From the NCBI GenBank assembly GCA_022841745.1, contig JALHQW010000046.1:1-64000 (forward strand): DNA of 64,000 bases, written 5' to 3'. Shown piece after piece: positions 1-64,000 of this stretch. Both the position numbers and the translations under genes were made by a program. How positions within the stretch are numbered: position 1 is the stretch's first letter; every line of letters starts with the position of its first letter. Origin of the DNA: Saprospiraceae bacterium. GTDB taxonomy: Bacteria > Bacteroidota > Bacteroidia > Chitinophagales > Saprospiraceae. The notes beneath the pieces were generated by a model. It was not told where the DNA came from and ran no database searches. It was given only the letters and a program-made list of their open reading frames with translations.

Positions 1-34
1 GCCTGTTCCGGAACAGGCGGGTTTGATAACCCGC
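1..34. repeat. Two overlapping hairpins at the window edge
   Basis: Positions 1-18 are a perfect 18-nt palindrome (GCCTGTTCCGGAACAGGC). Positions 17-34 form a second hairpin (GCGGGTT, loop TGAT, AACCCGC) that shares two bases with the first. No T-run follows, so an intrinsic terminator for an upstream gene is possible but not shown. From here to 264 there is no gene; the rest holds AT-rich sequence and the heptamer repeats before rfbC. Confidence 0.5.
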
Positions 35-233
35 CCTCTCGCAAGGAGACTGCTACATCCGTTTCTCCTGCTATTCTTTCAGTAAAGATTGATTATCAAT
101 TATTTATGAAGATTATAATCCAAACCTCACATTAAGTTAAAACAATTAGCCCATTCTACCGAAGGTGGTAAAACAAAAAAAATCAACGCCTTTCTGTATC
201 AAAAAAGCCGTGTCAAATTTTTCTTAATGCCAT

Positions 234-261
234 AATCACCAATCACCAATCACCAATCACC
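234..261 (+). repeat. AATCACC heptamer tandem repeat (4 copies) before rfbC
   Basis: Four perfect, contiguous copies of AATCACC end three bases before the rfbC start codon, where a ribosome-binding site would normally lie. No purine-rich Shine-Dalgarno is seen here. The same heptamer, slightly degenerate, runs up to the ATG of thrS at 11393-11420. Confidence 0.9.
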
Positions 262-264
262 AAC

Positions 265-810
265 ATGCCTTTTCACCAAACTGACATCCCCGGCCTGATT
301 CTCTTTGAACCCAAGGTTTTCGGCGACGACCGGGGCTATTTTTTTGAAAGCTACAATACCAATACTTTTGAGATGGAAGGTGGCTTGAAAGCCAATTTCG
401 TGCAAGACAACCAGGCCTTTTCCGCTAGGGGCGTGCTTAGGGGGCTGCATTATCAGACAGGCGATGCCGCTCAGGCCAAGCTTGTAAGGGTGCTTGAAGG
501 CGAGGTACTGGATGTGGTGGTGGACATTCGGGAAGGCTCACCAACGTATGGGCAATACCACAAACAGCGACTCAGCGCCGAGAACAAGCTGCAAATGTTT
601 GTGCCAAGGGGCTTTGCGCATGGCTATGTTGTGCTCAGTGAGACTGCCGTGTTTTTCTATAAATGCGATAATTTTTACTCAAAAGCCAACGAGGGCGGGC
701 TTAGGTTCGACTGCCCAGTGTTGAATATTGACTGGGAAATAAATGCAGATGAATTAATTGTAGCCGAAAGAGACAGGAATTTCCCATCTTTGGGTGCTCA
801 TTTGAAATAA
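265..810 (+). CDS. rfbC: dTDP-4-dehydrorhamnose 3,5-epimerase
   Basis: RmlC-family cupin enzyme of 181 residues, the family's usual length. It epimerises C3 and C5 of dTDP-4-keto-6-deoxyglucose, the third step of dTDP-L-rhamnose synthesis in the cytoplasm. Visible family signatures are GVLRGLHYQ around residue 55 (with the catalytic His), VVVDIREGSPTYG in the cupin core, and FVPRGFAHGYVVL around residue 113, followed by the Tyr/Asp-rich substrate region. The ATG at 265 directly follows an AATCACC tandem repeat rather than a recognisable Shine-Dalgarno. rfbD follows on the same strand after 125 bp, so the two probably serve one pathway; rfbA and rfbB are not in the window and may lie upstream. 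Confidence 0.96.
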   Translation: MPFHQTDIPGLILFEPKVFGDDRGYFFESYNTNTFEMEGGLKANFVQDNQAFSARGVLRGLHYQTGDAAQAKLVRVLEGEVLDVVVDIREGSPTYGQYHKQRLSAENKLQMFVPRGFAHGYVVLSETAVFFYKCDNFYSKANEGGLRFDCPVLNIDWEINADELIVAERDRNFPSLGAHLK

Positions 811-935
811 ACTAGTTACTATATAGGATATGTTATGGTGGAAGTTAAAATTCTATCCAGAAACATTCCGCTCAAACTAGTTTCGAAAAGAGTCCAGTTA
901 GGCACACAAACCAAAGAGACACACTAAAACCTTAT

Positions 936-1823
936 ATGAAAAAGAAGCGACCAACAATTTTGGTGACGGGAAGCATGGGACAAGTGGGAATGGAGCTTCA
1001 GGCCCTCGCAGGTCAGTACCCTGATTACGAGTTTACATTTGTGGATATTGCTGAACTGGACATTGCCGACCCAGCAGCAGTCAAAACATTTTTCAGTGAG
1101 CGGTCAATCAATTATTGCATCAATTGCGCCGCCTACACCGCCGTTGACAAAGCGGAAACCGAAACGAATATAGCGTGGAAAGTAAACACAGTGGGGGCGG
1201 AAAACCTCGCCACTGCCTGTGCCGCTTCTAATGCGCTAATGCTCCATATTTCTACCGACTACGTTTACCACACCCTCCAGGTCAAGCCATATATCGAGAC
1301 CGACCTTACCACCCCACAAGGCACTTATGCCCGTACCAAACTACAGGGCGATGAGGCCGTTTTGCGAAATAATCCAGGTAATGCGATTGTCGTGCGAACT
1401 TCTTGGGTCTATTCTTCCTTTGGTAACAACTTCGTGAAAACGATGCTCAAATTAGGAGCTGAACGGGGAGAACTGTCAGTTGTTTATGACCAGATTGGCA
1501 CACCTACCTATGCCCGTGACCTGGCGGAGACTTTGATGCAAATCGTGCAAAAGGCTGAACACCATTCGGTTGAGAAGCGATTGCTCAGCGGCGTTTACCA
1601 TTACAGCAATGAAGGCGTGACGAGCTGGTATGATTTTGCGGTCGCTGTGTTTGATATAAAAAACATGCCTGTAAAGGTTGAGCCCATCCTGACCAAGGAC
1701 TACCCAACCACAGCGCCACGCCCACCTTACAGCCTGATGAACAAAGCAAAAATCAAGAATGCTTTTGGCTTGGAAATACCTCATTGGCAGCAAAGCTTGA
1801 GGAAATGCTTGCATTTGCTGTAA
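936..1823 (+). CDS. rfbD: dTDP-4-dehydrorhamnose reductase
   Basis: Reduces dTDP-4-keto-L-rhamnose to dTDP-L-rhamnose with NAD(P)H, the last step of the pathway begun by rfbC. At 295 residues it has full length. The N-terminal Rossmann motif is VTGSMGQVG (residues 9-17), a slight variant of the usual TGxxGQLG. ISTDYVY is near residue 104, and the short-chain-dehydrogenase Tyr/Lys pair sits in TYARTKLQGD near residue 125. SWVYSSFGNNFVKTML and the C-terminal PRPPYSLMN are also family-typical. The ATG at 936 is unambiguous. The 3' flank (1824-1915) contains short inverted repeats around CGGACTG/CAGTCCG but no clear terminator. Confidence 0.95.
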   Translation: MKKKRPTILVTGSMGQVGMELQALAGQYPDYEFTFVDIAELDIADPAAVKTFFSERSINYCINCAAYTAVDKAETETNIAWKVNTVGAENLATACAASNALMLHISTDYVYHTLQVKPYIETDLTTPQGTYARTKLQGDEAVLRNNPGNAIVVRTSWVYSSFGNNFVKTMLKLGAERGELSVVYDQIGTPTYARDLAETLMQIVQKAEHHSVEKRLLSGVYHYSNEGVTSWYDFAVAVFDIKNMPVKVEPILTKDYPTTAPRPPYSLMNKAKIKNAFGLEIPHWQQSLRKCLHLL

Positions 1824-1915
1824 CACGGTCTGCCGTAACACGGACTGCCAGTCCGTACTTCGTAAAACTGTCTCTTGGATCCTTAGCTCGAAAAATCACA
1901 GACTAACAGTCCGTG

Positions 1916-3274
1916 CTACTGAAGGGCCACCAATTCCTCGTTCAAATCCGGTTCATCCGAAACCAAGTCAGCTGGCAGCGACTTGTTAGCCTTTGCGCCT
2001 AACTCCTTGATTTTCTGCGCCCTACCAATCAGCGTATCCCCATATTTTTTAGATTCTGAAAGTTTGTTCATGGCCCCGTTCAGGGCGGCTTGGGCGTGGT
2101 CGAGCTTTGAGCCTACTTCCCTTAAATCCTCTACGAATGCCACAAACTTGTCGTAGAGCATCCCGCTTTGCCGGGCAATTTCTAATACGTTCCGTTTTTG
2201 CCGCTCTTGCCGCCAGATGTAGGAGACCGTGCGCATGGTGGCAAGTAGGGTAGAGGACGTGACGATGACCACGTTTTTCTCCAAGGCATCCAAAAACAAG
2301 CGATTATCGTATTGGAGTGCTACCGCAAAAGCCGGCTCCAAAGGCACAAACATCAGCAGGTAATCGGGCGAATTGAGTTGATGGAGTTGGGTGTAGTTCT
2401 TTCCGCTCAAATCCCGAAGGTGCTGCCGGATGGAATCAATATGCTCTTTCAAGTGCTTGCTTCTAAGTTCCTCGTTGTCAGCATTGTAGAATTTTTCATA
2501 AGCCTTTAACGAAACCTTGGAGTCCACAATCAGGTGCTTCTCATCGGGCAGGTGGATGATGAAGTCAGGGCGCTTTTCGAGGCCATCGGCATCCTTGAAG
2601 GAGGCTTGGGCCTCGAAATGGGTGCCACGAACCAAACCCGCTTTTTCCAGCAGCATTTCCAATTGCATCTCGCCCCAATCGCCCTGGGTTTTAGAGTCAC
2701 CTTTCAGGGCGGAGGTCAGGTTCTTGGCGTCGAGGCTGAGCTGTTGGTTCAGGCCAATCAACTGTTCAATTTCTTTTTTCAGGGAGACTTTGTCTTTTGC
2801 CTCCTCGGTGAACCGTCGCTCCACGTCTTGCCCAAACTCCCTTATTTTTTCCCGAAGGGGATGCAACAAATCGTTTAACTGCTTTTCGTTCTGATCCGTG
2901 AATTTTTTAGACTTCTCTTCGAGCAAGCGGTTGGCCACGTTTTCAAACTCAAGCTGTGCCCGCTGTTGCAGTTTTTCATAGTCTGCCTTCCAACTGGTCA
3001 GTTTTTCTTCGAGGTAAAGCATGTCCCGCTCTTTGGCCGAGATGGATTTTTCCAAAAAAACAATATCTTCTTGTTTGGTTTTCAACTCATTGTGAAGGAA
3101 GGCAGTCTGTTCCAAAGTGGCTTCATGCTGCTGCTTAGTCACGTATTTTTCCTGGATTTCCTGGGGTGAAATTTGTTGTTGGACATATTTGAAACGGAAA
3201 AAAAGCCAGGTCAGCATAGCGCCGAGTACCAGCCCAAGGATTAAGAAAAGCAGGCAGACCGTCAGTTCATTCAT
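1916..3274 (-). CDS. rmuC: DNA recombination protein RmuC
   Basis: RmuC-family protein of 452 residues. Known members are membrane-anchored, nuclease-fold proteins that limit recombination at inverted repeats; the exact reaction is not settled. An N-terminal hydrophobic segment (about residues 4-27) is followed by a charged, Gln/Glu/Lys-rich coiled coil (about 40-185). The conserved RmuC core then begins with GDSKTQGDWGEMQLE and continues with DFIIHLPDEKHLIVDSKVSL, whose Asp/Glu/Lys spacing resembles a PD-(D/E)XK core. A short coiled C-terminal tail follows. It is read toward rfbD (convergent) and is monocistronic. A possible promoter lies about 30 bp upstream on the minus strand (TATCTTGC with TTTG 22 bp before it). 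Confidence 0.94.
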   Translation of the reverse strand: MNELTVCLLFLILGLVLGAMLTWLFFRFKYVQQQISPQEIQEKYVTKQQHEATLEQTAFLHNELKTKQEDIVFLEKSISAKERDMLYLEEKLTSWKADYEKLQQRAQLEFENVANRLLEEKSKKFTDQNEKQLNDLLHPLREKIREFGQDVERRFTEEAKDKVSLKKEIEQLIGLNQQLSLDAKNLTSALKGDSKTQGDWGEMQLEMLLEKAGLVRGTHFEAQASFKDADGLEKRPDFIIHLPDEKHLIVDSKVSLKAYEKFYNADNEELRSKHLKEHIDSIRQHLRDLSGKNYTQLHQLNSPDYLLMFVPLEPAFAVALQYDNRLFLDALEKNVVIVTSSTLLATMRTVSYIWRQERQKRNVLEIARQSGMLYDKFVAFVEDLREVGSKLDHAQAALNGAMNKLSESKKYGDTLIGRAQKIKELGAKANKSLPADLVSDEPDLNEELVALQ

Positions 3275-3373
3275 GGTAGGAATTGGTTTAGATTCGAGCG
3301 CAAGATAGCGATTTGTTTTAAATTAAAAACAAATTGGTTTTATTTTGTCATCAAATTGTGCTAATTCCGCCAT

Positions 3374-4123
3374 TCAAATATTCCCCAGTCGTTGCAACAG
3401 CGTGGATTTCTTCCGCTGTGCCACGGGCAATTCTGAGCCATCGCTCATTACCACCTCCCCCCCGAAGCGGTTCACATAGCTTTGGACGTGGTCGAGGTTG
3501 ACGAGGTGTGATTTGTGTATTCGTTCGAAGCTGAAGTTGGAAAGTGATTCCTCCATGTCCTTGAGCGTCTTTGCGAGCAGCAATTTTTTTCCATTATCGA
3601 AATAAACCGTGGTGTAATTCCCTTCGGAGGCGAGCCTAATGATGCTTTTTGTGGGGAATAGGTGAATGCCGTCAGCAGTAGCAAGAGCGATGCGCTCAGG
3701 TGAGGCAGTAGCGACTTTGTACTGCTGTATGAACTGCCTCATTTGTTGGTTAAAGGAGGCTTGTTGCGTTTGCAGGGCCTTGTCAACGGCGGCCCTTAGT
3801 TCCTCGGCATCAATGGGCTTTAACAGGTAATCGAGCGGCTGGAACTTAATGGCCTTCAGGGCGTAATTGCTGTAGGCCGTTGTGAAAATCGTTTTAAAAG
3901 ATTGATAATCAATCTGTTCCAAAATATCAAAACCAGAGCCATCCGTCAGTTGAATATCGAGAAAGAGTAGGTCTAAAGCTGGTTGGCTTCGCAAAAGCGT
4001 AACCCCTTCCGTTACGGAAGCTGCTTCGCCAACAATTCGTATTTCAGGGCAATGGAGGTCAATTTCCTGCCTAAGTGTGGCACGGGCGTTGGGCTCGTCG
4101 TCAATCAAAATGGCTTTGAACAT
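3374..4123 (-). CDS. LytTR-family response regulator
   Basis: Two-component regulator of 249 residues. The receiver domain (1-120) shows the acidic pair in ILIDDEP, the phospho-acceptor Asp in LLFLDIQLTDG (about residue 57), a switch Thr in TIFTTAYS and a Lys in YLLKPID. The LytTR DNA-binding domain (about 150-245) contains IIRLASEGNYTTVYF and FERIHKSHLVNLDHV. LytTR proteins bind direct-repeat promoter sites. A TTG six bases further upstream is possible, but the ATG at 4123 lies 2 nt after the kinase stop and gives a normal receiver start. It is cotranscribed with the sensor kinase immediately upstream, so the pair forms a cognate system. Target genes are unknown. Confidence 0.94.
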   Translation of the reverse strand: MFKAILIDDEPNARATLRQEIDLHCPEIRIVGEAASVTEGVTLLRSQPALDLLFLDIQLTDGSGFDILEQIDYQSFKTIFTTAYSNYALKAIKFQPLDYLLKPIDAEELRAAVDKALQTQQASFNQQMRQFIQQYKVATASPERIALATADGIHLFPTKSIIRLASEGNYTTVYFDNGKKLLLAKTLKDMEESLSNFSFERIHKSHLVNLDHVQSYVNRFGGEVVMSDGSELPVAQRKKSTLLQRLGNI

Positions 4124-4125
4124 GT

Positions 4126-7083
4126 TCAATTTTTTAAGTCCTCCAATGGCAGGTGCAGCACTACTTCAGTGCCAGCCGCAAAACCATTTTCGTCATAAAT
4201 ATCTCGAATATCAACGGAAAGCGGTTCAGTCTTTCTGCGCAGCAAGTCCAAACGTTCGGTGGTGATGCTCGTTGCCAATGGCTTGTGCGGGTCACGCAGC
4301 ATGGATTTGGCCGCAGTCGCCTTTCTTCCCATTCCATTGTCCCTAATGGTTGCCACCAGTTCGCTACCTTTTTTTGTAAAAACAACCGAAATATGCCCCT
4401 GGCCATCCTTGCCAACGATGCCGTGAATAACAGCGTTTTCAACGAAAGGCTGAATGACCATCGAAGGGATTCGCACCCTCGAAGGGATGATGTCAGGGCC
4501 AATTTCCAACTCGAAATCGAGCTTGTCGGGGTAGCGGATTTGGGAAAGCTGGAGGTAGATTTTCAGCAATTCCAGTTCTTGGTCGAGCGGGATGAACGAG
4601 TCGGAATAATCGAGGTTGAGACGCAGTAGCCGGGCAAACTTGGCGATGTAGCTGTTGGCCTGCGTGAATTTATCCTGCCCATAATAGCCCTTGATGGTAT
4701 TGAGGGCGTTGAAAATGAAATGGGGGTTCATTTGAAGCCGCAATGAGAGCATTTTTAGGTCGGCGTTTTTGGACTGGAGTTCCAGTTTTTCATTTTCGGC
4801 GGCCATCAGGCGGCGCTCAAATTCGTAGGTGTGGCGTAATTTCTGTTCCCGCCATTTTACCCAAAGGAAAACCACGCCTGCAATGGCTGCAACGGCCAAA
4901 CCGATAAACCACCATTGCCACCAAAAAGGCTTTGCAATGCTGAACTCAAAACTGGCAGCCTGTTCGCTGCTCACGCCAGAACTGTTAACTGCCACCACCT
5001 CGAAACGGTATTGACCGTGACGAAGCGAAGCGTACTGCACTGCCTCGTTGTTGGTGATGTGCCAGTCGTCGTCAAGGCCAAGGAGGCGGTAGCGGTATTG
5101 CAGCTTTTTATAGTCCTTAAAAGAAAGGCCCTCGAAACTGAAGCTTACGGAGTTTTCGTCGGCACTCAGCTGCAAGGACTGGCCGAGGCTGCGCTCCTGC
5201 TCGTTCACCGTCAGCCGTTTCAAATGGATGGGCGGTGGCGGGAGTTTTTTGGTAAAAATGGAAAAAGGTACAGCCACCAGACCATCGTCTTTTCCCAAAA
5301 AAACCTGTTCGCCAATGACCTCCACGGCGTTTAGTTTCTCAGCGCCGAGGCCATGTACATTGGAGAAGTCGAGGAGTTTCAAGTGGCCGATTTCACCCTC
5401 CACTTTCATCAAGCCGCTTGCGGTAGCGACCCAAAAATAGCCATTCGCATCCAGACAGAAATCCCTGCAAATCTTGGGACTTTGGCCTGCTGAAGCGATG
5501 CCGATGCTGTCGAGCACCTGCCCGTTGCGAAGCGCAAAAAGACCCTTGGACTCCGTTAGTGCCCAAAGCGTATTGGCTTTTTTATCAAAAACCAGTTCAC
5601 GTATATTGTGCGGCATCACGGCGTCGCTCATGTGGTTTTTATAAAAAAACAGGCCGTTTGGAGTGCCCAGCCATGCGGTATTTTCATGGTCAAATACAAT
5701 GCGATCCACCCGCATTTTGCTGAGCTTGTCCGGTTTGTAATTTTTGTAAAAATCGTTGACTTTAGCTTCTTCCAATCTTTCATTTGGGGCAAAAAGGAGA
5801 TAAATCTCTTCCTTCGGTACTCGGAAAAGCCCTGTAAAACCCGACCAGAAATTACCCTCGGCATCCATGTTTACATCTGTTGAGCGCAGCAAAATGAACT
5901 GTTTTCGGTCATTTTTAACCAAGGTCATTCCAGCTTTTCCCGATATAAGCGTGGAGCCGTCTGGCAGTTGTCGAATGGAGCTGATGGCCCGTGGTGTTAG
6001 CCCTTTGGGGAAATGCTGCATTGGGGCCAATTTCCCTTCTCTGAAACTTCGGAAATTGTTGTTTTGCATGCCGAGCCAAAGCCTTCCGCTGCCGTCGGCA
6101 GAGAGGCAGTTGACTTGCCCGGGGCTGTTGCCATCAGCGTCAAGAATTTGTAGGATTTCAGGGGCAGGGGTATAAAAAACGCCGTCTTCGAGGGTGGAAA
6201 ACCACCAGCCACCTTCCCTGTCTTCAAGAATGGCCGAGACTTGAGAATCGGGTAGATAGACCTTACGCAGGTTCAGGCTTTTTCGGTCGAATAGATAAGC
6301 GCCGCTTCGACTGCCCACCCATAATCGGTCGGCCACTGGATGTACGGAAATGACCTCGCTCATGGTGGCTGGGAAGGGCGTGAGTGAAATGGTTTTTTGT
6401 GTTAATTTATTGTAAATCAGTAGGTTGCGAGTACTTGTGATGTAAATGGTGTCATTTAGTTGACCCAATTTGACAGGCTTGACGATGTTCGTCATATTGC
6501 CCGTTTTAATGAATTTCTCATGGAAGAAATAGCCGACCCCGCTGCTATCGGTTACAACGCCGAGGGTGTCGCCAATTGCAGACCAAGCCTGCACCACTGG
6601 TACTGGAAACGGTGTGGTCGAAGCTTTGCCCTTTGAAAAATCCAGCTTGCCAATCATAAAATTAGATGCGAAGACGATTTCGCAGTTTTCCTCTTCAAAA
6701 ATATTGAACACGATGCCACCTAAGTTGATGTTTTGGAGCAGCGGGGTGTCCTTTTCGTTGTGAATTTTCCCATCCAAGAAGAAGCAAGGCCTGCCATTGA
6801 GCGTAGCGAACCAGATACGCCCCGTACGGTCTTCATAACAAGTGAAAACTTCATTGTCTGAGAGGCCATCGGCGGTGGTGAAATTGGTGAAACGGAGGCC
6901 ATCGAAGCGGCTTACGCCAATATCGGTGCAGAGCCAGATGTATCCTTTCGAGTCTTGAAAAACGAAATAGACGTTGTTGGACGAGAGGCCGTCCCGCACT
7001 TGGTAGTTTTTGAAATAGGGCTGCTGCGCCGATATTGAGCAAGCGGTAATCAACCAATAAATGAGGAGTATATATCGAAGCAT
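4126..7083 (-). CDS. Propeller/Y_Y_Y sensor histidine kinase (LytS-type)
   Basis: Sensor kinase of 985 residues. A signal sequence at 1-20 is followed by a two-component-regulator beta propeller beginning with YQVRDGLSSNNVYFVFQD, with repeated GYIWLCTD/GRIWFAT blades to about residue 610. A Y_Y_Y domain follows (about 640-715), then one transmembrane helix (about 720-742), a short coiled coil, and a His_kinase domain with LQMNPHFIFNALNTI (His788). The ATP-binding domain shows FVENAVIHG and IRDNGMGR. The periplasmic propeller resembles sensors of extracellular ligands in Bacteroidota, but this one is not a hybrid kinase and pairs with the LytTR regulator 2 nt downstream. An in-frame TTG at 7095 precedes the ATG at 7083, which starts at the signal peptide and is preferred. 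It is divergent from the hydrolase at 7135. Confidence 0.93.
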   Translation of the reverse strand: MLRYILLIYWLITACSISAQQPYFKNYQVRDGLSSNNVYFVFQDSKGYIWLCTDIGVSRFDGLRFTNFTTADGLSDNEVFTCYEDRTGRIWFATLNGRPCFFLDGKIHNEKDTPLLQNINLGGIVFNIFEEENCEIVFASNFMIGKLDFSKGKASTTPFPVPVVQAWSAIGDTLGVVTDSSGVGYFFHEKFIKTGNMTNIVKPVKLGQLNDTIYITSTRNLLIYNKLTQKTISLTPFPATMSEVISVHPVADRLWVGSRSGAYLFDRKSLNLRKVYLPDSQVSAILEDREGGWWFSTLEDGVFYTPAPEILQILDADGNSPGQVNCLSADGSGRLWLGMQNNNFRSFREGKLAPMQHFPKGLTPRAISSIRQLPDGSTLISGKAGMTLVKNDRKQFILLRSTDVNMDAEGNFWSGFTGLFRVPKEEIYLLFAPNERLEEAKVNDFYKNYKPDKLSKMRVDRIVFDHENTAWLGTPNGLFFYKNHMSDAVMPHNIRELVFDKKANTLWALTESKGLFALRNGQVLDSIGIASAGQSPKICRDFCLDANGYFWVATASGLMKVEGEIGHLKLLDFSNVHGLGAEKLNAVEVIGEQVFLGKDDGLVAVPFSIFTKKLPPPPIHLKRLTVNEQERSLGQSLQLSADENSVSFSFEGLSFKDYKKLQYRYRLLGLDDDWHITNNEAVQYASLRHGQYRFEVVAVNSSGVSSEQAASFEFSIAKPFWWQWWFIGLAVAAIAGVVFLWVKWREQKLRHTYEFERRLMAAENEKLELQSKNADLKMLSLRLQMNPHFIFNALNTIKGYYGQDKFTQANSYIAKFARLLRLNLDYSDSFIPLDQELELLKIYLQLSQIRYPDKLDFELEIGPDIIPSRVRIPSMVIQPFVENAVIHGIVGKDGQGHISVVFTKKGSELVATIRDNGMGRKATAAKSMLRDPHKPLATSITTERLDLLRRKTEPLSVDIRDIYDENGFAAGTEVVLHLPLEDLKN

Positions 7084-7134
7084 TATTGAGTACAAATAAA
7101 GGCTATTTTATACTAAGTTTGCCAAAAACAAACG

Positions 7135-7860
7135 ATGCTGGAAGTCAAACTTTGGCTTATTTTGATGTTCCAAATTGTCAATGGTATGGCATATTCCCAA
7201 ACCTCAATGACGAACGTCTATTTCTTCCCCGGTACCGGATCAGACGAGCGCCTGTTTTCAAAAATCAATTTGCCGGTGGGTTTTGAGGCCAAATTCATTA
7301 CTTATCCCGTACCGGAAAAAAAGCAAAACATGGCAGGTTATGCCAAGCTTCTGGCGCAACAAATTGATACCACCCAGCCTTTCGTTTTGATAGGCACTTC
7401 CATCGGGGGGATGCTTTGCACAGAATTGACCGAGCAGCTTCAACCCCTCAAAACCATCGTTATCTCCAGCTCCAAATGCCGTTCCGAATTGCCGAGGCAT
7501 TACCGCTTCCAGCGATACGTCCCAATCAATAAACTGTTTGGCCCGAGGGCCATCAAGGCTTTGTCGCCTATTGCGCAAGCAGTGGTGGAACCAGACCGCA
7601 ACAAGCACAAAGCCACGTTTAAGGCGATGCTGAAGGCAAAGCACCCCAAATTCTTGAAGCGTGCGGTTCACATGATCATCAATTGGAAAAGAACGGATTA
7701 TGACAAATCCATCGTCCATATTCACGGGAGTAAAGACCATACCTTGCCGCTTCGCAACATGAGTCCATGCATCATCATCAAAGCTGGTTCGCATATGATG
7801 ACCTTGACCCGAGGTGAAGAAATCAGCGCCATCATTTATGGTATTTTGGTGGAAAAATAA
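7135..7860 (+). CDS. Alpha/beta hydrolase-fold protein
   Basis: Predicted alpha/beta hydrolase of 241 residues. Visible elements are a FFPGTGSDERLF oxyanion-loop region, the nucleophile elbow GTSIGG (about residue 93), a likely acidic residue in HIHGSKDHTLP, and the catalytic His in KAGSHMMTL. This gives a complete Ser-Asp-His set in the expected order, with a short cap region. The first 22 residues are hydrophobic and end in AYSQ, which could be a signal peptide; alternatively translation could start at the internal Met before TNVYFF. The substrate cannot be read. A hairpin at 7862-7886 with GGCCGA/TCGGCC arms follows the stop and may terminate the transcript. Confidence 0.8.
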   Translation: MLEVKLWLILMFQIVNGMAYSQTSMTNVYFFPGTGSDERLFSKINLPVGFEAKFITYPVPEKKQNMAGYAKLLAQQIDTTQPFVLIGTSIGGMLCTELTEQLQPLKTIVISSSKCRSELPRHYRFQRYVPINKLFGPRAIKALSPIAQAVVEPDRNKHKATFKAMLKAKHPKFLKRAVHMIINWKRTDYDKSIVHIHGSKDHTLPLRNMSPCIIIKAGSHMMTLTRGEEISAIIYGILVEK

Positions 7861-7861
7861 A

Positions 7862-7886
7862 GGCCGAACGAGCGCACCCGTCGGCC
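7862..7886 (+). terminator. Weak hairpin after the hydrolase gene
   Basis: GGCCG and ACG pair with CGT and CGGCC around an 8-nt loop with one bulge, starting 2 nt after the hydrolase stop. There is no strong T-run, so a terminator role is tentative. Confidence 0.4.
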
Positions 7887-7964
7887 ATTAGAAATTGTTG
7901 TTAAATTTCGCTCGCTCAGTTTTTATTTGGCTTTTTCAGGTGAGTTTTTTAGGGTTAAATCATA

Positions 7965-9179
7965 TCATTGAATGCGTTTCACAAAAAACTTATCACGGCC
8001 CTGCTCCAAGAATTGCAGCGCCTCCGTGTTCTTGGTGCGGTCGGCTTTGTCTGCAGGAACGATTTTACCTTCCTTTACCGAAAACGCATACTTGTAGGTT
8101 GTCTCCTTGCCGGATTTTTCATCCTTCAAAACCACGTCCACCGTATAGTTTCCATCCTTCATATTGTCCTTCAGGAAAAATGGGCGGTTGCCGTGCCCCG
8201 GTGGTGGTGGGTAATTATGGAAGGTCATGTCGAATTTTTTCCAGACACAATTATCGGCCATGACAGTGTTCCACTCGAAATCAGCCGTTGACGGCCCAAG
8301 CCTGTAAACAGCTATCATTTTGCCTTCCCGATTCAACTTCACCACTGTTTTGAATTCCTTTCTAGCATCCCAACGGGCGGCATTTTCCACTTCCGATGTA
8401 AGGTGGGTGTGGTAGAAATTGAAGATGAAATGGCCGTCGGGGCCGAAGTTCACGTAGCCCCATTCCTCCCAAGGGCCTCGAAGGTGGTAGAAAGTAGCGA
8501 CGGGGGCGTAAGGGTCGGCATTGGTGAACTTTTCTACCTTAAAAGGGAAGGTGTAAAAATGGGTAGTGCCTGCCCAAAAATGGGCTTCGTAGCTTCCTTC
8601 AGTGAGCTTCACCGAATAGGGCCAGCCTTGTTTTTCTACTATTTCCATGTTGTGGAAAGGGGCGACCGTTGCCGATGCGCTGTAATAAAGCGTCCCCTTT
8701 AGTTCTTTCGTAGCTGCATCAACCACCTCCATCCGCATAATGGGGGTAGGGTTGTCATATGATTCATAACTGATTGCCTGTCCCGACTTGGTTTTCTTGG
8801 GCAGAAATGCTATGTCGAGGTTTTTCAACTTGAAATCACCCGTCGTTGCATTGAAATACCTGCTTTCTTGGGCAAGAATGCTTTCCCAAGCAATGGCAGC
8901 CTTGAACGGTTCAGCATCGAAATCTAATTCAACAGTGGAGTTCTTTGGGCCTGAGCTTCGTGACAACTGCGAACCACCATCCGCCGAAAGCATATCGCCT
9001 TTTGGGGCTTTACTTTCTTTGCTGCGAGGTGCTTCGGCAGGTGTGGGAGATTCTTTTTCCGTTTTTGCTTTTGCCTTGTCTTTCAGCAAGTCCTTTGCCT
9101 TGCCAGACCCAGGTAGTTGAGCTTGTAAGCTAGCGGTTGCAAACAACAGGGCAACTGCTAATAAAAGGTTCTTTTTCAT
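7965..9179 (-). CDS. Secreted protein of unknown function
   Basis: 404 residues, family not recognised. Residues 1-20 are a clear signal peptide ending in SLQAQ. Residues 25-75 are a low-complexity linker rich in Lys, Ala, Glu, Ser and Pro. The remaining part is a globular, aromatic-rich region predicted to be mostly beta strand (for example YGYVNFGPDGHFIFNFYH-like alternation near residue 265). A YNYPPPPGHG-like Pro/Gly turn and a final repeat of beta segments resembling an immunoglobulin-like fold come last. There is no T9SS sorting domain or lipobox, so a periplasmic location is the simplest reading. It is monocistronic between a convergent hydrolase and a co-oriented T9SS cargo gene 80 bp upstream. 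Confidence 0.75.
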   Translation of the reverse strand: MKKNLLLAVALLFATASLQAQLPGSGKAKDLLKDKAKAKTEKESPTPAEAPRSKESKAPKGDMLSADGGSQLSRSSGPKNSTVELDFDAEPFKAAIAWESILAQESRYFNATTGDFKLKNLDIAFLPKKTKSGQAISYESYDNPTPIMRMEVVDAATKELKGTLYYSASATVAPFHNMEIVEKQGWPYSVKLTEGSYEAHFWAGTTHFYTFPFKVEKFTNADPYAPVATFYHLRGPWEEWGYVNFGPDGHFIFNFYHTHLTSEVENAARWDARKEFKTVVKLNREGKMIAVYRLGPSTADFEWNTVMADNCVWKKFDMTFHNYPPPPGHGNRPFFLKDNMKDGNYTVDVVLKDEKSGKETTYKYAFSVKEGKIVPADKADRTKNTEALQFLEQGRDKFFVKRIQ

Positions 9180-9259
9180 CTAAAATCAATTTGAGTTATG
9201 GTTAAATATCTATCCTGCCCAGTCATAGGGCCGAATGACCTTCTTTGACTTTTTGGAAA

Positions 9260-11071
9260 TCAGCCTTGTTTCAAAAGTCGGTAGTTTGTTGACCGCTGTT
9301 GGTCATGGATAGTCAGAATATAAACACCGTTCTTAAGACTGCTCGCCTCGTATTGCACGCCGTTGGTAGCATCACACTGCATGACGACTTGCCCCAAATA
9401 GTCATAAAGTATAAGCTGGGCACCAGGGGAGAATTCTCCATCAATCTTGAAAAAATCGTGGGTAGGGTTGGGCCATATGGCCAACTCAGATCCGTAAGTG
9501 TTGGATGAAAAACTGACGGTCACCACTTCGCTCAATTCCGACTGGCCATCTATGTCCAATTGCCGAAGCCGATAGTAAATGGGTGCAATCAGTTTTTGGG
9601 GTTCGTCAATGAATTGGTAGTCTTTTATCTCGTTGGAATGGCCATGACCCGGCACAAACCCAATACTTTTCCAATGGCCTCCGTCCGAGCTGCTTTCAAC
9701 TTGAAACCCAGCATTGTCCCACTCTGAAGCCGTCTGCCATTTCAGCAGGACGTTGCGCTCGTCCATCGGTATGGCCGTGAAATCAACCAATTCAACAGGT
9801 AGGACAGCTTGGGCATTCACGATAACGGCGGTAGTAGTATAGGAAGTCGTCCAAGCAATGCCTGAGACGGTAGGGTAGTTGATGGTTGAATAAAAACCAG
9901 TGCGGCTGCCAGTTTGCAACACCGTGAACGATTGGCCAGCAGTAGGTGTGAAGCCACTGGCCAAACCAATGGTAAGTGTGCCGCCAATGTTCGCATTGCC
10001 CACAATGTTTATCTTATCGTGGGCAGTGCATTCAGTAGTCCCATTGAGATGTATTGTTGTAACTGGTACGGGGGAGCCAACCGTGTTTGTATAATCTCCA
10101 TTGAATTGCAGGCAGCCGATGCTTGCACTTGCTGGGGATACATTGTTTGAGTTATCAAATGGCTGGGTGCCGCCATAAGTGCCTGTGCCCATTGCAACAA
10201 CGCTAACCGTTCCAGCTTTATGGAGGTTAATGGTTCCGTTATTGGTCAATGCCATGTTGAAGCCACCAGCCCATGTGCCACCGATTCCTGCACCGAGGTT
10301 AATGGTCGCTCCAGCGTTGTTAATGAGAGAGCCTCCCAAGAATCCAACGCTGATGCCCGCTCTGCCTGACCCTGTATTGTGAATATTTATGGTTCCAGAA
10401 TTGTTCATGGAGCCAGAGGCTGTTGCCCCAAAACCTATTCCAATCCCTGCATTGGAAGTTGTCCCAATATCGAGCAATCCCAAATTGTTGAAGTGGTTTC
10501 CAGAGACTTGGTAAAAAATGGCAGGGTTTGTAGCTATTAGCCCATTGTCGAAATAAAACGAGCCGTTGTTGTTGACAATGCAGGATGTGCAACCAGAACT
10601 GAACAACAATCCGTAGCCATTGTGATTATCAACGGCAATGGTGCTGTGATTGTCAAGGCTGCTGGTCGTGCCCATCAACCTGATGCCATTGGTACAATTC
10701 GAGATGTTCAAGTTCCCATTGTTGTTGAACGTCCCATTGTCAAGCGTACAGGCATAAGTGCCACCTACAGTGATATTCAGTTGCCCACTTACATTGATAT
10801 TGAGTGTTGCATTGGAAAGGGTTAGACTTTTAATGGTGAAGTTCTCCATATTTTGGATTACTACAAATCCTGAACTGCCGATGCTTACTTCATCGGAAGC
10901 AGTTGGCAAGCCATCTGGATCCCAATTGTTTGCATCAGACCAATTAGTGGTACCTGCGCCGCCATCCCATTGTATCTGGGCACATAGGGAACTACTAATG
11001 AAAAGGAGTGGAATGGCGAGGGCAAAGCCAATAATTCGGTTTTTACAAACCAACATGGGATACTTGAACAT
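9260..11071 (-). CDS. T9SS-sorted surface protein, autotransporter-like repeats
   Basis: 603 residues. A signal peptide at 1-32 ends in SLCAQ. Next comes IQWDGGAGTTNWSDANNW, a motif common at the start of Bacteroidota surface proteins with beta-helix repeats. A long region of Asn/Gly/Thr-rich strands follows (about 60-400), with repeated NNNG/NNSGTINIHN turns, consistent with a right-handed beta helix. Then comes a fibronectin-like segment (VLLKWQTASEWDNAGFQVES, about 440-520) and a type A T9SS sorting domain at 530-603 (IWPNPTHDFFKIDG ... NGVYILTI). The protein should be exported by Sec, moved by T9SS and attached to or released from the surface. A downstream in-frame Met at residue 6 is also possible as the start. 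Confidence 0.85.
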   Translation of the reverse strand: MFKYPMLVCKNRIIGFALAIPLLFISSSLCAQIQWDGGAGTTNWSDANNWDPDGLPTASDEVSIGSSGFVVIQNMENFTIKSLTLSNATLNINVSGQLNITVGGTYACTLDNGTFNNNGNLNISNCTNGIRLMGTTSSLDNHSTIAVDNHNGYGLLFSSGCTSCIVNNNGSFYFDNGLIATNPAIFYQVSGNHFNNLGLLDIGTTSNAGIGIGFGATASGSMNNSGTINIHNTGSGRAGISVGFLGGSLINNAGATINLGAGIGGTWAGGFNMALTNNGTINLHKAGTVSVVAMGTGTYGGTQPFDNSNNVSPASASIGCLQFNGDYTNTVGSPVPVTTIHLNGTTECTAHDKINIVGNANIGGTLTIGLASGFTPTAGQSFTVLQTGSRTGFYSTINYPTVSGIAWTTSYTTTAVIVNAQAVLPVELVDFTAIPMDERNVLLKWQTASEWDNAGFQVESSSDGGHWKSIGFVPGHGHSNEIKDYQFIDEPQKLIAPIYYRLRQLDIDGQSELSEVVTVSFSSNTYGSELAIWPNPTHDFFKIDGEFSPGAQLILYDYLGQVVMQCDATNGVQYEASSLKNGVYILTIHDQQRSTNYRLLKQG

Positions 11072-11420
11072 GGTCGAATTGGATTTTTAATTATTGAAGG
11101 CCTTTAAACAATGTGAAGTGTGTTTCGAGGATTGTGACCAATAGGGTGGGTATGTTGGCCAAAGATAATGGGGGCTTAGGGCCTTGTTTTGTGGAATCAG
11201 TATGACCGTAGGCTTTGGCTTAGTTACCGTTAGCCATTATTGATTTTGCTTTTTGTGATTTGAAGGCAATAGCCGCTGAGTTTTGTTTTCCAACCAGTTT
11301 CATAAAAAAACTAATTTTGCCGCCTTTGAAAAAACGCAGTATCAAAACAGAACTTTTGGCTGCTGAACTTCGTAATTTTTCCACTTACCCCAAATCACCA
11401 ATCACGAATCACCAGTTACC
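11072..11420. other. Intergenic region between a divergent cargo gene and thrS
   Basis: 349 bp without a gene. It contains a possible thrS promoter -7 element (TAATTTTG, 11312-11319; the -33 element is poor) and the AATCACC-type repeats at 11393-11420. No other structure is evident. Confidence 0.6.
11393..11420 (+). repeat. AATCACC-type heptamer repeats abutting the thrS start
   Basis: Four consecutive heptamers, AATCACC, AATCACG, AATCACC and AGTTACC, end at the base before the thrS ATG. The same unit precedes rfbC, 11 kb away. The position excludes a normal Shine-Dalgarno. Confidence 0.88.
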
Positions 11421-13340
11421 ATGATTAACATTACGTTACCCGACGGCAGCGTCCGTCAATATGAAAAAGGAACTTCCTCAATGGACATCGCAAAATCCAT
11501 CAGTGAGGGCTTGGCGAGGAATGTACTTGCTGCCAAAGTGAACGGCGAGGTATGGGATGCCAGTCGCCCCATCAACGAGGATGCTACCTTGCAACTCCTG
11601 ACTTGGGACTCGAAAGAGGGCAAGAATACTTTTTGGCACTCTTCCGCACACCTGATGGCCGAGGCGCTCGAAGCGCTCTATCCTGGCATGAAATTCGGCA
11701 TCGGCCCGGCGCTGGAGAATGGGTTCTACTACGATGTTGACCCCGGCGGCCGTCAGATTTCGAGCGAGGATTTTACGAAAATAGAGCAGAAAATAATGGA
11801 GCTGGCAAAGCAAGAGAATGCCTACCACCGCCAGGAAATCGGCAAAGCCGAGGCCATTGCTTATTTTCAAGAAAAAGGCGACGAGTACAAGCTCGAACTG
11901 CTCAATGAATTGGAAGACGGCAAAATCACCTTCTACCACCAAGGCAATTTCACCGACCTCTGCCGTGGCCCACATATTCCAGATACTGGCAAAATCAAGG
12001 CCGTGAAGCTGATGAAAATCGGTGGGGCTTACTGGCGAGGCGACGATACCCGCACGCAGTTGACCCGAATCTACGGCATCACTTTTCCGAAGCAAAAAGA
12101 ACTGACGGAGTACCTCACGCTCATTGAGGAAGCCAAGAAACGTGACCACCGCAAATTGGGCGAAGAACTCGAACTATTCATGTTCTCCGAGAAGGTAGGC
12201 GCTGGTTTGCCCATTTGGTTGCCAAAGGGCACGGCCCTCCGCACCCGTCTTGAAAACTTTTTGAAGGAAGAACAAGTAAAGCGAGGCTACCAGCCAGTTA
12301 TCACCCCGCATATTGGAAAGAAAGACCTTTACGTGACCTCTGGCCACTATGAAAAATATGGCAAGGACAGCTTCCAGCCCATCCATACCCCAAGGGAGGG
12401 TGAGGAGTTCTTGCTGAAGCCGATGAACTGCCCGCACCACTGCGAGATTTTTGGCCACAAGCCGAGGTCGTACAAGGAACTGCCCGTGCGCATAGCCGAG
12501 TTCGGCACAGTTTACCGCTATGAAATGAGCGGTGAGTTGCATGGCCTCACTCGTGTGCGGGGCTTCACGCAGGACGATGCCCACCTTTTCTGCACACCCG
12601 ATCAAGTAAAGGCGGAGTTCCACGGCGTCATTGAGCTTACTTTAATGGTATTGAAAAAATTGGGCTTCGAGAACTATACCGCCCAGATTTCGCTGCGTGA
12701 CCCGGATAACAAGGACAAGTACATTGGCTCCGATGAGAACTGGGAGAAAGCCGAACGGGCCATTGTGGAAGCCGCCGCCGAGGCTGGTTTGGAAACCGTT
12801 ACGGAATTGGGCGAGGCTGCCTTCTACGGCCCCAAGCTCGACTTCATGGTAAAAGATGCACTTGGCCGCTCCTGGCAGTTGGGTACAATCCAAGTGGACT
12901 ACAACCTGCCTGAGCGCTTCAAACTTGAATACATTGGTGCCGACAATGCCCCGCACCGCCCCGTCATGATTCACCGGGCGCCCTTCGGCTCGATGGAGCG
13001 CTTCATTGGGGTGCTGACCGAGCATTGCGCTGGTAAGTTTCCACTTTGGCTCGCACCTGAACAGTACCTGTTGTTGCCCATCAGCGACAAGTACAACGAT
13101 TACGCTGCCGAGGTGATGGCAGAGCTGGCCAAGCACGACATTCGTGGTCGCATTGACGACCGCACGGAGAGTATTGGCCGCAAAATCAGGGATGCGGAGG
13201 TTAGCAAGGTGCCCTTCATGCTCATCGTGGGCGAAAAGGAAGCTGAGGCAAATGCCGTAGGTGTACGGAAACAGGGCGAAGGCGACCTTGGGGCAAAAGG
13301 AATCAATGATTTTATCGCTTGGTTCAAGGAGCAGCTCTGA
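11421..13340 (+). CDS. thrS: Threonine-tRNA ligase
   Basis: Full-length bacterial ThrRS of 639 residues: a TGS domain (1-62, [17 protein letters not shown]), the second-additional-domain editing site with [11 protein letters not shown] and a later [16 protein letters not shown] (about 70-225), a class II catalytic core, and an anticodon-binding domain (about 535-639). Motif 2 is visible as [20 protein letters not shown], and motif 3 lies in [15 protein letters not shown]. The conserved zinc-site Cys is in [14 protein letters not shown], with its His partner later. The ATG at 11421 begins the TGS domain and directly follows heptamer repeats. The stop lies 36 bp before the start of the GmrSD-like gene. 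No T-box-like leader is evident. Confidence 0.98.
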
Positions 13341-13375
13341 TTAGTTTTGCAGTTGAACAAAATTTAGCAAACAAG

Positions 13376-15076
13376 ATGAGTGACATACTTTTTCAACCCG
13401 GTTCACCTAAGCTAATTGACTTAATTGGCAATGGACGTTCGTTGCAAGTTCCCCGTTATCAACGTGATTATTCATGGGAAGAGGAGGAATGGGATGACTT
13501 ATGGCATGACATTATTGGGATAAAGGAAGAAGGTATCCATTACATGGGCTATGTTGTTCTTCAGCAAACAAGTGATAGTAGGACTTTTGTAATTATAGAT
13601 GGGCAACAAAGAATTGCAACGCTGAGCATCCTGGCATTAGCAGTATTACAGCTATTGGATGATTGGGTTAAGGAGGGGGTGGATTCTAAACAAAACGCTG
13701 AAAGGATTGAAATTTTAAGAAACGACTTTATTGGCTTTACATCTGCCACCTCCTTGATCCCTTCAAGTAAGCTGAGCCTAAATCGGAATAATGATGATTT
13801 TTACAAAAGCTATCTAGTAAGGCTCAGAAAACCACAGAATATAAGCAAGCTAAAACCATCAGAGAAGAAATTGTGGAGAGCTTTCGTGTTTTTTTATGAT
13901 AAGCTTAGAGCTAAATATAACTCACAAAAAAGCGGAGAACAATTGTCTGCATTTCTTGAGGAGACTGTGGCTCGCAAACTACAATTTACATCTATTACTG
14001 TTGGTGATGAATTAAATGCCTATAAAGTATTTGAAACGCTTAACGCAAGGGGCGTAAAATTATCTACGGGTGATTTAGTGAAAAACTATCTTTTCTCGGA
14101 AGTTGCTAAATATAGTGAACATGATTTAGATGAAGCTGAGCGGCAGTGGCAAAAAATTAATGATATATTGCAAAAAATTGAGCTACCAACATTTCTTCGT
14201 CACTATTGGAATGCAAAATACCCTCTAGTTCGGAAAAACTCATTATTTAAAGCATTGAGAGGGAAAATTAAAAGCTCAGAAGCTGTTTTTGACCTATTGA
14301 ATGAAATGGAAGCCTTGGCTGAAGTATATGTTTCACTTGATACACCATCAAGTGAACTCTGGAACGTAGAGCAGTCAAAAATGATTGAAGAGTTGTCATT
14401 TTTTAATGTTTCTCAATGTTATTCTCTGTTAATGGCGGCGTATAAAAATATTAAGTCAAAAAACGAACAAGAGTTTAATAAAATACTTAAAGATTTGATT
14501 GTCGTTATTTTTAGATACAATACGATTAGTGGTTTTAACCCAAATATTCAAGAAGACGTATTTAATAGAGCTGCAAACAATATTTTTAACAGTACAGCAG
14601 GTAGTGCAAAGGAGGTTTTCCAAATCCTCAAAGAAATTTATGTGGACGACGGCAAATTTGAGAACCTATTCATATACAAGGCTTTAAATACAAACCGTTA
14701 CAAGGCGCTTTCTAAGTACATCTTAGTAAAATTGGAACAACAAATTTCTGGGTTACCTTTAGATTGGAGTGATTCAAAAATAACAATTGAACATATCCTT
14801 CCTGAAAACCCACCCAATGAATGGGAAGAGTTTTTTTCAACTGAAATACAACAAGAGTGCATATTTCGATTAGGAAACTTAACATTGCTTGAAGCAAAAA
14901 AAAATAAAGAATGCGGAACTAAATTATTTAATGAAAAAAAAGAAATCTACGAAACCAGCAGTTATCGGCTTTCTAATGATTACACTTCATATTCTGAATG
15001 GAATCCTACTATCTTGCTTCAAAGGCAAAAAAAGTTAGCTGCATTAGCAAAAACAACTTGGAAAATACAACATTAA
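13376..15076 (+). CDS. GmrSD-like DUF262/DUF1524 nuclease
   Basis: 566-residue homologue of the type IV restriction family GmrSD, which cleaves modified phage DNA in characterised members. The N-terminal DUF262 (about 10-300) contains VPRYQRDYSWEEEEW, the nucleotide-binding loop IIDGQQRIATLSIL, and FETLNARGVKLSTGDLVKNY. The C-terminal DUF1524 HNH nuclease (about 470-560) has EHILPENP, then RLGNLTLLEA, then a downstream Asn/Lys region and Tyr-rich tail, so the His/Asn metal-finger order is kept. The ATG at 13376 starts MSDILFQ; an upstream in-frame ATG at 13319 lies inside thrS and is rejected. By eye the gene is much more AT-rich than thrS, suggesting acquisition by transfer. No modification methylase or other defence gene is next to it. 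Confidence 0.85.
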   Translation: MSDILFQPGSPKLIDLIGNGRSLQVPRYQRDYSWEEEEWDDLWHDIIGIKEEGIHYMGYVVLQQTSDSRTFVIIDGQQRIATLSILALAVLQLLDDWVKEGVDSKQNAERIEILRNDFIGFTSATSLIPSSKLSLNRNNDDFYKSYLVRLRKPQNISKLKPSEKKLWRAFVFFYDKLRAKYNSQKSGEQLSAFLEETVARKLQFTSITVGDELNAYKVFETLNARGVKLSTGDLVKNYLFSEVAKYSEHDLDEAERQWQKINDILQKIELPTFLRHYWNAKYPLVRKNSLFKALRGKIKSSEAVFDLLNEMEALAEVYVSLDTPSSELWNVEQSKMIEELSFFNVSQCYSLLMAAYKNIKSKNEQEFNKILKDLIVVIFRYNTISGFNPNIQEDVFNRAANNIFNSTAGSAKEVFQILKEIYVDDGKFENLFIYKALNTNRYKALSKYILVKLEQQISGLPLDWSDSKITIEHILPENPPNEWEEFFSTEIQQECIFRLGNLTLLEAKKNKECGTKLFNEKKEIYETSSYRLSNDYTSYSEWNPTILLQRQKKLAALAKTTWKIQH

Positions 15077-15225
15077 AAGATATATTCATCTTGATGCAAC
15101 GATTTTCTATCCCTCCTTTAATGTGTTTTTTGAATGGAAATTCTCAATTTTTGAAAAAATTGCCCCTTTCGAAGTTGTTTTAATAATTTATAATTGCCCT
15201 ATTGTCTATTCAGGGTCTCCCTGTA

Positions 15226-15269
15226 AAAGGCTAAAATGTTGCAAATCAGCATTTTAGCCTTTATTTTTT
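15226..15269 (+). terminator. Rho-independent terminator after the GmrSD-like gene
   Basis: Arms AAAGGCTAAAATG (15226-15238) and CATTTTAGCCTTT (15250-15262) pair perfectly across an 11-nt loop, followed by ATTTTTT. Confidence 0.85.
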
Positions 15270-15307
15270 CAGGAAAAGCACCCCGAAGCAAGGACCGTAC
15301 CCAGCAC

Positions 15308-15451
15308 AGCACAGCATACGGAGGTGTTCCGGATTTTCTTCGGCGTCCATGCCACCAACGCCCTGCTCATCGGCAGGCGAATGAGAAACCTTTGCACAAG
15401 CGCCAAGCTAGGGGCCAACCCGCTGGGAACGCTCAGGCTGCCTATCAATAT
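15308..15451 (+). pseudogene. Possible C-terminal gene remnant
   Basis: In one forward frame this segment reads without a stop as about 47 residues ending at a TGA: ...EVFRIFFGVHATNALLI, GRRMRNLCTSAKLG, ANPLGTLRLPINICD. The composition is GC-rich compared with the surrounding AT-rich DNA, and there is no start codon or ribosome site. It may be an eroded or repeat-derived fragment. Family not recognised; low confidence. Confidence 0.25.
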
Positions 15452-15695
15452 TTGCGACTGAAAGGTAAGTAGTTTTTGATAGACACATCCCAACTTAACT
15501 ACCTCGTTTGCTCAAAAAATGCCATCGAATGCTCAAAAAAAGAAAAGATAGACCGCTCTTTCCTCAATTTTGTCAAAGTTTCTGCTTTCCTACAACCTTT
15601 TTAGCAAAGCGATTCATCTTTTAAGAAAAGCAAGTGTAGCCAAATCTCAAGACGACATTATGTACATCATCAACCTTCACCAAATCTTTATTCTA

Positions 15696-16430
15696 ATGAA
15701 AAAACAATTGATTCTCTCCAGCGCATTTCTTTTCCTTTTTAGCCTGATTGCAAAGGCACAATTCGAAATTGAAGAAACACTGCCTACTGGCCCGACTACA
15801 GCCCTGCAATTTGACGAACCTGAACACCACTTCGGCACAGCACGAGCAGGCGAAAAAGTGCAGCACATTTACCGTTTCACAAACATCGGCAACGAGCCAT
15901 TACAGCTCACTAATGCCAAGGGTAGCTGCGGTTGCACAGTGTCTAACTGGCCAAAAGACCCCATCAAGCCCGGTGGTACGGGGGCCATCGTAGTAGAGTT
16001 CGACACCAAGGGCAAGAGCGGGCCACAAGTCAAACAAGTGACCATCATGGCGAACACCGACCCAATGCATACAATTCTTTATATCAAAGGCGAGGTGCTA
16101 GCCGATGAAATGGACATGGTTAACGATGAGCCTGTGCCCCAGCCAAAGGCGAAGCAATACTGGCCCGTAAAAACCCCAGCGTACAGCGCCAGTGTTTTCC
16201 CAAACCCAACTTCCGGCAAGTTCACCTTAAATGTATTGGAGGCAAATGGCCAGAATGCAAGCCTTGAAGTTTACAACAACCAAGGACAGGTCGTGTCCAA
16301 AGCTGATGTGGCCAATTGGGAAGGTTCGCTTGACCTAAATGCCGCCGATTTTGCCGATGGCAACTATTGGCTCTCCGTGAAAATGGGCGATACCGAGCGA
16401 TTCAGCCTGCCTTTTGTAGTGGTTCGCTAA
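15696..16430 (+). CDS. DUF1573 protein with T9SS sorting domain
   Basis: 244 residues. The signal peptide MKKQLILSSAFLFLFSLIAKAQ at 1-22 fixes the start at 15696; upstream in-frame ATGs give an implausible N-terminal extension. A DUF1573 immunoglobulin-like domain spans about 35-140, with FDEPEHHFGTARAGEKVQHIY, FTNIGNEPLQL and the typical SCGCTVSNWPKDPIKPG turn. The final 70 residues form a type A T9SS sorting domain (VFPNPTSGKFTLNVLE ... DGNYWLSVKM). DUF1573 domains are common in Bacteroidota envelope proteins; the molecular role is unknown. It is followed by the paired hairpins at 16486-16592. Confidence 0.88.
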   Translation: MKKQLILSSAFLFLFSLIAKAQFEIEETLPTGPTTALQFDEPEHHFGTARAGEKVQHIYRFTNIGNEPLQLTNAKGSCGCTVSNWPKDPIKPGGTGAIVVEFDTKGKSGPQVKQVTIMANTDPMHTILYIKGEVLADEMDMVNDEPVPQPKAKQYWPVKTPAYSASVFPNPTSGKFTLNVLEANGQNASLEVYNNQGQVVSKADVANWEGSLDLNAADFADGNYWLSVKMGDTERFSLPFVVVR

Positions 16431-16485
16431 GATTTTGTGCAAAATATGAGTGACACAGAATTTTACGAATCGGGCGGGTTCAAAA

Positions 16486-16592
16486 CCCCCACAAAAAAAT
16501 AACGGCGGCGGCATCTCAGATGCCGCTGCCGTTATTTTTTTGTGGGGGTTCTGCAGTTTTGCGGAGAAAAACTGCAGAACCCCCATTTTTTT
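16486..16592. terminator. Tandem mutually exclusive hairpins between convergent genes
   Basis: Hairpin 1 pairs 16486-16516 with 16518-16548: 31-nt arms, one mismatch, 1-nt apex, with an A-run in the left arm and a T-run in the right arm. Hairpin 2 pairs 16544-16560 with 16568-16584: perfect 17-nt arms, loop GGCGAG-type, followed by a run of eight T. The GGGGG at 16544-16548 belongs to both, so only one full hairpin can form at a time. It lies 55 bp after the DUF1573 stop and 40 bp before the end of the convergent cargo gene, so it probably terminates both transcripts. Confidence 0.85.
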
Positions 16593-16631
16593 TCGAACTC
16601 GCCAGTACCTTAAGGTTCAGGCTCAATCAAA

Positions 16632-18320
16632 TCAAGCCTTCACAAACTTGGCTGTTTTGATGCCTTTGTCGGAATTAAGTTGAAGGAAATAAACCCCTTT
16701 TGGCAAACCACCCACCTCAAATGGGAATTGGTGGTTGCCAGCAGCAACTTGTCCGAACTGCTTGTGCATAACCACTTGCCCCATTGCGTTCACGATTTGG
16801 GCAGTGGTTTCAATATATTCATTGAGCATTAAGTTGAGGTAAAGCTTGTCACCTGTTGGATTGGGGAAAACTTGGGATTCACCGGGGAAATTATCCTTAA
16901 CAGCGCTTGGGCCAGTATTTTCGGCAACAAGATAGAAGAAGAATTCACCGGGCAACTGCGTTGTAAGCCTTGTTGTAACCCGCATCAGGTAAAGGGTTGG
17001 TGTAGCTGGCAGGTTGCCAATAAGCGTTGTTGCTGCCAGCGCAGTCGGGTCAACAAAAACGCAGGAACCAAAAATCTCATTGGTATCTACTGGCATGTCA
17101 CAAGCCTCAAACAATTCGGCATAGAATGACCCCGTTTGGTCGCCGCCTGAGTAGAACCTAAGCTCTATTTCCTCATTTCCAAGGGTGTTGAATTCGTACC
17201 AAACATCGGAGAACTCGCCACCATTGGTGTTCGTACCAAAGCATTGCGCATTCGGGAAGATATAGTTATTGGAGTCAAAGCTGCCATCTGCGGTAGTACC
17301 ATCTGTTTGTCCTTCAAAATCATCGGCCATTTCAGCCGTTACCAAAGCAACCTCAATTGCATCAGGGCAAAGGTCGTTTGCTGGCGGTGGAGGCGGGTCG
17401 GAAAGGATGAGGTCAAATGTGCCTGCCCCTACATCTCCACCAAAGCCACCGAGCCTCAGCAAATAGGTTTGTCCTTGCTGCACATCGAAAAATACTTTTG
17501 AGGTAAAGTTGGCACAACCAGAACCATCGTCATTGCAAGCCAACAAATCACCATCCAACAGCGGACAAGTTGCATTACCCTTGTAAACGGCTAAGCGGGA
17601 ATCAAAAGCAACCGTATTGCAGGTGCTCCAAAGCACTGAGCCAGATTGCGGGGCCGTGAACTTGTACCAAATATCTGTCTGAACGGTTGGGTCGTTGAAA
17701 CCAAAGCAGGTGTTGTTGCCAGGATGGGTTGGTCCATCCGTCGTTGCGTCAACGTTGGTGAAAGCCTGGTCTTCGCCAACCATGACGACTTGGGCTTGTT
17801 CGCAAAAGTCGTTTGGAAGAGCGGGTATAAACTGTGTCAGGGTAAAACTGCCAGTTCCGCTTAGCCCCGGGGCCGTTTCCCCGTAGCCGCCTACCCTGAG
17901 CAAGTAGGTTTGCCCTGCAGTTGCATCGAAAAGTACCCGTGACGTGCTTCCACCGCAATTGCCAGCATCGTCATTGCAGGTAAGTAAGTCAGCATCCATG
18001 GCAGGACATACGGTTCCTGGTTTATACACGGCGATTTTGGTGTCAAAAGTGGCGGTGTTGCAAAGGGAAAAATCGCAAAGCCCAGTGAAATCTGCCGTGT
18101 AGGTGTACCAGATGTCCGCCCATAGCGTGTCGTTGACTGCTGAAGGGCATGGTGAATTTGGATGGAACGGGCCATCCGTTGTAGCATCTACGGTAGTAAA
18201 GTCAACGTTTACCGCTGTGGATACGGCTATGGCATTGGCGCAATTGTCGTTAGGAGGTGCTTGTCCAATAGCGACAATTGAAAGGCAAAGAAATGTGATG
18301 AGTGTAAGAAATCGCTTCAT
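16632..18320 (-). CDS. T9SS-sorted protein with two PPC-like repeats
   Basis: 562 residues. The signal peptide MKRFLTLITFLCLSIVAIGQ sets the start at 18320; the in-frame extension to 18401 is unlikely. Two homologous blocks of about 140 residues follow (about 22-165 and 168-305). Each opens with PPNDNCANAI or LPNDFCEQAQ and contains DIWYTYTA or DIWYKFTA, FDTKIAVYK or FDSRLAVYK, and GQTYLLRVGG or GQTYLLRLGG, resembling pre-peptidase C-terminal-like modules. A third, more divergent block (PANDLCPDAIEVAL) precedes a type A T9SS sorting domain at about 490-562 (VFPNPTGDKLYLNL ... GVYFLQL). Conserved Cys pairs suggest disulfides. Function beyond surface display is unknown. Confidence 0.85.
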   Translation of the reverse strand: MKRFLTLITFLCLSIVAIGQAPPNDNCANAIAVSTAVNVDFTTVDATTDGPFHPNSPCPSAVNDTLWADIWYTYTADFTGLCDFSLCNTATFDTKIAVYKPGTVCPAMDADLLTCNDDAGNCGGSTSRVLFDATAGQTYLLRVGGYGETAPGLSGTGSFTLTQFIPALPNDFCEQAQVVMVGEDQAFTNVDATTDGPTHPGNNTCFGFNDPTVQTDIWYKFTAPQSGSVLWSTCNTVAFDSRLAVYKGNATCPLLDGDLLACNDDGSGCANFTSKVFFDVQQGQTYLLRLGGFGGDVGAGTFDLILSDPPPPPANDLCPDAIEVALVTAEMADDFEGQTDGTTADGSFDSNNYIFPNAQCFGTNTNGGEFSDVWYEFNTLGNEEIELRFYSGGDQTGSFYAELFEACDMPVDTNEIFGSCVFVDPTALAATTLIGNLPATPTLYLMRVTTRLTTQLPGEFFFYLVAENTGPSAVKDNFPGESQVFPNPTGDKLYLNLMLNEYIETTAQIVNAMGQVVMHKQFGQVAAGNHQFPFEVGGLPKGVYFLQLNSDKGIKTAKFVKA

Positions 18321-18583
18321 GTTGAAAAATTGAGTGTGAAAAATAGAATCGGGAGGCAAGATATTGATTTTGGAAAGTGTTGTGTGCATGTTCAGTGACA
18401 ATCCAATATTTTGTTCCCCTCCAATTGGTCATTGTTGCATTTTTGGCTAATTGGGTAGAAAGCTTGCGCTTTTTTATTTGTTGTGATAAAAATCAGTAGT
18501 TCTCTTGACATTGCTTATCAACCTGCCCTGTGTCCCTGAATACCTTCACTCCGAATTGGAAAGGTATTTTTTTATCAAAAAGC

Positions 18584-19690
18584 ATGAAACGCAAGCAATC
18601 TATATTGACCCATACCACGATTTGCCTTTGGATACTGCCGTTTTTGCTGATGGCCCAATCCCATGAACAGAAGAACCGAATCTGGGGTTACTCCTTCGGC
18701 GATTTCATTTACAAGGCGAAAGGTGATACACTTTACTGGGGCAATACCGAATATGCTGGATTGGAGGAAAAAACCATTGGCACCAATCTAAGGCGGTTGT
18801 TCCTTGGCTATGATTCCAAAATTTCTGAAAACATCAAGGCAAGGGTTTTGGTGGAAAGCAAGGCGACCACCACCACCAAGGAAGGGCGATTTGGCTTAGC
18901 TATCATTTACGGTTGCCTTGAATGGGACAATATCGTACCCGCCATTCCGAATTCGAAGGCAAGGATAGGCCTGATACCTACGCCGATTTTCGCATTGCCT
19001 GAAAAAACTTGGGGCTACCGCTCTGTTGAGAAAGATGCGCTTGACTTGCGAGGCTTGGGCAAAGTGATTGATCAAGGTGCTTCTTTTTCAGGCGATTTCA
19101 ATAAGGATAAAACGGCAGGCTTCACGGTTATGGTAGGAAATGGCAGCGGCAATAAGCCTACTGTTGATAAGTATCTCGAATATTTTGCTTCCGTTTACAA
19201 GAAGTTTTGGGACAATCAAGTGACCATTGAAGTATTGGGCGACTTTATGCGAAAATCCCCGGATGCAAACCAAGCTTTTGTAAGAAGTTTCGTTTCCCTG
19301 GAAAAACCAAAATGGACGTTTGGGGCGGAAGCCTCACAAGCATTCACGGAAGAAACAGTGAGTGGTGAAATCAAATTGGTCAACCCCTTGTCTGTTTCAG
19401 TTTTCCTCTCCAACAAACTTGGGATATTGGGGGAAAACTGGCGCAGCTTTGTTCGCTATGATTTTTACAATCCCGCCACCAAATATGAAGCTACGGGAGT
19501 GTATGAAAGCCCATCTGAGCACTACGACGAGCATTCCTATTGGTTGGGCCTACACTACAAATTGAAGGAGAAAATCAATTTCATGCCCAACATCATCATC
19601 AACCAGTACAAGGCTAAGAATGATGTGGTCGTAAAACGCAAAGCGGACGTGGTGCCAAGGCTCACGGTTTATTTCCAATTTGGTGATTGA
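18584..19690 (+). CDS. Porin-like outer-membrane beta barrel
   Basis: 368 residues. The signal peptide (MKRKQSILTHTTICLWILP ... LLMAQ) sets the start at 18584; the in-frame extension to 18530 has no matching N-terminus. The mature part has alternating amphipathic strands with Tyr/Phe-rich ends (NRIWGYSFGDFIYKAKGDT, ARVLVESKATTTTKEGRFG, FVRYDFYNPATKYEA) and ends in a Phe-rich strand (TVYFQFGD), as in 12-18-stranded porins of the phosphate-selective or alginate type. Specific substrate not determinable. Its stop is 3 bp from the end of the convergent SprB-repeat gene, so the two 3' ends nearly touch. Confidence 0.75.
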   Translation: MKRKQSILTHTTICLWILPFLLMAQSHEQKNRIWGYSFGDFIYKAKGDTLYWGNTEYAGLEEKTIGTNLRRLFLGYDSKISENIKARVLVESKATTTTKEGRFGLAIIYGCLEWDNIVPAIPNSKARIGLIPTPIFALPEKTWGYRSVEKDALDLRGLGKVIDQGASFSGDFNKDKTAGFTVMVGNGSGNKPTVDKYLEYFASVYKKFWDNQVTIEVLGDFMRKSPDANQAFVRSFVSLEKPKWTFGAEASQAFTEETVSGEIKLVNPLSVSVFLSNKLGILGENWRSFVRYDFYNPATKYEATGVYESPSEHYDEHSYWLGLHYKLKEKINFMPNIIINQYKAKNDVVVKRKADVVPRLTVYFQFGD

Positions 19691-19693
19691 CTT

Positions 19694-22600
19694 TTATTTG
19701 CCAACCAAAGTCACATCACCTTTATAGACCCTTGCACTGCCATCCAAAAACTCGATTTCGGCTACCCATACGAAGACAGCAGGCTGCATCCGTTTGCCCT
19801 TGAACTCACCATTCCATCCACTACCTGCAAGGTTTTGCGGCATATCAGTAGCTTTAAAAACCTCGTTGCCATGACGGTCATAAATCCTAAACGTCCGAAT
19901 TATTTTAACAGAATTGCCAGTATATGGCATGAACTCATCATTGATGCCGTCACCGTTCGGGGTGAAAGCATTGGGTATATAAACCGCCTTCCTTCGGTTT
20001 ACCTCGACTATTACATCATCCGTAGCAGTGCAACCATCTGGCGATGTAGCGACCAAAACGTAAGTCTGTGTGCTGGTTGGCGAGGCAGATGGCGCAGGAC
20101 AGTCCACACAGCTAAGGCCTTCGGCTGGCGACCAAACATAAGTTAGACCAGCTTGGCTGGATGATGCTTGAAGTCTTGTGCTATCGCCAAGGTCAATCGT
20201 TTTATCAGCACCCAAGTCAATGATGAGCGCATCTGGACCTGAGATGTCAGCCTGGAATTCTTTTATGCAGCCGCCAGCATCCCGCACGAAAAAGCTGGCG
20301 TTTCCTGCAAAATACCCGACCAACTCATTGGACAGACCGAAGCTGATTCCATCCGCTGAGTAATCGTAGGGAGGGTTGCCCCCGGTCACTTGCTCCACGG
20401 TAATGATGCCCGCATTGATAGGGTCAAGGCAGGTGATTTCATTGGTGCTAAAAACCGCTTCCAATTCGGTCGGCTCCAACAAGGTGGAAGACGCAGATGC
20501 TGTGCAGCCATTCTCGTTGCTGACAGTCACTTCGTATGTACCTGCAATCAAATTATCGTTGGAAGCTGTGGTATTGCTATTGCTCCATGCAAAAGAAAAA
20601 TTATTGCCATCGCCAGTTGCCGCCGCCAACAACTGGCCCGTATTGTCGCCCTGGCATGCGATGAGCTGTTGCTGCGCAATGGCCACACTGACCGGTTCAG
20701 CAGGTTCATCAATCGTGGTGCTTGCCGAAGCCGTACACCCAGCCGCATTGGTGACTACCACAGTATAAACCCCGCCGCTTAGGTTATTGATATGGCTGGT
20801 GGTTTCGCCATTACTCCAAAGGATTGAGGTAGCATTCTCATTGGTACTGACGCTTGCCCTTCCATCGCTGCCCTGAAAGCAGGACACGGCCTGTTCCTGC
20901 ATGGCGGTAGCTATGAACTCAATCGGTTGGGCAATGACCTCGTCCACTACCGTCGAACAACCGTTGTTGTCAAATACCGTCACCCCGTATGGGCCTGCGC
21001 ACAGCCCATTAATGGAAGTGGTGGATGCACCATTTGTCCAAGTTGTAATATAAGGCGGGGTGCCTCCGGCAATATTCAATGAAATAGCCCCATCGCAGTC
21101 CATGAAACAGGTTGCATTGGACAAATTCGCCACTGTTGCTACCAATTCGGCAGGTTCGGTGATATTGACCAAAAGGGTCGTGTCAAAAGCAATGTCCGAC
21201 AAATAGATGGAATATTGCCCCGCTGGTAGCCCGGTCAGCGTGATGACTTGGCCGTCAAAAGGGATCTGCCCAGTGCCACTAAAGGTGTTAGTTGTATTTT
21301 GCCATTGGAACAGATAGGGTGGTACTCCGCCCAAGGCTGAAAACTCAATGGTGCCATCCGAGTCACCGTAACAGTCCAAGCTGCTGCCCGTTGCCGAAGG
21401 TATAAAATTGACATAGAAAGGCATCACAAAACACGTATCAGTCTGGCAGTTATTGCCATCGGTAATGGTCACGCAATGCACATCACCACCAACCAGGTTT
21501 GTGGCAAGGCTGGTCGTTTGCCCATTCGTCCACAAATACGAATAGCTGCCTGCCCCTCCGCTTGCGTTTACTTGAACCTCCCCATTGGTATTGCCTGCTC
21601 CAACGCCTTGGTTTACGATTTGGATGGTCTGTTGCAGCGGTGGCAGAACGGTCAAATTGGTGATGACGATGCTATCGCAACCTCCTGCCAGTTGCAGCGT
21701 GTCAAAGTAGATGCCCGATTGATTATAGGTGTTGCCACCAGCGGAGAAAGAACTCCCGGCACAAATCACTGGATTAAGGCTGGTCGTTGGAGTTTCGTTG
21801 CCAGCATCGGTGATGGTCAGCGTGAAAATCCCCGTTTGTAGGTCAGCAGAGGCACCGTCCACCATGACGAAATAAGTTCTGTCAGGATCAAGGCAACTAA
21901 GTTCAATGATTTCGTCGTTTTCAGTGGCCGTGAACTGGCTGGTCACCTCCTGCATGCCCGTGCAACCGTTCACATTGGAATAGTAAACAGCCAGTTGGAG
22001 CGAAATGGGATCTATCGTCGAACTGGTTCCCTGCAAAAAAACATGACCCGTGGGAGGTGGCGTAAATGTAAACCAGACCGTTTTTTGAACCCCAAATGCC
22101 GAGGCAAAGGTTGCATTGGAGTTCATGGAGCAGGCATTGGTGCGCAAAGGCGAACTGATGGAACCCCCCAAAGGCACAGTGCCAATGTCCTCTGCCGTGC
22201 AGCGAAGCTCTGAAGCTGCCAAGACGTCCAATTGGGTTACTTCCAAACCAAACCAGCCTTGTACTTCAGGGCTATTGGGAGCAGGAAGCGACCCATCCAC
22301 TATGATGAAATAAGTCGTATTCGGTTTGGGACAATTGAACAACAAATCCTCATCGAAATTGCCGTCAAGGAAACTGTAGGTGACCAAGGTGAAGTTGCCG
22401 TTGCAGGCATTGTTGTCGCTCTCGAAAACGGCTACCTGGAGGTTGATGGGGTCGCCAAAATTGGACGGGTCGCTGTTTGTTTCAATGAAAATAGCGTCGG
22501 AAGGGTTGGCACTTGTCGTGAAAGTGTACCAAACCGCTTGGTTATTGTTCCATCCTTGGCCAGATTGGTTGGGGTCAGGTTCATTGAGGTTGGTTGCGCA

Positions 22601-23173
22601 GAAGTTGTTGAAAATGCTGGTATCGGGAAACCCAACAGGCAGATTTGTCTGTAGGATGCCAAGGGGGATTGCATTGCAAATATCATCGTTCACCCCGCCC
22701 GGTATGCCGCTTACTGCGATGTTCATGTTGACTGAACCTCCCGAAGTTCCTCCCGCTGGTAGGGTGATGTTGAAAGGTATGGTACCCATTGGGGGCACGG
22801 GCACCGTGATACAAAGCTCTGTTTGGCAACTGTAAACCGGGTTGCAGGGGTTCAGGATGCTTGCATCGTTTTCATAGGCCCGGAAACAGACAGGAATATT
22901 GGCAGGAATATCGGCAAGGCAGGCATAAGTTTGGCTGAATTGTTCATTGGGGAAGTTCGTGAAGCAAACTCCATTGGTAGGGTAGGTGACCCAGCCAGCA
23001 TTGTTGATGTTTACGGCCCACTGGGGGTCAGGCTGGCCAATGGGGTCGGTGCAGGTGGTGGTGGACGTACCGGAAAGTACGTTCATCTTTACTGTGAACT
23101 GTCCAGCTATTTGGTTCAAACAAAAAACAAAAAAGAAGCAGACGATGATTGGGGAGTTAATCAGTTTGTTCAT
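19694..23173 (-). CDS. SprB-repeat, gliding-type C-terminal surface protein
   Basis: 1159 residues. The signal peptide (MNKLINSPIIVCFFFVFCLNQIAG) sets the start at 23173. Two PPC-like blocks (VWYTFTTSANP, VWFTFTPPPTGH) are followed from about residue 520 by at least five SprB-type repeats with the pattern CxGxxDG...GGxxPYxxxWTNG...GxYxVTVTDxxGC. The C-terminus has the CHU_C gliding-motility type of sorting domain (YIPNAFTPNGDGINDEFMPY, FRIYDRHGNEVFKATDMP), distinct from the type A domains elsewhere in the window. Characterised SprB-family proteins are mobile adhesins, but this protein is far smaller than SprB itself, so adhesion is an inference from modules. Confidence 0.87.
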   Translation of the reverse strand: MNKLINSPIIVCFFFVFCLNQIAGQFTVKMNVLSGTSTTTCTDPIGQPDPQWAVNINNAGWVTYPTNGVCFTNFPNEQFSQTYACLADIPANIPVCFRAYENDASILNPCNPVYSCQTELCITVPVPPMGTIPFNITLPAGGTSGGSVNMNIAVSGIPGGVNDDICNAIPLGILQTNLPVGFPDTSIFNNFCATNLNEPDPNQSGQGWNNNQAVWYTFTTSANPSDAIFIETNSDPSNFGDPINLQVAVFESDNNACNGNFTLVTYSFLDGNFDEDLLFNCPKPNTTYFIIVDGSLPAPNSPEVQGWFGLEVTQLDVLAASELRCTAEDIGTVPLGGSISSPLRTNACSMNSNATFASAFGVQKTVWFTFTPPPTGHVFLQGTSSTIDPISLQLAVYYSNVNGCTGMQEVTSQFTATENDEIIELSCLDPDRTYFVMVDGASADLQTGIFTLTITDAGNETPTTSLNPVICAGSSFSAGGNTYNQSGIYFDTLQLAGGCDSIVITNLTVLPPLQQTIQIVNQGVGAGNTNGEVQVNASGGAGSYSYLWTNGQTTSLATNLVGGDVHCVTITDGNNCQTDTCFVMPFYVNFIPSATGSSLDCYGDSDGTIEFSALGGVPPYLFQWQNTTNTFSGTGQIPFDGQVITLTGLPAGQYSIYLSDIAFDTTLLVNITEPAELVATVANLSNATCFMDCDGAISLNIAGGTPPYITTWTNGASTTSINGLCAGPYGVTVFDNNGCSTVVDEVIAQPIEFIATAMQEQAVSCFQGSDGRASVSTNENATSILWSNGETTSHINNLSGGVYTVVVTNAAGCTASASTTIDEPAEPVSVAIAQQQLIACQGDNTGQLLAAATGDGNNFSFAWSNSNTTASNDNLIAGTYEVTVSNENGCTASASSTLLEPTELEAVFSTNEITCLDPINAGIITVEQVTGGNPPYDYSADGISFGLSNELVGYFAGNASFFVRDAGGCIKEFQADISGPDALIIDLGADKTIDLGDSTRLQASSSQAGLTYVWSPAEGLSCVDCPAPSASPTSTQTYVLVATSPDGCTATDDVIVEVNRRKAVYIPNAFTPNGDGINDEFMPYTGNSVKIIRTFRIYDRHGNEVFKATDMPQNLAGSGWNGEFKGKRMQPAVFVWVAEIEFLDGSARVYKGDVTLVGK

Positions 23174-23334
23174 TACCAATGGTTTAGTGTGCAATGTGCA
23201 GTTTTGTAAAAACGGTCGGCAGCGCCTTATCATTGCTTTCCGCAAATTTCCAGAGTTTCAAACAGCCAAGTTTTCATAAAATTGTGGTGCCAATCCGCAA
23301 TCCGTAAACTTTGTCATTCCCGAAGGGAACCTAA

Positions 23335-26300
23335 TCAAATAACTTCCACCACACTCGTCCCCCCACCTTTCTTCACCACTCGAATCTGCGTTGTGATGCG
23401 CTCCTTCAGTTCCTTCACGTGCGAAATGATGCCGATGGTCTTTCCTTTTGATTGCAGGTTTTCCAAGGTGCTGATGGCCAGGTCAAGCGTTTGTTCGTCC
23501 AAGGTGCCGAAGCCCTCGTCAATGAAAAGCGAGCGGATATTGGCATTGCGGCCTGCGAGGTCGCTGAGGCCAAGCGCCAGTGACAAGCTGACCAAAAAGC
23601 TCTCACCGCCTGAAAGCGTCATCATGGAGCGCACGTTGTCGGCCTGGTAGGTGTCCACAATGTCAAGTTCCAGGTCTTCGCCCGGACGTTTTACCACCAC
23701 ATACCGACCATAAAGGTTGCCGAGGTGGACATTGGCCAATTGTACCAATTTTTGCAAAGTTAGCCCTTGTGCGAATTTACGGAACTTGGAACCGTCATGC
23801 GAGCCAATCAGATCATGTATTGCTGCCCACCGATTGTACTCAATGCGTTGGTTTTCAATCTGTTGAAAAATGGCTTCCCCCTCGGTTTTTCTCGTTTCAT
23901 TGTCCTTTAGCTGTTGGTTCAAGGCGCCAATTTCCTGCTGGGTGGCTTGTAAAACCATCTCCAGCACCGATTTATTTTCCAATAAATCCCCTTCCGTTTC
24001 TTGGGTCAACTCCTTGGCTTGTGCCTGCCCCAAAGCTGTTTCTATTTGCCTAGCTTCCTGCTGAATTGCCACTTCCTGAAGTTTTAACTGCTCGGATAAA
24101 ACTTCCAACCGTTCAATCTCTTCTTGTGGCAAAATGAGGTTTCTGAGGGAATCCAGATTGTCCAAACCTGCTTTTTCCAAACCTATGGTCAGGTTTTTTT
24201 CGAGTTCTTCGACCTGCTTTTCGCCTTGTTTCAGTTCGGCATTCCTGCTTTCCAATTGCTGTTTGGTCAAGGCAAACCGCTCATTGGCTTGTGCCAATTC
24301 TTCCCTTAGCTGGCCCAGCACTTTCTCCTCCCATTCTATTTGCAACTGCATGGACTCCCGCTCCTCGGCGGCATCTTTTTCCCCAAAAAGCTCGAAACGC
24401 CTGCTTTTGATGGCTGCCAGTTCTGCCGCCAGAACTGCTTCTTGCCCAGCCATTTTATCGAATTGTTTATTAAACGCCAAGCGGTTTTCTTCCAATTGCT
24501 TGAGGGCCTGTTGCGTCAGTTCCAATTGCCGTTCGTGATGGTTTTTTTCAGCCAATTTGGAGGCATAGTCGCCTTCTTTTTCCCGCAGTTGACTGAACAT
24601 CTGTTTGGCTACCTCCATCGAAAATTGGAAACCGTATTTCCCCACCAATTTGTCCAATTCGGCAGTTGCCAGTTGGAATTTCTCTTCCAACTCGCTCATC
24701 ATCAAGCTCTTGTCGGTAAGGCTGGCCATTTGTTGTTGCTGCGCAAAACGGTTGTCCTTCAAGCGGTTTTCCAATTGGCGCAAGGTTGATTCCACAGATT
24801 CAATTTCACGGTGAAGATTGCCCAATTGGTTGCGCAGGGCTTTTTTATCGGTTAGCTCATGCTCAAAATTGTTCAGTTTTTCCACCAACCATACGCCGTG
24901 GGTTCGCCCAAAATCGTCGCCATCCATGCCATGCAGGTACCCCGACAAACGGCTCTCCATTTCCGCTATCTTGGCTTCCATTTTTGCCATTTCGCTAGTG
25001 GGGCCGCCCTCCAATTGCTGTAGCTGGGTGTTGATTTCAATATGCTTTTTCACCAAGTTGCTGCGCAACAACTGCCGCTGCCGTTGGGTAGCCTCGGCAG
25101 CGAGTAGTTCTTGCCGGGCTTCATCCACGAACGGCTTTACCTCGTGCAACCTGAAGGGGTGGTGCGTGCTGAGGCAAAGTGGGCAAGGATCGCCTTCCTT
25201 TAAGTTGGCCCGGTCTTTTTCATAATTGGCCAACATCAACTGCTGGTTGTAAACCTCCCGCCGGTAGTCCAGCAGCCGCTCCCATTCCTCGGCCTCCTCG
25301 TAGGACGTCAGCATTTGCTGGTCAATTGTAAGTTCCTCCTTTTTGAGTTCGTTCAACTTGGCCTCCAATTGCGCAAGCTGTGCAAGCATTGCCTTGTACT
25401 CGACAGTCAGCTTGCTAAGCTGCGAGAAATGCTGGTGGTGCTCGCCCAAGCGCTCTATCTCTTGGGCCAATTTATCGAGCAGGTCCTGACGGTCTTGGAC
25501 AAAATTTTCCGGGGCGGCATGTGCAAATTCTACCGCCAACTTTGACAGCTGTTGTTGGGCCACTCTCAATTCGCCCTCCAATTGCTCCGCAACGGCTGCC
25601 GCTTGGCTCGCCTGCTCTTGCGTGGCCTTGATTTCTTCCTTTAGTTTATTTTGGGAAATGAGGTTGCCCCGCAACTGCTCTTGATAAATGACGACAGCCG
25701 GGAGGTCTTGCGGCAACGCAGACCACGACTCATTGATTGTCAGCCAATTATCAAGTTCCTCAAGGCGGGTGGTGTGGTTCTGCGCTTTGGTGCTAAGCTC
25801 CTGTATTTGTGCTGCAATGCCCAAGCGTTTCTCGTTTAAGCCAAGGATTTCCTCCTTGGTTTTTCGATGGTTTTCTTCCAGCCCATGAATTTTTCCATCG
25901 AGCAGCACCACCTCGTCATACAGCCGCTGGGCCGCTGGCAGGTTGGCTTTTAGGGTATCCAGCACGGCTTTTTTTTCCTCAAAAACCCTTTTGGCAGCGG
26001 CACAGTTGGAGGCTTCGGTTGCCATCTTGGCCGTCAGGGTTTCAACTAATTGGCTCAGCGTTTTGGTCTCCCCAGATTTTTCGTCAAAACGGGCAAGGGT
26101 AGGGTGGAGGTGTAGAGTGCTTCGGTGCTTGGCAAGCCGCTCCTCCTCAACTTGGAAGGCCGTTTTTTCAGCTTGAAAATTAGCAATAGCCTCTTGTGCC
26201 GCTTGCTGCTTTTGGCGCAATTCTGTGACTTGCCGCAACCACAGCAAGGCCGTGTTCGTGGCTTCCAAATCCAATTTGGTTTGCTTGGCGAGTGCTTCTT

Positions 26301-26982
26301 TTTCCTTAAAATGAGCTTTGTGCTCCGCAATTTGTTCCCGGGAAAAAACTTGGAGGGACTCTTTTTTCGTCACCAATTCCGCCAATTTAGCCTTTTCCAA
26401 ACTGTTTCGCTCCAAGGCCGCTTTTGAGAGTTCTGAATACACTTCCGTTCCCGTGATGCGCTCCAACAATTCACTGCGCTCTTTGGGTTGCGCTTTCAAA
26501 AACGCCGCAAAATCACCCTGCGCCAGCATGGCTGAGCGGGTGAAACGCTCAAAATCCAAACCAGATGCCTCCTCCACAAAGGCATCCACCTCTTTTATTT
26601 TTCGCTCCGCAACGACCAGGAACTCCTTTTTCTCCTCGTCCCATTCTGCCACGGAACGCTCCGTTTTCGGTGGCCCCGGCTTTTTGGAGCGAGGAACCCA
26701 GCTTCGCCATTGGCACCTGATTTTCCGCCCATTTGCCTCAAAATCGCATTCCGCAAACCCCTCTTCTGCGCCATGTGAAAGTACCTCCTCAGGCCGGGAA
26801 TTCCGGCAAACCTTCCCATACATCGCCAAGGTGATGGCATCCAGTATCGTCGTCTTGCCCGCCCCCGTGTCGCCGGTGATGGCAAAAAGCCCCGCCTCTG
26901 CCAAGGGATTGGCCATGAAGTCTATCTCCACTTCGGAGCGGATGGAATGGAGGTTTCGTAAACGGATGCGGTGGATTTGCAT
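23335..26982 (-). CDS. sbcC: Exonuclease SbcC, Rad50-like ATPase
   Basis: 1215-residue SMC-like ATPase; SbcCD cuts hairpins and DNA ends in known bacteria. Walker A is in GDTGAGKTTILDAI (about residue 36), followed by long heptad-rich coiled coils. The zinc hook GDPCPLCLSTHHP sits near the middle (about residue 604). The signature LSGGESFLVSLSLALGLSDL and Walker B IRSLFIDEGFGTLDEQ are near the C-terminus. The ATG at 26982 begins MQIHRIRLRNLHSI, the usual start; the extension to 27039 only translates the CTTTTTA repeats. sbcD is usually adjacent, but here the neighbours are a Nudix gene and a surface protein, so the nuclease subunit must be elsewhere. Confidence 0.95.
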   Translation of the reverse strand: MQIHRIRLRNLHSIRSEVEIDFMANPLAEAGLFAITGDTGAGKTTILDAITLAMYGKVCRNSRPEEVLSHGAEEGFAECDFEANGRKIRCQWRSWVPRSKKPGPPKTERSVAEWDEEKKEFLVVAERKIKEVDAFVEEASGLDFERFTRSAMLAQGDFAAFLKAQPKERSELLERITGTEVYSELSKAALERNSLEKAKLAELVTKKESLQVFSREQIAEHKAHFKEKEALAKQTKLDLEATNTALLWLRQVTELRQKQQAAQEAIANFQAEKTAFQVEEERLAKHRSTLHLHPTLARFDEKSGETKTLSQLVETLTAKMATEASNCAAAKRVFEEKKAVLDTLKANLPAAQRLYDEVVLLDGKIHGLEENHRKTKEEILGLNEKRLGIAAQIQELSTKAQNHTTRLEELDNWLTINESWSALPQDLPAVVIYQEQLRGNLISQNKLKEEIKATQEQASQAAAVAEQLEGELRVAQQQLSKLAVEFAHAAPENFVQDRQDLLDKLAQEIERLGEHHQHFSQLSKLTVEYKAMLAQLAQLEAKLNELKKEELTIDQQMLTSYEEAEEWERLLDYRREVYNQQLMLANYEKDRANLKEGDPCPLCLSTHHPFRLHEVKPFVDEARQELLAAEATQRQRQLLRSNLVKKHIEINTQLQQLEGGPTSEMAKMEAKIAEMESRLSGYLHGMDGDDFGRTHGVWLVEKLNNFEHELTDKKALRNQLGNLHREIESVESTLRQLENRLKDNRFAQQQQMASLTDKSLMMSELEEKFQLATAELDKLVGKYGFQFSMEVAKQMFSQLREKEGDYASKLAEKNHHERQLELTQQALKQLEENRLAFNKQFDKMAGQEAVLAAELAAIKSRRFELFGEKDAAEERESMQLQIEWEEKVLGQLREELAQANERFALTKQQLESRNAELKQGEKQVEELEKNLTIGLEKAGLDNLDSLRNLILPQEEIERLEVLSEQLKLQEVAIQQEARQIETALGQAQAKELTQETEGDLLENKSVLEMVLQATQQEIGALNQQLKDNETRKTEGEAIFQQIENQRIEYNRWAAIHDLIGSHDGSKFRKFAQGLTLQKLVQLANVHLGNLYGRYVVVKRPGEDLELDIVDTYQADNVRSMMTLSGGESFLVSLSLALGLSDLAGRNANIRSLFIDEGFGTLDEQTLDLAISTLENLQSKGKTIGIISHVKELKERITTQIRVVKKGGGTSVVEVI

Positions 26983-26985
26983 CTT

Positions 26986-27029
26986 TCTAAAGTAAAAAGG
27001 AGAAAGTAAAAAGTAAAAAGTAAAAAGTT
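26986..27029 (-). repeat. CTTTTTA heptamer repeats before sbcC
   Basis: On the minus strand the sbcC start is preceded by CTTTTTA x3, CTTTCTC, CTTTTTA and CTTTAGA, then AAG and ATG: about six heptamers in register. A ribosome-binding site is not apparent. This is the third gene in the window with heptamers running into its start region. Confidence 0.8.
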
Positions 27030-27046
27030 GGGACAGCAAGCTTGGG

Positions 27047-27676
27047 TTAGCTCAATGTCTTTGCTTTGTTCAAAACATCGAGGATACTGCCATATACTTC
27101 CCCATTTGGCGAAGCCAAAAAAGCATCCAAATCGGCCCAAATCGCCTGCTCAATGTCCTCTTCGGCTTGCGGAACCAATTGGTTGTCAGTGGTTTGCATC
27201 TTGAACCAATGCGTCGTTTTTAGGATTCGCTTGCCGTTTTGTTCGTACGTATGCCAAGTGTCGAGCAAATGGGCGCCAAGGGTGATTTGGGTCAGCCCGG
27301 TTTCCTCCTGCACCTCCCGGACGGCAGTTTCGGCAGGTGTTTCGCCTTCGTCCATTTTGCCTTTGGGCAAGTCCCAACTGCCCCGGCGATGGATGAGCAG
27401 CACCTTGCCTTCTGGGTTGTAAACGACGCCGCCCGCAGCAGTGATGGGCTTGTAAATCTTGTTGAAATCGGCCCAAAGGTTTTCCAAGTTCGGGTCAAAA
27501 ACAACGATGCAATCGAACCTGTCAGTCGTTTCCAATTGATGGATGACGTTAAACAGGAATTTCTTCTTGCCCGTGTGCCTGAGCACTATCTTCCGCTCCG
27601 TAGTACTACCGAATGAGGCCACTTCTTCCGAAGAAACAAGGTACAATGGCGTACCTTTTATGTAAATTTTATACAT
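27047..27676 (-). CDS. Nudix hydrolase
   Basis: 209 residues when started at the ATG 27676 (MYKIYIKGTPLYLV), which has an AAAAGGGCAG-type purine stretch upstream. An in-frame ATG at 27727 would add 17 residues. The Nudix box is complete and textbook (GKMDEGETPAETAVREVQEETGL spans about residues 118-140, split here as GKMDEGETPAE and TAVREVQEETGL). An N-terminal region of about 85 residues precedes it, longer than in a minimal Nudix domain. The substrate cannot be told; diphosphates such as NDP-sugars or diadenosine polyphosphates are typical. It runs divergently from pyrE, with 132 bp between starts, and ends 64 bp before sbcC on the same strand. Confidence 0.88.
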   Translation of the reverse strand: MYKIYIKGTPLYLVSSEEVASFGSTTERKIVLRHTGKKKFLFNVIHQLETTDRFDCIVVFDPNLENLWADFNKIYKPITAAGGVVYNPEGKVLLIHRRGSWDLPKGKMDEGETPAETAVREVQEETGLTQITLGAHLLDTWHTYEQNGKRILKTTHWFKMQTTDNQLVPQAEEDIEQAIWADLDAFLASPNGEVYGSILDVLNKAKTLS

Positions 27677-27808
27677 TTGCTGCCCTTTTTGGGTTGATAA
27701 AGTTTTGAAGTAAAATCTGATTGGCATCGTAGCGACTTGGTTTCATCTCAACTTTTCGGCCACCAACGGGCTTAACCAACACCAATTCACCAGCAAAGAA
27801 AGCAAAGG

Positions 27809-28426
27809 ATGAATATTCCATCGGAAGTTGCCAAACGATTGCTGCAAATTAAGGCAATAAAACTTAGTCCTCAAAAGCCCTTCACTTGGGCTTCTGGTAT
27901 TCTTTCGCCCATCTATTGCGACAACCGATTAGTGCTCTCGCATGTGGATGCAAGGGATTTCGTAAAGGATTGCCTGTTGGAAAAAGCAAAGGATTTTTCC
28001 AATTTCGACGCCGTGGCCGGGGTCGCCACTGCGGGTATCGCTTACGGGATGCTGGTGGCTGATTCACTAAAATTGCCGTATGCCTATGTTAGGAGCAAAC
28101 CAAAGGAGCATGGCCGCCAAAACATGATAGAAGGCGAACTGCCTGCTGGTGCCAAAGTGCTTGTAATCGAGGACTTGATTTCAACCGGGGGCAGTAGCTT
28201 ACAGGCCGTGGAAGCGGTTAGAGAATCTGGCTACGAGGTGGTAGGGGTGCTGGCCATTTTTAGCTATAATTTCGCAAAGGCTATCCGTGCTTTTGAAAAT
28301 GCAGGCTGTCAACTTGAAACCTTGTCGAATTACGACGTTTTAATAAGGGAGGCTTTGACCATCAAATACATCAACCTCAACGATTTGGATTTACTGACCA
28401 CTTGGCGTACGAAAACAGGTGGTTGA
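27809..28426 (+). CDS. pyrE: Orotate phosphoribosyltransferase
   Basis: 205 residues, normal length. Transfers PRPP ribose-phosphate to orotate in UMP synthesis. The family markers KPFTWASGILSPIYCDNR (orotate loop region), GVATAGIAYGMLVAD, AYVRSKPKEHG and the PRPP motif VLVIEDLISTGGSSL are all intact. An AAAGG just upstream of the ATG at 27809 is a plausible ribosome site. It stands alone in its orientation, without other pyr genes near. A GC-rich hairpin at 28495-28532 lies 69 bp after the stop. Confidence 0.97.
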   Translation: MNIPSEVAKRLLQIKAIKLSPQKPFTWASGILSPIYCDNRLVLSHVDARDFVKDCLLEKAKDFSNFDAVAGVATAGIAYGMLVADSLKLPYAYVRSKPKEHGRQNMIEGELPAGAKVLVIEDLISTGGSSLQAVEAVRESGYEVVGVLAIFSYNFAKAIRAFENAGCQLETLSNYDVLIREALTIKYINLNDLDLLTTWRTKTGG

Positions 28427-28494
28427 ATATAGAGAGCTATTAGCGCACGATTGACAATTTTATACATCCATTGAAACTACACAGTAGTGGTGTG

Positions 28495-28532
28495 GGAGGA
28501 GAGCGAGAAAAATGATTTTTGCGCTCTCCTCC
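28495..28532 (+). terminator. Hairpin terminator after pyrE
   Basis: GGAGGAGAGCG (28495-28505) pairs with CGCTCTCCTCC (28522-28532), with an A-run and T-run pairing inside the loop. TGCGTTTTTGG follows. A second A/T-rich hairpin (TTTTTTGGTAAAA against TTTTTACCAAAAA) lies at about 28549-28582. Confidence 0.75.
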
Positions 28533-28680
28533 TGCGTTTTTGGCGATGTTTTTTGGTAAAATTTTCCAATTTTTACCAAAAAGATCAGTCCCTCTTAAGT
28601 AGTTGATATACATTTCCAAACAATAATCCATAACCAATCCGAAGCCCCATTAGGAAAACGGATCTAAACAAGCAACGAGA

Positions 28681-29757
28681 ATGTCATTAATCACGACCCA
28701 TTCCGAAACATTCCTAAAAAATTATCTGAACAATGCCTCTCCGACGGGTTTTGAGTCAAAGGGTCAGCAGATTTGGTTGGAATACCTCAAGCCCTATATT
28801 GACGACTGGGGCCTTGATAATTATGGAACTGCCTACGGTATCATCAATCCCGGTACGGGCTACAAGGTGGTTATCGAAGGCCATGCCGACGAGATTTCCT
28901 GGTTCGTCAACTTCATCACCGAAGAAGGTTTCATCAATGTCATCCGCAATGGCGGTAGCGACCACCAAATTGCGCCCAGCAAGCGGGTGAACATTCACAC
29001 ACCAAAAGGCATCGTGAAAGGTGTTTTTGGCTGGCCGGCCATCCATACCCGCACCAGTGAGGACAAAATCACGCCCAAGCTCGACAATATCTTCATTGAC
29101 ATCGGGGCAAAAGACAAAAAAGAAGTGCTCGAAATGGGCGTCCACGTCGGTTGCGTCATCACCTACGAGGACGAGTTCATGATGCTCAACAACCGCTACT
29201 ATGTGGGCCGTGCCTTGGACAACCGTATGGGCGGCTTCTGTGTGGCCGAGGTGGCCCGATTGCTAAAAGAGAACAATATCAAACTGCCGTACACCTTGTA
29301 CGTGGTGAACGCTGTCCAAGAGGAAATCGGGCTGCGAGGTGCCCAGATGGTGGCTGACAGCATCAAGCCGAACGTGGCCATTGTCACCGACGTTACCCAC
29401 GATACCCATACGCCCTTGGTAGAGAAAAAACTGATTGGCGATGTGAAGGGTGGGGAAGGGCCTTCCGTCACTTACGGCCCGGCAGTCCACAACAAACTGC
29501 TCCAGCTAATCATAGATGCCGCCACCGAGAAAGGCATCCCTTTCCAACGGGAAGCCGCCTCCCGCTCTACTGGCACCGATACCGATGCTTTTGCTTACAG
29601 CAATGGCGGCGTGCCTTCTGCCCTGATTTCATTGCCGCTCCGCTATATGCACACCACCGTGGAAATGGCCCATAAATCGGACGTGGAAAACGTCATCAAA
29701 CTGATTTACGAGTCCTTGCTGAAGATTGAGCATGGGCATAATTTCAAGTATTTTTGA
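28681..29757 (+). CDS. M42-family glutamyl aminopeptidase-like metallopeptidase
   Basis: 358 residues, typical M42 length. Cytosolic aminopeptidases of this family form tetrahedral dodecamers that trim peptides. Metal ligands fit the family pattern: GHADEISWFV (His/Asp near residue 67), GRALDNRMGG (bridging Asp, about 180), VQEEIGLRGAQ (catalytic and metal Glu, about 213), VTDVTHDTHTP (Asp, about 236), and a late RYMHTTVEM (His, about 322). The ATG at 28681 is the natural start. It is monocistronic, with a strong terminator 17 bp after the stop. Substrate preference cannot be read from sequence. Confidence 0.93.
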   Translation: MSLITTHSETFLKNYLNNASPTGFESKGQQIWLEYLKPYIDDWGLDNYGTAYGIINPGTGYKVVIEGHADEISWFVNFITEEGFINVIRNGGSDHQIAPSKRVNIHTPKGIVKGVFGWPAIHTRTSEDKITPKLDNIFIDIGAKDKKEVLEMGVHVGCVITYEDEFMMLNNRYYVGRALDNRMGGFCVAEVARLLKENNIKLPYTLYVVNAVQEEIGLRGAQMVADSIKPNVAIVTDVTHDTHTPLVEKKLIGDVKGGEGPSVTYGPAVHNKLLQLIIDAATEKGIPFQREAASRSTGTDTDAFAYSNGGVPSALISLPLRYMHTTVEMAHKSDVENVIKLIYESLLKIEHGHNFKYF

Positions 29758-29771
29758 GCAATGATTCGAAG

Positions 29772-29815
29772 AGAAAAGGGTCAGCTTCCTACAAGAAGCT
29801 GACCCTTTTCTTTTT
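29772..29815 (+). terminator. Rho-independent terminator after M42 gene
   Basis: AAAAGGGTCAGCTTC and GAAGCTGACCCTTTT pair perfectly around a short loop, followed by CTTTTTCC. Confidence 0.9.
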
Positions 29816-29858
29816 CCAAATCAAAAATAAAATCATCAAAAACAGCTTCATACCCAAC

Positions 29859-31421
29859 TTATTTATTTACCACAAACTGCTCACTCGCCCTCACCTCTCC
29901 ACCTTCTAGGTACTGCAACCAATACACCCCACTTACCCATTCCCGCACAGGCACTATAAAAGTATCCCGTGGCGAGTCGCTTTGCAGTTCCTTCACCAAC
30001 TTGCCAGTTGCATCCACGATGCGAAAGCTGGCACTCTGTGGCAGCCTATGTGACCTTAACTCAAAATTGAGGAAATCCGAAGTTGGGTTCGGATAGATGG
30101 CCAGCTTCATTTCAGCTTCCACCTCCTCCGTGGCATTCGGCCCATCGTTGGCATTGCAACCAGGAATGAGGCAGCCATGCTTGTCCACTTTCATGATCCA
30201 GCCAGGTACGTGTTGGCCCACGTTCAGGGAGTAGCCGACCACCACGTAGCCGCTGTCGGGTGTGGCCTTCATGTCCCAAGCCTCCGGGGCCACGAACTCC
30301 CCGTCGAACCAGGCGTAGTGCCTGGCCCAGAGGCTGTCGCCGTGGTTCGACACCTTCACTAACCAACTGTCGTGGTAGCCTTCTGGGGCCCCCACCGTGT
30401 CCGTGGTGATGCCGCAGGCCACGAAGCCACTGCCGTCGGGGGCGGACACCATCTCGGTGAGGGCGGTCTGCCCGGTGTTGGTGTAGCCCCTGAATGGCCG
30501 CTGCCACACGAGGTTACGGTCGGCGTCCAGCTTGAAGATGAGGGCATCCCAGTATAGGTCATGGTAGAAGGGGTTGTCGTTCGACTCCACGCCCCTGCCG
30601 CTTGCCACCACGAGGCCGCCGTCAGTGGTGCGAATCATGGCTTGCGCCTTGTCCCGCAATTGGCCGGCAGGGGAGAGCCATTGCCACTGCTCCATGCCGA
30701 GGCTGTCAGTCTTGATAATGAGGGTACGGCTGGTGTAACCCAATTGCACCTGTCCAGCGTTGGTACGTCTTGCACCGATGAGGTAGCCGCCGTCGGTGTC
30801 CAAACTTAGCGAAGTGGGATTTTCATATTTCGTGGAATTAGCGTAGGATTTATAGGATTTGACCTGAAACAAGGAGTCTAAGATGAGAAGCGAAATATCC
30901 CCGTCGTGTGGGCTTTCATTGGTTTCATGATTAATTAAAACCGCATAATCACCATTTCTGTTACGTTGAATTCCAAAAGCAACTAAAAATGAATGTTCAG
31001 GGTATAATATACTTCGGAATTTTCTGGTCAAGATTGTGTCACCTTCTGAATTAAACATCCTTATTTGAGCATAAGAAATGGAATCATATAAGCTACCAAC
31101 TGAGAATAGATTTCCAGATGGGGTCACAAGCAAATCACTATAGGTGTTAAAATAATCTTCGTTGGAACCAGGGTTGTTTAGTGTGTTGAATAGCAATAAC
31201 TCTCCTGATAGTCCAATTTTGGCAAAAATGACCCCTGAAAATATGGCCGTATCCGTAAAATTGCCTACCACATAGAAACAGCTATCGGTAGGGTAAATCC
31301 CCCTGAAAGTGACGGTGGGAATACCCTCAAAGAAAATCAGTTTGTGGAAGCTGTTTTGACAATAAGAAACAATTACAAAACCGATAAGAATGATATTGAG
31401 CAGGAATCGTTTCATTTTCAT
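29859..31421 (-). CDS. T9SS-sorted protein with propeller-like repeats
   Basis: 520 residues. The signal peptide (FLLNIILIGFVIVSYCQ) allows a start at 31421 or, six bases later, at 31415. Repeated blades of about 50-60 residues with DGGYLIGARRT, DGGLVVASGRG, DGSGFVACGITT and DSGYVVVGYS suggest a beta propeller (about 60-420). Type A T9SS sorting domain at about 445-520 (IYPNPTSDFLNFEL ... SGVYWLQYLEGG). The first third of the gene is AT-rich, whereas the middle (about 30100-30780) is clearly GC-rich, with an abrupt change near 30800. It lies 49 bp downstream of another cargo gene, separated by a perfect palindrome, so cotranscription is unlikely. Confidence 0.83.
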   Translation of the reverse strand: MKMKRFLLNIILIGFVIVSYCQNSFHKLIFFEGIPTVTFRGIYPTDSCFYVVGNFTDTAIFSGVIFAKIGLSGELLLFNTLNNPGSNEDYFNTYSDLLVTPSGNLFSVGSLYDSISYAQIRMFNSEGDTILTRKFRSILYPEHSFLVAFGIQRNRNGDYAVLINHETNESPHDGDISLLILDSLFQVKSYKSYANSTKYENPTSLSLDTDGGYLIGARRTNAGQVQLGYTSRTLIIKTDSLGMEQWQWLSPAGQLRDKAQAMIRTTDGGLVVASGRGVESNDNPFYHDLYWDALIFKLDADRNLVWQRPFRGYTNTGQTALTEMVSAPDGSGFVACGITTDTVGAPEGYHDSWLVKVSNHGDSLWARHYAWFDGEFVAPEAWDMKATPDSGYVVVGYSLNVGQHVPGWIMKVDKHGCLIPGCNANDGPNATEEVEAEMKLAIYPNPTSDFLNFELRSHRLPQSASFRIVDATGKLVKELQSDSPRDTFIVPVREWVSGVYWLQYLEGGEVRASEQFVVNK

Positions 31422-31430
31422 AAAAATATT

Positions 31431-31460
31431 AAGCGGGCTGGCGCATGCGCCAGCCCGCTT
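31431..31460 (-). terminator. Perfect 30-nt palindrome between two cargo genes
   Basis: Self-complementary over 30 nt (AAGCGGGCTGGCGCA and its exact reverse complement), starting 9 bp after the stop of the upstream minus-strand gene. AATATTTTT follows on the minus strand. It is a good intrinsic terminator candidate despite an interrupted T-run. Confidence 0.75.
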
Positions 31461-31469
31461 GTTCGCTTG

Positions 31470-34400
31470 TTATTTGATGATGGCCAGTTTGGAAGTTGTG
31501 GTAGTGCCGTCGGGCAATTTGATATGGTATAGGTAAATACCATCACTTAAGCCCAAGGTGCTCCATTCCTGCTTGCCTGATTTGCCATTAACCTTCAAGT
31601 TTCCCAGTGCCCTGCCCTGCAAATCGGACAGGGTGATGGTCGCCGCCTCCATCCCATTTGGCAAATCCCACTGAAAGGTGACATTGTTCTTCGCAGGGTT
31701 AGGGAAGGCAGTGACATAGTTGGCAGCAGCTACGGTGGAATTGGCAGCAGGAGGTGGCGTCATAATCAACTGCTGGCCGCCACCGGACTGCGGCACCACC
31801 CGGTAACGGTGGCCGTACCAGTTGTTCAGCACTCCCTGCGCAATAGCGCCCGCCCGCCGCTTGCTGTTGTCAGCGATGTACTTAATACTGGCAACGGTGG
31901 TCGAATCCTGGGCATAGATGGGCTGGCCACTTGCCTGCACGTCCTCCCAAATACCCACCAAGTCCTCGAAATAGCCGTGCTCCACCATATCTGCTGTATT
32001 AAGGTAATGGCCGGTGGGTATGGCAGCCATTTTCTGGTTGGCAGTGGTAATATCCCCTTCCGACACGTAGGTGCCCACGATGGCATAGTCTGCTTCGAGG
32101 CTTTCCTTCTTGGCCAGCCAGTTCCGCATCAAGCCCAGGTCGGTCTGTAGGCTGTCGTTGGCAATGTCTATCAGCAGCAGGTCGGCCTTGTACTGCATGG
32201 TGGCCCGGTATTCCCCCGCCTCATTGTCCTTGGTAGTGCGGGCGGTCTGGTTGCCTGCATTGGCAAGAATGCCGCTGGCCACCGTGGTAGAAAAAGAAGC
32301 CTTTACCAAGGTGTAGATTTCCGGCTCCCGCAGCCCGTCCGGGTTGGCGTTCAGTACCTGCACCACGCCGTTTTCTGTCAACACCTGCATTTTGCCGATG
32401 ACAGCCGTAAGCGCCTCGTTGGAAAGATAGGGCGAAATGCCTAACAACTGCTGCCTGACCTGGCCAGCGGTCTGGCTGGTCACGCCATTGATTTGCGCCA
32501 ACAGGCCCGCCGTGTTGCCGCCATCCATCAAGGCAGCAAGTTCGGCTTTCTTGGTGTTCCAGCCTGTGCGGGCCGCATAGAACTCGTTCTCGATGCCCGT
32601 CCATTCACTTGGCGTCAGCTTGACGATGCCATTGGTGCCGCCGCCGCCTGTGCAAGAGGTTAGATTAAAAACATCTATTGGGTTTATTCCAATAGCAGAT
32701 GAATCAGGCTTATGGGCTGGATCGTTTTTTTTGTAGTAGTATAAGATATTAGGCTGATAATTCTCAAAATCCGTCCCCATATGCGAGAACGTATTCATAG
32801 TGGCACTGCCATTACCCTGGTTGGTATGGATGCCGTTGCCGCTTGCCTCCACGGTGAAGTCAATGGGCACGTTGCCCTCGTCGGTGTTGCAGAGGTACTG
32901 CAGCCCGGCCTTTAGGCCCCGGTTGACGCCCTTTGCGAAATTGCCCTCGTCGAGGTCGCCATAGAAGTTGCGCTGTATCAGGTTGCCATCTGGGCCGCTG
33001 CTCTCGGTCATGGTGCCGTAGCGCCCCCTGCCCGTCACTAAATTGTTGAAGTGGTTGCCCTCCACCGAGTAGCCCGTGCTGCTGTGCATCATCAGGCCGG
33101 AGGGATAGTCGGTGCTGTTTGCTGCGCTCCTGATATTGAAATTGTTGTTTGTGATGGCGCTGTTGTGCATCCCCAGTGTGATGATGCCGTCATGGTTGTC
33201 GGAGAAGCTGCAGTCCCTCACCGTGATGCTCTTGAAGGCACTGAAAAAGCCGGCGGAGGCATGGATGCCGACATCGAAATTGGTGAAGCTGGAGCCGAGC
33301 ACGCTGAAGCTGGAGCCATCGCCTTCTAACCCTGCGGAAAGCAGGCCGGACGGGGCGTTTGTGAGACTGAAATCGCAGTTGCGGAACTGGATGCCCTTGG
33401 TGCCCGACAGCGCGGCATGGAAGTATTGACCAGACAGGCTGAGGGTATCGCCGCTGCAGGTGAAACTGGTGTTTCTGAAATAGCTAGTGTTGTGGTATTG
33501 AAAGGCTTGGAAGGAAGCCCCGCCGGAATTGCGGATGAAAGCGTTGTTCACCAGCACCATGGCACCCGACTCTGCTCGTATGCTCGTTTTTGCGCCCCTT
33601 ATGGTGCCGCCCTGGTTCATCACGAAATAGCCATGATGGATGGGCGGGAAAGTGTGCTGCTTGTCGTACGACCCCTGCACCACGATGCCCTGCCAGGGCT
33701 TGTCCTCGCAGTTGTTATAGACCTCGCCGTAGAGGAACAGCCGCCCGTTCCTTTCGACGGTGATTTTTGCGCCTTCGGGCATGCCCACCCGGCAGTTGAT
33801 GGTGAGCTTGCCGCCCGATTTGACGACCACATTGCAGCGCAGGCTCTTGGAGCCGTTCCAGACCACGGTCTGGCCGTTGTTGATGACGATGTCGGGGTCC
33901 AGGATTGCGCAGTTGCCCACCGCCGAGAACAGGGCTTTGCCTGTATTGTCGTAGCCCACTAGGTACCGCTGAAAGCCTGGCCGCTGGTTATCGAAGAACC
34001 AGTGCATCCTGCCTAACTGGCACTGCGATAGGTGGCAACGATTTGTGTATTTACACCCCAGCATGTTGTTGGATTCGGCCCCATAGTCCGTGTCCTCGCA
34101 GCCGTCAAAGCCTGCATCATGTTCCCAGTGGTGTTGGAAAGGGGAAATATGGTCGAGGGTCATCACGTGGAAGAACTCTCCCACGAGGCTTTTGCCTAAT
34201 GATGAGGTGTCGCCAATGGTTGTGTCCGCTAACATCTGTAAGTATCTGTCGTAAAACCCATAAACGTACTGTGCCGGGACGTCGGTGCAGCCTGTCTCAT
34301 TGGGCCATGTGAATCCGCCGCCAAACGGGTTGAAACAGTCGGCCACAGTTGGGTCAATCCCCAAGTTAGGGTCAGGCCCATCGCCATCCATATCCACCCA

Positions 34401-35519
34401 CCGCCCCCTCGAAATGAAGATATGCAGGGCTTCTCGATTTTCAGGTTGCGCTATCCATGCTCTATATGTACTATCCAAGGAGGAGTTAGGGTTTGTCACA
34501 TAAAATCCTCTTAACGCTTGTTCGTTTCCACCAAAGGTATCACAACCTGCAAGGGAATTGCCCCAATGGTTTGTGTTGGCGTGGAAGAAAATGTCCTTGC
34601 CTTCTTCCCCATATTCCAGTAGGAAGCGGATACGGGAATCGGGGATGTGCGGAGAAGATGTGTTCGTATTTGCTGGACAAAGGTTGGCAAAAATACCCTG
34701 GTTGGTTCCTTCGACACCATCTATCCAGGACTTGATGAGCGGAACGTGCTGGCTGGTAAAATGCTGGGGGCCATTGTAGGTCTGGTTGGCAACGGGTGCC
34801 ACCTGAAAAATATGTAGCATCACCTTGACATAGCGGATGGGCGTCAGTTCCAAGTAACTGGGGTCGGGGGCGTAGTTCAGTACGTCGTCACAGGGGTCGG
34901 TGGGGGTTTCGTTTGGGAAGCAATTTGGCCTATCTATGTCAAAGTTTCCACTGTCTGCCAGACATATTGAGCAGGGCCTGACATGCCGCTCCTCCGTGAA
35001 AGTGAAGGTCTGGGTACACTTGACGATGCCCGTACCACCTTCCAAGAGGTTGACCGTGAAGGTGCCAACCCGTATAAGGCTGTCGAGCACGGTTGGGAAG
35101 TTCGGGTTAATGTCGGTCCTCATCCTGTTGGAATAAAATGTCGTGGTGCCAGCGGCTGCGGCATTGCCACTAATCCTTTTCTGGGGCTGCAGCAGGAGGT
35201 GGGAGTGGAACACCTCTATGGTATCGTTGACGGCTGCACCTGTAAAGTGGAAAACGAAGTTCAATTCATAATAGTCGTCCGTCCAATCTTGGTCAGTTTC
35301 GTTGTTATGGCATTCAGCAATCTGAAGCTTCATGCTATCAATCGAACATGCAACAGGTTTCGTTTCGGTAGGTGCTGCGAATCCGGGCTTATGCTCCGCT
35401 TCGAATATCAATGGTGGCAACCGAAGATTCGCAGCCGAAGCAAAACAAGCTGCCAAAACGGCCAATAAAGCCAAGCGTTTGGAGAACCGAGGAAGGATGT
35501 TTGAAATTACTCGTTTCAT
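31470..35519 (-). CDS. Giant T9SS protein with degenerate M43-like zincin and beta helix
   Basis: 1349 residues. The signal peptide (about 1-30) is followed by a Cys-rich N-terminal region. A segment at about 220-510 has the layout of M43 pappalysin-like metallopeptidases. At residues 447-457 the motif reads GEFFHVMTLDH, which matches HExxHxxGxxH except that the first His is Gly (GGA) and the Gly is Thr. A Met-turn-like ESNNMLGC and the end signature LSQCQLGRMHWFF follow. Residues about 540-900 are a right-handed beta helix (IRNSGG, YFRNTSF, IQFRNCDFS repeats). A helical region comes next, then a type A T9SS sorting domain at about 1275-1349 (AFPNPAKNNVTFQW ... DGIYLYHIKL). Loss of the first zinc ligand suggests the peptidase module is inactive or reshaped. 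Confidence 0.8.
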   Translation of the reverse strand: MKRVISNILPRFSKRLALLAVLAACFASAANLRLPPLIFEAEHKPGFAAPTETKPVACSIDSMKLQIAECHNNETDQDWTDDYYELNFVFHFTGAAVNDTIEVFHSHLLLQPQKRISGNAAAAGTTTFYSNRMRTDINPNFPTVLDSLIRVGTFTVNLLEGGTGIVKCTQTFTFTEERHVRPCSICLADSGNFDIDRPNCFPNETPTDPCDDVLNYAPDPSYLELTPIRYVKVMLHIFQVAPVANQTYNGPQHFTSQHVPLIKSWIDGVEGTNQGIFANLCPANTNTSSPHIPDSRIRFLLEYGEEGKDIFFHANTNHWGNSLAGCDTFGGNEQALRGFYVTNPNSSLDSTYRAWIAQPENREALHIFISRGRWVDMDGDGPDPNLGIDPTVADCFNPFGGGFTWPNETGCTDVPAQYVYGFYDRYLQMLADTTIGDTSSLGKSLVGEFFHVMTLDHISPFQHHWEHDAGFDGCEDTDYGAESNNMLGCKYTNRCHLSQCQLGRMHWFFDNQRPGFQRYLVGYDNTGKALFSAVGNCAILDPDIVINNGQTVVWNGSKSLRCNVVVKSGGKLTINCRVGMPEGAKITVERNGRLFLYGEVYNNCEDKPWQGIVVQGSYDKQHTFPPIHHGYFVMNQGGTIRGAKTSIRAESGAMVLVNNAFIRNSGGASFQAFQYHNTSYFRNTSFTCSGDTLSLSGQYFHAALSGTKGIQFRNCDFSLTNAPSGLLSAGLEGDGSSFSVLGSSFTNFDVGIHASAGFFSAFKSITVRDCSFSDNHDGIITLGMHNSAITNNNFNIRSAANSTDYPSGLMMHSSTGYSVEGNHFNNLVTGRGRYGTMTESSGPDGNLIQRNFYGDLDEGNFAKGVNRGLKAGLQYLCNTDEGNVPIDFTVEASGNGIHTNQGNGSATMNTFSHMGTDFENYQPNILYYYKKNDPAHKPDSSAIGINPIDVFNLTSCTGGGGTNGIVKLTPSEWTGIENEFYAARTGWNTKKAELAALMDGGNTAGLLAQINGVTSQTAGQVRQQLLGISPYLSNEALTAVIGKMQVLTENGVVQVLNANPDGLREPEIYTLVKASFSTTVASGILANAGNQTARTTKDNEAGEYRATMQYKADLLLIDIANDSLQTDLGLMRNWLAKKESLEADYAIVGTYVSEGDITTANQKMAAIPTGHYLNTADMVEHGYFEDLVGIWEDVQASGQPIYAQDSTTVASIKYIADNSKRRAGAIAQGVLNNWYGHRYRVVPQSGGGQQLIMTPPPAANSTVAAANYVTAFPNPAKNNVTFQWDLPNGMEAATITLSDLQGRALGNLKVNGKSGKQEWSTLGLSDGIYLYHIKLPDGTTTTSKLAIIK

Positions 35520-36560
35520 AATAAAAAATAGTTATTGGCCCACCTTTGCTGGTCAAGCAAAGATAGCACCTGGTTAAGGAAATACTGTATAAAATCAATA
35601 CTAAGTCGGCCATGCGCCAATGCTTCAAGGTGCGGTCAGCACTTGCAGCTATTCGGTTTTGACCATAGAAAATACATACAGGACTACGACAAATTCCCGA
35701 ACAGGAACTATTCAAACAGGGTGGCCGGACGGCCTAAGTGTTGGATGTGTGGTAAAAGTAAATTGTGCTTGCTTCGGGGGTTTCGCTCTGGGTGTAAGTT
35801 TTTTGGGTAATGCCCAAACCTGCGTTCGGGCTATGAGGGTGAATACAATGTGGGGTTTTGATACGGCAAAGGAGCAGATGTAGAAGAATGTCGGCTACGC
35901 AACAATTTTTATCGAAATAATAGAAACTGCCCCAAATGGGCACGGTTTGAATGTCACAGGTTTCATCAGGTAATGAGCATGGCGAAATGGAAACGAGTAA
36001 GACGGGCTATGCGCAATTCATCAGTGCGACTCGCAAAATCCCTTGCAAATACTAGGGTTTTGGCAATGCCTTTCAGTTTTTCATGACTTGGTTTGCGTTT
36101 TTCTAATATCAGAAAAGTTTTTTCTGATATTAGAACAGACATTTCTGGTATTAGGGGAAAGCATTTTATTATTAGAAATTGTTTTTCTGAAACATGCTCA
36201 AAGTTTTTTTATCTCCAAAAATCTTGGATTGGGTTCAGAAAAGTTCCAACTGATATTCCCAGGCTTATTTCCAAGTATGGAATAGCCTATTTGGTTATCA
36301 AAAAACCTTGAGTTGAACTCAAAAGAACTCAGGTTGATCTTCCTTTTTTCTGTTTTGATACATGGACAAAGTTTTCTTGGACAAAAAACTTGGGCAATAC
36401 GGCCTCGTTGAATTGTTAAAATCAAGATTTGTTGGGTTTTTTGCCCGTCACAAAAATTCCAGAAGACCCAAATCGTGATTCCTGTAGTTCTCAGAATTTT
36501 GTAGTCGTTAAACCGGCATGCCCCCAACCCGGCAGTTTTACTCACCAAAATATTTTAAAG
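35520..36560. other. 1-kb AT-rich region without a gene
   Basis: No open frame here looks coding: those present are short, hydrophobic and low in complexity. The main structure is the perfect hairpin at 36102-36134, with degenerate copies of the same TTTCTGATATTAG-like motif nearby. Downstream DNA becomes GC-rich at the next gene. Confidence 0.65.
36102..36134. repeat. Perfect 15-bp inverted repeat with 3-nt loop
   Basis: TCTAATATCAGAAAA (36102-36116) and TTTTCTGATATTAGA (36120-36134) pair exactly around GTT. Related fragments (TTTCTGGTATTAG and TTATTAGAAATTG) follow within 50 bp. There is no T-run, so a protein-binding site or cruciform is as likely as a terminator. Confidence 0.7.
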
Positions 36561-37193
36561 ATGATGATCAACAAAAAGCTCATCGTGCTTCGCAAGCACA
36601 ACGAAATGACGCTCGACGAACTGCGTGCCCATGGCAATAACGTGGTGGACGCAACCTACAAGAAACCCGACTATGAGGGGGTGGCCACGGAAGCAGACAG
36701 CGTGCAAGTGCGCTACAACGAATTCGATGCGGCCTGTGCGGCGGCGGCCAATGGCGGAAAGTCGTTGAACGAGGTCAAGCAGGCCAAACGGACGGCCCTG
36801 CTCGAAGCACTGGATGCCCTCGGCACCGCCCTCCAGTTGACGGTGAAAGAAGACTTGTCCTATATCACCAATGCCCAGTACCAGTACCGCAGCCAGCCCG
36901 TCAAGAGCAACGAGCCGCTGCCGGACCCCACGCAGGCCTATGTGATGGCCGGGGTGCTGTCCGGCACGGTCGTCGGCAAGGTGGCCGACCTGCCCAAGGG
37001 CGTGAAGTCCGTTGCCGTCGAATATTCGGATGACAACGGGCTAACCTGGAAAAACGGGACTTACAGCACAGGCAAGAAGTTCACGCTGGCCGGGCTTTCC
37101 CCCCGCAAGGACTACCTCGTGCGGGTGGTTTACCACGGCACCTTCCAACGCACTAGCAACCCCAGCAAGCCGCTGCCAGTGTTTGTGCTTTGA
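36561..37193 (+). CDS. Unrecognised protein with Ig/FN3-like C-terminal half
   Basis: 210 residues, start at either of the tandem ATGs 36561 and 36564; the extension to 36429 is AT-rich and non-coding in appearance. There is no signal peptide and no membrane segment. Residues 1-110 are mostly helical (LDELRAHGNNVVDATYKKP, AACAAAANGGKSLNEVKQA, LLEALDALGTALQL). Residues about 130-210 look like a small beta sandwich with fibronectin-type-III spacing (VKSVAVEYSDDNGLTWKNG, FTLAGLSPRKDYLVRVVY). The gene is strikingly GC-rich next to the AT-rich kilobase upstream. Function unknown. A clean terminator at 37229-37260 ends the unit. Confidence 0.75.
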   Translation: MMINKKLIVLRKHNEMTLDELRAHGNNVVDATYKKPDYEGVATEADSVQVRYNEFDAACAAAANGGKSLNEVKQAKRTALLEALDALGTALQLTVKEDLSYITNAQYQYRSQPVKSNEPLPDPTQAYVMAGVLSGTVVGKVADLPKGVKSVAVEYSDDNGLTWKNGTYSTGKKFTLAGLSPRKDYLVRVVYHGTFQRTSNPSKPLPVFVL

Positions 37194-37228
37194 AGCGGGT
37201 TTTACCTTTGAATTTTTCCACCAATCAG

Positions 37229-37260
37229 AAGGGGTTTCAGCGTCAAAATCGCTGAAACCC
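37229..37260 (+). terminator. Hairpin terminator after the unrecognised gene
   Basis: AAGGGGTTTCAGCG and CGCTGAAACCCCTT pair around TCAAAAT, about 35 bp after the stop. The downstream tail is AT-rich but lacks a long T-run. Confidence 0.75.
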
Positions 37261-37269
37261 CTTATCTGT

Positions 37270-37328
37270 TGAAGACCCTACCTCATACCTCCATACCTCA
37301 TACCTCATACCTCACCCCTCATACCTCA
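37270..37328. repeat. CCTCATA heptamer repeats between convergent genes
   Basis: About seven imperfect units of CCTCATA (variants CCTCCATA, CCTCACC, CCTCACT) lie between the terminator and the end of msrB. Unlike the other heptamer tracts in the window, this one is 3' to both neighbouring genes, so it cannot act through a start codon here. Confidence 0.8.
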
Positions 37329-37329
37329 C

Positions 37330-37851
37330 TTAACCTTTCTCAAACCGCATCGAAGCCGAGTTCATGCAATAGCGCAATCCCGTCGGTGGAGGGCCGTCAT
37401 CGAAGACGTGGCCGAGGTGGCCGTCGCATTTGGCACATCTGATTTCCGTGCGTACCATGCCGTGGGAGGTGTCTTTAAGTTCAACGATGCCGTGGTCATT
37501 GACGGGCTTAAAGAAACTGGGCCAGCCGCAGTGGGAATCGAATTTGGAATCGGAATCGAACAGGGGGGCGTTGCAGCCCCGGCAATAGTAGCGCCCTATC
37601 TCGTGGTTGTCCCAATAGGCGCCTGTGTAGGCCCGCTCGGTGCCCGCTTGACGCAGCACGGTATATTCCATCGGCGAGAGTTCTGTTTGCCACTGCTCGT
37701 CGGTTTTTACTAATTTTTGAATGGTATCGCCCGTGGTGGTCAGGTAAAAGGTCGGGGTGGAAACGGTGGTTTGCTTTGCATCCTGTGCCTGGTTGCAGGA
37801 GGCTGAAAGCATAAGGGTGGATGTGAAAAGGATGGCTGCCAATGATTTCAT
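37330..37851 (-). CDS. msrB: Peptide-methionine (R)-S-oxide reductase, lipoprotein
   Basis: 173 residues from the ATG at 37851. A lipoprotein signal sequence ends in LSASC, so the mature enzyme is probably membrane-anchored outside the cytoplasm. The MsrB domain (about 45-170) has both zinc CxxC pairs, CRGCNAPLF and [12 protein letters not shown], and the catalytic Cys in [11 protein letters not shown]. It reduces the R epimer of methionine sulfoxide in oxidised proteins. The in-frame extension to 37884 would hide the signal peptide and is rejected. It converges with the GC-rich gene at 36561. Confidence 0.94.
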
Positions 37852-37971
37852 TGTTTCGGATTTAAGCTTGAAATTTTGTTTCAAAGAAGCTCAAAGGAAA
37901 CATACGAAAAGGAAGGAGGTTTTGGTTTTGGGTGTTAAAATATGGTTATCAATGCGAATGGTTGGGCCTAA

Positions 37972-39954
37972 TTATTTCTCCAAATACACCACCACATCCA
38001 CTTTGCGGTTTTGCCAATTGGGCCGGTCACTGGCTGCCTCGCCACGTCCCTCAATATAGACCTTGTCCACTTTGATGCCCTTGCCCTTCAATAGGACGCC
38101 AATTGCCTTGGCCCTTTTTTCTGAAAGAACAAGGTTGTAGGAATCCGAGCCGACCTCGTCGGCATAGCCCACGATTTCTACCCGGTGGATGACCTTGCCT
38201 TGGAATGCTGAGCCAAAAAATGCCGCTATTTTCTCCGCCTCAGCGGGCTTTAGTTCCGATTTGTCGAAGTCGAACATGACTTCATGGTGTATTTCCGTGG
38301 TAGGTGTTTTAATAGGTACGGGCACACCTTTTTCCACCAATAGGTCGCTGGTATAGGCTGGCAGTTTGAAGAGCGGGTCGAGTAGTAGGTTTACATGGTA
38401 GGCAGTGCGGTTATCCCATTTCGGCACCGCAAACTGGTTCTTGTAATTGTGGTAGTCATCCGCCCTGATTTCAACCTGAAGGGTATCTCCAGCTTTTAGG
38501 CATAGAAAGAAACGTCCCTCCGCATCGGTCTTGATGGGAGAGAGACCCTTGGGCATGACGGTACAAGGGACTGGTATTTGGGTAATGGAGTCCCGCACAT
38601 AGCCCTCAAAATAGGTGATAGGTTCGCTGGAAAGCTGCTCAGGCAGTTCAAACTGGTAGATGTCCATGCCACCATGCCCACCGTCCCTATCGGAGGCGAA
38701 ATAGCCCGTTTTACCGTTGGGTGTCAGATAAACTCCAAGTTCCCGATAGGCCGAATTGACAGGTTTGCCGAGGTTGCGGGCAAAATCCCAGGTACCATGT
38801 TGGCCCAGCCTTGAAACGAACAAGTCCTGTTCACCAAGCCCAAGGTGGCCCGTAGAAGAGAAATACAGCACTTTGCCATCGTTGGTGATGAAGGGGGCTT
38901 CCTCGTCACCAGCGGTATTGATGTTTGATCCAAGGTTTTTTGGTGCGCCCCAAATGCCGTCCTTGCCCTTGACGCTTTTCCAAATATCCGTGCCGCCAAG
39001 GCCACCAGGCCTGCTACTGGCGAAATAGAGCGTGTTGCCATCGCAGCTAATGCTCGCCTGCGATTCCCAGCCATCGCTGTTGGCAGCACCTTTTATGGGA
39101 AAGGCTTCTGAGAAACTGTTTCCATCCGTCACGGCCTCCCAAATATCGCAGGGGCCGAGCACGTCTTCCCGTTGGCATGCGGTGAAAAAAATGCGCCGCC
39201 CATCCCTGACCATCGTGACCATGCCTTCGTTCTCGCCTGTGTTGAAATCCATCACTTGCTGCGAGCTTCGCCACTCGCCCCTTGGCCGGGAAGTCATGAA
39301 CAGGTTTTCGTCGGCCTTGTCGCTTTTGCGGCTTGTGAAAAACAAGGTATTACCATCGTTGGTGAGATATGGGAAATATTCGTCGGCACTGGAATTGATG
39401 GCTCCGCCAAGGTTTTTGACTTCGCTAATGCCAAGGAACTGAAGGGAATCCGTGGCTGCCCTGCAAGAACGCAGGTTTGCCTCCAATTGCTCGTAGTACC
39501 GGGCCTCTATCTTTCTTTCCTCCAGCCCGTTGTAGGCAAAATTCACGGGCGATACCTGTTTGAGGCTCTCGTAAAGCTCAAAATATTTCAAGGCGTCTTT
39601 GTACTTGCCTATTTGGTAAAGTATTTTGCCGCATTCAAAATAGAGAGCCCTGGAAAAATTCGGGCTTTGCCGCAGGGCTTTTTCGTAGTAAATGGCAGCT
39701 TCCTCGTATTCGCCAGCCAGCTCGTAGCAGGCACCTGCGCTCCTGAGGGCAGGGGAGAAATCGGGGTATTTTTTCAGCACTTTTTTGAAATGGGAAAGCG
39801 CTTCTTTGTACTTCATTTGAAGCAATGCAACCTCACCTTCGTGGTGGATTCTGGCATATTCGTCAGGAATGACTTGAATGCTGGCAGGCGCTTGCTGGGC
39901 AAACAGCGGCAATAAACAACAGGCAAGGAAGATGGTGAGTAGGAGTCTTATCAT
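37972..39954 (-). CDS. OmpA-family protein with TPR, propeller and regulatory domains (PorE-like)
   Basis: 660 residues. A signal peptide (MIRLLLTIFLACCLLPLFAQ) leads to TPR-like helices (about 35-140, with YKEALSHFKKVLKKYPDFSPAL). A PD40/WD40-like propeller follows (about 195-435, blades with DGNTLFFTSRK, DGRRIFFTACQ, DGKVLYFSSTG). Next is a small carboxypeptidase-like regulatory domain (ITYFEGYVRDSITQIPVPC, about 450-515). An OmpA peptidoglycan-binding domain ends the protein (about 550-655, FDFDKSELKPAEAE, GYADEVGSDSYNLVLSEKRA). This order matches PorE, a T9SS core component that links to peptidoglycan, but paralogues are common in this group and the expected lipobox is not convincing here. 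Confidence 0.85.
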   Translation of the reverse strand: MIRLLLTIFLACCLLPLFAQQAPASIQVIPDEYARIHHEGEVALLQMKYKEALSHFKKVLKKYPDFSPALRSAGACYELAGEYEEAAIYYEKALRQSPNFSRALYFECGKILYQIGKYKDALKYFELYESLKQVSPVNFAYNGLEERKIEARYYEQLEANLRSCRAATDSLQFLGISEVKNLGGAINSSADEYFPYLTNDGNTLFFTSRKSDKADENLFMTSRPRGEWRSSQQVMDFNTGENEGMVTMVRDGRRIFFTACQREDVLGPCDIWEAVTDGNSFSEAFPIKGAANSDGWESQASISCDGNTLYFASSRPGGLGGTDIWKSVKGKDGIWGAPKNLGSNINTAGDEEAPFITNDGKVLYFSSTGHLGLGEQDLFVSRLGQHGTWDFARNLGKPVNSAYRELGVYLTPNGKTGYFASDRDGGHGGMDIYQFELPEQLSSEPITYFEGYVRDSITQIPVPCTVMPKGLSPIKTDAEGRFFLCLKAGDTLQVEIRADDYHNYKNQFAVPKWDNRTAYHVNLLLDPLFKLPAYTSDLLVEKGVPVPIKTPTTEIHHEVMFDFDKSELKPAEAEKIAAFFGSAFQGKVIHRVEIVGYADEVGSDSYNLVLSEKRAKAIGVLLKGKGIKVDKVYIEGRGEAASDRPNWQNRKVDVVVYLEK

Positions 39955-40085
39955 TGTTCACGGATTCTTGTGAAGTATTTGGGGGTACGGCCAAAAAGAA
40001 GAAGTGTTCTCAAACTCGGGCCAAAATAGTAGGGATATATGTTTTTTTTCAAAAAATGTACCGAATGCAGTTTATGTATAAAACA

Positions 40086-40117
40086 AAAAGGCCAACCCTC
40101 ATGCAGAGGGCTGGCCT
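40086..40117 (-). terminator. Hairpin terminator for the TonB receptor gene
   Basis: GGCCAACCCTC and GAGGGCTGGCC pair around a 5-nt loop, with one mismatch. On the minus strand the hairpin is followed by TTTTTGTTT. Confidence 0.85.
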
Positions 40118-40140
40118 TCTGAGGTAAAAAATTGCTTTTT

Positions 40141-42966
40141 TTAGAACCTTATGCTCAGGTTGCCATTGATCATGGTGCCCAATTGGCTGAACTGCGAGCC
40201 ATTGTAACCAAGGATGTCGTAGCGACCGCTGAAGCCCAAGAAACCACGGAGCAGTTTTTTGGCATTGGCATCCTTCAGGTAGTCATCACCTGTTTGGTCA
40301 ATACCCACGAGGTCCCATTTTGGAAGCACGTTGAGGATATTGTTGATACCAAGCGTAAAGGTTGCTTTCTTGGTAATGTCGTAGCTGACTACCAAATCCG
40401 TAACAACTGCTGGCTCAAACTCAGCCTTGATATGGTTCATGATGGAACCGCCGTTATCGAGGTCTTGGAACTTGGTTGGACCGAACAGGGTATTGTACAA
40501 ACCGACGCTCAATTTGCCCATGTTGTAATCAAAACCAAGGATGGCTTTGTAAAGTGGGCGGCCTTCCTCCATCAATGATATAACCTGGTTGTTCAAGATG
40601 GTGGCATCAGCGTCCGCAATTGGTTTAGGGTCCTTAGGTTTTCCCACGATTTCATTCTTGATGGTGTAGTTGCCGGAAAGGCTAATGCCCAACTTGCCAG
40701 CTCCTACCGCAAGGTTGCGGTAATTGGCTACGAAGTCAATGCCATCGGTCTGCGTTTCAACACCATTGATGAAGAACTGGACAGAAGCCAGGTCACCAGC
40801 CTTCAATATCTGGTACAGGTTCGATGTTGTGTCGTTAGGGGAAGAAGTAATGGAAGAGCTGTAAACGATGCGATCCTTGATATTGATATTGTAGTAGTCC
40901 AGCGAGATGTTGAAGTTCTTGGCAGGGTTCAAGCCCAAACCGACAGAGATGTTTGTTGACTCTTCAGGCGTCAACCTTGGGATTTCCAATTGCCTGGCGG
41001 CAGCAGAAAGGTTGTTGAAGAGGCCAGAAAGTACGATGGTGCCTCCGGCAAAGGATGCCTGCGTTGATTGTGCATAGATCTGGTGCAAGCTGGGGGCACG
41101 GAAACCTGTGGAAACTGAACCACGGAGGATTACCTTGTCGTCCAACATCTTGTAACGGGAGGATACTTTCCACACCGATGCGCTGCCAAAATCAGAGTAT
41201 TTCTCGGAACGAACCGTACCGTTTATCAGGAAGTTCGGTGAAACATCGAACCTGGCATCGAGATAGACACCCAAGTTGAAACGGGAGTTAGTCCGAGCGT
41301 TTTCATCCCGAATGCCTGGGAAAGAATTGGAGCCTTCACCAAAATAGGAGGCTTCGTCGCCGGCAAAAATCTGGTAAGTCTCTGAACGTGCCTCCGCCCC
41401 AAAGGCAATGCCAAATGCGTCCGTGATGTTTTTGCTCACGTCAAGGTTGCTCACGACGTGGTTGAAGCTGTACCCACCCGGTTTGAAGGAAATAGGGCTA
41501 CTTGTGCCAAGTGTCCTGTTGACGGTGTTGTTGACGCTGTAAAGCTGTTTGTTGCCACCAATGGTGAGGCTAACGTCATGCTTCCAGCCATTGTGCTCAT
41601 TGTCCACTCCGACCGTTGCTGTGTAGTCGGTGAGGTCACCTTCAAAAGTGGGTACGTAGCCAATATAGCCTGCATAGATGGCTGGGTCGTCTTCTGCGAA
41701 GGCCAAGGTTTCAGTAGTGATATAGTTCTTGCCACCATTGTCGGTTCTTGAATGAAGGAGACCACGGTCTTGCCTCCAATATGGGGTGCGGAAGTTGGCA
41801 AAGCTTTCCACTTTTTTGGTTACAACGGCGATGTTTCCATAGACATTGCCCAATGTTCCAGCGGAGAATCCACCATTGAGGAGGAATTTGCCAGCAGTGA
41901 TTTCACCAGAACCATTGACGTTGTTGCCCGTTGGGTGGTCTGACAGGTAGCTGCGAATCAATGCGTCTTGCGCTGGTGACCCGCCAAAAGTTGCAATCTC
42001 CGTATCCACGTCAATAATGCCAGAACGAACGGCGCTGTTCTGCTGACTGAGATCAATGGTGTAATTGATAAATCCTTTCTGGCCGAAATTGCTGCCACTG
42101 TTGAGTGATACACCGTAAGTGTCGCCACGGCCATTGCCTGGCCTTCTTACAAAGTCTTCACCACCTGAAGTGGTAGTGCCAGCCCTAAAGGTCAATGTGG
42201 AATAGTCGTAGCGGTCTTTCAAGATGACGTTCATAACCCCTGCGATGGCATCGGAACCATATTGGGCAGAAGCACCGTCACGCAGGATTTCAACCCGCTT
42301 GATGGCGTCCACGGGGATTGCGGAAAGGTCGGCACCTGTTTCACCACGACCTGGTGAGAACTGGACGTAGAGCAGCGAACTGGTGTTCTTGCGCTTTCCG
42401 TTCACGAGGATGAGGGTACGGCTTGGGCCGAGGTTCCTTATTTCGTAAGGGTCGAGTAGGGTGGTTGCATCGTTTACAGGAGTGTTCACCGTGTTGAAGG
42501 AAGGGACCCTGTACTGCAAAGCCTTGTCGAAAGTGTTCTGCGTAGTGGATTTCAACTCATTTTGCCCAAACACGTCAATCGGGATTGGTGAGTCGAGAAT
42601 GGTCCTTTGTGAACTGCGGCTACCAGTCGAAACCACTACTTCGGTAAGGTCGGTCGCTCCAGATTCCAAAGCAATGTTCAAGGTAGATGTTGAGCCATTG
42701 CCTATAGTTACGTTTCTAGTCGTAACGGCATAGCCGATGTAAGAGATTTCCAAGGTGTAGGATCCCTCATTCAATTGAAGGGAATAGTTGCCATCTACGT
42801 CTGTGATGGTACCTATCGCTGCCCCTTGGACTTGAACAGCTGCGCCAATCAAGCCTTCACCATCTGCATCGGTGACTTTGCCTGTAATTGTACCTTTTTG
42901 TGCAAAGCTGATACAGCTAGTGAACAGCAGCAATGCTGTCAGGATTTGTTTAAATAATTGATTCAT
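40141..42966 (-). CDS. TonB-dependent outer-membrane receptor (SusC/CPD type)
   Basis: 941 residues. A signal peptide ends in SCISFAQ. A carboxypeptidase-like regulatory domain follows (KGTITGKVTDADGEGLIGA, about 22-105). The plug has PIPIDVFGQNEL, LVNGKRKNTSS, and DGASAQYGSDAIAGVMNVIL (about 120-245). The remainder is a 22-strand-type barrel with Tyr/Phe-rich strands, ending in INGNLSIRF with the terminal Phe typical of barrel insertion. No SusD-like partner lies next to it, so this may be a stand-alone receptor and the ligand is unknown. An in-frame TTG at 42972 precedes the ATG at 42966. The gene is followed by a strong terminator. Confidence 0.92.
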   Translation of the reverse strand: MNQLFKQILTALLLFTSCISFAQKGTITGKVTDADGEGLIGAAVQVQGAAIGTITDVDGNYSLQLNEGSYTLEISYIGYAVTTRNVTIGNGSTSTLNIALESGATDLTEVVVSTGSRSSQRTILDSPIPIDVFGQNELKSTTQNTFDKALQYRVPSFNTVNTPVNDATTLLDPYEIRNLGPSRTLILVNGKRKNTSSLLYVQFSPGRGETGADLSAIPVDAIKRVEILRDGASAQYGSDAIAGVMNVILKDRYDYSTLTFRAGTTTSGGEDFVRRPGNGRGDTYGVSLNSGSNFGQKGFINYTIDLSQQNSAVRSGIIDVDTEIATFGGSPAQDALIRSYLSDHPTGNNVNGSGEITAGKFLLNGGFSAGTLGNVYGNIAVVTKKVESFANFRTPYWRQDRGLLHSRTDNGGKNYITTETLAFAEDDPAIYAGYIGYVPTFEGDLTDYTATVGVDNEHNGWKHDVSLTIGGNKQLYSVNNTVNRTLGTSSPISFKPGGYSFNHVVSNLDVSKNITDAFGIAFGAEARSETYQIFAGDEASYFGEGSNSFPGIRDENARTNSRFNLGVYLDARFDVSPNFLINGTVRSEKYSDFGSASVWKVSSRYKMLDDKVILRGSVSTGFRAPSLHQIYAQSTQASFAGGTIVLSGLFNNLSAAARQLEIPRLTPEESTNISVGLGLNPAKNFNISLDYYNINIKDRIVYSSSITSSPNDTTSNLYQILKAGDLASVQFFINGVETQTDGIDFVANYRNLAVGAGKLGISLSGNYTIKNEIVGKPKDPKPIADADATILNNQVISLMEEGRPLYKAILGFDYNMGKLSVGLYNTLFGPTKFQDLDNGGSIMNHIKAEFEPAVVTDLVVSYDITKKATFTLGINNILNVLPKWDLVGIDQTGDDYLKDANAKKLLRGFLGFSGRYDILGYNGSQFSQLGTMINGNLSIRF

Positions 42967-43409
42967 ACTCAAACTTTTTTAGTGAGAAAATAATAGTCTT
43001 GCGGCGTAAAATTAATTCTGGTTTTAACATGACATAGCTTTTTTTTTGATAATTGCCCGAAATCTTGTTTGGACTCGCATTTTATTAGCCAACAAAGTAT
43101 TTGGCTTTTGAGGACAACAAGGGCTTATTGTTTATTATACAATTTGATTTTCTAGTCTCGGTATGCTTGCTTTAGACAAAATCATTTTCCTTTGCATTCT
43201 TTTCCAATGGTTTGTGAAGTTATAAGGTTCTGAGGTTTTAGGGTTGGGGGTAAAACCTAACTATATGTCATTTTTGAAAGGATTGAAAAACTAACCAACC
43301 ATTTCAAAACAGCTATGAGGCTACAACCCGAAAACCCGAAAACTTCACGAACCATTGTTATACCTGTAACAAGTTGGTTTTTGGATTTATAAAAATTAAT
43401 TTCTGTCAA
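42967..43409. other. Intergenic region carrying an interspersed repeat
   Basis: 443 bp between the TonB receptor and galM. It holds the first CAATGG...CCATTG element (43205-43357) and AT-rich sequence with no gene. Confidence 0.75.
43205..43357 (-). mobile_element. Interspersed CAATGG/CCATTG element, copy 1
   Basis: 153 bp with imperfect terminal inverted repeats of about 16 bp (CAATGGTTTGTGAAGT at the left; the right end reads as its complement CAATGGTTCGTGAAGT). Its reverse complement matches copy 2 (44590-44741) along nearly its full length, with scattered substitutions and small indels. It has no coding capacity. Internal octamer-like units (CCCGAAAA) resemble short tandem repeats. No target duplication is clear here. 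Confidence 0.75.
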
Positions 43410-44588
43410 ATGAAGTTTTTCAATGCAATCATCTCCTCGCTCATTTTGGCGTTGACATTGTCCTCATGCAAACAGGAAGGCACAGCTGAGAAAAAAAATC
43501 AAACAGCAAAAATGAATTCCTTGGTTCAAAAACAGGCTTGGGGCCAACTTGCGGATGGAAGCCCTGTTGACCTTTACACCCTTACCAATAAGAATGGCCT
43601 GGTCGCTCAGATTACCAACTATGGCGGAATCGTGGTATCGCTAATGACCCCCGACCGGAACGGCAAAATGGAAGATGTTGTGCTCGGCTACGAGACCCTC
43701 GATGAATACGTCAGGGACAATCCCTATTTTGGTTGCATCGTGGGCAGGTATGGGAACCGCATTGCCAAGGGGCAGTTCGAACTGGATGGCAAGACCTATA
43801 ATTTGGCAAAAAACAATGGAGAAAACCACCTGCATGGCGGCTTAAAAGGCTTTGATAAAGTGATTTGGGAGGCTGTGCCTGACACTTCAGAGGGCGAGGC
43901 AAGCCTGAACCTGACCTACGTTAGCCCAGATATGGAAGAGGGTTACCCCGGAAATTTGGAAGTTAGGGTCGTTTACACCCTGACAAAAAACAACGAGCTA
44001 AAAATAACCTATTTCGCTACGCCCGACAAGAAGACCCACGTGAACTTGACCCATCATGGTTATTTTAACCTCACGGGCAACGCACAGCGAGATATCCTTG
44101 ACCATCAGCTTTCTATCACTTCCAACGGCTTTTTGGAAGTTGACGCAAGTCTTATTCCAACGGGTAGTTTAACAGGTTTGAATGGTAGCCCGTTTGATTT
44201 CAAAAAGCCCAAGCGCATTGGCATTGAAATTAACACAGAACACGAACAATTAAAACGGGGGCAAGGTTACGACCATTGTTGGTTGCTATCGAGCAGCCAA
44301 ACTGCCAGCATGAAGGTTCCTGCTGCCACGCTTTACGAACCAGTCAGTGGCCGCTACATGGAAGTTTTCACGACGGAGCCGGGCATTCAGTTTTATTCTG
44401 GCAATTTCCTTGATGGCAAGTATAAGGGAAAGGGTGGGGTAGTTTACCAAGACCGTTGGGGGCTTTGCTTAGAGACGCAGCATTTCCCAGACACTCCCAA
44501 CCGTTCACAGAATGAGTGGCCTTCAACCATTGTGATGCCTGGTTCGCATTATTCATCCACTACAGTCTATAAATTTGCGGTTAAATAA
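43410..44588 (+). CDS. galM: Aldose 1-epimerase, lipoprotein
   Basis: 392 residues. The lipoprotein signal FFNAIISSLILALTLSSC fixes the start at 43410; an in-frame extension to 43374 is rejected. The galactose mutarotase fold shows QITNYGGIVVSLMTPDR near the start, NPYFGCIVGRYGNRIAKG (arginine of the active site), NGENHLHGGLKGFDKVIW (first His pair), LTHHGYFNLTGN (second His), the Asp in GYDHCWLL, and the catalytic Glu in LCLETQHFPDTPN. It interconverts alpha and beta hexose anomers, probably in the periplasm or at the surface given the lipid anchor. The gene is bracketed by two inverted copies of a roughly 150-bp repeat. Confidence 0.94.
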   Translation: MKFFNAIISSLILALTLSSCKQEGTAEKKNQTAKMNSLVQKQAWGQLADGSPVDLYTLTNKNGLVAQITNYGGIVVSLMTPDRNGKMEDVVLGYETLDEYVRDNPYFGCIVGRYGNRIAKGQFELDGKTYNLAKNNGENHLHGGLKGFDKVIWEAVPDTSEGEASLNLTYVSPDMEEGYPGNLEVRVVYTLTKNNELKITYFATPDKKTHVNLTHHGYFNLTGNAQRDILDHQLSITSNGFLEVDASLIPTGSLTGLNGSPFDFKKPKRIGIEINTEHEQLKRGQGYDHCWLLSSSQTASMKVPAATLYEPVSGRYMEVFTTEPGIQFYSGNFLDGKYKGKGGVVYQDRWGLCLETQHFPDTPNRSQNEWPSTIVMPGSHYSSTTVYKFAVK

Positions 44589-44589
44589 T

Positions 44590-44741
44590 CAATGGTTCGT
44601 GAAGTTTTCGGGTTTTAGGTTGTAGCCCAATAGCTGTTTTTGAAATAGTTGGTTATTTTTTCAAACTTTTCAAAAATGACTTGTGGCTAGGATTTCTCCC
44701 AGCCCCAAAACCTTAGAACCTTAGAACCTCACGAACCATTG
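44590..44741 (+). mobile_element. Interspersed CAATGG/CCATTG element, copy 2
   Basis: 152 bp, starting 2 bp after the galM stop. The terminal inverted repeats are CAATGGTTCGTGA and TCACGAACCATTG. It is flanked by AATAAT on both sides (44584-44589 and 44742-44747), a possible 6-bp target duplication. It contains tandem AACCTTAG octamers near its right end. It aligns with the reverse complement of copy 1 throughout. Confidence 0.78.
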
Positions 44742-44756
44742 AATAATTATCTAAAA

Positions 44757-45653
44757 ATGAAACACGTAACAGTTATCGGCGCAGGCACAATGGGCAACGG
44801 CATTGCCCATGTATTTGCCATGAATGGTCACACTGTCAACTTGGTTGATGTATCACAAGAAGCACTTGACAAAGCAATCGCCACTATCTCCAAGAACTTG
44901 GACAGGATGGTCTCAAAAGGACTTTTGACGGAGGATGGCAAGATTGCCACACTGTCAAACCTAACCACTTTCACGGAACTAAGCGCTGCCGTGAAGCAAG
45001 CAGAAATCGTGGTAGAAGCAGCAACCGAGCATGTTGACTTGAAACTGAAAATCTTCCGCCAAATGGATGAATTGGCACCTTCCAAGGCCATATTAGCTAC
45101 CAATACCTCATCCATTTCCATCACAAAAATTGCAGCTGTCACCAACCGGCCCAGCCAAGTGATTGGCATGCACTTCATGAACCCCGTACCGGTGATGAAG
45201 CTCGTTGAGGTGATTCGGGGCTATGCAACTTCTAATGAAGTGACTGATAAAATTATGGAGATGAGCCGGGCATTGGGCAAGGTTCCCGTTGAAGTCAACG
45301 ACTATCCGGGCTTCGTTGCCAACCGAATCTTGATGCCTATGATCAATGAAGCCATTTACACACTGTACGAAGGGGTGGCAGGCGTGGAGGAAATTGATAC
45401 CGTGATGAAACTGGGAATGGCTCATCCCATGGGGCCATTGCAATTAGCCGATTTCATTGGGCTAGATGTCTGCTTAGCCATTTTACGGGTATTGCAGGAT
45501 GGGTTCGGCAATCCAAAATATGCACCATGTCCGCTCTTGGTGAACATGGTTACGGCCGGGCGGCTCGGCGTGAAGTCTGGTGAAGGTTTCTATTTTTACC
45601 AGCCCGGCATCAAGGAATTGGTGGTGGCACAGAATTTTAAGCAGTTGAATTGA
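44757..45653 (+). CDS. hbd: 3-hydroxybutyryl-CoA dehydrogenase family protein
   Basis: 298 residues from the ATG at 44757; an in-frame TTG at 44739 falls inside the preceding repeat element and is rejected. The NAD-binding motif GAGTMGNGIAHVFA (about 7-20) is complete. The catalytic region GMHFMNPVPVMKLVEVIRG has the family His. NDYPGFVANRILMPMINEAI and MAHPMGPLQLADFIGLD are in the C-terminal dimerisation domain. Such enzymes oxidise (S)-3-hydroxyacyl-CoA to 3-ketoacyl-CoA in short-chain fatty-acid or butanoate metabolism; chain preference cannot be told. A strong terminator follows at 45682. Confidence 0.93.
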   Translation: MKHVTVIGAGTMGNGIAHVFAMNGHTVNLVDVSQEALDKAIATISKNLDRMVSKGLLTEDGKIATLSNLTTFTELSAAVKQAEIVVEAATEHVDLKLKIFRQMDELAPSKAILATNTSSISITKIAAVTNRPSQVIGMHFMNPVPVMKLVEVIRGYATSNEVTDKIMEMSRALGKVPVEVNDYPGFVANRILMPMINEAIYTLYEGVAGVEEIDTVMKLGMAHPMGPLQLADFIGLDVCLAILRVLQDGFGNPKYAPCPLLVNMVTAGRLGVKSGEGFYFYQPGIKELVVAQNFKQLN

Positions 45654-45681
45654 AAAGTCGTAAATCAATAATCTTCAAAAT

Positions 45682-45711
45682 GAACGGCCAAGGGTTTTCC
45701 CTTGGCCGTTC
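45682..45711 (+). terminator. Rho-independent terminator after the dehydrogenase
   Basis: GAACGGCCAAGGG pairs with CCCTTGGCCGTTC around a short loop, followed by CTATTTT. The hairpin can also serve the opposite strand. Confidence 0.85.
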
Positions 45712-45777
45712 CTATTTTGGTTTCACATTGTTGCAGTTATACTGGGCAAACCCAAGGTTTAGACATAGCCAAATGTA

Positions 45778-45828
45778 CCCCGAAACCCCAGTTTCGGGGT
45801 GATTGCGCCGGAACTGGGGTTCCGGCTT
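45778..45828. repeat. Two adjacent GC-rich hairpins
   Basis: ACCCCGAAAC and GTTTCGGGGT form one hairpin. GCCGGAAC and GTTCCGGC form a second about 8 bp later. They lie just after the stop of the minus-strand cargo gene at 45848, where they could act as a terminator, although no T-run follows. Confidence 0.6.
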
Positions 45829-45847
45829 ACAATTATCCCTCATTCAT

Positions 45848-48247
45848 TTAATGCTTGATCACCATCACTGGCTTAATGAGATTCCCAGTTGTACTCATAT
45901 TTAGATAGTAAACTCCTTTCGCCAAGTTTTCTCCAACCACAAGCGATCCTGCCGGAGTGGTCAGTGAATGCGTTTCAACTAATTGGCCTAACATGTTGAA
46001 AATCAGAAGTTCGGATTGTTGGTCATTCAATTTGGTAAGGTCGTATTTTACATTGAATTGATTTATTGATGGGTTCGGAGAAACTCCCAAATAATGGCTG
46101 TTCTCCATGCCTTCATCGGTGCTGCTAGGTGGGTCGGCATCAAACGCCTCGAAAAAGTCCACACCGCTTTCCACGGCATCTGAAAAACTCGGGTCCACAT
46201 CTCCCACTTCGAAGATTATTTGGACGGGGCTATCCAAGGAAATGGCGGACGAGACACCCACCAAGTACTCGTTCCAGGTAGGTGGGAAAAAAAGGTTGGC
46301 ATGCACTATCTCCTGGATGGTTACTGTTTCGTCGCCATTGGTGATTTTTACAATCAGTTTGTCATTTCCAAGTGTGGGTTCGGATGTGGATGCACTGAAA
46401 ATCCAAGCGAAGAACTTGATATATGGCTCATTCATGTTTGATAAGTCCATCGGGGGCGAAAACAACCTTGTAAAGCCATTAATTTGAACGCCACTGAATA
46501 GGTCGGCAACATTGCCGGTGAAATAGCAAGAATTCCCAGCGTCAGTAGAGACATCAATACCCGGCTGCACTGGGAATGGAACTTGTGGCGGAAACACTTC
46601 AATAGGTTCGCCCCGCTCCCAAACACCTTGCGTTGCATCTCCGTTAACCGTCCAGCCAAGGTCCAGGCTGAAAATATCTTCATATCCTTTTTCAAGCGAA
46701 AGGGAAATGGCACCAGTAGTATTGTTAATTTGCTCGGCAGTCAGGACTCCTGTCTTATAGCCCCACTTCCCTGCAAAAACGTCATAGTCGCCGTTGTAGA
46801 ATTGTTGCACCAAGAACTTGCCTTCTGCGTCAGTGGCCAATTCAAAACTGAAATCCGAGTTTTTGATTAACACCTTGGCATCCTGAATAGGCAGCCCTGT
46901 CTCTTCCTCCGTTACTGTGCCACTAAGCGAAAACGTAGGCAGCGATTGCAGGGCAATATCCAATAAAACAACCTGACCGTTCGACAAAACAGCAGTGGCC
47001 GTTTTGGTTTCATAACCAGGTTTTTTGACGGTTATCGTGTAGGTTCCGGCAGTTGCTATGCCCGTCTTGTAATTGCCAGTTAAGCCAGTTTGCGTTTTTG
47101 TCAACGTTCCTGTTAGTTCAATGGTGGCTCCATTCAGCCCTATCCCAGTAGTTGCATCCGTTACCTTGCCCTCCAAATGACAAGCTCTCACATAATTGGG
47201 CTGCAGCACAAAAAGCCCGTTGCTGATATCGGAAACAAGTATCAAGCCACTGGGCAGGTATGGGTAAACGCCCCACGCGCCATCAAACCCAGTATTGGCA
47301 GGGAAAAACGTATCAAAATTGGCAATTTCAACCAAGTTGTCTGGTTTGGAACCATCCAATATGATGCAACCATCCGTGTAATAGGAAACTATCACATAGT
47401 CGTTCAATACATGGGCGTTGTGGGGAATTACGCCCGTCCCTAGCGTTGCGAATGGCCTGAATTGGTCAAGTTCGATGATGTTGTTAGGGTCGGAGACATC
47501 GTAGGCCCCAACGGGAGCATTTGCCACCTCGTCGGTGGTGAACAGAATTTTGCTGTCGTCCGAAAGCCATCCGTTGTGCGAGAAATTGCCTCCAGTTTGC
47601 TGGCTCGCCAACAAGACAGGGTTGGACTTGTCTGTTACGTCATAAATGGAAAACACACCCGCATAAATCTCGAAACTGTAGGCCAAATTGTCACGGATGT
47701 ACGAATCGTGGGAATATTCTGGCGCACATTTACCCGCATAAGTGGGGTTGTAGGGGTCGGCATTCAAATCCATGAAAAGCATCCCGCCACTGTTCAGGTT
47801 TGTGCCATTTAAGTAAAGAAACCCGTGTTCGTCCACGGACAACGAGTGGATGGTGTTCAGCACGCCCAAACCGGGAATGTTAGGGGCCAAATAATGATGA
47901 GTCACAGGGCCGGGCAGGTTTGAGAGGTCAATGACCAAAAGCCCGGAGCCAGTTTCATTGGAGGCATAGGCATAATGGCTCCAGGTCTTGATTTCACGCC
48001 AATTGGACTGCGGCCCGGGGACGAGTTCCGTCTCCACTGGGTTGGATGGGTCGGCGAGGCTTACAATGGAAACGCCGTCATCGGTGCCAACTAAGGCATA
48101 CTCAGTCCCATCTGGTGCGGCATACCCCCAGATATTGCTCAAAACAACATTGTATTCGTAGGATCCTACCAGTGACATGTTTAATTGGGCAAAAGCCCCG
48201 GCATGTAGAAAAATGGCTAAAGCCAGAAAGGTCAATCTTTTTTGCAT
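45848..48247 (-). CDS. Choice-of-anchor B family T9SS protein
   Basis: 799 residues. The signal peptide LTFLALAIFLHAGAFAQ sets the start at 48247. An LVIVD/choice-of-anchor-B propeller spans about 25-375 (for example GTDDGVSIVSLADPSNPVE, LLVIDLSNLPGPV, YDVSDPNNIIEL). Two carboxypeptidase-like regulatory domains follow (LEGKVTDATTGIGLNGATI and LSGTVTEEETGLPIQDAKV), then a jelly-roll-like region. A type A T9SS sorting domain ends the protein (VSPNPSINQFNVKYDL ... KGVYYLNMST). A divergent third copy of the CAATGG repeat lies just upstream of this start. Confidence 0.85.
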   Translation of the reverse strand: MQKRLTFLALAIFLHAGAFAQLNMSLVGSYEYNVVLSNIWGYAAPDGTEYALVGTDDGVSIVSLADPSNPVETELVPGPQSNWREIKTWSHYAYASNETGSGLLVIDLSNLPGPVTHHYLAPNIPGLGVLNTIHSLSVDEHGFLYLNGTNLNSGGMLFMDLNADPYNPTYAGKCAPEYSHDSYIRDNLAYSFEIYAGVFSIYDVTDKSNPVLLASQQTGGNFSHNGWLSDDSKILFTTDEVANAPVGAYDVSDPNNIIELDQFRPFATLGTGVIPHNAHVLNDYVIVSYYTDGCIILDGSKPDNLVEIANFDTFFPANTGFDGAWGVYPYLPSGLILVSDISNGLFVLQPNYVRACHLEGKVTDATTGIGLNGATIELTGTLTKTQTGLTGNYKTGIATAGTYTITVKKPGYETKTATAVLSNGQVVLLDIALQSLPTFSLSGTVTEEETGLPIQDAKVLIKNSDFSFELATDAEGKFLVQQFYNGDYDVFAGKWGYKTGVLTAEQINNTTGAISLSLEKGYEDIFSLDLGWTVNGDATQGVWERGEPIEVFPPQVPFPVQPGIDVSTDAGNSCYFTGNVADLFSGVQINGFTRLFSPPMDLSNMNEPYIKFFAWIFSASTSEPTLGNDKLIVKITNGDETVTIQEIVHANLFFPPTWNEYLVGVSSAISLDSPVQIIFEVGDVDPSFSDAVESGVDFFEAFDADPPSSTDEGMENSHYLGVSPNPSINQFNVKYDLTKLNDQQSELLIFNMLGQLVETHSLTTPAGSLVVGENLAKGVYYLNMSTTGNLIKPVMVIKH

Positions 48248-48277
48248 CTGATTTGGATTTAAATGAAAGGTGAAACT

Positions 48278-48439
48278 CAATGTTTTTAAGGTTTGCATGT
48301 TTCATGTTTTAGGGAGGTTGCTACAATGGGTTGTTTTGGGAATTGGGTTCTGTCAAAACAACCACTACTTTATCAATTATTATTAGAATTTGATTAGCAC
48401 TACCATAAAATTGAAACCTGAAACCTTTATAAACCATTG
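48278..48439 (+). mobile_element. Divergent third copy of the CAATGG element
   Basis: About 162 bp beginning CAATGTTTTTAAGG and ending CCTTTATAAACCATTG. The order of internal blocks (GTTTTAGG, GGTTG, CAAT, TGTTTTGGGAA, GGTT, and a late AACCTGAAACC) follows copies 1 and 2 with many substitutions. Homology is by eye and needs alignment. Confidence 0.45.
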
Positions 48440-48529
48440 AAATTGGGTGATTAAGTTTTCGATGGGTAAACTTAGTTCAAGATGCGGCAAATGCAATTTT
48501 CCCTCTACCATTGCTTTGATTTATTAGAT

Positions 48530-48563
48530 AAAAAAAAAACCCGCACTAAAACGCAGTGCGGGA
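48530..48563 (-). terminator. Hairpin terminator for the 48610 gene
   Basis: CCCGCACT and AGTGCGGG pair around AAAACGC. On the minus strand the hairpin is followed by a run of nine T. Confidence 0.9.
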
Positions 48564-48609
48564 CCTATGATGAAGAGAATAAAGATTAGTTCAAGGCATT
48601 AAGGGAAAT

Positions 48610-50370
48610 TTATAGGTACAGGATTTCCCGGATGTCCTGTTCGGATTTGATTTCTTTGTTCACAGATTCCATAACAAACTCAAACCGTTTGGCCTTTGGG
48701 TCAATATCCTTGAATTTTTGGGGCCGGAAAACAGCTATTTTGTTGTCTTCGGTGACTAACCAAACAAGGTTTTCGGAGCTTTTATTGAAGCGTAATTCAG
48801 CACCATCTTCTGCCAAGAATTGATAGACGGTGTTGCGGCTCTTGTCCACGAGGTAGGCAGCTTTGTTCCTGAAAGGATTGCCTTTTTCGTCCACAAAATT
48901 GGCAGCGAGTTGAAGCATTTGTGGGGGCAGCGGACGGTCGCAGTTCCAAATGCCAAACGCCGAAGCCGTGAACCGGTTCACCACTTTTTTCTTGATGATT
49001 TCATTGTTGGCTGCATAATCATTCCCCTGCTTGCGAAGCGCTTCGATGCGCTGCTCGAAATTCAGGGTCGCCAACCTTTTTTCTTCTTCAAATCGCTTTG
49101 CAATGGCTGCACGTTCTGCGGCGAGTTTTGTCTCACGGGCGGCATTCAATTTGCTGAAGTTTTCCAAATCCCGATTGAACTCGGCCATTGCCCGCTCGTA
49201 GTCCGAGCCGCTGAGCACAGGGTTTACCAATACTTTGATGGAGTTGCCTTTTTTCTCCAGCGAAAGCTCATAATCCTGTTCGTTCAGCTTTTTGATGCTC
49301 AAGCCAGTCACGAGGCTGAATTCTTTTTGAAGCTGATCCGGTGTTATGCTTGATTTTGGATTTAGCTGCCAGAGCATTTTTGAGTATTTGGCATAGAGTT
49401 GCCGAAGTTCTTGCTCTTCTTCGCTTTCAAGCGCTGTCCCATTGGTCGGGAAAATATCGTCCATGTCAAGGTTGAAGACATGGTCCTTGTTTATAGCCCG
49501 CTGTGGCTTGGAAGGCTGCTTGGGTTTGGGTATGGACTTTTCCAATTTATTGGTTTCAGCGGCCTCGCTAACTTGTATGGCCAACATCTTTTCAGCCAAG
49601 GTCTTTTGAGCTGGGTAAAATGGGCTATTTTCATCGAGGTTGGAGCTTGGTACTGGCTCATCGCTGATGACTTCCATGCGGTCAATGTCCTGATAGACCC
49701 AATTACGGTTGTTTTCATCAAGCTTGTAAATATTGTATCCCGCAGGTATGGCCAAACTTGGCGAAGTGTTCACGTTGGATACAAGTTCCACATTAATGGC
49801 CTTGCCAGGCGCCATGTTTATGCGTTTGCCATCTTGCTCCGCAAAAATTTCAATCATGCCAGCGCTTTCCAGGTTGTAATTTACACCGGCAGAGTCGTAG
49901 GTCATTGGAATGCCAGACAGGTAAAAATCAACAAAATCGTGCATTTCCCGGTAGTGGAGCGTTACTTCGCCGCTCAGTGTTTCCCCTTCCTCATTGACAA
50001 AAGCAGCTGCTGGCACGGTGAGTTGCGAACCGCTTGGGTACTTGTAAATGCCACCTTTGTTGGGGTTCACTTTGAAACTGGCAAATGATGGTTTTATTTG
50101 TTCAAAAGGTTGGTTGATATATGGCCTTGCCTCAAAAAAAGCAGCTTGCTTTTCCGTATAATCCGTTTTCAGTACTTGATTGTAAAGGAAGAAAAAACCC
50201 ACTATAGAGGCGGCAACTGCTACGGCCCTCCAAACCAGCTTTTTGACGATGGCGTCTTTTTTTGGCTGGGTGGCATATTGCGTCAGCAGGGAATCAAAGT
50301 TTTTATGCCGCTCAATTTGTTCTTTGCTAAGTGGCTTGGGGTTAAGCCTTATGTCGTAATTCTTTTTCAT
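48610..50370 (-). CDS. Single-pass membrane protein beside an ECF sigma factor
   Basis: 586 residues. A cytoplasmic N-terminal tail of about 45 residues (MKKNYDIRLNPKPLSKEQ...) precedes one transmembrane helix (about 46-65, VWRAVAVAASIVGFFFLYNQ). A large extracytoplasmic part follows, with a beta-rich region (GGIYKYPSGSQLTVPAAAF, GEVTLHYREMHDFVDFYLSG, about 100-240). Pro/Lys-rich linkers come next, then a charged Glu/Arg/Lys coiled coil (about 415-475) and a C-terminal globular segment. The topology and position, 40 bp downstream of an ECF sigma gene on the same strand, fit an anti-sigma factor, but no classical anti-sigma domain is recognised. Function is inferred from context only. Confidence 0.7.
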   Translation of the reverse strand: MKKNYDIRLNPKPLSKEQIERHKNFDSLLTQYATQPKKDAIVKKLVWRAVAVAASIVGFFFLYNQVLKTDYTEKQAAFFEARPYINQPFEQIKPSFASFKVNPNKGGIYKYPSGSQLTVPAAAFVNEEGETLSGEVTLHYREMHDFVDFYLSGIPMTYDSAGVNYNLESAGMIEIFAEQDGKRINMAPGKAINVELVSNVNTSPSLAIPAGYNIYKLDENNRNWVYQDIDRMEVISDEPVPSSNLDENSPFYPAQKTLAEKMLAIQVSEAAETNKLEKSIPKPKQPSKPQRAINKDHVFNLDMDDIFPTNGTALESEEEQELRQLYAKYSKMLWQLNPKSSITPDQLQKEFSLVTGLSIKKLNEQDYELSLEKKGNSIKVLVNPVLSGSDYERAMAEFNRDLENFSKLNAARETKLAAERAAIAKRFEEEKRLATLNFEQRIEALRKQGNDYAANNEIIKKKVVNRFTASAFGIWNCDRPLPPQMLQLAANFVDEKGNPFRNKAAYLVDKSRNTVYQFLAEDGAELRFNKSSENLVWLVTEDNKIAVFRPQKFKDIDPKAKRFEFVMESVNKEIKSEQDIREILYL

Positions 50371-50410
50371 GCTTTATCATTTTTGGCGGAATGAAAGGGC
50401 AAAAGCGTTG

Positions 50411-51043
50411 TCATTTGGCACCGCCTATTTGGTTGATGATAATCTTTTTGAGCCGTTCGAGTACCCGGTAAGTTCGAACCTTGGCATTGCTTTCCGTGAT
50501 GTTCAGGACCTCTGCGATTTCCTTGAAAGGGCGCTGTTCAAAAAAGCGCATTTCGACGATTTCAAGGTCTGCCTCTTTCAACTCGTCCAAGGCAGGAATC
50601 AAATATGGCCTGTAACGTTCCAAGTCATCCTCGAAAACCTCTTCGAACATGGTCGCCAAGTTGGTCTCCTCGACACTTACCACCCGCATCCTTTTATGCT
50701 GGCGGTACCATTGTGCCACCTCGTTGCTGGCAATTCTGTACAGCCATGCTGAAAAAGGAACTCCCCGGAAGGTATAGTCGCCAAGCCTTTGCATGGCTTT
50801 CAAAAAAACCTGCGAACTGATGTCCGCACTTGCTACCTCGTTCTGCGTTCGGTTGTAGATGAATTGGAATATCGCTTCAAAGTACTTATCGTACAATGGC
50901 CTGAATGCAGCAGGGTTCACCTGTGCAGCCTGAACGATAGACCATTCGTCCTGAATATCATGTATGGAAACAGTCCTTCGGAAGGAATTCATCAGCCCTT
51001 CGTTTTTTGCAAGGGTACGATTAATTTGTAATACCTGCAGCAT
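50411..51043 (-). CDS. ECF RNA polymerase sigma factor
   Basis: 210 residues from the ATG at 51043; a later Met at 50992 (MNSFRRTV) gives 193 residues and is also plausible, while a TTG at 51064 is less likely. Sigma region 2 is visible (FIYNRTQNEVASADISSQVF ... FSAWLYRIASNEVAQWYRQH) and region 4 as LEIVEMRFFEQRPFKEIAEVL followed by ESNAKVRTYRVLERLKKII. The acid-rich linker between them is longer than usual. It probably directs RNA polymerase to an envelope or stress regulon, with activity held by the membrane protein encoded downstream. Confidence 0.9.
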   Translation of the reverse strand: MLQVLQINRTLAKNEGLMNSFRRTVSIHDIQDEWSIVQAAQVNPAAFRPLYDKYFEAIFQFIYNRTQNEVASADISSQVFLKAMQRLGDYTFRGVPFSAWLYRIASNEVAQWYRQHKRMRVVSVEETNLATMFEEVFEDDLERYRPYLIPALDELKEADLEIVEMRFFEQRPFKEIAEVLNITESNAKVRTYRVLERLKKIIINQIGGAK

Positions 51044-51361
51044 TTTTCGCACAGCTTGGTACAAACGGCAGGAGGTGTTGCCCTTGCCCCAATTTGGATT
51101 GTTAACTAATGTGGCTAAACCAGGAGTGTGATGTAATTTTTCAACCTATAAATTTCCAAATTGGTTTGCAAATGGCAACTTCCTTGTCCGTTTTTCAGCA
51201 CCGGGAAGCTGTGCCCCCCGTACTGTTTCAAAGACCATAATGCAAGGGAGCCAAAAGGTTACAGTTGGTGCGAAAAGTTATTCTTTTTTCAAAAAAATGG
51301 GCGTGCTGTCAACCGACAGCACGCCCATTTTATATTCCAAAAGCATTGACGTTGCTGATTA
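51044..51361. other. Intergenic region upstream of the sigma factor gene
   Basis: 318 bp, with the terminator at 51296-51329 for the cargo gene at 51362. The rest is unremarkable and may hold the sigma gene promoter. Confidence 0.6.
51296..51329 (-). terminator. Hairpin terminator after the 51362 cargo gene
   Basis: AATGGGCGTGCTGTC pairs exactly with GACAGCACGCCCATT around AACC. On the minus strand TTTTTGAAAAAAG follows. Confidence 0.92.
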
Positions 51362-54300
51362 TCAGTGGGTTAAGACCATCATTTTGGTAGCGGTAAAATC
51401 TGCCGTCTCCAAGCGATAGTACACCACGCCTTTGGTGTTTAACTCGCTGCGCTTTATCGTTATTTGATGGGATCCCTTGCCAAAATCACCTTCAATTTTC
51501 TTCAACTCCCTGCCTGCCACGTCCGTAAAGCTAATAGTGCAGTGGGCAGCGTTTGGCAAACTGAAACCGATGGCGGTTTGGCCAGTGAATGGGTTCGGCG
51601 AATTCTGAAGGAGTTCATAACCAGTTTGGTACGATTTGAAGTCCAAGGAAATGCCCCTTACCACGTTTCCGTCGGTGTACGCCGCTGCTTTTGTATAACG
51701 TGAATCAATGGAGAGCAACTCTGACAGATTGCCGCTTGTTTTTGCTTTGAAAACCAATTGGCAAATGGGGCCATTCAATTGCGAAGCATTCCCGTCCACG
51801 TTGTTCCAACTTGCGGTCAAGGTGCCTTCTGCTAATTTGGCAAAGCCAAAATGCTCTTGTGACAAGATACCTTCTTCCACTCCTTCAAACGATAATTTTT
51901 CTTTGTCAAAATTGAGTGAAAACTGAATTCCAACCAACGATTCATCCAGAACAGTCAATGGAACACGGATCGTTTGGTCTTTATCGAATGATGTATCATC
52001 AATAAGGATGGCCAAATCGTAAGTGGCATTGCGCTCATCGCTGTTGCCTGCCAGGTTGGTGGCTGCACTCACGTTCACATCCCCGATTTTGATGGCGACA
52101 AAATCAGCGTTCAGTTCTTCTTCCGAAAGGTCGTTGAAGTTCTCCAACTCTGGGATTGGCGAAGTCCAAGGATTGGCTGGGTTGGTGAAGACATGGCTTT
52201 TCTCTACAAACCGCCAAGCGGTATTGTTTGGAAAATCTTCGTTGATGAAAAGAATAAGCTTCCGTATTTCCACCAAATCAAACGTTGTAACGCTGTTCGA
52301 GCGATTGGCATCCGCTGCCAAGATTTTATAAGGTGAGCCTAAAGGCGTCACACCCAAGATATGTTTGGAAATTAGTACAAGGTCGAAGGTGGACACGCCA
52401 TTGAGCGGATTTACGTCATGAGAAGGCACCACGGTGTAGTCGCCACCTGAGGCAAGTCCATTTAAATAGTAAACACCTTCCTCATTGGTTACTGCCGTTA
52501 CATGATTGTCGCCATTCAGGTGGATCTGCACGCCCTCGACGCCTGCTTCGTCCTCATTGGCGATGCGCCCTGAAATATAGTTCACAAGTGGATCGGCACA
52601 GGCGTTGGCATTGTCTTGTACCGTGATTTGCGTAGTACAAAATGCTTGGTTTCCGGCATCGTCAGTCACCCATATATCCACAAAAGTGGTGGTGTTCTGA
52701 TTGGAACAATTGAAAGTTATGCTGGTATCCGTAGAGTCAGCAGAGAATGAAAGTTTTACATCCTCATCGCAATTGTCGAAACTGCCATCGTCAAGGTCAC
52801 TAGCCCAAACCTCAATCATTGGAGGAAAGACGGGCATAAGGGTGACGATGATGCCATTTTTGCAATAAGGCGTCGGTTTCTTGCAATCCTCAACTACTAC
52901 AGTGGTTGTGCAAGTAGATTGGTTGTTGCAATTATCAATGGCCTTATAGGTAACAGAATAAGTTCCCGGAGGTACGTTCAAGTGGGGGCCAAGGCCATTT
53001 ACCGAGATGCCACCCAGGTTAATCTCGGCAGTGACGGTCACATTTGGGCTACAGTCATTGATATTTGGAATTGGCAACAGCACATCTGCGTCGCAGGAGT
53101 TGTCTTCAATGCAAATTTTGGGGATGGAACAGCCAGCGGTGAACACAGGGTCAACGTTGTCATTTACCTTGATGACTTGTTGATAGGTAATGAACCCATC
53201 CCAAGGGTCGGTGTCTATGTCCGTATCCGGGTTGCGGAAGTTCAAGACTGGGTTGGTATTGGGCGTGTGGGCATCATTGGCGAAGGGCCTTAGCCTGTAG
53301 GCCGTTGGTGCAAATGGGTTTGGTGCAGGCACACTGCCTCTCCAACTATCCCTAAAAGTTCTGGCATCGCAATCGCCATCGTTGTCAAGGTCGCATGACG
53401 GGAATGCCAAGCCCAATTGGTTCTCTGGCTGCTCCATCACTTCTTGGTCAACTTCTGCGCCTACCACGCACCAGTTGATGATGGACCAAGTCCTAACTAT
53501 TTTATAGCAAGCATCGGGCACAACGGTAAACGTTTCATCGTCGTAGGTCACAGCCAAAAGTTCGCAGGTTTCATAGAAAATCTCAGGTTCGCCAAAGTCT
53601 GGCGGAGTGACGCCGCAGTTGATAGTCAAGTCAACTGGGAATTCTACGACCCAGTCCGATACATGGTCAATATTGATGGTCTGGGTACAAGGCTGCACGG
53701 TGGTATTTCCGCTGAGGTCGGTAGCTGTAAAGCTGCGGGTTATGGTGCCTTCCAAGCATTGGTCAATATTGGAAGCGTAGTTCCGATTGATGCCAATTCC
53801 GCAATTGTCAAAGAAAATAGGTGTACCAAAAAACTGGTCGAGGTAGGCACTCCGTTCAGCTGGCGTTGCCAAAGCGGCAATTTGTGTCTCAATATTGTCC
53901 GCATAAAAATCACAAGTGATTCGCTGGTTGAGCGGGCAGGAAACGAGCACAGGGTGCTGTTTGTCATTGACCAACACTTGTACCATGCAATCGTTGTAAT
54001 TGTTGAAACAGTCATAAACCCTGAGCACCACCGTGATGGTCTTGCCAGCGTCCTCGCAACAAAAAACAACGGAAGGGCCAAATTCAAGGTCATCGTGGCC
54101 ATCGTTGCAAGGGTCTTCGTTCATGCGACGTACCAAGAACTTGTCCACACAGCAGTTGTCGTTGGAGGCCAGGTTGAATGCTTCAGCTTCTACGACTGCC
54201 CTGCCCGAAGACTCAAGGCTGACATCGGTGAATTCCACGCAAACGGGTGTAGGAGCTATCCGGTCGGTTACTTGCAGCACGATGTCCTTGGTCGCCACGT

Positions 54301-55702
54301 TGCCGCAACGGTCAAATGCCTGTATGGTGACGATATGGAAGCCGATGGGCAAGCCCGGAGCAGGTATTTTGCCATTCACGATTTCGCCAACAGCGGTATT
54401 GATGTTGATGTTGGCAATGCCAGTACAATTGTCTGTAACGCTGGGGTTAGGGAAAGGCTCGGTGGAGCGGCAAGGATGCGGATGTACCCCAGGGATATTG
54501 GCATCCACAATTAGGTTATTGGCTGTAATCGTTGGTGGGGTATTGTCTCTTACCTTGATAATTTGCACATTGTCTTCCCCGCCTACGCCTGTGGTGATGA
54601 TTTCACCTGAGCACCAATCAACAACCGTCCATGTCCGAATGATATCGAAAGCCCTGGTCGTGCCGGGGCAAGTAAATGTACGCTCGTCGGAGAAGGTAAT
54701 ATTGAACTTGCAGCTACCAGCAAATACATTGGAGGGCCTTCCAGAACCAGATGCGGTGCCAGCTAGTAAGCTTGAATTGATACTTGTGACTTGGGTGCAA
54801 TTCCAAATCTTGTCATCGGGAAAATCCACTAGGGTAGGGCGCTCAACGGTGACAAGGTCCGTACAGGTTGCCACATTACCGTAGATATCAACTGCGCTCC
54901 AAAAGCGCTGATAAACTTGAAAGTTATCGTCACAAATATCTTCATCCAATGCGGTCACTCCTAGCAAGCTAAGTTCAGGGTCGCTGTCGCAATTGTCAAA
55001 AACAGTTGGTTCAGGGGCAGATTCTGGAGTCCTTGTGCAGCTGATTGTTTGATTGGGGCAATTGAGTACAGGAGCCAATTTGTCTTTAATCATTATTTGT
55101 CCCCAGCATGAATTGTTGTTAGCTGGATCAGTGACCATGACCGTCAACAGCAGCCCAATTTCTTCACAAGTAATTAAGTTTCCAAGAGAAGCTCCAGATG
55201 TATCTATGATGTTTACCAAATAATCATCATAACAGCCATAAGGCCCACCTTCAAGTATGTCATCAGCCCCGACGACAAGTTCACCATTTTGGGGCACGCT
55301 GATTTGAACCACGTCATTGCAGGCCAACACCCCTGTTGGATTTGGGAATTCCTGGACGGTGATATCAAAACTGCAGGATGCCGACAAACCAATATTGTTG
55401 GTAGCTGTGAAGAATACCGTGTTGATACCAATTGGGAAGACCTCACCAGAATCAATGCCCGCAGTCTGAACTACTTGCGGATTCGGGTCGCAAACATCAG
55501 TGGCAGTTGCGGCAAAGTCAAAGACCATCCCGCATTCTCCGGCATCAAGGGTGACGACGATGTTACTTGGACAGGTGATGAGCGGTGGACCACAGGGTGG
55601 TTGGGAAAAGGAGGGCAGGGCTTGCGAAAGCACCATTACCAAAATGAGAAGAAGTTTGCCCCCTAAGCAAAGGAGGGGCTGTGTAAGTTTAGTTACTTTC
55701 AT
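51362..55702 (-). CDS. HYR-repeat T9SS protein with dockerin-like and cohesin-like modules
   Basis: 1446 residues. The signal sequence LLLILVMVLSQALPSFSQ gives the start at 55702. Multiple HYR/Ig-like domains span about 35-1060, with Cys-rich CPSNIVVTLD, DNCGIGINRN and repeated TDxxGNxxxC segments. A dockerin-like pair of loops follows at about 1095-1155 (LNGVSTFDLVLISKHILG and DANRSNSVTTFDLVEIRKLI). Then comes a cohesin-like segment at about 1245-1330 (LVGIQFSLNFDKEKLSFEG ... ASWNNVDG). A type A T9SS sorting domain ends the protein (NSPNPFTGQTAIGFSLP ... GVVYYRLETAD). Having both cohesin-like and dockerin-like modules in one chain suggests intra- or intermolecular assembly, but binding is not shown. 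Confidence 0.84.
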   Translation of the reverse strand: MKVTKLTQPLLCLGGKLLLILVMVLSQALPSFSQPPCGPPLITCPSNIVVTLDAGECGMVFDFAATATDVCDPNPQVVQTAGIDSGEVFPIGINTVFFTATNNIGLSASCSFDITVQEFPNPTGVLACNDVVQISVPQNGELVVGADDILEGGPYGCYDDYLVNIIDTSGASLGNLITCEEIGLLLTVMVTDPANNNSCWGQIMIKDKLAPVLNCPNQTISCTRTPESAPEPTVFDNCDSDPELSLLGVTALDEDICDDNFQVYQRFWSAVDIYGNVATCTDLVTVERPTLVDFPDDKIWNCTQVTSINSSLLAGTASGSGRPSNVFAGSCKFNITFSDERTFTCPGTTRAFDIIRTWTVVDWCSGEIITTGVGGEDNVQIIKVRDNTPPTITANNLIVDANIPGVHPHPCRSTEPFPNPSVTDNCTGIANININTAVGEIVNGKIPAPGLPIGFHIVTIQAFDRCGNVATKDIVLQVTDRIAPTPVCVEFTDVSLESSGRAVVEAEAFNLASNDNCCVDKFLVRRMNEDPCNDGHDDLEFGPSVVFCCEDAGKTITVVLRVYDCFNNYNDCMVQVLVNDKQHPVLVSCPLNQRITCDFYADNIETQIAALATPAERSAYLDQFFGTPIFFDNCGIGINRNYASNIDQCLEGTITRSFTATDLSGNTTVQPCTQTINIDHVSDWVVEFPVDLTINCGVTPPDFGEPEIFYETCELLAVTYDDETFTVVPDACYKIVRTWSIINWCVVGAEVDQEVMEQPENQLGLAFPSCDLDNDGDCDARTFRDSWRGSVPAPNPFAPTAYRLRPFANDAHTPNTNPVLNFRNPDTDIDTDPWDGFITYQQVIKVNDNVDPVFTAGCSIPKICIEDNSCDADVLLPIPNINDCSPNVTVTAEINLGGISVNGLGPHLNVPPGTYSVTYKAIDNCNNQSTCTTTVVVEDCKKPTPYCKNGIIVTLMPVFPPMIEVWASDLDDGSFDNCDEDVKLSFSADSTDTSITFNCSNQNTTTFVDIWVTDDAGNQAFCTTQITVQDNANACADPLVNYISGRIANEDEAGVEGVQIHLNGDNHVTAVTNEEGVYYLNGLASGGDYTVVPSHDVNPLNGVSTFDLVLISKHILGVTPLGSPYKILAADANRSNSVTTFDLVEIRKLILFINEDFPNNTAWRFVEKSHVFTNPANPWTSPIPELENFNDLSEEELNADFVAIKIGDVNVSAATNLAGNSDERNATYDLAILIDDTSFDKDQTIRVPLTVLDESLVGIQFSLNFDKEKLSFEGVEEGILSQEHFGFAKLAEGTLTASWNNVDGNASQLNGPICQLVFKAKTSGNLSELLSIDSRYTKAAAYTDGNVVRGISLDFKSYQTGYELLQNSPNPFTGQTAIGFSLPNAAHCTISFTDVAGRELKKIEGDFGKGSHQITIKRSELNTKGVVYYRLETADFTATKMMVLTH

Positions 55703-55751
55703 GAGATTATAATTTGTCAACCAGCAACAAAACGTAAAATAGTAAAAAAAT

Positions 55752-55772
55752 GACCTGACAAACTTACAGGTC
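55752..55772 (-). repeat. Inverted repeat upstream of the HYR gene start
   Basis: GACCTG and CAGGTC with further partial pairing between them. On the minus strand a run of seven T follows, giving a terminator-like shape 50 bp upstream of the cargo gene start. There is no minus-strand gene upstream to terminate, so it may be an attenuator or a fragment of a dispersed repeat. Confidence 0.5.
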
Positions 55773-56072
55773 GGCAAACATTAGTAACGCTGGAAAATGG
55801 GTTGCAACCTTGCTGATTGGAAAGCTATTTTCAAAGGCCAAAGATAAAGCCAAAATACCCAGTAATCAGCATTTTTAGTGCAAATTCTCCGTTAATTTAT
55901 TTATTTTCAATTTTGTTCCCACTTAGTTTTGTGATGTCCCCAATCCAGATTTTGTTGATAAGCGATGCCTCGTGTTCCTGTTTTGTTAGAAAAACATAGG
56001 TGTTTCGGCAGGTGATTAAAGGCGGGATGAAAATTTTTTTACAAAATATACTAAAAATATAAATTCATAAAT

Positions 56073-56080
56073 TACCTTTG
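56073..56080 (+). promoter_or_regulatory. Bacteroidota-type -7 promoter element (TACCTTTG)
   Basis: TACCTTTG fits the TAnnTTTG consensus and matches the element before trnH. The -33 TTTG is not clear in the A/T-rich spacer, so the promoter is tentative. The start of transcription would be near 56087, just before the first hairpin. Confidence 0.5.
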
Positions 56081-56087
56081 CAACACT

Positions 56088-56308
56088 AACGGAAAGATGC
56101 CGTTGGAGTTAAGTCAGTTGTCGAACCAGACGCTTAGGCAACTTACAAAAGGCGCTGCTGATTGAAGCGGCATGAATGACAAAAAGGTATATGTGCTTAC
56201 CTACGGAATTGCACAACTGTGAAACACTTGATAAAAAACGTACTTGACTGATCTATTGGACACCTTTTACCCACACTCCGTGTGGCGCTTGCCTCTGTGA
56301 AAGCAGAG
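56088..56308 (+). ncRNA. Possible structured RNA
   Basis: Downstream of the promoter element the sequence folds by eye into a series of small hairpins: AACGG/CCGTT at 56088-56104, GTTG/CAAC with extension at about 56113-56143, a CGCT/AGCG stem near 56153-56168, AGGTA/TACCT at 56185-56202, CCACAC/GTGTGG at 56271-56285, and CTCTG/CAGAG at 56293-56308. No RNase P, tmRNA, SRP or common riboswitch signature is present. It could equally be a 5' leader for the small protein at 56593. Boundaries are approximate. Confidence 0.35.
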
Positions 56309-56592
56309 AAACCGACATTTGAGCATTTAGCTTTCAGGCCCTGAACATCTCATCCATGAACCGTTCAACGCAGGGCATCAAAAACGGCAGGCAGATTATA
56401 ATCCTCATTGGTCTATTAAAACAAGTTTGGAACTACCTTACCTGACGGTGCTCAACTGGATTTTTCCATGTTTGGCATTTTGCCCGAGGTAAATGTTTGT
56501 CTGCTCGACAAAATGAAAGCTGTATGCGAATACTTGAGACGCATTGATGGCTAATTGTAATCCTTTTTTTTGAATGCTAAAACCCATGAGCA

Positions 56593-56724
56593 ATGTCAAG
56601 TGAAACTACTCCTCACACGGAACACTATTCAAGCAAAAGTAAGATGGAAGGAAACATCTTCCCAGCCCTATTGATAGCCTTTGGCCTGGCTGGTATCTAC
56701 ATTATGGTTCAATCCATGATTTGA
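56593..56724 (+). CDS. Small single-pass membrane protein, 43 residues
   Basis: The frame opens at ATG 56593 and ends with TGA at 56722. It encodes a polar N-terminal half rich in Ser, Thr, His and Lys (MSSETTPHTEHYSSKSK). A hydrophobic helix follows (IFPALLIAFGLAGIYIMV, about residues 22-39) with a short tail. The pattern is typical of a real small membrane protein rather than chance. An intrinsic terminator lies 34 bp after the stop, supporting transcription. A ribosome site is weak. Family not recognised; it could accompany a respiratory or envelope complex, which is a guess. Confidence 0.6.
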   Translation: MSSETTPHTEHYSSKSKMEGNIFPALLIAFGLAGIYIMVQSMI

Positions 56725-56757
56725 TTTTAAACACTTAAAGTCATTTACACTTGCAAC

Positions 56758-56797
56758 GAAGCCCTTGGATGGAAGTCCAAGGGCTTCATTTTTTTAC
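56758..56797 (+). terminator. Rho-independent terminator after the small ORF
   Basis: GAAGCCCTTGGA pairs with TCCAAGGGCTTC around a short loop, followed by ATTTTTTT. Confidence 0.92.
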
Positions 56798-56852
56798 TAC
56801 CTTTACCTACCGATTGGCATGACGCACATGCAAATTTAAAACAAACTAACCT

Positions 56853-57395
56853 ATGGAACTCTTCAGCCTAAAGCGAAAAGTCGAACTGTACAAAGAAGTC
56901 CTTGCAAATACGGAGCATTACAGGGAGCGTTGGAAGTCTGACCTTAAACCGATGATAGTCAACCTGTTACAGGCGATGGCTAAGGAGGTGGATCTGAAGG
57001 TGAAATTAGAGGAAAAGGTTCAGATGGAGAATTTGGAGGCCGTCGTGATGTCATTGGGCACGACCAAAAGCGGAATGTTCCAGAAACTTGAAAACGGCAT
57101 TGAGATGCCTTTGATTCGCCACGGTGGCTCCCTCATCTACCAGCAATTGTTCAATGGTAAGGTCATTGTAATGATCCAATACCCCTTCATCGAAAACTAT
57201 GGGCAGCCCCGTCAGCCCAAGACCGTCGCCATCTATCGGCCAGAAGAGTTGAAGGAACCTTATTTTATTCGCCATTTTGAAGAATTCGTTCATGAAATCA
57301 CTTCTTGGGAAGATTTCGACGATGAAGAACCTACCAAGCGCATCGGCTTTGAGATGAATTTTGGCAAACCGAAAATAGAAGGTCAAGAAGGCTAA
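56853..57395 (+). CDS. Conserved-looking hypothetical protein
   Basis: 180 residues, family not recognised. There is no signal peptide or membrane helix. An N-terminal helical part (1-65, VELYKEVLANTEHYRERWKS) is followed by a beta-rich region (MSLGTTKSGMFQKLENG, LIYQQLFNGKVIVMIQYPF) and an acidic C-terminal tail (ITSWEDFDDEEPTKRIGFE). Codon use looks like that of its neighbours. The stop overlaps the stop of the convergent yhhQ gene by 4 bp. Confidence 0.72.
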   Translation: MELFSLKRKVELYKEVLANTEHYRERWKSDLKPMIVNLLQAMAKEVDLKVKLEEKVQMENLEAVVMSLGTTKSGMFQKLENGIEMPLIRHGGSLIYQQLFNGKVIVMIQYPFIENYGQPRQPKTVAIYRPEELKEPYFIRHFEEFVHEITSWEDFDDEEPTKRIGFEMNFGKPKIEGQEG

Positions 57396-58165
57396 TGCCG
57401 TTTTGCCTCTTCTACCAATTCCCTTGCTACCTGCTCGCCAAGGTACCTGTCAATCAGGTTGTGGACGAGGTAAATAACCGGTGTCAACAAAATGGCCACA
57501 AAGAACTTGTAGCAATAGTTCACCGTGCCCACCGCCAAGAAGAGGTTCATGTCCCAGTGTTCTTGCGGGTTTAGCACGAAGGCAATGTACAGCACCACAT
57601 AGCTGTCGAGAAACTGTGATACAAGGGTAGAACCCGTAGCGCGCAACCAGAGCATTTTCTCCCCCGTGAAATGTCGGAGCTTGTGAAAAATGGCGGCATC
57701 CACCACTTGCCCCACCAAAAAAGCAATCAATGAGCCACCGATTATCCAAAGCCCTTGCCCGAAAATATTGCCAAAAGCAGCCTGCCTATCGGCAATGCCC
57801 CTGTCCTGTGCCGAACCCACCCACCAGTCGGCAGGCACCAAATTGATGGCGATGAACACCATCAGGAAGGCGTATGCAATCAAGGCTGCAGTGAGCCACG
57901 AGAGCATTTTGACCGCCCGTTTCCCATAATACTCGTTGATGAGATCGGTCATGATGAAGACGACCGGCCAAAGTAGTACCCCTGCCGTCAGGTTCAGCGA
58001 ACCGCTTTGTCCAAACAAGTTCCAGGAAAGCCTCGGCAAGCCAAACGTCTCCTCGAAAGCAAAGATTTTGACGCCGATGAACTCCGCCACGATAGCGTTT
58101 GCAACGAAAAAACCAGCCAGCACGGTGAATAGTCGAAGGTGCTTTTGCGATAAAAGGTATTTCAT
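57392..58165 (-). CDS. yhhQ: Queuosine precursor transporter, VUT family
   Basis: 257 residues, about six or seven hydrophobic helices. The family signature is intact around GVLLWPVVFIMTDLINEYYG, followed by a charged loop with KRAVKMLSW. The C-terminal half has LRATGSTLVSQFLDSYVVLY, also characteristic. It imports queuine precursors (preQ0/preQ1 in known members) for tRNA modification. No que or tgt genes are next to it. The long hydrophilic loop after helix 3 (VPADWWVGSAQDRGIADRQA) is somewhat larger than usual. It is convergent with the hypothetical gene at 56853. Confidence 0.92.
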   Translation of the reverse strand: MKYLLSQKHLRLFTVLAGFFVANAIVAEFIGVKIFAFEETFGLPRLSWNLFGQSGSLNLTAGVLLWPVVFIMTDLINEYYGKRAVKMLSWLTAALIAYAFLMVFIAINLVPADWWVGSAQDRGIADRQAAFGNIFGQGLWIIGGSLIAFLVGQVVDAAIFHKLRHFTGEKMLWLRATGSTLVSQFLDSYVVLYIAFVLNPQEHWDMNLFLAVGTVNYCYKFFVAILLTPVIYLVHNLIDRYLGEQVARELVEEAKRH

Positions 58166-58391
58166 TCCAAGGAATTTACGATTTCAAGGTTAGGAATACA
58201 GGACAACTGCCTAAAATTCAAATAGTTGTGTTGTGGTCAATTCCTACCATTTCTACTTCGGTTTTTATGGAAAAATAGCCACAAAACCATCCTTCCGTTT
58301 TACCTTCGCACCACACAGCTAAGAGCCTGCCCAATAGGAAGCTAATCCATGCTTCAGCTTTACCATTTCCATCACACAATTTAGATCATTT

Positions 58392-60224
58392 ATGCACAAA
58401 GTTTCTCCACACAAGTTTAGGCTTACGGCAATCGCTTTGCTGTTTTTCGCAGGCATTTTTTCATCAAAGACAATGGCCCAAACTGGTTGTCCCGGTTGTG
58501 TCATCAACCTTCCGCCACTCCCCGCCGATACGATTTTCTTAAGCGATGCTGCCGAAGGCATGGCCGGGCAATATTACGACACGGACATCAGTTTTCGGAT
58601 GCCAAAGTCCACCACCCCTGTGAATGCCACCGACCCCAGCACACCTGCGGGGTTGCCCATCAGCAACATTACCATCAATTCGGTGGTAAATGTGCCGCCG
58701 GGGCTTAATTGGGAGGCCAATCAGCTTTCTTTCAATCCCGGCAACCAATCCGATGGCTGCGTGAAATTTTGCGGAACGCCCCTACAACCCGGTGTTTATG
58801 ACGTAGAGGTGTTCGTAACAGCAACCGTGCTTACGATTGGACAATCCACTTCGTTTTCCTTCCCCATCACCATCCTGCCTGCGGTCAGCAGCAATGATGG
58901 CTTTGCGATGCAAAACAGTTCGGGCTGCGGGGCGGTAACGGTCAGCTTCCAGAACAACGTCCCATCCAATGGCAATACTGGCTATACCTATGCCTGGGAT
59001 TTCGGGAATGGCACAACCTCCAGCCTCGAAAACCCGCCAGCTGTCACCTACAGCGCCCCTGGCGTTTACGAAGTAAAATACGCCGCAACCGTTGACACTT
59101 TCGGCTACCAATTGTCCACCGTGCGGGTTTTGGATGCCAGTTGCGATGATATATTGCTCAATGTGCCCCCTGACCTTTACCTACGGTTGAAAGACCCGCT
59201 CGGCAATTTGATTTACACTTCTTCCGTACAAGACAACGTGGATTTCCCCGCCGTTTTCAACGTAAACCTGTTCCTGACGGATGGTACCTACGAATTGGAA
59301 GTGAAAGACGAGGACACGTTTGGCGAAGAGAGTTGTGGCTTTATTTATTTTACCAGAACCAATGCAGGACTGCTGGTGAGTGGCGATTTGGAAGTACAAC
59401 TGGATGTCATTCACCCGGTCACCAATGTTACTTCCGCTAGCTTTGTAACCGTTTACGAGCAGCCTGCGGCCCCCGTACTCATGCCCAATGGCACGGTGGA
59501 CATTTGCATGGGCGAGTCCATTGACCTCGTGGCCGACTACGACCAAGGGCTACAATGGTACCAGGACACGACCGTGTTATTTGGCGAAACAGGCCAAGCT
59601 TTGACCGTGGATGGCCCTGGCAGTTTTTGGGTGGAATACACCAGCCCTGATGGTTGCCGGGTGCAGTCCATGCCTGTGGAAGTGGTCTTTTCGCCACTGC
59701 CCAATGTACCAGCCTTTAACGTAATTGGCAATGAATACTCCCTTACCAACCCTTCCCAACTCCCTGCGGACTACTCCCTTCAATGGTACATGGACGGCGT
59801 GCTACTGCCCGGCGAGACCGGCCCCGTCTATTGCCTGATGCAGCCCGGGGTCTTTCTCATGGCCCTAGAAGTAACTGACAATGCCACTGGCTGCACCAAT
59901 GAATTTAGCCTTGGGGTGTCCTATAACCCCTCATTTACCTGTGCTTCCGATGCCAACGAAGTCGCCAAGACAGCCAGCAGTTTAGTTATTTCGCCGAACC
60001 CTACTTCTGGCGAAATGGTGGTTGATTTTACCATGGAAAACCCCGGTGAACTTGCTTTTCAGTTGTTCGACAGCATGGGCAAACTGGTGCTGGTGGAAAA
60101 ATCGAACAGCTACCAAGCCAAGGTACGCCAAGCCTTGCAGCTCGGCCATTTGCCCATTGGCACTTATTTGCTAAAAGTGCAAACGCCTGAAGGGTTCATG
60201 CAGGGTAGGGTAGTGAAGATGTGA
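58392..60224 (+). CDS. T9SS-sorted protein with PKD domain
   Basis: 610 residues. A signal peptide (about 7-30, ending in KTMAQ) is followed by a putative-Ig-rich N-terminal part with LPADTIFLSDAAEGMAGQYY. A clear PKD domain lies at about 190-245 (YTYAWDFGNGTTSSLENPP ... GVYEVKYAATV). Further beta modules come before a type A T9SS sorting domain at about 535-610 (ISPNPTSGEMVVDFTMENP ... IGTYLLKVQTPEG). A possible -7 element TACCTTCG is at 58301-58308. Surface or secreted location is expected; ligand unknown. Confidence 0.85.
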   Translation: MHKVSPHKFRLTAIALLFFAGIFSSKTMAQTGCPGCVINLPPLPADTIFLSDAAEGMAGQYYDTDISFRMPKSTTPVNATDPSTPAGLPISNITINSVVNVPPGLNWEANQLSFNPGNQSDGCVKFCGTPLQPGVYDVEVFVTATVLTIGQSTSFSFPITILPAVSSNDGFAMQNSSGCGAVTVSFQNNVPSNGNTGYTYAWDFGNGTTSSLENPPAVTYSAPGVYEVKYAATVDTFGYQLSTVRVLDASCDDILLNVPPDLYLRLKDPLGNLIYTSSVQDNVDFPAVFNVNLFLTDGTYELEVKDEDTFGEESCGFIYFTRTNAGLLVSGDLEVQLDVIHPVTNVTSASFVTVYEQPAAPVLMPNGTVDICMGESIDLVADYDQGLQWYQDTTVLFGETGQALTVDGPGSFWVEYTSPDGCRVQSMPVEVVFSPLPNVPAFNVIGNEYSLTNPSQLPADYSLQWYMDGVLLPGETGPVYCLMQPGVFLMALEVTDNATGCTNEFSLGVSYNPSFTCASDANEVAKTASSLVISPNPTSGEMVVDFTMENPGELAFQLFDSMGKLVLVEKSNSYQAKVRQALQLGHLPIGTYLLKVQTPEGFMQGRVVKM

Positions 60225-60263
60225 TCAGAATTCAGGCGGTGACTTCAAGTCTAATGTCGTCAA

Positions 60264-60553
60264 CTTAATTCTACTTTGTTACTTTAGAAAATATTCCGAA
60301 GGAACGTTTCAAAGTTTAGGAACACGTCTCGGAACACGTCGCTTTTGTTCCGCAGTGCGGGACAGGCTATTCCGAAGGAACCCGTCCACGTCGTGAGGGA
60401 GATCATGTGTGGCTGCCCTCACGACATGGACGGGTCTTTTCACAGCCTGTCCCGATTTTTCGGGAATGACAAAAGCGACGTGTTCCGAGACGTTGACGGC
60501 CTTCTTTCAGGTCTTGAATTTGGAATTCGCTAAAGTGACAAAGTAGAATTAAG
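60264..60553. repeat. 290-bp nested imperfect palindrome
   Basis: The outer arms 60264-60287 and 60530-60553 are 24-nt inverted repeats with one mismatch. Inside, 60325-60348 pairs exactly with 60469-60492 (24 nt). GGACAGG-type segments at 60358-60368 and 60444-60454 pair exactly. 60381-60399 pairs with 60416-60434 (19 nt, one mismatch). The whole unit could fold into one long hairpin. No protein is encoded. It resembles dispersed Bacteroidota repeats that contain TTTGTCATTCCCGAA-like blocks; other copies were not searched for. Confidence 0.85.
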
Positions 60554-60565
60554 GGTACACGTCCC

Positions 60566-60658
60566 TTTGTCATTGCCGAAGGCAAACTGCGACGTCATAA
60601 GGGAATCCTCGTAAGGACAGCACACTTGACGTTGCAGTTTGCCTTCGACAATGACAAA
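60566..60658. repeat. 93-bp hairpin next to the long palindrome
   Basis: 31-nt arms 60566-60596 and 60628-60658 pair with two mismatches, enclosing a 31-nt loop that carries a smaller AAGGGA/TAAGGA-like stem. The TTTGTCATTGCCGAAGG block also occurs inverted and in part at about 23310-23332 (TTTGTCATTCCCGAAGG), so these are members of one dispersed family. Confidence 0.82.
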
Positions 60659-60836
60659 ATTGGCTAAAATGGGATTATTGTGGTTTAAAAAGAAACTTCA
60701 ATATTCCGGTGCGCTGCACCTTATAGCCAGGAATTTTGCTTTAACTACAAAGATTTCGGTACTCCGCACCTTTTTCTGCCCCAATTGTTAGATTTCTTAA
60801 AAATCGCCAACCAGATTTTTTTACCCCACGAAACAT

Positions 60837-60868
60837 TTTGAAATCAAAGGGAACTATTCTTACCTTTG
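60837..60868 (+). promoter_or_regulatory. Bacteroidota promoter for trnH
   Basis: TTTG at 60837-60840, a 20-bp spacer, and TACCTTTG at 60861-60868 match the -33/-7 consensus TTTG-N19-21-TAnnTTTG. Transcription would begin near 60875, giving a leader of about 43 nt before the tRNA. Confidence 0.8.
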
Positions 60869-60918
60869 CGCCGCTTTAATAAGCAAGTATGATTCAAATC
60901 AAGCATCATCGTTAGCAT

Positions 60919-60992
60919 CCCCTTGTAGCTCAGTTGGTTAGAGCGCCGGATTGTGGTTCCGGAGGTCAGCGGTTCGAACCCACTCGAGGGGA
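60919..60992 (+). tRNA. trnH: tRNA-His (GTG), without G-1 and with A73
   Basis: A complete 74-nt cloverleaf. Acceptor stem CCCCTTG/CGAGGGG; D arm GCTC...GAGC; anticodon arm CCGGA-TTGTGGT-TCCGG with anticodon GTG (histidine); T arm AGCGG-TTCGAAC-CCACT with one C-A mismatch. The base before position 1 is T, and the discriminator after the stem is A. Ordinary bacterial tRNA-His has G at -1 and C at 73, so this molecule lacks the usual identity pair. The 3' CCA is not encoded. It is followed by a terminator and the hisS gene. Confidence 0.92.
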
Positions 60993-60996
60993 CTTC

Positions 60997-61029
60997 AAAA
61001 GCATTACTTCTTCGAGGTAATGCTTTTTT
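60997..61029 (+). terminator. Rho-independent terminator after trnH
   Basis: AAAAGCATTACTTC pairs with GAGGTAATGCTTTT (one G-T) around a UUC-like loop, followed by TT. It separates trnH from hisS, at least partly. Confidence 0.88.
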
Positions 61030-61046
61030 GTTTCTCAAAGACAAGG

Positions 61047-61135
61047 ATTGAAGGATAGAGGGATTGAAGGATTGAATGTATGCACGGCGTTCATCCTTCA
61101 ATCCTTCAATCCTTCAATCCTCCAATCCTTCAAAA
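61047..61135 (+). repeat. Inverted octamer-repeat leader of hisS
   Basis: 61047-61079 contains GGATTGAAGG-type octamers. 61091-61135 contains five units of CCTTCAAT (with CCTCCAAT and CCTTCAAA variants) that end at the ATG. The two blocks are near reverse complements, so the 5' leader can fold into a long hairpin whose right arm covers the bases just before the start codon. Confidence 0.85.
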
Positions 61136-62701
61136 ATGGAAAGAGGCAACATCCCACGCAAAATCAAGGGTTTTCGGGACATAGACGCTGACCTGAACGA
61201 GCTACGCCAGACCATCATTCGGGAGGCAGGTAAGGTCTATCGCTCCTATGGCTTCGAGCATTGGGACACCCCTGTGCTGGAATACGCCGATGCCCTCGGC
61301 AAATACATGCCCGACGAAGACACGGTGGACAAGGGCGTTTACAGCTTCCGCAACCCTGAGGAAGAACCCGTCTTGTTGACCGATGGCAACGAAATGCGGG
61401 ATGCTGACGCAAAAGTGGTGATGGATTTCCATCCATTGGCCATGCGCTACGACCTGACCGCACCGCTGGCAAGGGTCTATTCAGAGCGGTTGTTCATGGA
61501 CGTGAAGCGAGGGCAGGTCATGGAATCCAATGCGCCGCTGTTTCGCCGCTTCCAGTACGGCCCCGTTTATCGCAATGAGTTGAAACTGCTGCCGGGCCGC
61601 TTCCGGGAGTTTTGGCAATTGGACTTCGATACTGTTGGCACCTCCGATGTGGCTGCCGATGCCGAAGCTTGCATGATCTTGTCCGATGCACTAGAGGCAA
61701 TTGGCTTGGAACGGGGTACCTATATCGTAAAAGTGAACAACCGAAAAGTATTGAAAGGCTTTCTTGAATCCGTCGGTATTGCCAGTGAGGAGCAGGAAGG
61801 CGCCGTACTTCGGGTGATTGACAAATTGGACAAAATCGGCTGGGACGACGTGAAGCTCGAACTCGGAAAGGGTAGGGAAGACGCCTCCGGCTCCAAGATT
61901 GACGGCCTCGGCCTCCAAGTGGATACCATTGAAAAAATCGTTGCCTTCCTGAAAATGGCGACGGGCCTCTCGACCAGGGCCGAAGTGCTGCGCAAATTCG
62001 ACGAAGCAGCGGGCACCAATCCCACGGCTGCCGAGGGCATTGCAGAGCTACAAAAAATGGATGCCCTCTGGGCAAAGCTGGGCTTCGATGAAGCCCGCAT
62101 CCAGTTCGACCCTTCGCTGATGCGGGGCATGGCCTATTATACTGGCCCTGTGTTCGAGGTAGAATCCTTGCTGGTGGCAAAAGACGAAAAAGGCCGGGAA
62201 CGCAAATTCGGCTCCATCTGCGGCGGTGGCCGTTACGATGGCTTGGTGGAAAAACTGCTCGGCCTCAAAGTACCCGCTACAGGTGCCTCCATTGGCGTTG
62301 ACCGCTTGGCGGAATTGCTGCGCATGGCCAAGCCCGGCCATGTGACCGCCCAAGGCCCCGTTTTCATTGCCTATTTTGATGACGAACTACAGCCGGAATA
62401 CTACCGCATCGCTAGGATGCTGCGGGAGGCGGGCATTGCGTCAGAAGTCTATGTCGGCAATGCAAAGGGCTTCAAGAAGGTGAACAAGCAAATGGCCTAC
62501 GCCGACAAGAAGAACTGCCCCTTGGCCATCCTCATTGGTGGCAATGAGGCTGCCAAAGGCGTGGCAACCGTCAAGAACCTCAAGCTCGGCAAGGAACTCG
62601 AAAGCACCACCACCGACAAGCAGGCCTGGATTAGCCAAGTGCAGCAAGAAGTGCCGCTGACCGAGTTGGTGGATTATGTGAAAAAACAATTGGGGCAATG
62701 A
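61136..62701 (+). CDS. hisS: Histidine-tRNA ligase, long variant resembling the alphaproteobacterial type
   Basis: 521 residues, much longer than the usual 420-450. The class II core is clear: MRYDLTAPLARVYSE, motif 2 region FQYGPVYRNELKLLPGRFRE then FWQLDFDTVG, LMRGMAYYTGPVFEVE, and motif 3 region SICGGGRYDGLVEKLLG with ASIGVDRLAELL. Motif 2 lacks the ordinary FRxERPQKGRYRQF wording and resembles the alphaproteobacterial form (GPVWRNEKPGPGRFRQF from memory). The anticodon domain is at about 425-521. The ATG at 61136 starts MERGNIPRKI; an in-frame extension would only translate the repeats. The tRNA-His upstream lacks G-1:C73, which is what the alphaproteobacterial-type enzyme accepts. Confidence 0.96.
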   Translation: MERGNIPRKIKGFRDIDADLNELRQTIIREAGKVYRSYGFEHWDTPVLEYADALGKYMPDEDTVDKGVYSFRNPEEEPVLLTDGNEMRDADAKVVMDFHPLAMRYDLTAPLARVYSERLFMDVKRGQVMESNAPLFRRFQYGPVYRNELKLLPGRFREFWQLDFDTVGTSDVAADAEACMILSDALEAIGLERGTYIVKVNNRKVLKGFLESVGIASEEQEGAVLRVIDKLDKIGWDDVKLELGKGREDASGSKIDGLGLQVDTIEKIVAFLKMATGLSTRAEVLRKFDEAAGTNPTAAEGIAELQKMDALWAKLGFDEARIQFDPSLMRGMAYYTGPVFEVESLLVAKDEKGRERKFGSICGGGRYDGLVEKLLGLKVPATGASIGVDRLAELLRMAKPGHVTAQGPVFIAYFDDELQPEYYRIARMLREAGIASEVYVGNAKGFKKVNKQMAYADKKNCPLAILIGGNEAAKGVATVKNLKLGKELESTTTDKQAWISQVQQEVPLTELVDYVKKQLGQ

Positions 62702-63273
62702 CCACCGAAATCAAGACCATCCTCCAAGAAAGCATCGCCATCAAACAGGCCATGCTCGCTGATGATGGCCTCCTGCAAACCATCGAAGCCATTGTGAACC
62801 AATTGGCAGCGACCTTCCAAAACGGTGGCAAGGTGCTGTTCTGTGGCAACGGTGGCAGTGCCGCCGACGCCCAGCATTTGGCGGCGGAACTTTCCGGCAG
62901 GTTCTACCTCGAAAGGAAAGCCCTTTTTGCCGAAGCCTTGCACGTCAATACTTCCTTCATCACAGCGGTCGGCAACGACTATGGCTTCGATGCCGTCTAT
63001 GAACGGGCCGTGGAAGCGATGGGCCGGGAAGGGGATGTCCTCGTCGCCCTCTCTACTTCCGGCAACTCGGAAAACGTGCTCCGAGCCATTGCGCAAGCAA
63101 AAAAAGGGAACATGCAAGTAGTGGGAATGACGGGCGAAGCTGGCGGGAAAATAAACGGCCTTTGCGATTTCCACATCAAAATCCCATCCACGGATACGCC
63201 CCGCATACAAGAGGGGCATTTGCTGATTGGGCATGTCGTTTGCGGATTGGTGGAGCGGCGGGTGTTTGGGTGA
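62698..63273 (+). CDS. gmhA: Sedoheptulose 7-phosphate isomerase
   Basis: 191 residues, normal length. SIS-domain isomerase that makes D-glycero-D-manno-heptose 7-phosphate for LPS core heptose. The signatures CGNGGSAADAQHLAAELSGRF (first loop; shown in two parts in the protein), VALSTSGNSENVLRAI, and LLIGHVVCGLVERRVFG are intact. The start overlaps the hisS stop by 4 bp (ATGA), suggesting translational coupling and one operon with hisS. Later heptose genes (hldE and others) are not in view. Confidence 0.95.
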   Translation: MTTEIKTILQESIAIKQAMLADDGLLQTIEAIVNQLAATFQNGGKVLFCGNGGSAADAQHLAAELSGRFYLERKALFAEALHVNTSFITAVGNDYGFDAVYERAVEAMGREGDVLVALSTSGNSENVLRAIAQAKKGNMQVVGMTGEAGGKINGLCDFHIKIPSTDTPRIQEGHLLIGHVVCGLVERRVFG

Positions 63274-63330
63274 AAGGTTTTCAAATTTGCCAACGTATGC
63301 CTGAATTTCTAAAATCAAAAAAAACTTCGC

Positions 63331-64000
63331 ATGAATTCCACAAAGCTTTTCTTAGCTACTACCATGATAGTGACCGTGCTTAGCTGCCGGTCCATCGTAA
63401 ACCCCAATGAATGGGTCGTTTCAACTGGAGATTGTTGGAACACCATGACCGTGACAAAAGCTGGTGCCTATATTCCCAAACTGTACACCCCTTGCGATAG
63501 AATGGTGATTTTGCCAGCCACGTTTCTGTCAGCCGATTTTTCCGTTGAAACTAAATTTGAAAATCGGGTTGCCGGAAGCATCAACCTGACCTACCAATGG
63601 CGCATTTCTGAGCCTATTGAATTCATCAGCAGTGCAAAAAGCATCACCTCATCGCCAACCGACGAAGACAAAAAAATAGATGTCAATATCCTTGAATCCA
63701 TCGAAAATGCGGTGGTTGATAAAATGATAATTGATGTTATCCGGGAATACACCCCCAATAAGTCCGCAGGGCTGGATGAATTGACCATCGAAAAAGATGT
63801 TTTCGAACTATGCAAGAATAAATTCGCTAACAGGGGGGTAGAGTTTGCTTCTATGTCGGTCAACGTGAATTTCTCCCCTCAAATAGAGGAAGCCTTGGAT
63901 GTTATTTCCGCTTTGAAGTTTTACGAATCGTATGGCGAGAAAGAATTGGGCAAGGATGTCATTCGGGCAAAAGCAGGTTCAGCCAATATCGTGACGCAAG
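63331..64000 (+). CDS. SPFH/band-7-like lipoprotein, truncated by the window end
   Basis: 223 residues are visible and the frame is still open at the last base. A lipoprotein signal ends in TVLSC (Cys19). The mature part resembles the SPFH/prohibitin domain: an N-terminal VNPNEWVVSTGDCWNTM, a strand-rich region with INLTYQWRISEPIEF, then helices (ILESIENAVVDKMIIDVIRE, FELCKNKFANRGVEFASMSV). Prohibitin-like proteins form membrane-bound rings, but the lipid anchor is unusual and places it outside the cytoplasm. It starts 57 bp after gmhA on the same strand and may be in its operon. Product name is provisional. Confidence 0.7.
   Translation, partial: MNSTKLFLATTMIVTVLSCRSIVNPNEWVVSTGDCWNTMTVTKAGAYIPKLYTPCDRMVILPATFLSADFSVETKFENRVAGSINLTYQWRISEPIEFISSAKSITSSPTDEDKKIDVNILESIENAVVDKMIIDVIREYTPNKSAGLDELTIEKDVFELCKNKFANRGVEFASMSVNVNFSPQIEEALDVISALKFYESYGEKELGKDVIRAKAGSANIVTQ

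Follow-up and report, generated by a model that had tools for sequence, protein, structure and literature searches.

A linked tRNA-His and histidyl-tRNA synthetase pair without G-1 in Saprospiraceae: a candidate third state of histidine identity

The guanosine at position -1 of tRNA-His (G-1) is called nearly universal, and its bacterial loss has been described, in the portions of the literature accessible to us, for some alphaproteobacteria, where it likely had a single origin (PMC3937112; PMC4284800). As far as the available portions of reviews extend, only alphaproteobacteria are named among bacteria as lacking it. The window analyzed here, the whole 64,000-nt stretch of a contig from a Saprospiraceae genome, holds a tRNA-His gene without G-1 directly before a gene for histidyl-tRNA synthetase (HisRS). 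This raises the question of where such a pair came from and which features of the tRNA its enzyme would recognize. An earlier note on this DNA likened the pair to that of alphaproteobacteria and offered two explanations, transfer of the linked genes or an independent parallel change. Among the open-access matches listed, judged by title and the start of the abstract, we found no report of a G-1-less tRNA-His in Bacteroidota or Planctomycetota, which does not prove its absence from print. A paper on the histidine genes of Bacteroidota treats HisRS, in its accessible part, only as kin of HisZ (PMC8305728).

The tRNA-His gene and hisS of the window

The tRNA-His(GUG) gene lies on the forward strand at 60919..60992, counted from first base to discriminator, and its CCA is not encoded. 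It was called, with anticodon GTG, by both ARAGORN and Rfam, the Rfam model ending at 60992 and ARAGORN one base later. Read directly, the acceptor stem (CCCCTTG/CGAGGGG) has seven pairs with C:G at 1:72, base -1 is T (60918) and base 73 is A, which bears out the earlier claim of a T at -1 and A73 with no G-1:C73. Downstream of it lies a terminator-like hairpin, AAAAGCATTAC...GTAATGCTTTT with a T run (60997..61027, forward strand), which scored as such in a terminator scan of the window, where shuffled sequences gave a mean of 0.6 such sites. Some smaller features were also seen around the gene. The T stem (60968-60984; AGCGG/CCACT) contains a C.A mismatch common to seven genomes of the genus, this one included, and the site is T-A or C-G in the other six. 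An inverted repeat lies 5' of the tRNA at 60573-60655, around CGAAGGCAAACTGC, and repeated GAAGGATT/AATCCTTC units occupy 61046-61130 between tRNA-His and hisS.

The next gene is hisS, as had been stated earlier, and encodes a HisRS of 521 residues that belongs to a G-1-less subfamily (see below). It starts 143 bp after the tRNA-His and spans 61136..62701 on the forward strand (61136-62698 plus stop), in a single frame that begins at an ATG (MERGNIP); a longer ORF of 541 aa starts at 61076, inside the repeat stretch upstream of this ATG. The protein scores 322 bits against the NCBIfam hisS equivalog TIGR00442 (cut-off 286.75) and contains PF13393 and PF03129, both over their cut-offs. RYDLTAP, the motif-2 Arg146, RG..YYTG and GGGRYD, which we take to be catalytic motifs, are among the blocks invariant over 11 rows of the HisRS alignment. 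The motif-2 loop, RNELKLLPGRF (residues 146-156; 61571..61603, forward strand, coordinates computed from the residue numbers), is not of the alphaproteobacterial form that had been proposed for it: the window reads NELKLLPGRF against NE-KPGPGRF in alphaproteobacteria, so that it has one residue more and lacks the Gly. Residue 152 of the window enzyme is Leu, and the aligned residue is Gln in 16 ordinary HisRS rows. Gln at this motif-2 site has been tied to the interaction with G-1:C73, and Gly to the loss of G-1:C73 (PMC3937112, in its accessible portion).

The window's assembly (G000) amounts to 8.43 Mb in 178 contigs and is estimated to be 100% complete. A search of it for a second hisS or a canonical trnH, proposed earlier as a check, found neither: there is one HisRS match at E <= 1, and no second tRNA-His among the 41 tRNAs called by ARAGORN at 48 other tRNA-model matches, with 150 of 359 candidates scored in the Rfam tRNA-model scan. 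If the assembly is complete, the window HisRS therefore has to charge the window tRNA-His, and we propose that one HisRS would charge one tRNA-His without G-1, the locus being a putative two-gene replacement unit for histidine identity. Post-transcriptional addition of G-1 by an enzyme unrelated to Thg1 would be compatible with the sequence, but we regard it as very improbable, as the assembly has no match to the Thg1 family at E <= 1 (a control matched in 3/14 genomes) and the window HisRS lacks the Gln said to contact G-1:C73 (PMC3937112, accessible portion). The same assembly contains rows of degenerate tRNA-like copies, some of them identical, at G000:C37:29100-29990 (L181) and G000:C42:19500-20300 (L176), where they adjoin tRNA-Val(TAC) and tRNA-Lys(TTT).

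Three tRNA-His states and the HisRS found with them

The tRNA-His genes read from other genomes fall into three classes. Class I (G-1, G1:C72, C73) was found in 19/19 outgroup genomes read, and class II (no G-1, G1:U72, A73) in 17/17 genomes, comprising three alphaproteobacteria, five Planctomycetota or unclassified metagenome-assembled genomes (MAGs) and nine from other Bacteroidota lineages. Class III, to which the window belongs, has neither G-1 nor C73 and carries A73 with C1:G72 in 17 genomes and U1:A72 in two (G009 and G010), together 19/19, of which 13 are from the window's genus and six from elsewhere. The body of the window tRNA-His is 86% identical to the best class I and 85% to the best class II sequence, a comparison that by itself would not tell a native from a foreign gene and does not indicate a foreign origin. 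A hairpin of the form AAGCAT...TGCTTTTT begins 3-7 bases after A73 in 19/19 class III genes and in 0/19 class I and 0/17 class II genes, and would mark the tRNA-His as part of one inherited unit. The gaps between tRNA and hisS are approximate in 9/19 class III loci, where the hisS start used was not an ATG.

Within the genus, 13 of 14 genomes, the window's included, have the unusual tRNA-His beside the unusual HisRS; from G011, which is 85% complete, neither was recovered. The matching HisRS of 12 of the 13 other genomes is 69-94% identical to that of the window (one is a fragment), and a tRNA-His precedes each. Ordinary HisRS and tRNA-His of the same family and order serve the same role and belong to the same protein family, but they differ in sequence and in recognition features, the ordinary enzymes having Gln in motif 2. 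Outside the genus, a single HisRS match at 1e-20 was obtained for 23 of 26 relatives, with 30-38% identity to the window enzyme, and 19/19 readable tRNA-His genes have G-1, G1:C72 and C73; seven of the 26 are without a readable tRNA-His, and three (G021, G022 and G038) without HisRS at 1e-20. Since two of these three, G022 and G038, contribute class I tRNAs to the 19 but have no HisRS match, the ordinary HisRS was seen for 17/19. No tRNA-His stands beside ordinary hisS in the 17 loci scanned (L014-L030).

We also scanned 396 genomes of the order and 395 of the phylum for the unusual HisRS at 1e-70 and for the A73 tRNA-His pattern. In the order, the enzyme was present in ten genomes (five of the genus, G392 of the same family, and four of family f12) and the pattern in nine, all nine among these carriers; the tenth carrier, G164, has an A73 tRNA-His with TAGTTCAG in place of TAGCTCAG, one base outside the pattern. 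The phylum scan likewise gave ten HisRS carriers and the pattern in nine genomes, every one a carrier, while the tenth, G784, showed no tRNA-His pattern at all; the pattern is strict, and missed 1/10 carriers in each scan. In the genomes scanned, the A73 tRNA-His co-occurs exclusively with the unusual HisRS (Fisher p ~2e-17 in the order, an overstated value as the genomes are related). No readable tRNA-His was obtained from G784, G042 or G044, none was among the loci examined of the plasmid W01, and many of the relatives' genomes are fragmentary. Exactly one HisRS was found in 25 of 26 genomes searched, G011 having none. Judging from these patterns, the ordinary tRNA-His and HisRS appear to have been replaced by a linked pair with different recognition rules.

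Placement of the enzyme and signs of block transfer

A HisRS tree, the check suggested in the earlier note, did not place the window enzyme among ordinary Bacteroidota HisRS. The tree has 65 rows, and left out L013 (a 134-aa fragment), L019, L027, L028, L030 and 62 of 73 alphaproteobacterial rows, as well as L066 and L067 (whose contigs equal L007 and L012) and L069 (taken as the genome of L209). It contains a Bacteroidota clade of 24 rows (support 100/100), inside which the 18 rows of class III are monophyletic (99/98), and the 11 alphaproteobacterial rows form one separate clade (100/99) with the window enzyme outside it. The f40 and f47 enzymes, although from the same phylum, branch apart from the group of 24, and close to the f55 rows lie L070-L072, three loci from MAGs with Bacteroidales in their titles. 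On a wider scale, the window enzyme groups with those of alphaproteobacteria, Planctomycetota, f40, f47 and f55, apart from ordinary HisRS; this G-1-less side of the tree holds 46 rows with support 91/70, or 40 rows without f40 and f47 with 99/98. The branches of L247, L242, L245 and L243 are long and the deep branching order is unsure. A FastTree of 123 rows, which gave a warning of joined long branches and a class III support of 90, also recovered all 73 alphaproteobacterial rows as one clade without the window enzyme.

Among named genomes, the best 80 of a longer list of loci include seven with Bacteroidota titles at 55-78% identity; next in rank, at 40-46%, come Planctomycetota, MAGs without classification and many alphaproteobacteria. 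Leaving the genus aside, the enzyme is closest to proteins of other Bacteroidota (55-66%), and the alphaproteobacteria among these 80 stand at 41-46%. An alphaproteobacterial donor was considered and rejected, as the alphaproteobacteria form their own clade in both trees with the window enzyme outside. Of the link proposed earlier to the alphaproteobacterial system, what holds is membership in the same HisRS subfamily; an alphaproteobacterial source finds no support, given that separate clade and the Bacteroidota affinity of the closest relatives. A parallel origin of the enzyme, the second of the two explanations offered, is not supported either. Transfer of the linked pair fits best.

Another reading is that a foreign contig was assembled or binned into Bacteroidota genomes, and many of the relatives are indeed metagenome assemblies by title. 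The neighbourhood argues against this. A SIS-domain gene (Pfam; 62698..63273, forward strand), which overlaps the hisS stop and lies outside the tRNA/HisRS pair, follows hisS in 10 of the 13 genus genomes with the locus, the window included; of the other three, G009 has no SIS-domain gene in the stretch examined, and G006 and G010 reach contig ends. The locus stands on a 65-kb contig, and the closest relative outside Bacteroidota among the best 80 loci is only ~46% identical. A misplaced contig was rejected on the size of the contig and the recurrence of locus and neighbour across the genus, and we give an artefact next to no probability.

A different gene follows class III hisS in three genomes of family f12 (G134, G102 and G121), namely a homologue of aromatic amino-acid lyases; PF00221 was found in the two lyase homologues tested, L210 and L255. 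In a lyase tree, which left out L069 and L215, the lyases of these three genomes share ancestry with those that two f55 genomes carry downstream of class II hisS (100/100). Where hisS is ordinary, as in G112 and G146, the lyase behind it clusters with further neighbours of ordinary hisS. For the third f55 genome (L213) the lyase stands in a different part of the tree, and the branch of L207 is long. The grouping in f12 suggests a common foreign history in that family for hisS and the gene that follows it. No lyase is next to hisS in the window's genus or in the stretches examined of G392, G040 and G164, so the case for block transfer beyond the pair comes from the three f12 genomes. Lyase homologues were also seen near HisRS of either type (L014-L016, L021, L025, L255, L257, L207, L209-L215, L219, L073 and L139), as if the association of lyase and hisS were long-standing.

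These patterns can be set against old vertical inheritance within Bacteroidota, with repeated replacement by the ordinary system and no recent transfer. The class III part of the HisRS tree does follow families to some extent, with f12 rows first and f1 rows nested. We nevertheless find this history unlikely: 386 of 396 genomes of the order have no match at 1e-70, and the lyase of f12 is related to that of a lineage outside class III. The genus g116 of that family is mixed, with G134 in class III and G112 and G146 carrying ordinary HisRS. Moreover, the searches at low thresholds turned up no genome carrying two HisRS, something that the 1e-70 scans of order and phylum could not have revealed. 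Taken together, the patchy occurrence, the mixed genus g116 and, in one family, the co-inherited lyase speak for block transfer. The reading that we favor, and hold to be probable, is that of a tRNA-synthetase pair which can be transferred, has a third state of histidine identity and displaced the resident system. The pair would have come as a block into the Saprospiraceae/Chitinophagales group from another Bacteroidota-like lineage and displaced resident hisS and trnH, and in one family the transferred block may also have included the adjoining amino-acid lyase.

Position 1:72, the motif-2 loop and base -1

Over the 43 HisRS-tree rows with a read tRNA (L015, L022 and L024, whose tRNA was not read, being left out), the tRNA class changes twice, and class II and class III part once. 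The identity of Caulobacter tRNA-His has been described as A73, U72 and the anticodon (PMC9976931), with A73 called minor elsewhere (PMC5370408), both in the accessible portions of these papers. As U72 is a determinant in Caulobacter and class III has G72 or A72, position 72 is where class III breaks with the G-1-less rule known so far. The enzymes differ in the motif-2 loop as well: the aligned residue 152 is Gly in the 11 alphaproteobacterial rows and in five Planctomycetota or unclassified rows, Asp in 12 f40, f47 and f55-like rows (the nearest relatives with G1:U72), and one of eight residues (Leu, Met, Ala, Glu, Val, Thr, Ser, Gln) across the 18 rows of class III, L005 being the one class III enzyme with Gln. 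We propose that G1:U72 changed to C1:G72 (U1:A72 in two genomes) on the branch to class III, together with the motif-2 loop, and that the HisRS would accept the C1:G72/A73 end, presumably relying on A73 and the anticodon. The 1:72 switch is one event on the tree, and its link with the loop change is unreplicated and depends on that single event.

The change at 1:72 might instead be drift, the HisRS not reading this pair and only A73 and the anticodon counting. The two genomes with U1:A72 and the eight different residues at 152 would fit this reading, which we consider possible but doubtful in view of the G1:U72 kept in 17/17 other G-1-less tRNAs and of the pyrimidine 1 and purine 72 kept in 19/19 of class III. 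That a third natural identity set (no G-1, C1:G72, A73) moves between bacteria as a tRNA-terminator-synthetase unit sufficient in itself and replaces the rule already in place, such that congeneric species differ, is a proposal that we see as evenly balanced.

We expect the leader to be removed at +1 by RNase P, with CCA then added. Retention of U-1 would be another way to form the end, with RNase P cutting at -1 since U-1 pairs with A73, and HisRS reading an acceptor end of 8 bp. T stands at -1 in 17/19 class III and 12/17 class II genes, against 18/41 of the other tRNAs of the window's assembly, and yeast HisRS, according to the accessible part of a review, tolerates other -1 bases at modest loss, U-1 having been seen in a yeast strain. 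However, two of the 19 class III genes (G008 and G006) have A at -1, which cannot pair with A73 and speaks against U-1 being required, and A, C or G occurs there in 5/17 class II genes. The related alphaproteobacterial system is also described, in the portion of a review at hand, as losing N-1 to RNase P, and we therefore think retention of U-1 quite unlikely and cleavage at +1 the better account.

Compared with the alphaproteobacterial RRCH pair (Caulobacter crescentus), the window pair is alike in having no encoded G-1 but A73, in its HisRS subfamily and in the absence of the motif-2 Gln; a review, as far as its accessible part goes, reports no Thg1 there either. The two differ at 1:72 (C1:G72 in the window and C:G or U:A across class III, against G1:U72 in 3/3 alphaproteobacteria read), at residue 152 (Leu against Gly in 11 rows) and in the motif-2 loop, longer by one residue in the window. 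Alphaproteobacterial HisRS also lacks the insert at residues 119-128 and the stretch 78-96 of the window enzyme, which does not branch inside the RRCH clade, and the arrangement here, tRNA-His and hairpin directly before hisS, is a further difference. The class II pairs (f55, f40, f47, one MAG titled Bacteroidales, Planctomycetota and unclassified MAGs) share the subfamily, the absence of G-1 and A73 with the window, and the f55-like enzymes have both the loop insertion and the 119-128 insert. They differ in keeping G1:U72, in residue 152, which is Asp in the Bacteroidota and Gly in the others, and in lacking such a hairpin. In the class II f55, f40 and f47 genomes read, tRNA-His lies kilobases from hisS (~3-9 kb on the same contig in G595:C2, G780:C11, G474:C23, G662:C33 and G436:C88) or on another contig (G570, G458 and G669), whereas at L086 it lies ~74 bases before the hisS match. 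Among eukaryotes, Trypanosoma brucei and Acanthamoeba castellanii have a cytosolic tRNA-His that, as reviews describe in the portions available, their HisRS accepts without G-1; these are eukaryotic enzymes, compared here through published description.

The same HisRS subfamily with A73 and no G-1 thus extends to several lineages of Bacteroidota and to Planctomycetota, with a further change at 1:72 in one clade. An identity rule seems to have been exchanged as a whole, even inside a genus, so that how such tRNA rules can change becomes a question open to direct test, and pairs like those of class III are candidates for orthogonal tRNA/synthetase pairs. Three tRNA-Pro genes among the 41 other tRNAs of the window's assembly also have C1:G72 with A73, so keeping the class III tRNA-His clear of prolyl-tRNA synthetase may matter. 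Five loci from Planctomycetota or unclassified MAGs (L073, L086, L093, L124 and L139, in G045-G049) combine a G-1-less HisRS with a G1:U72, A73 tRNA-His.
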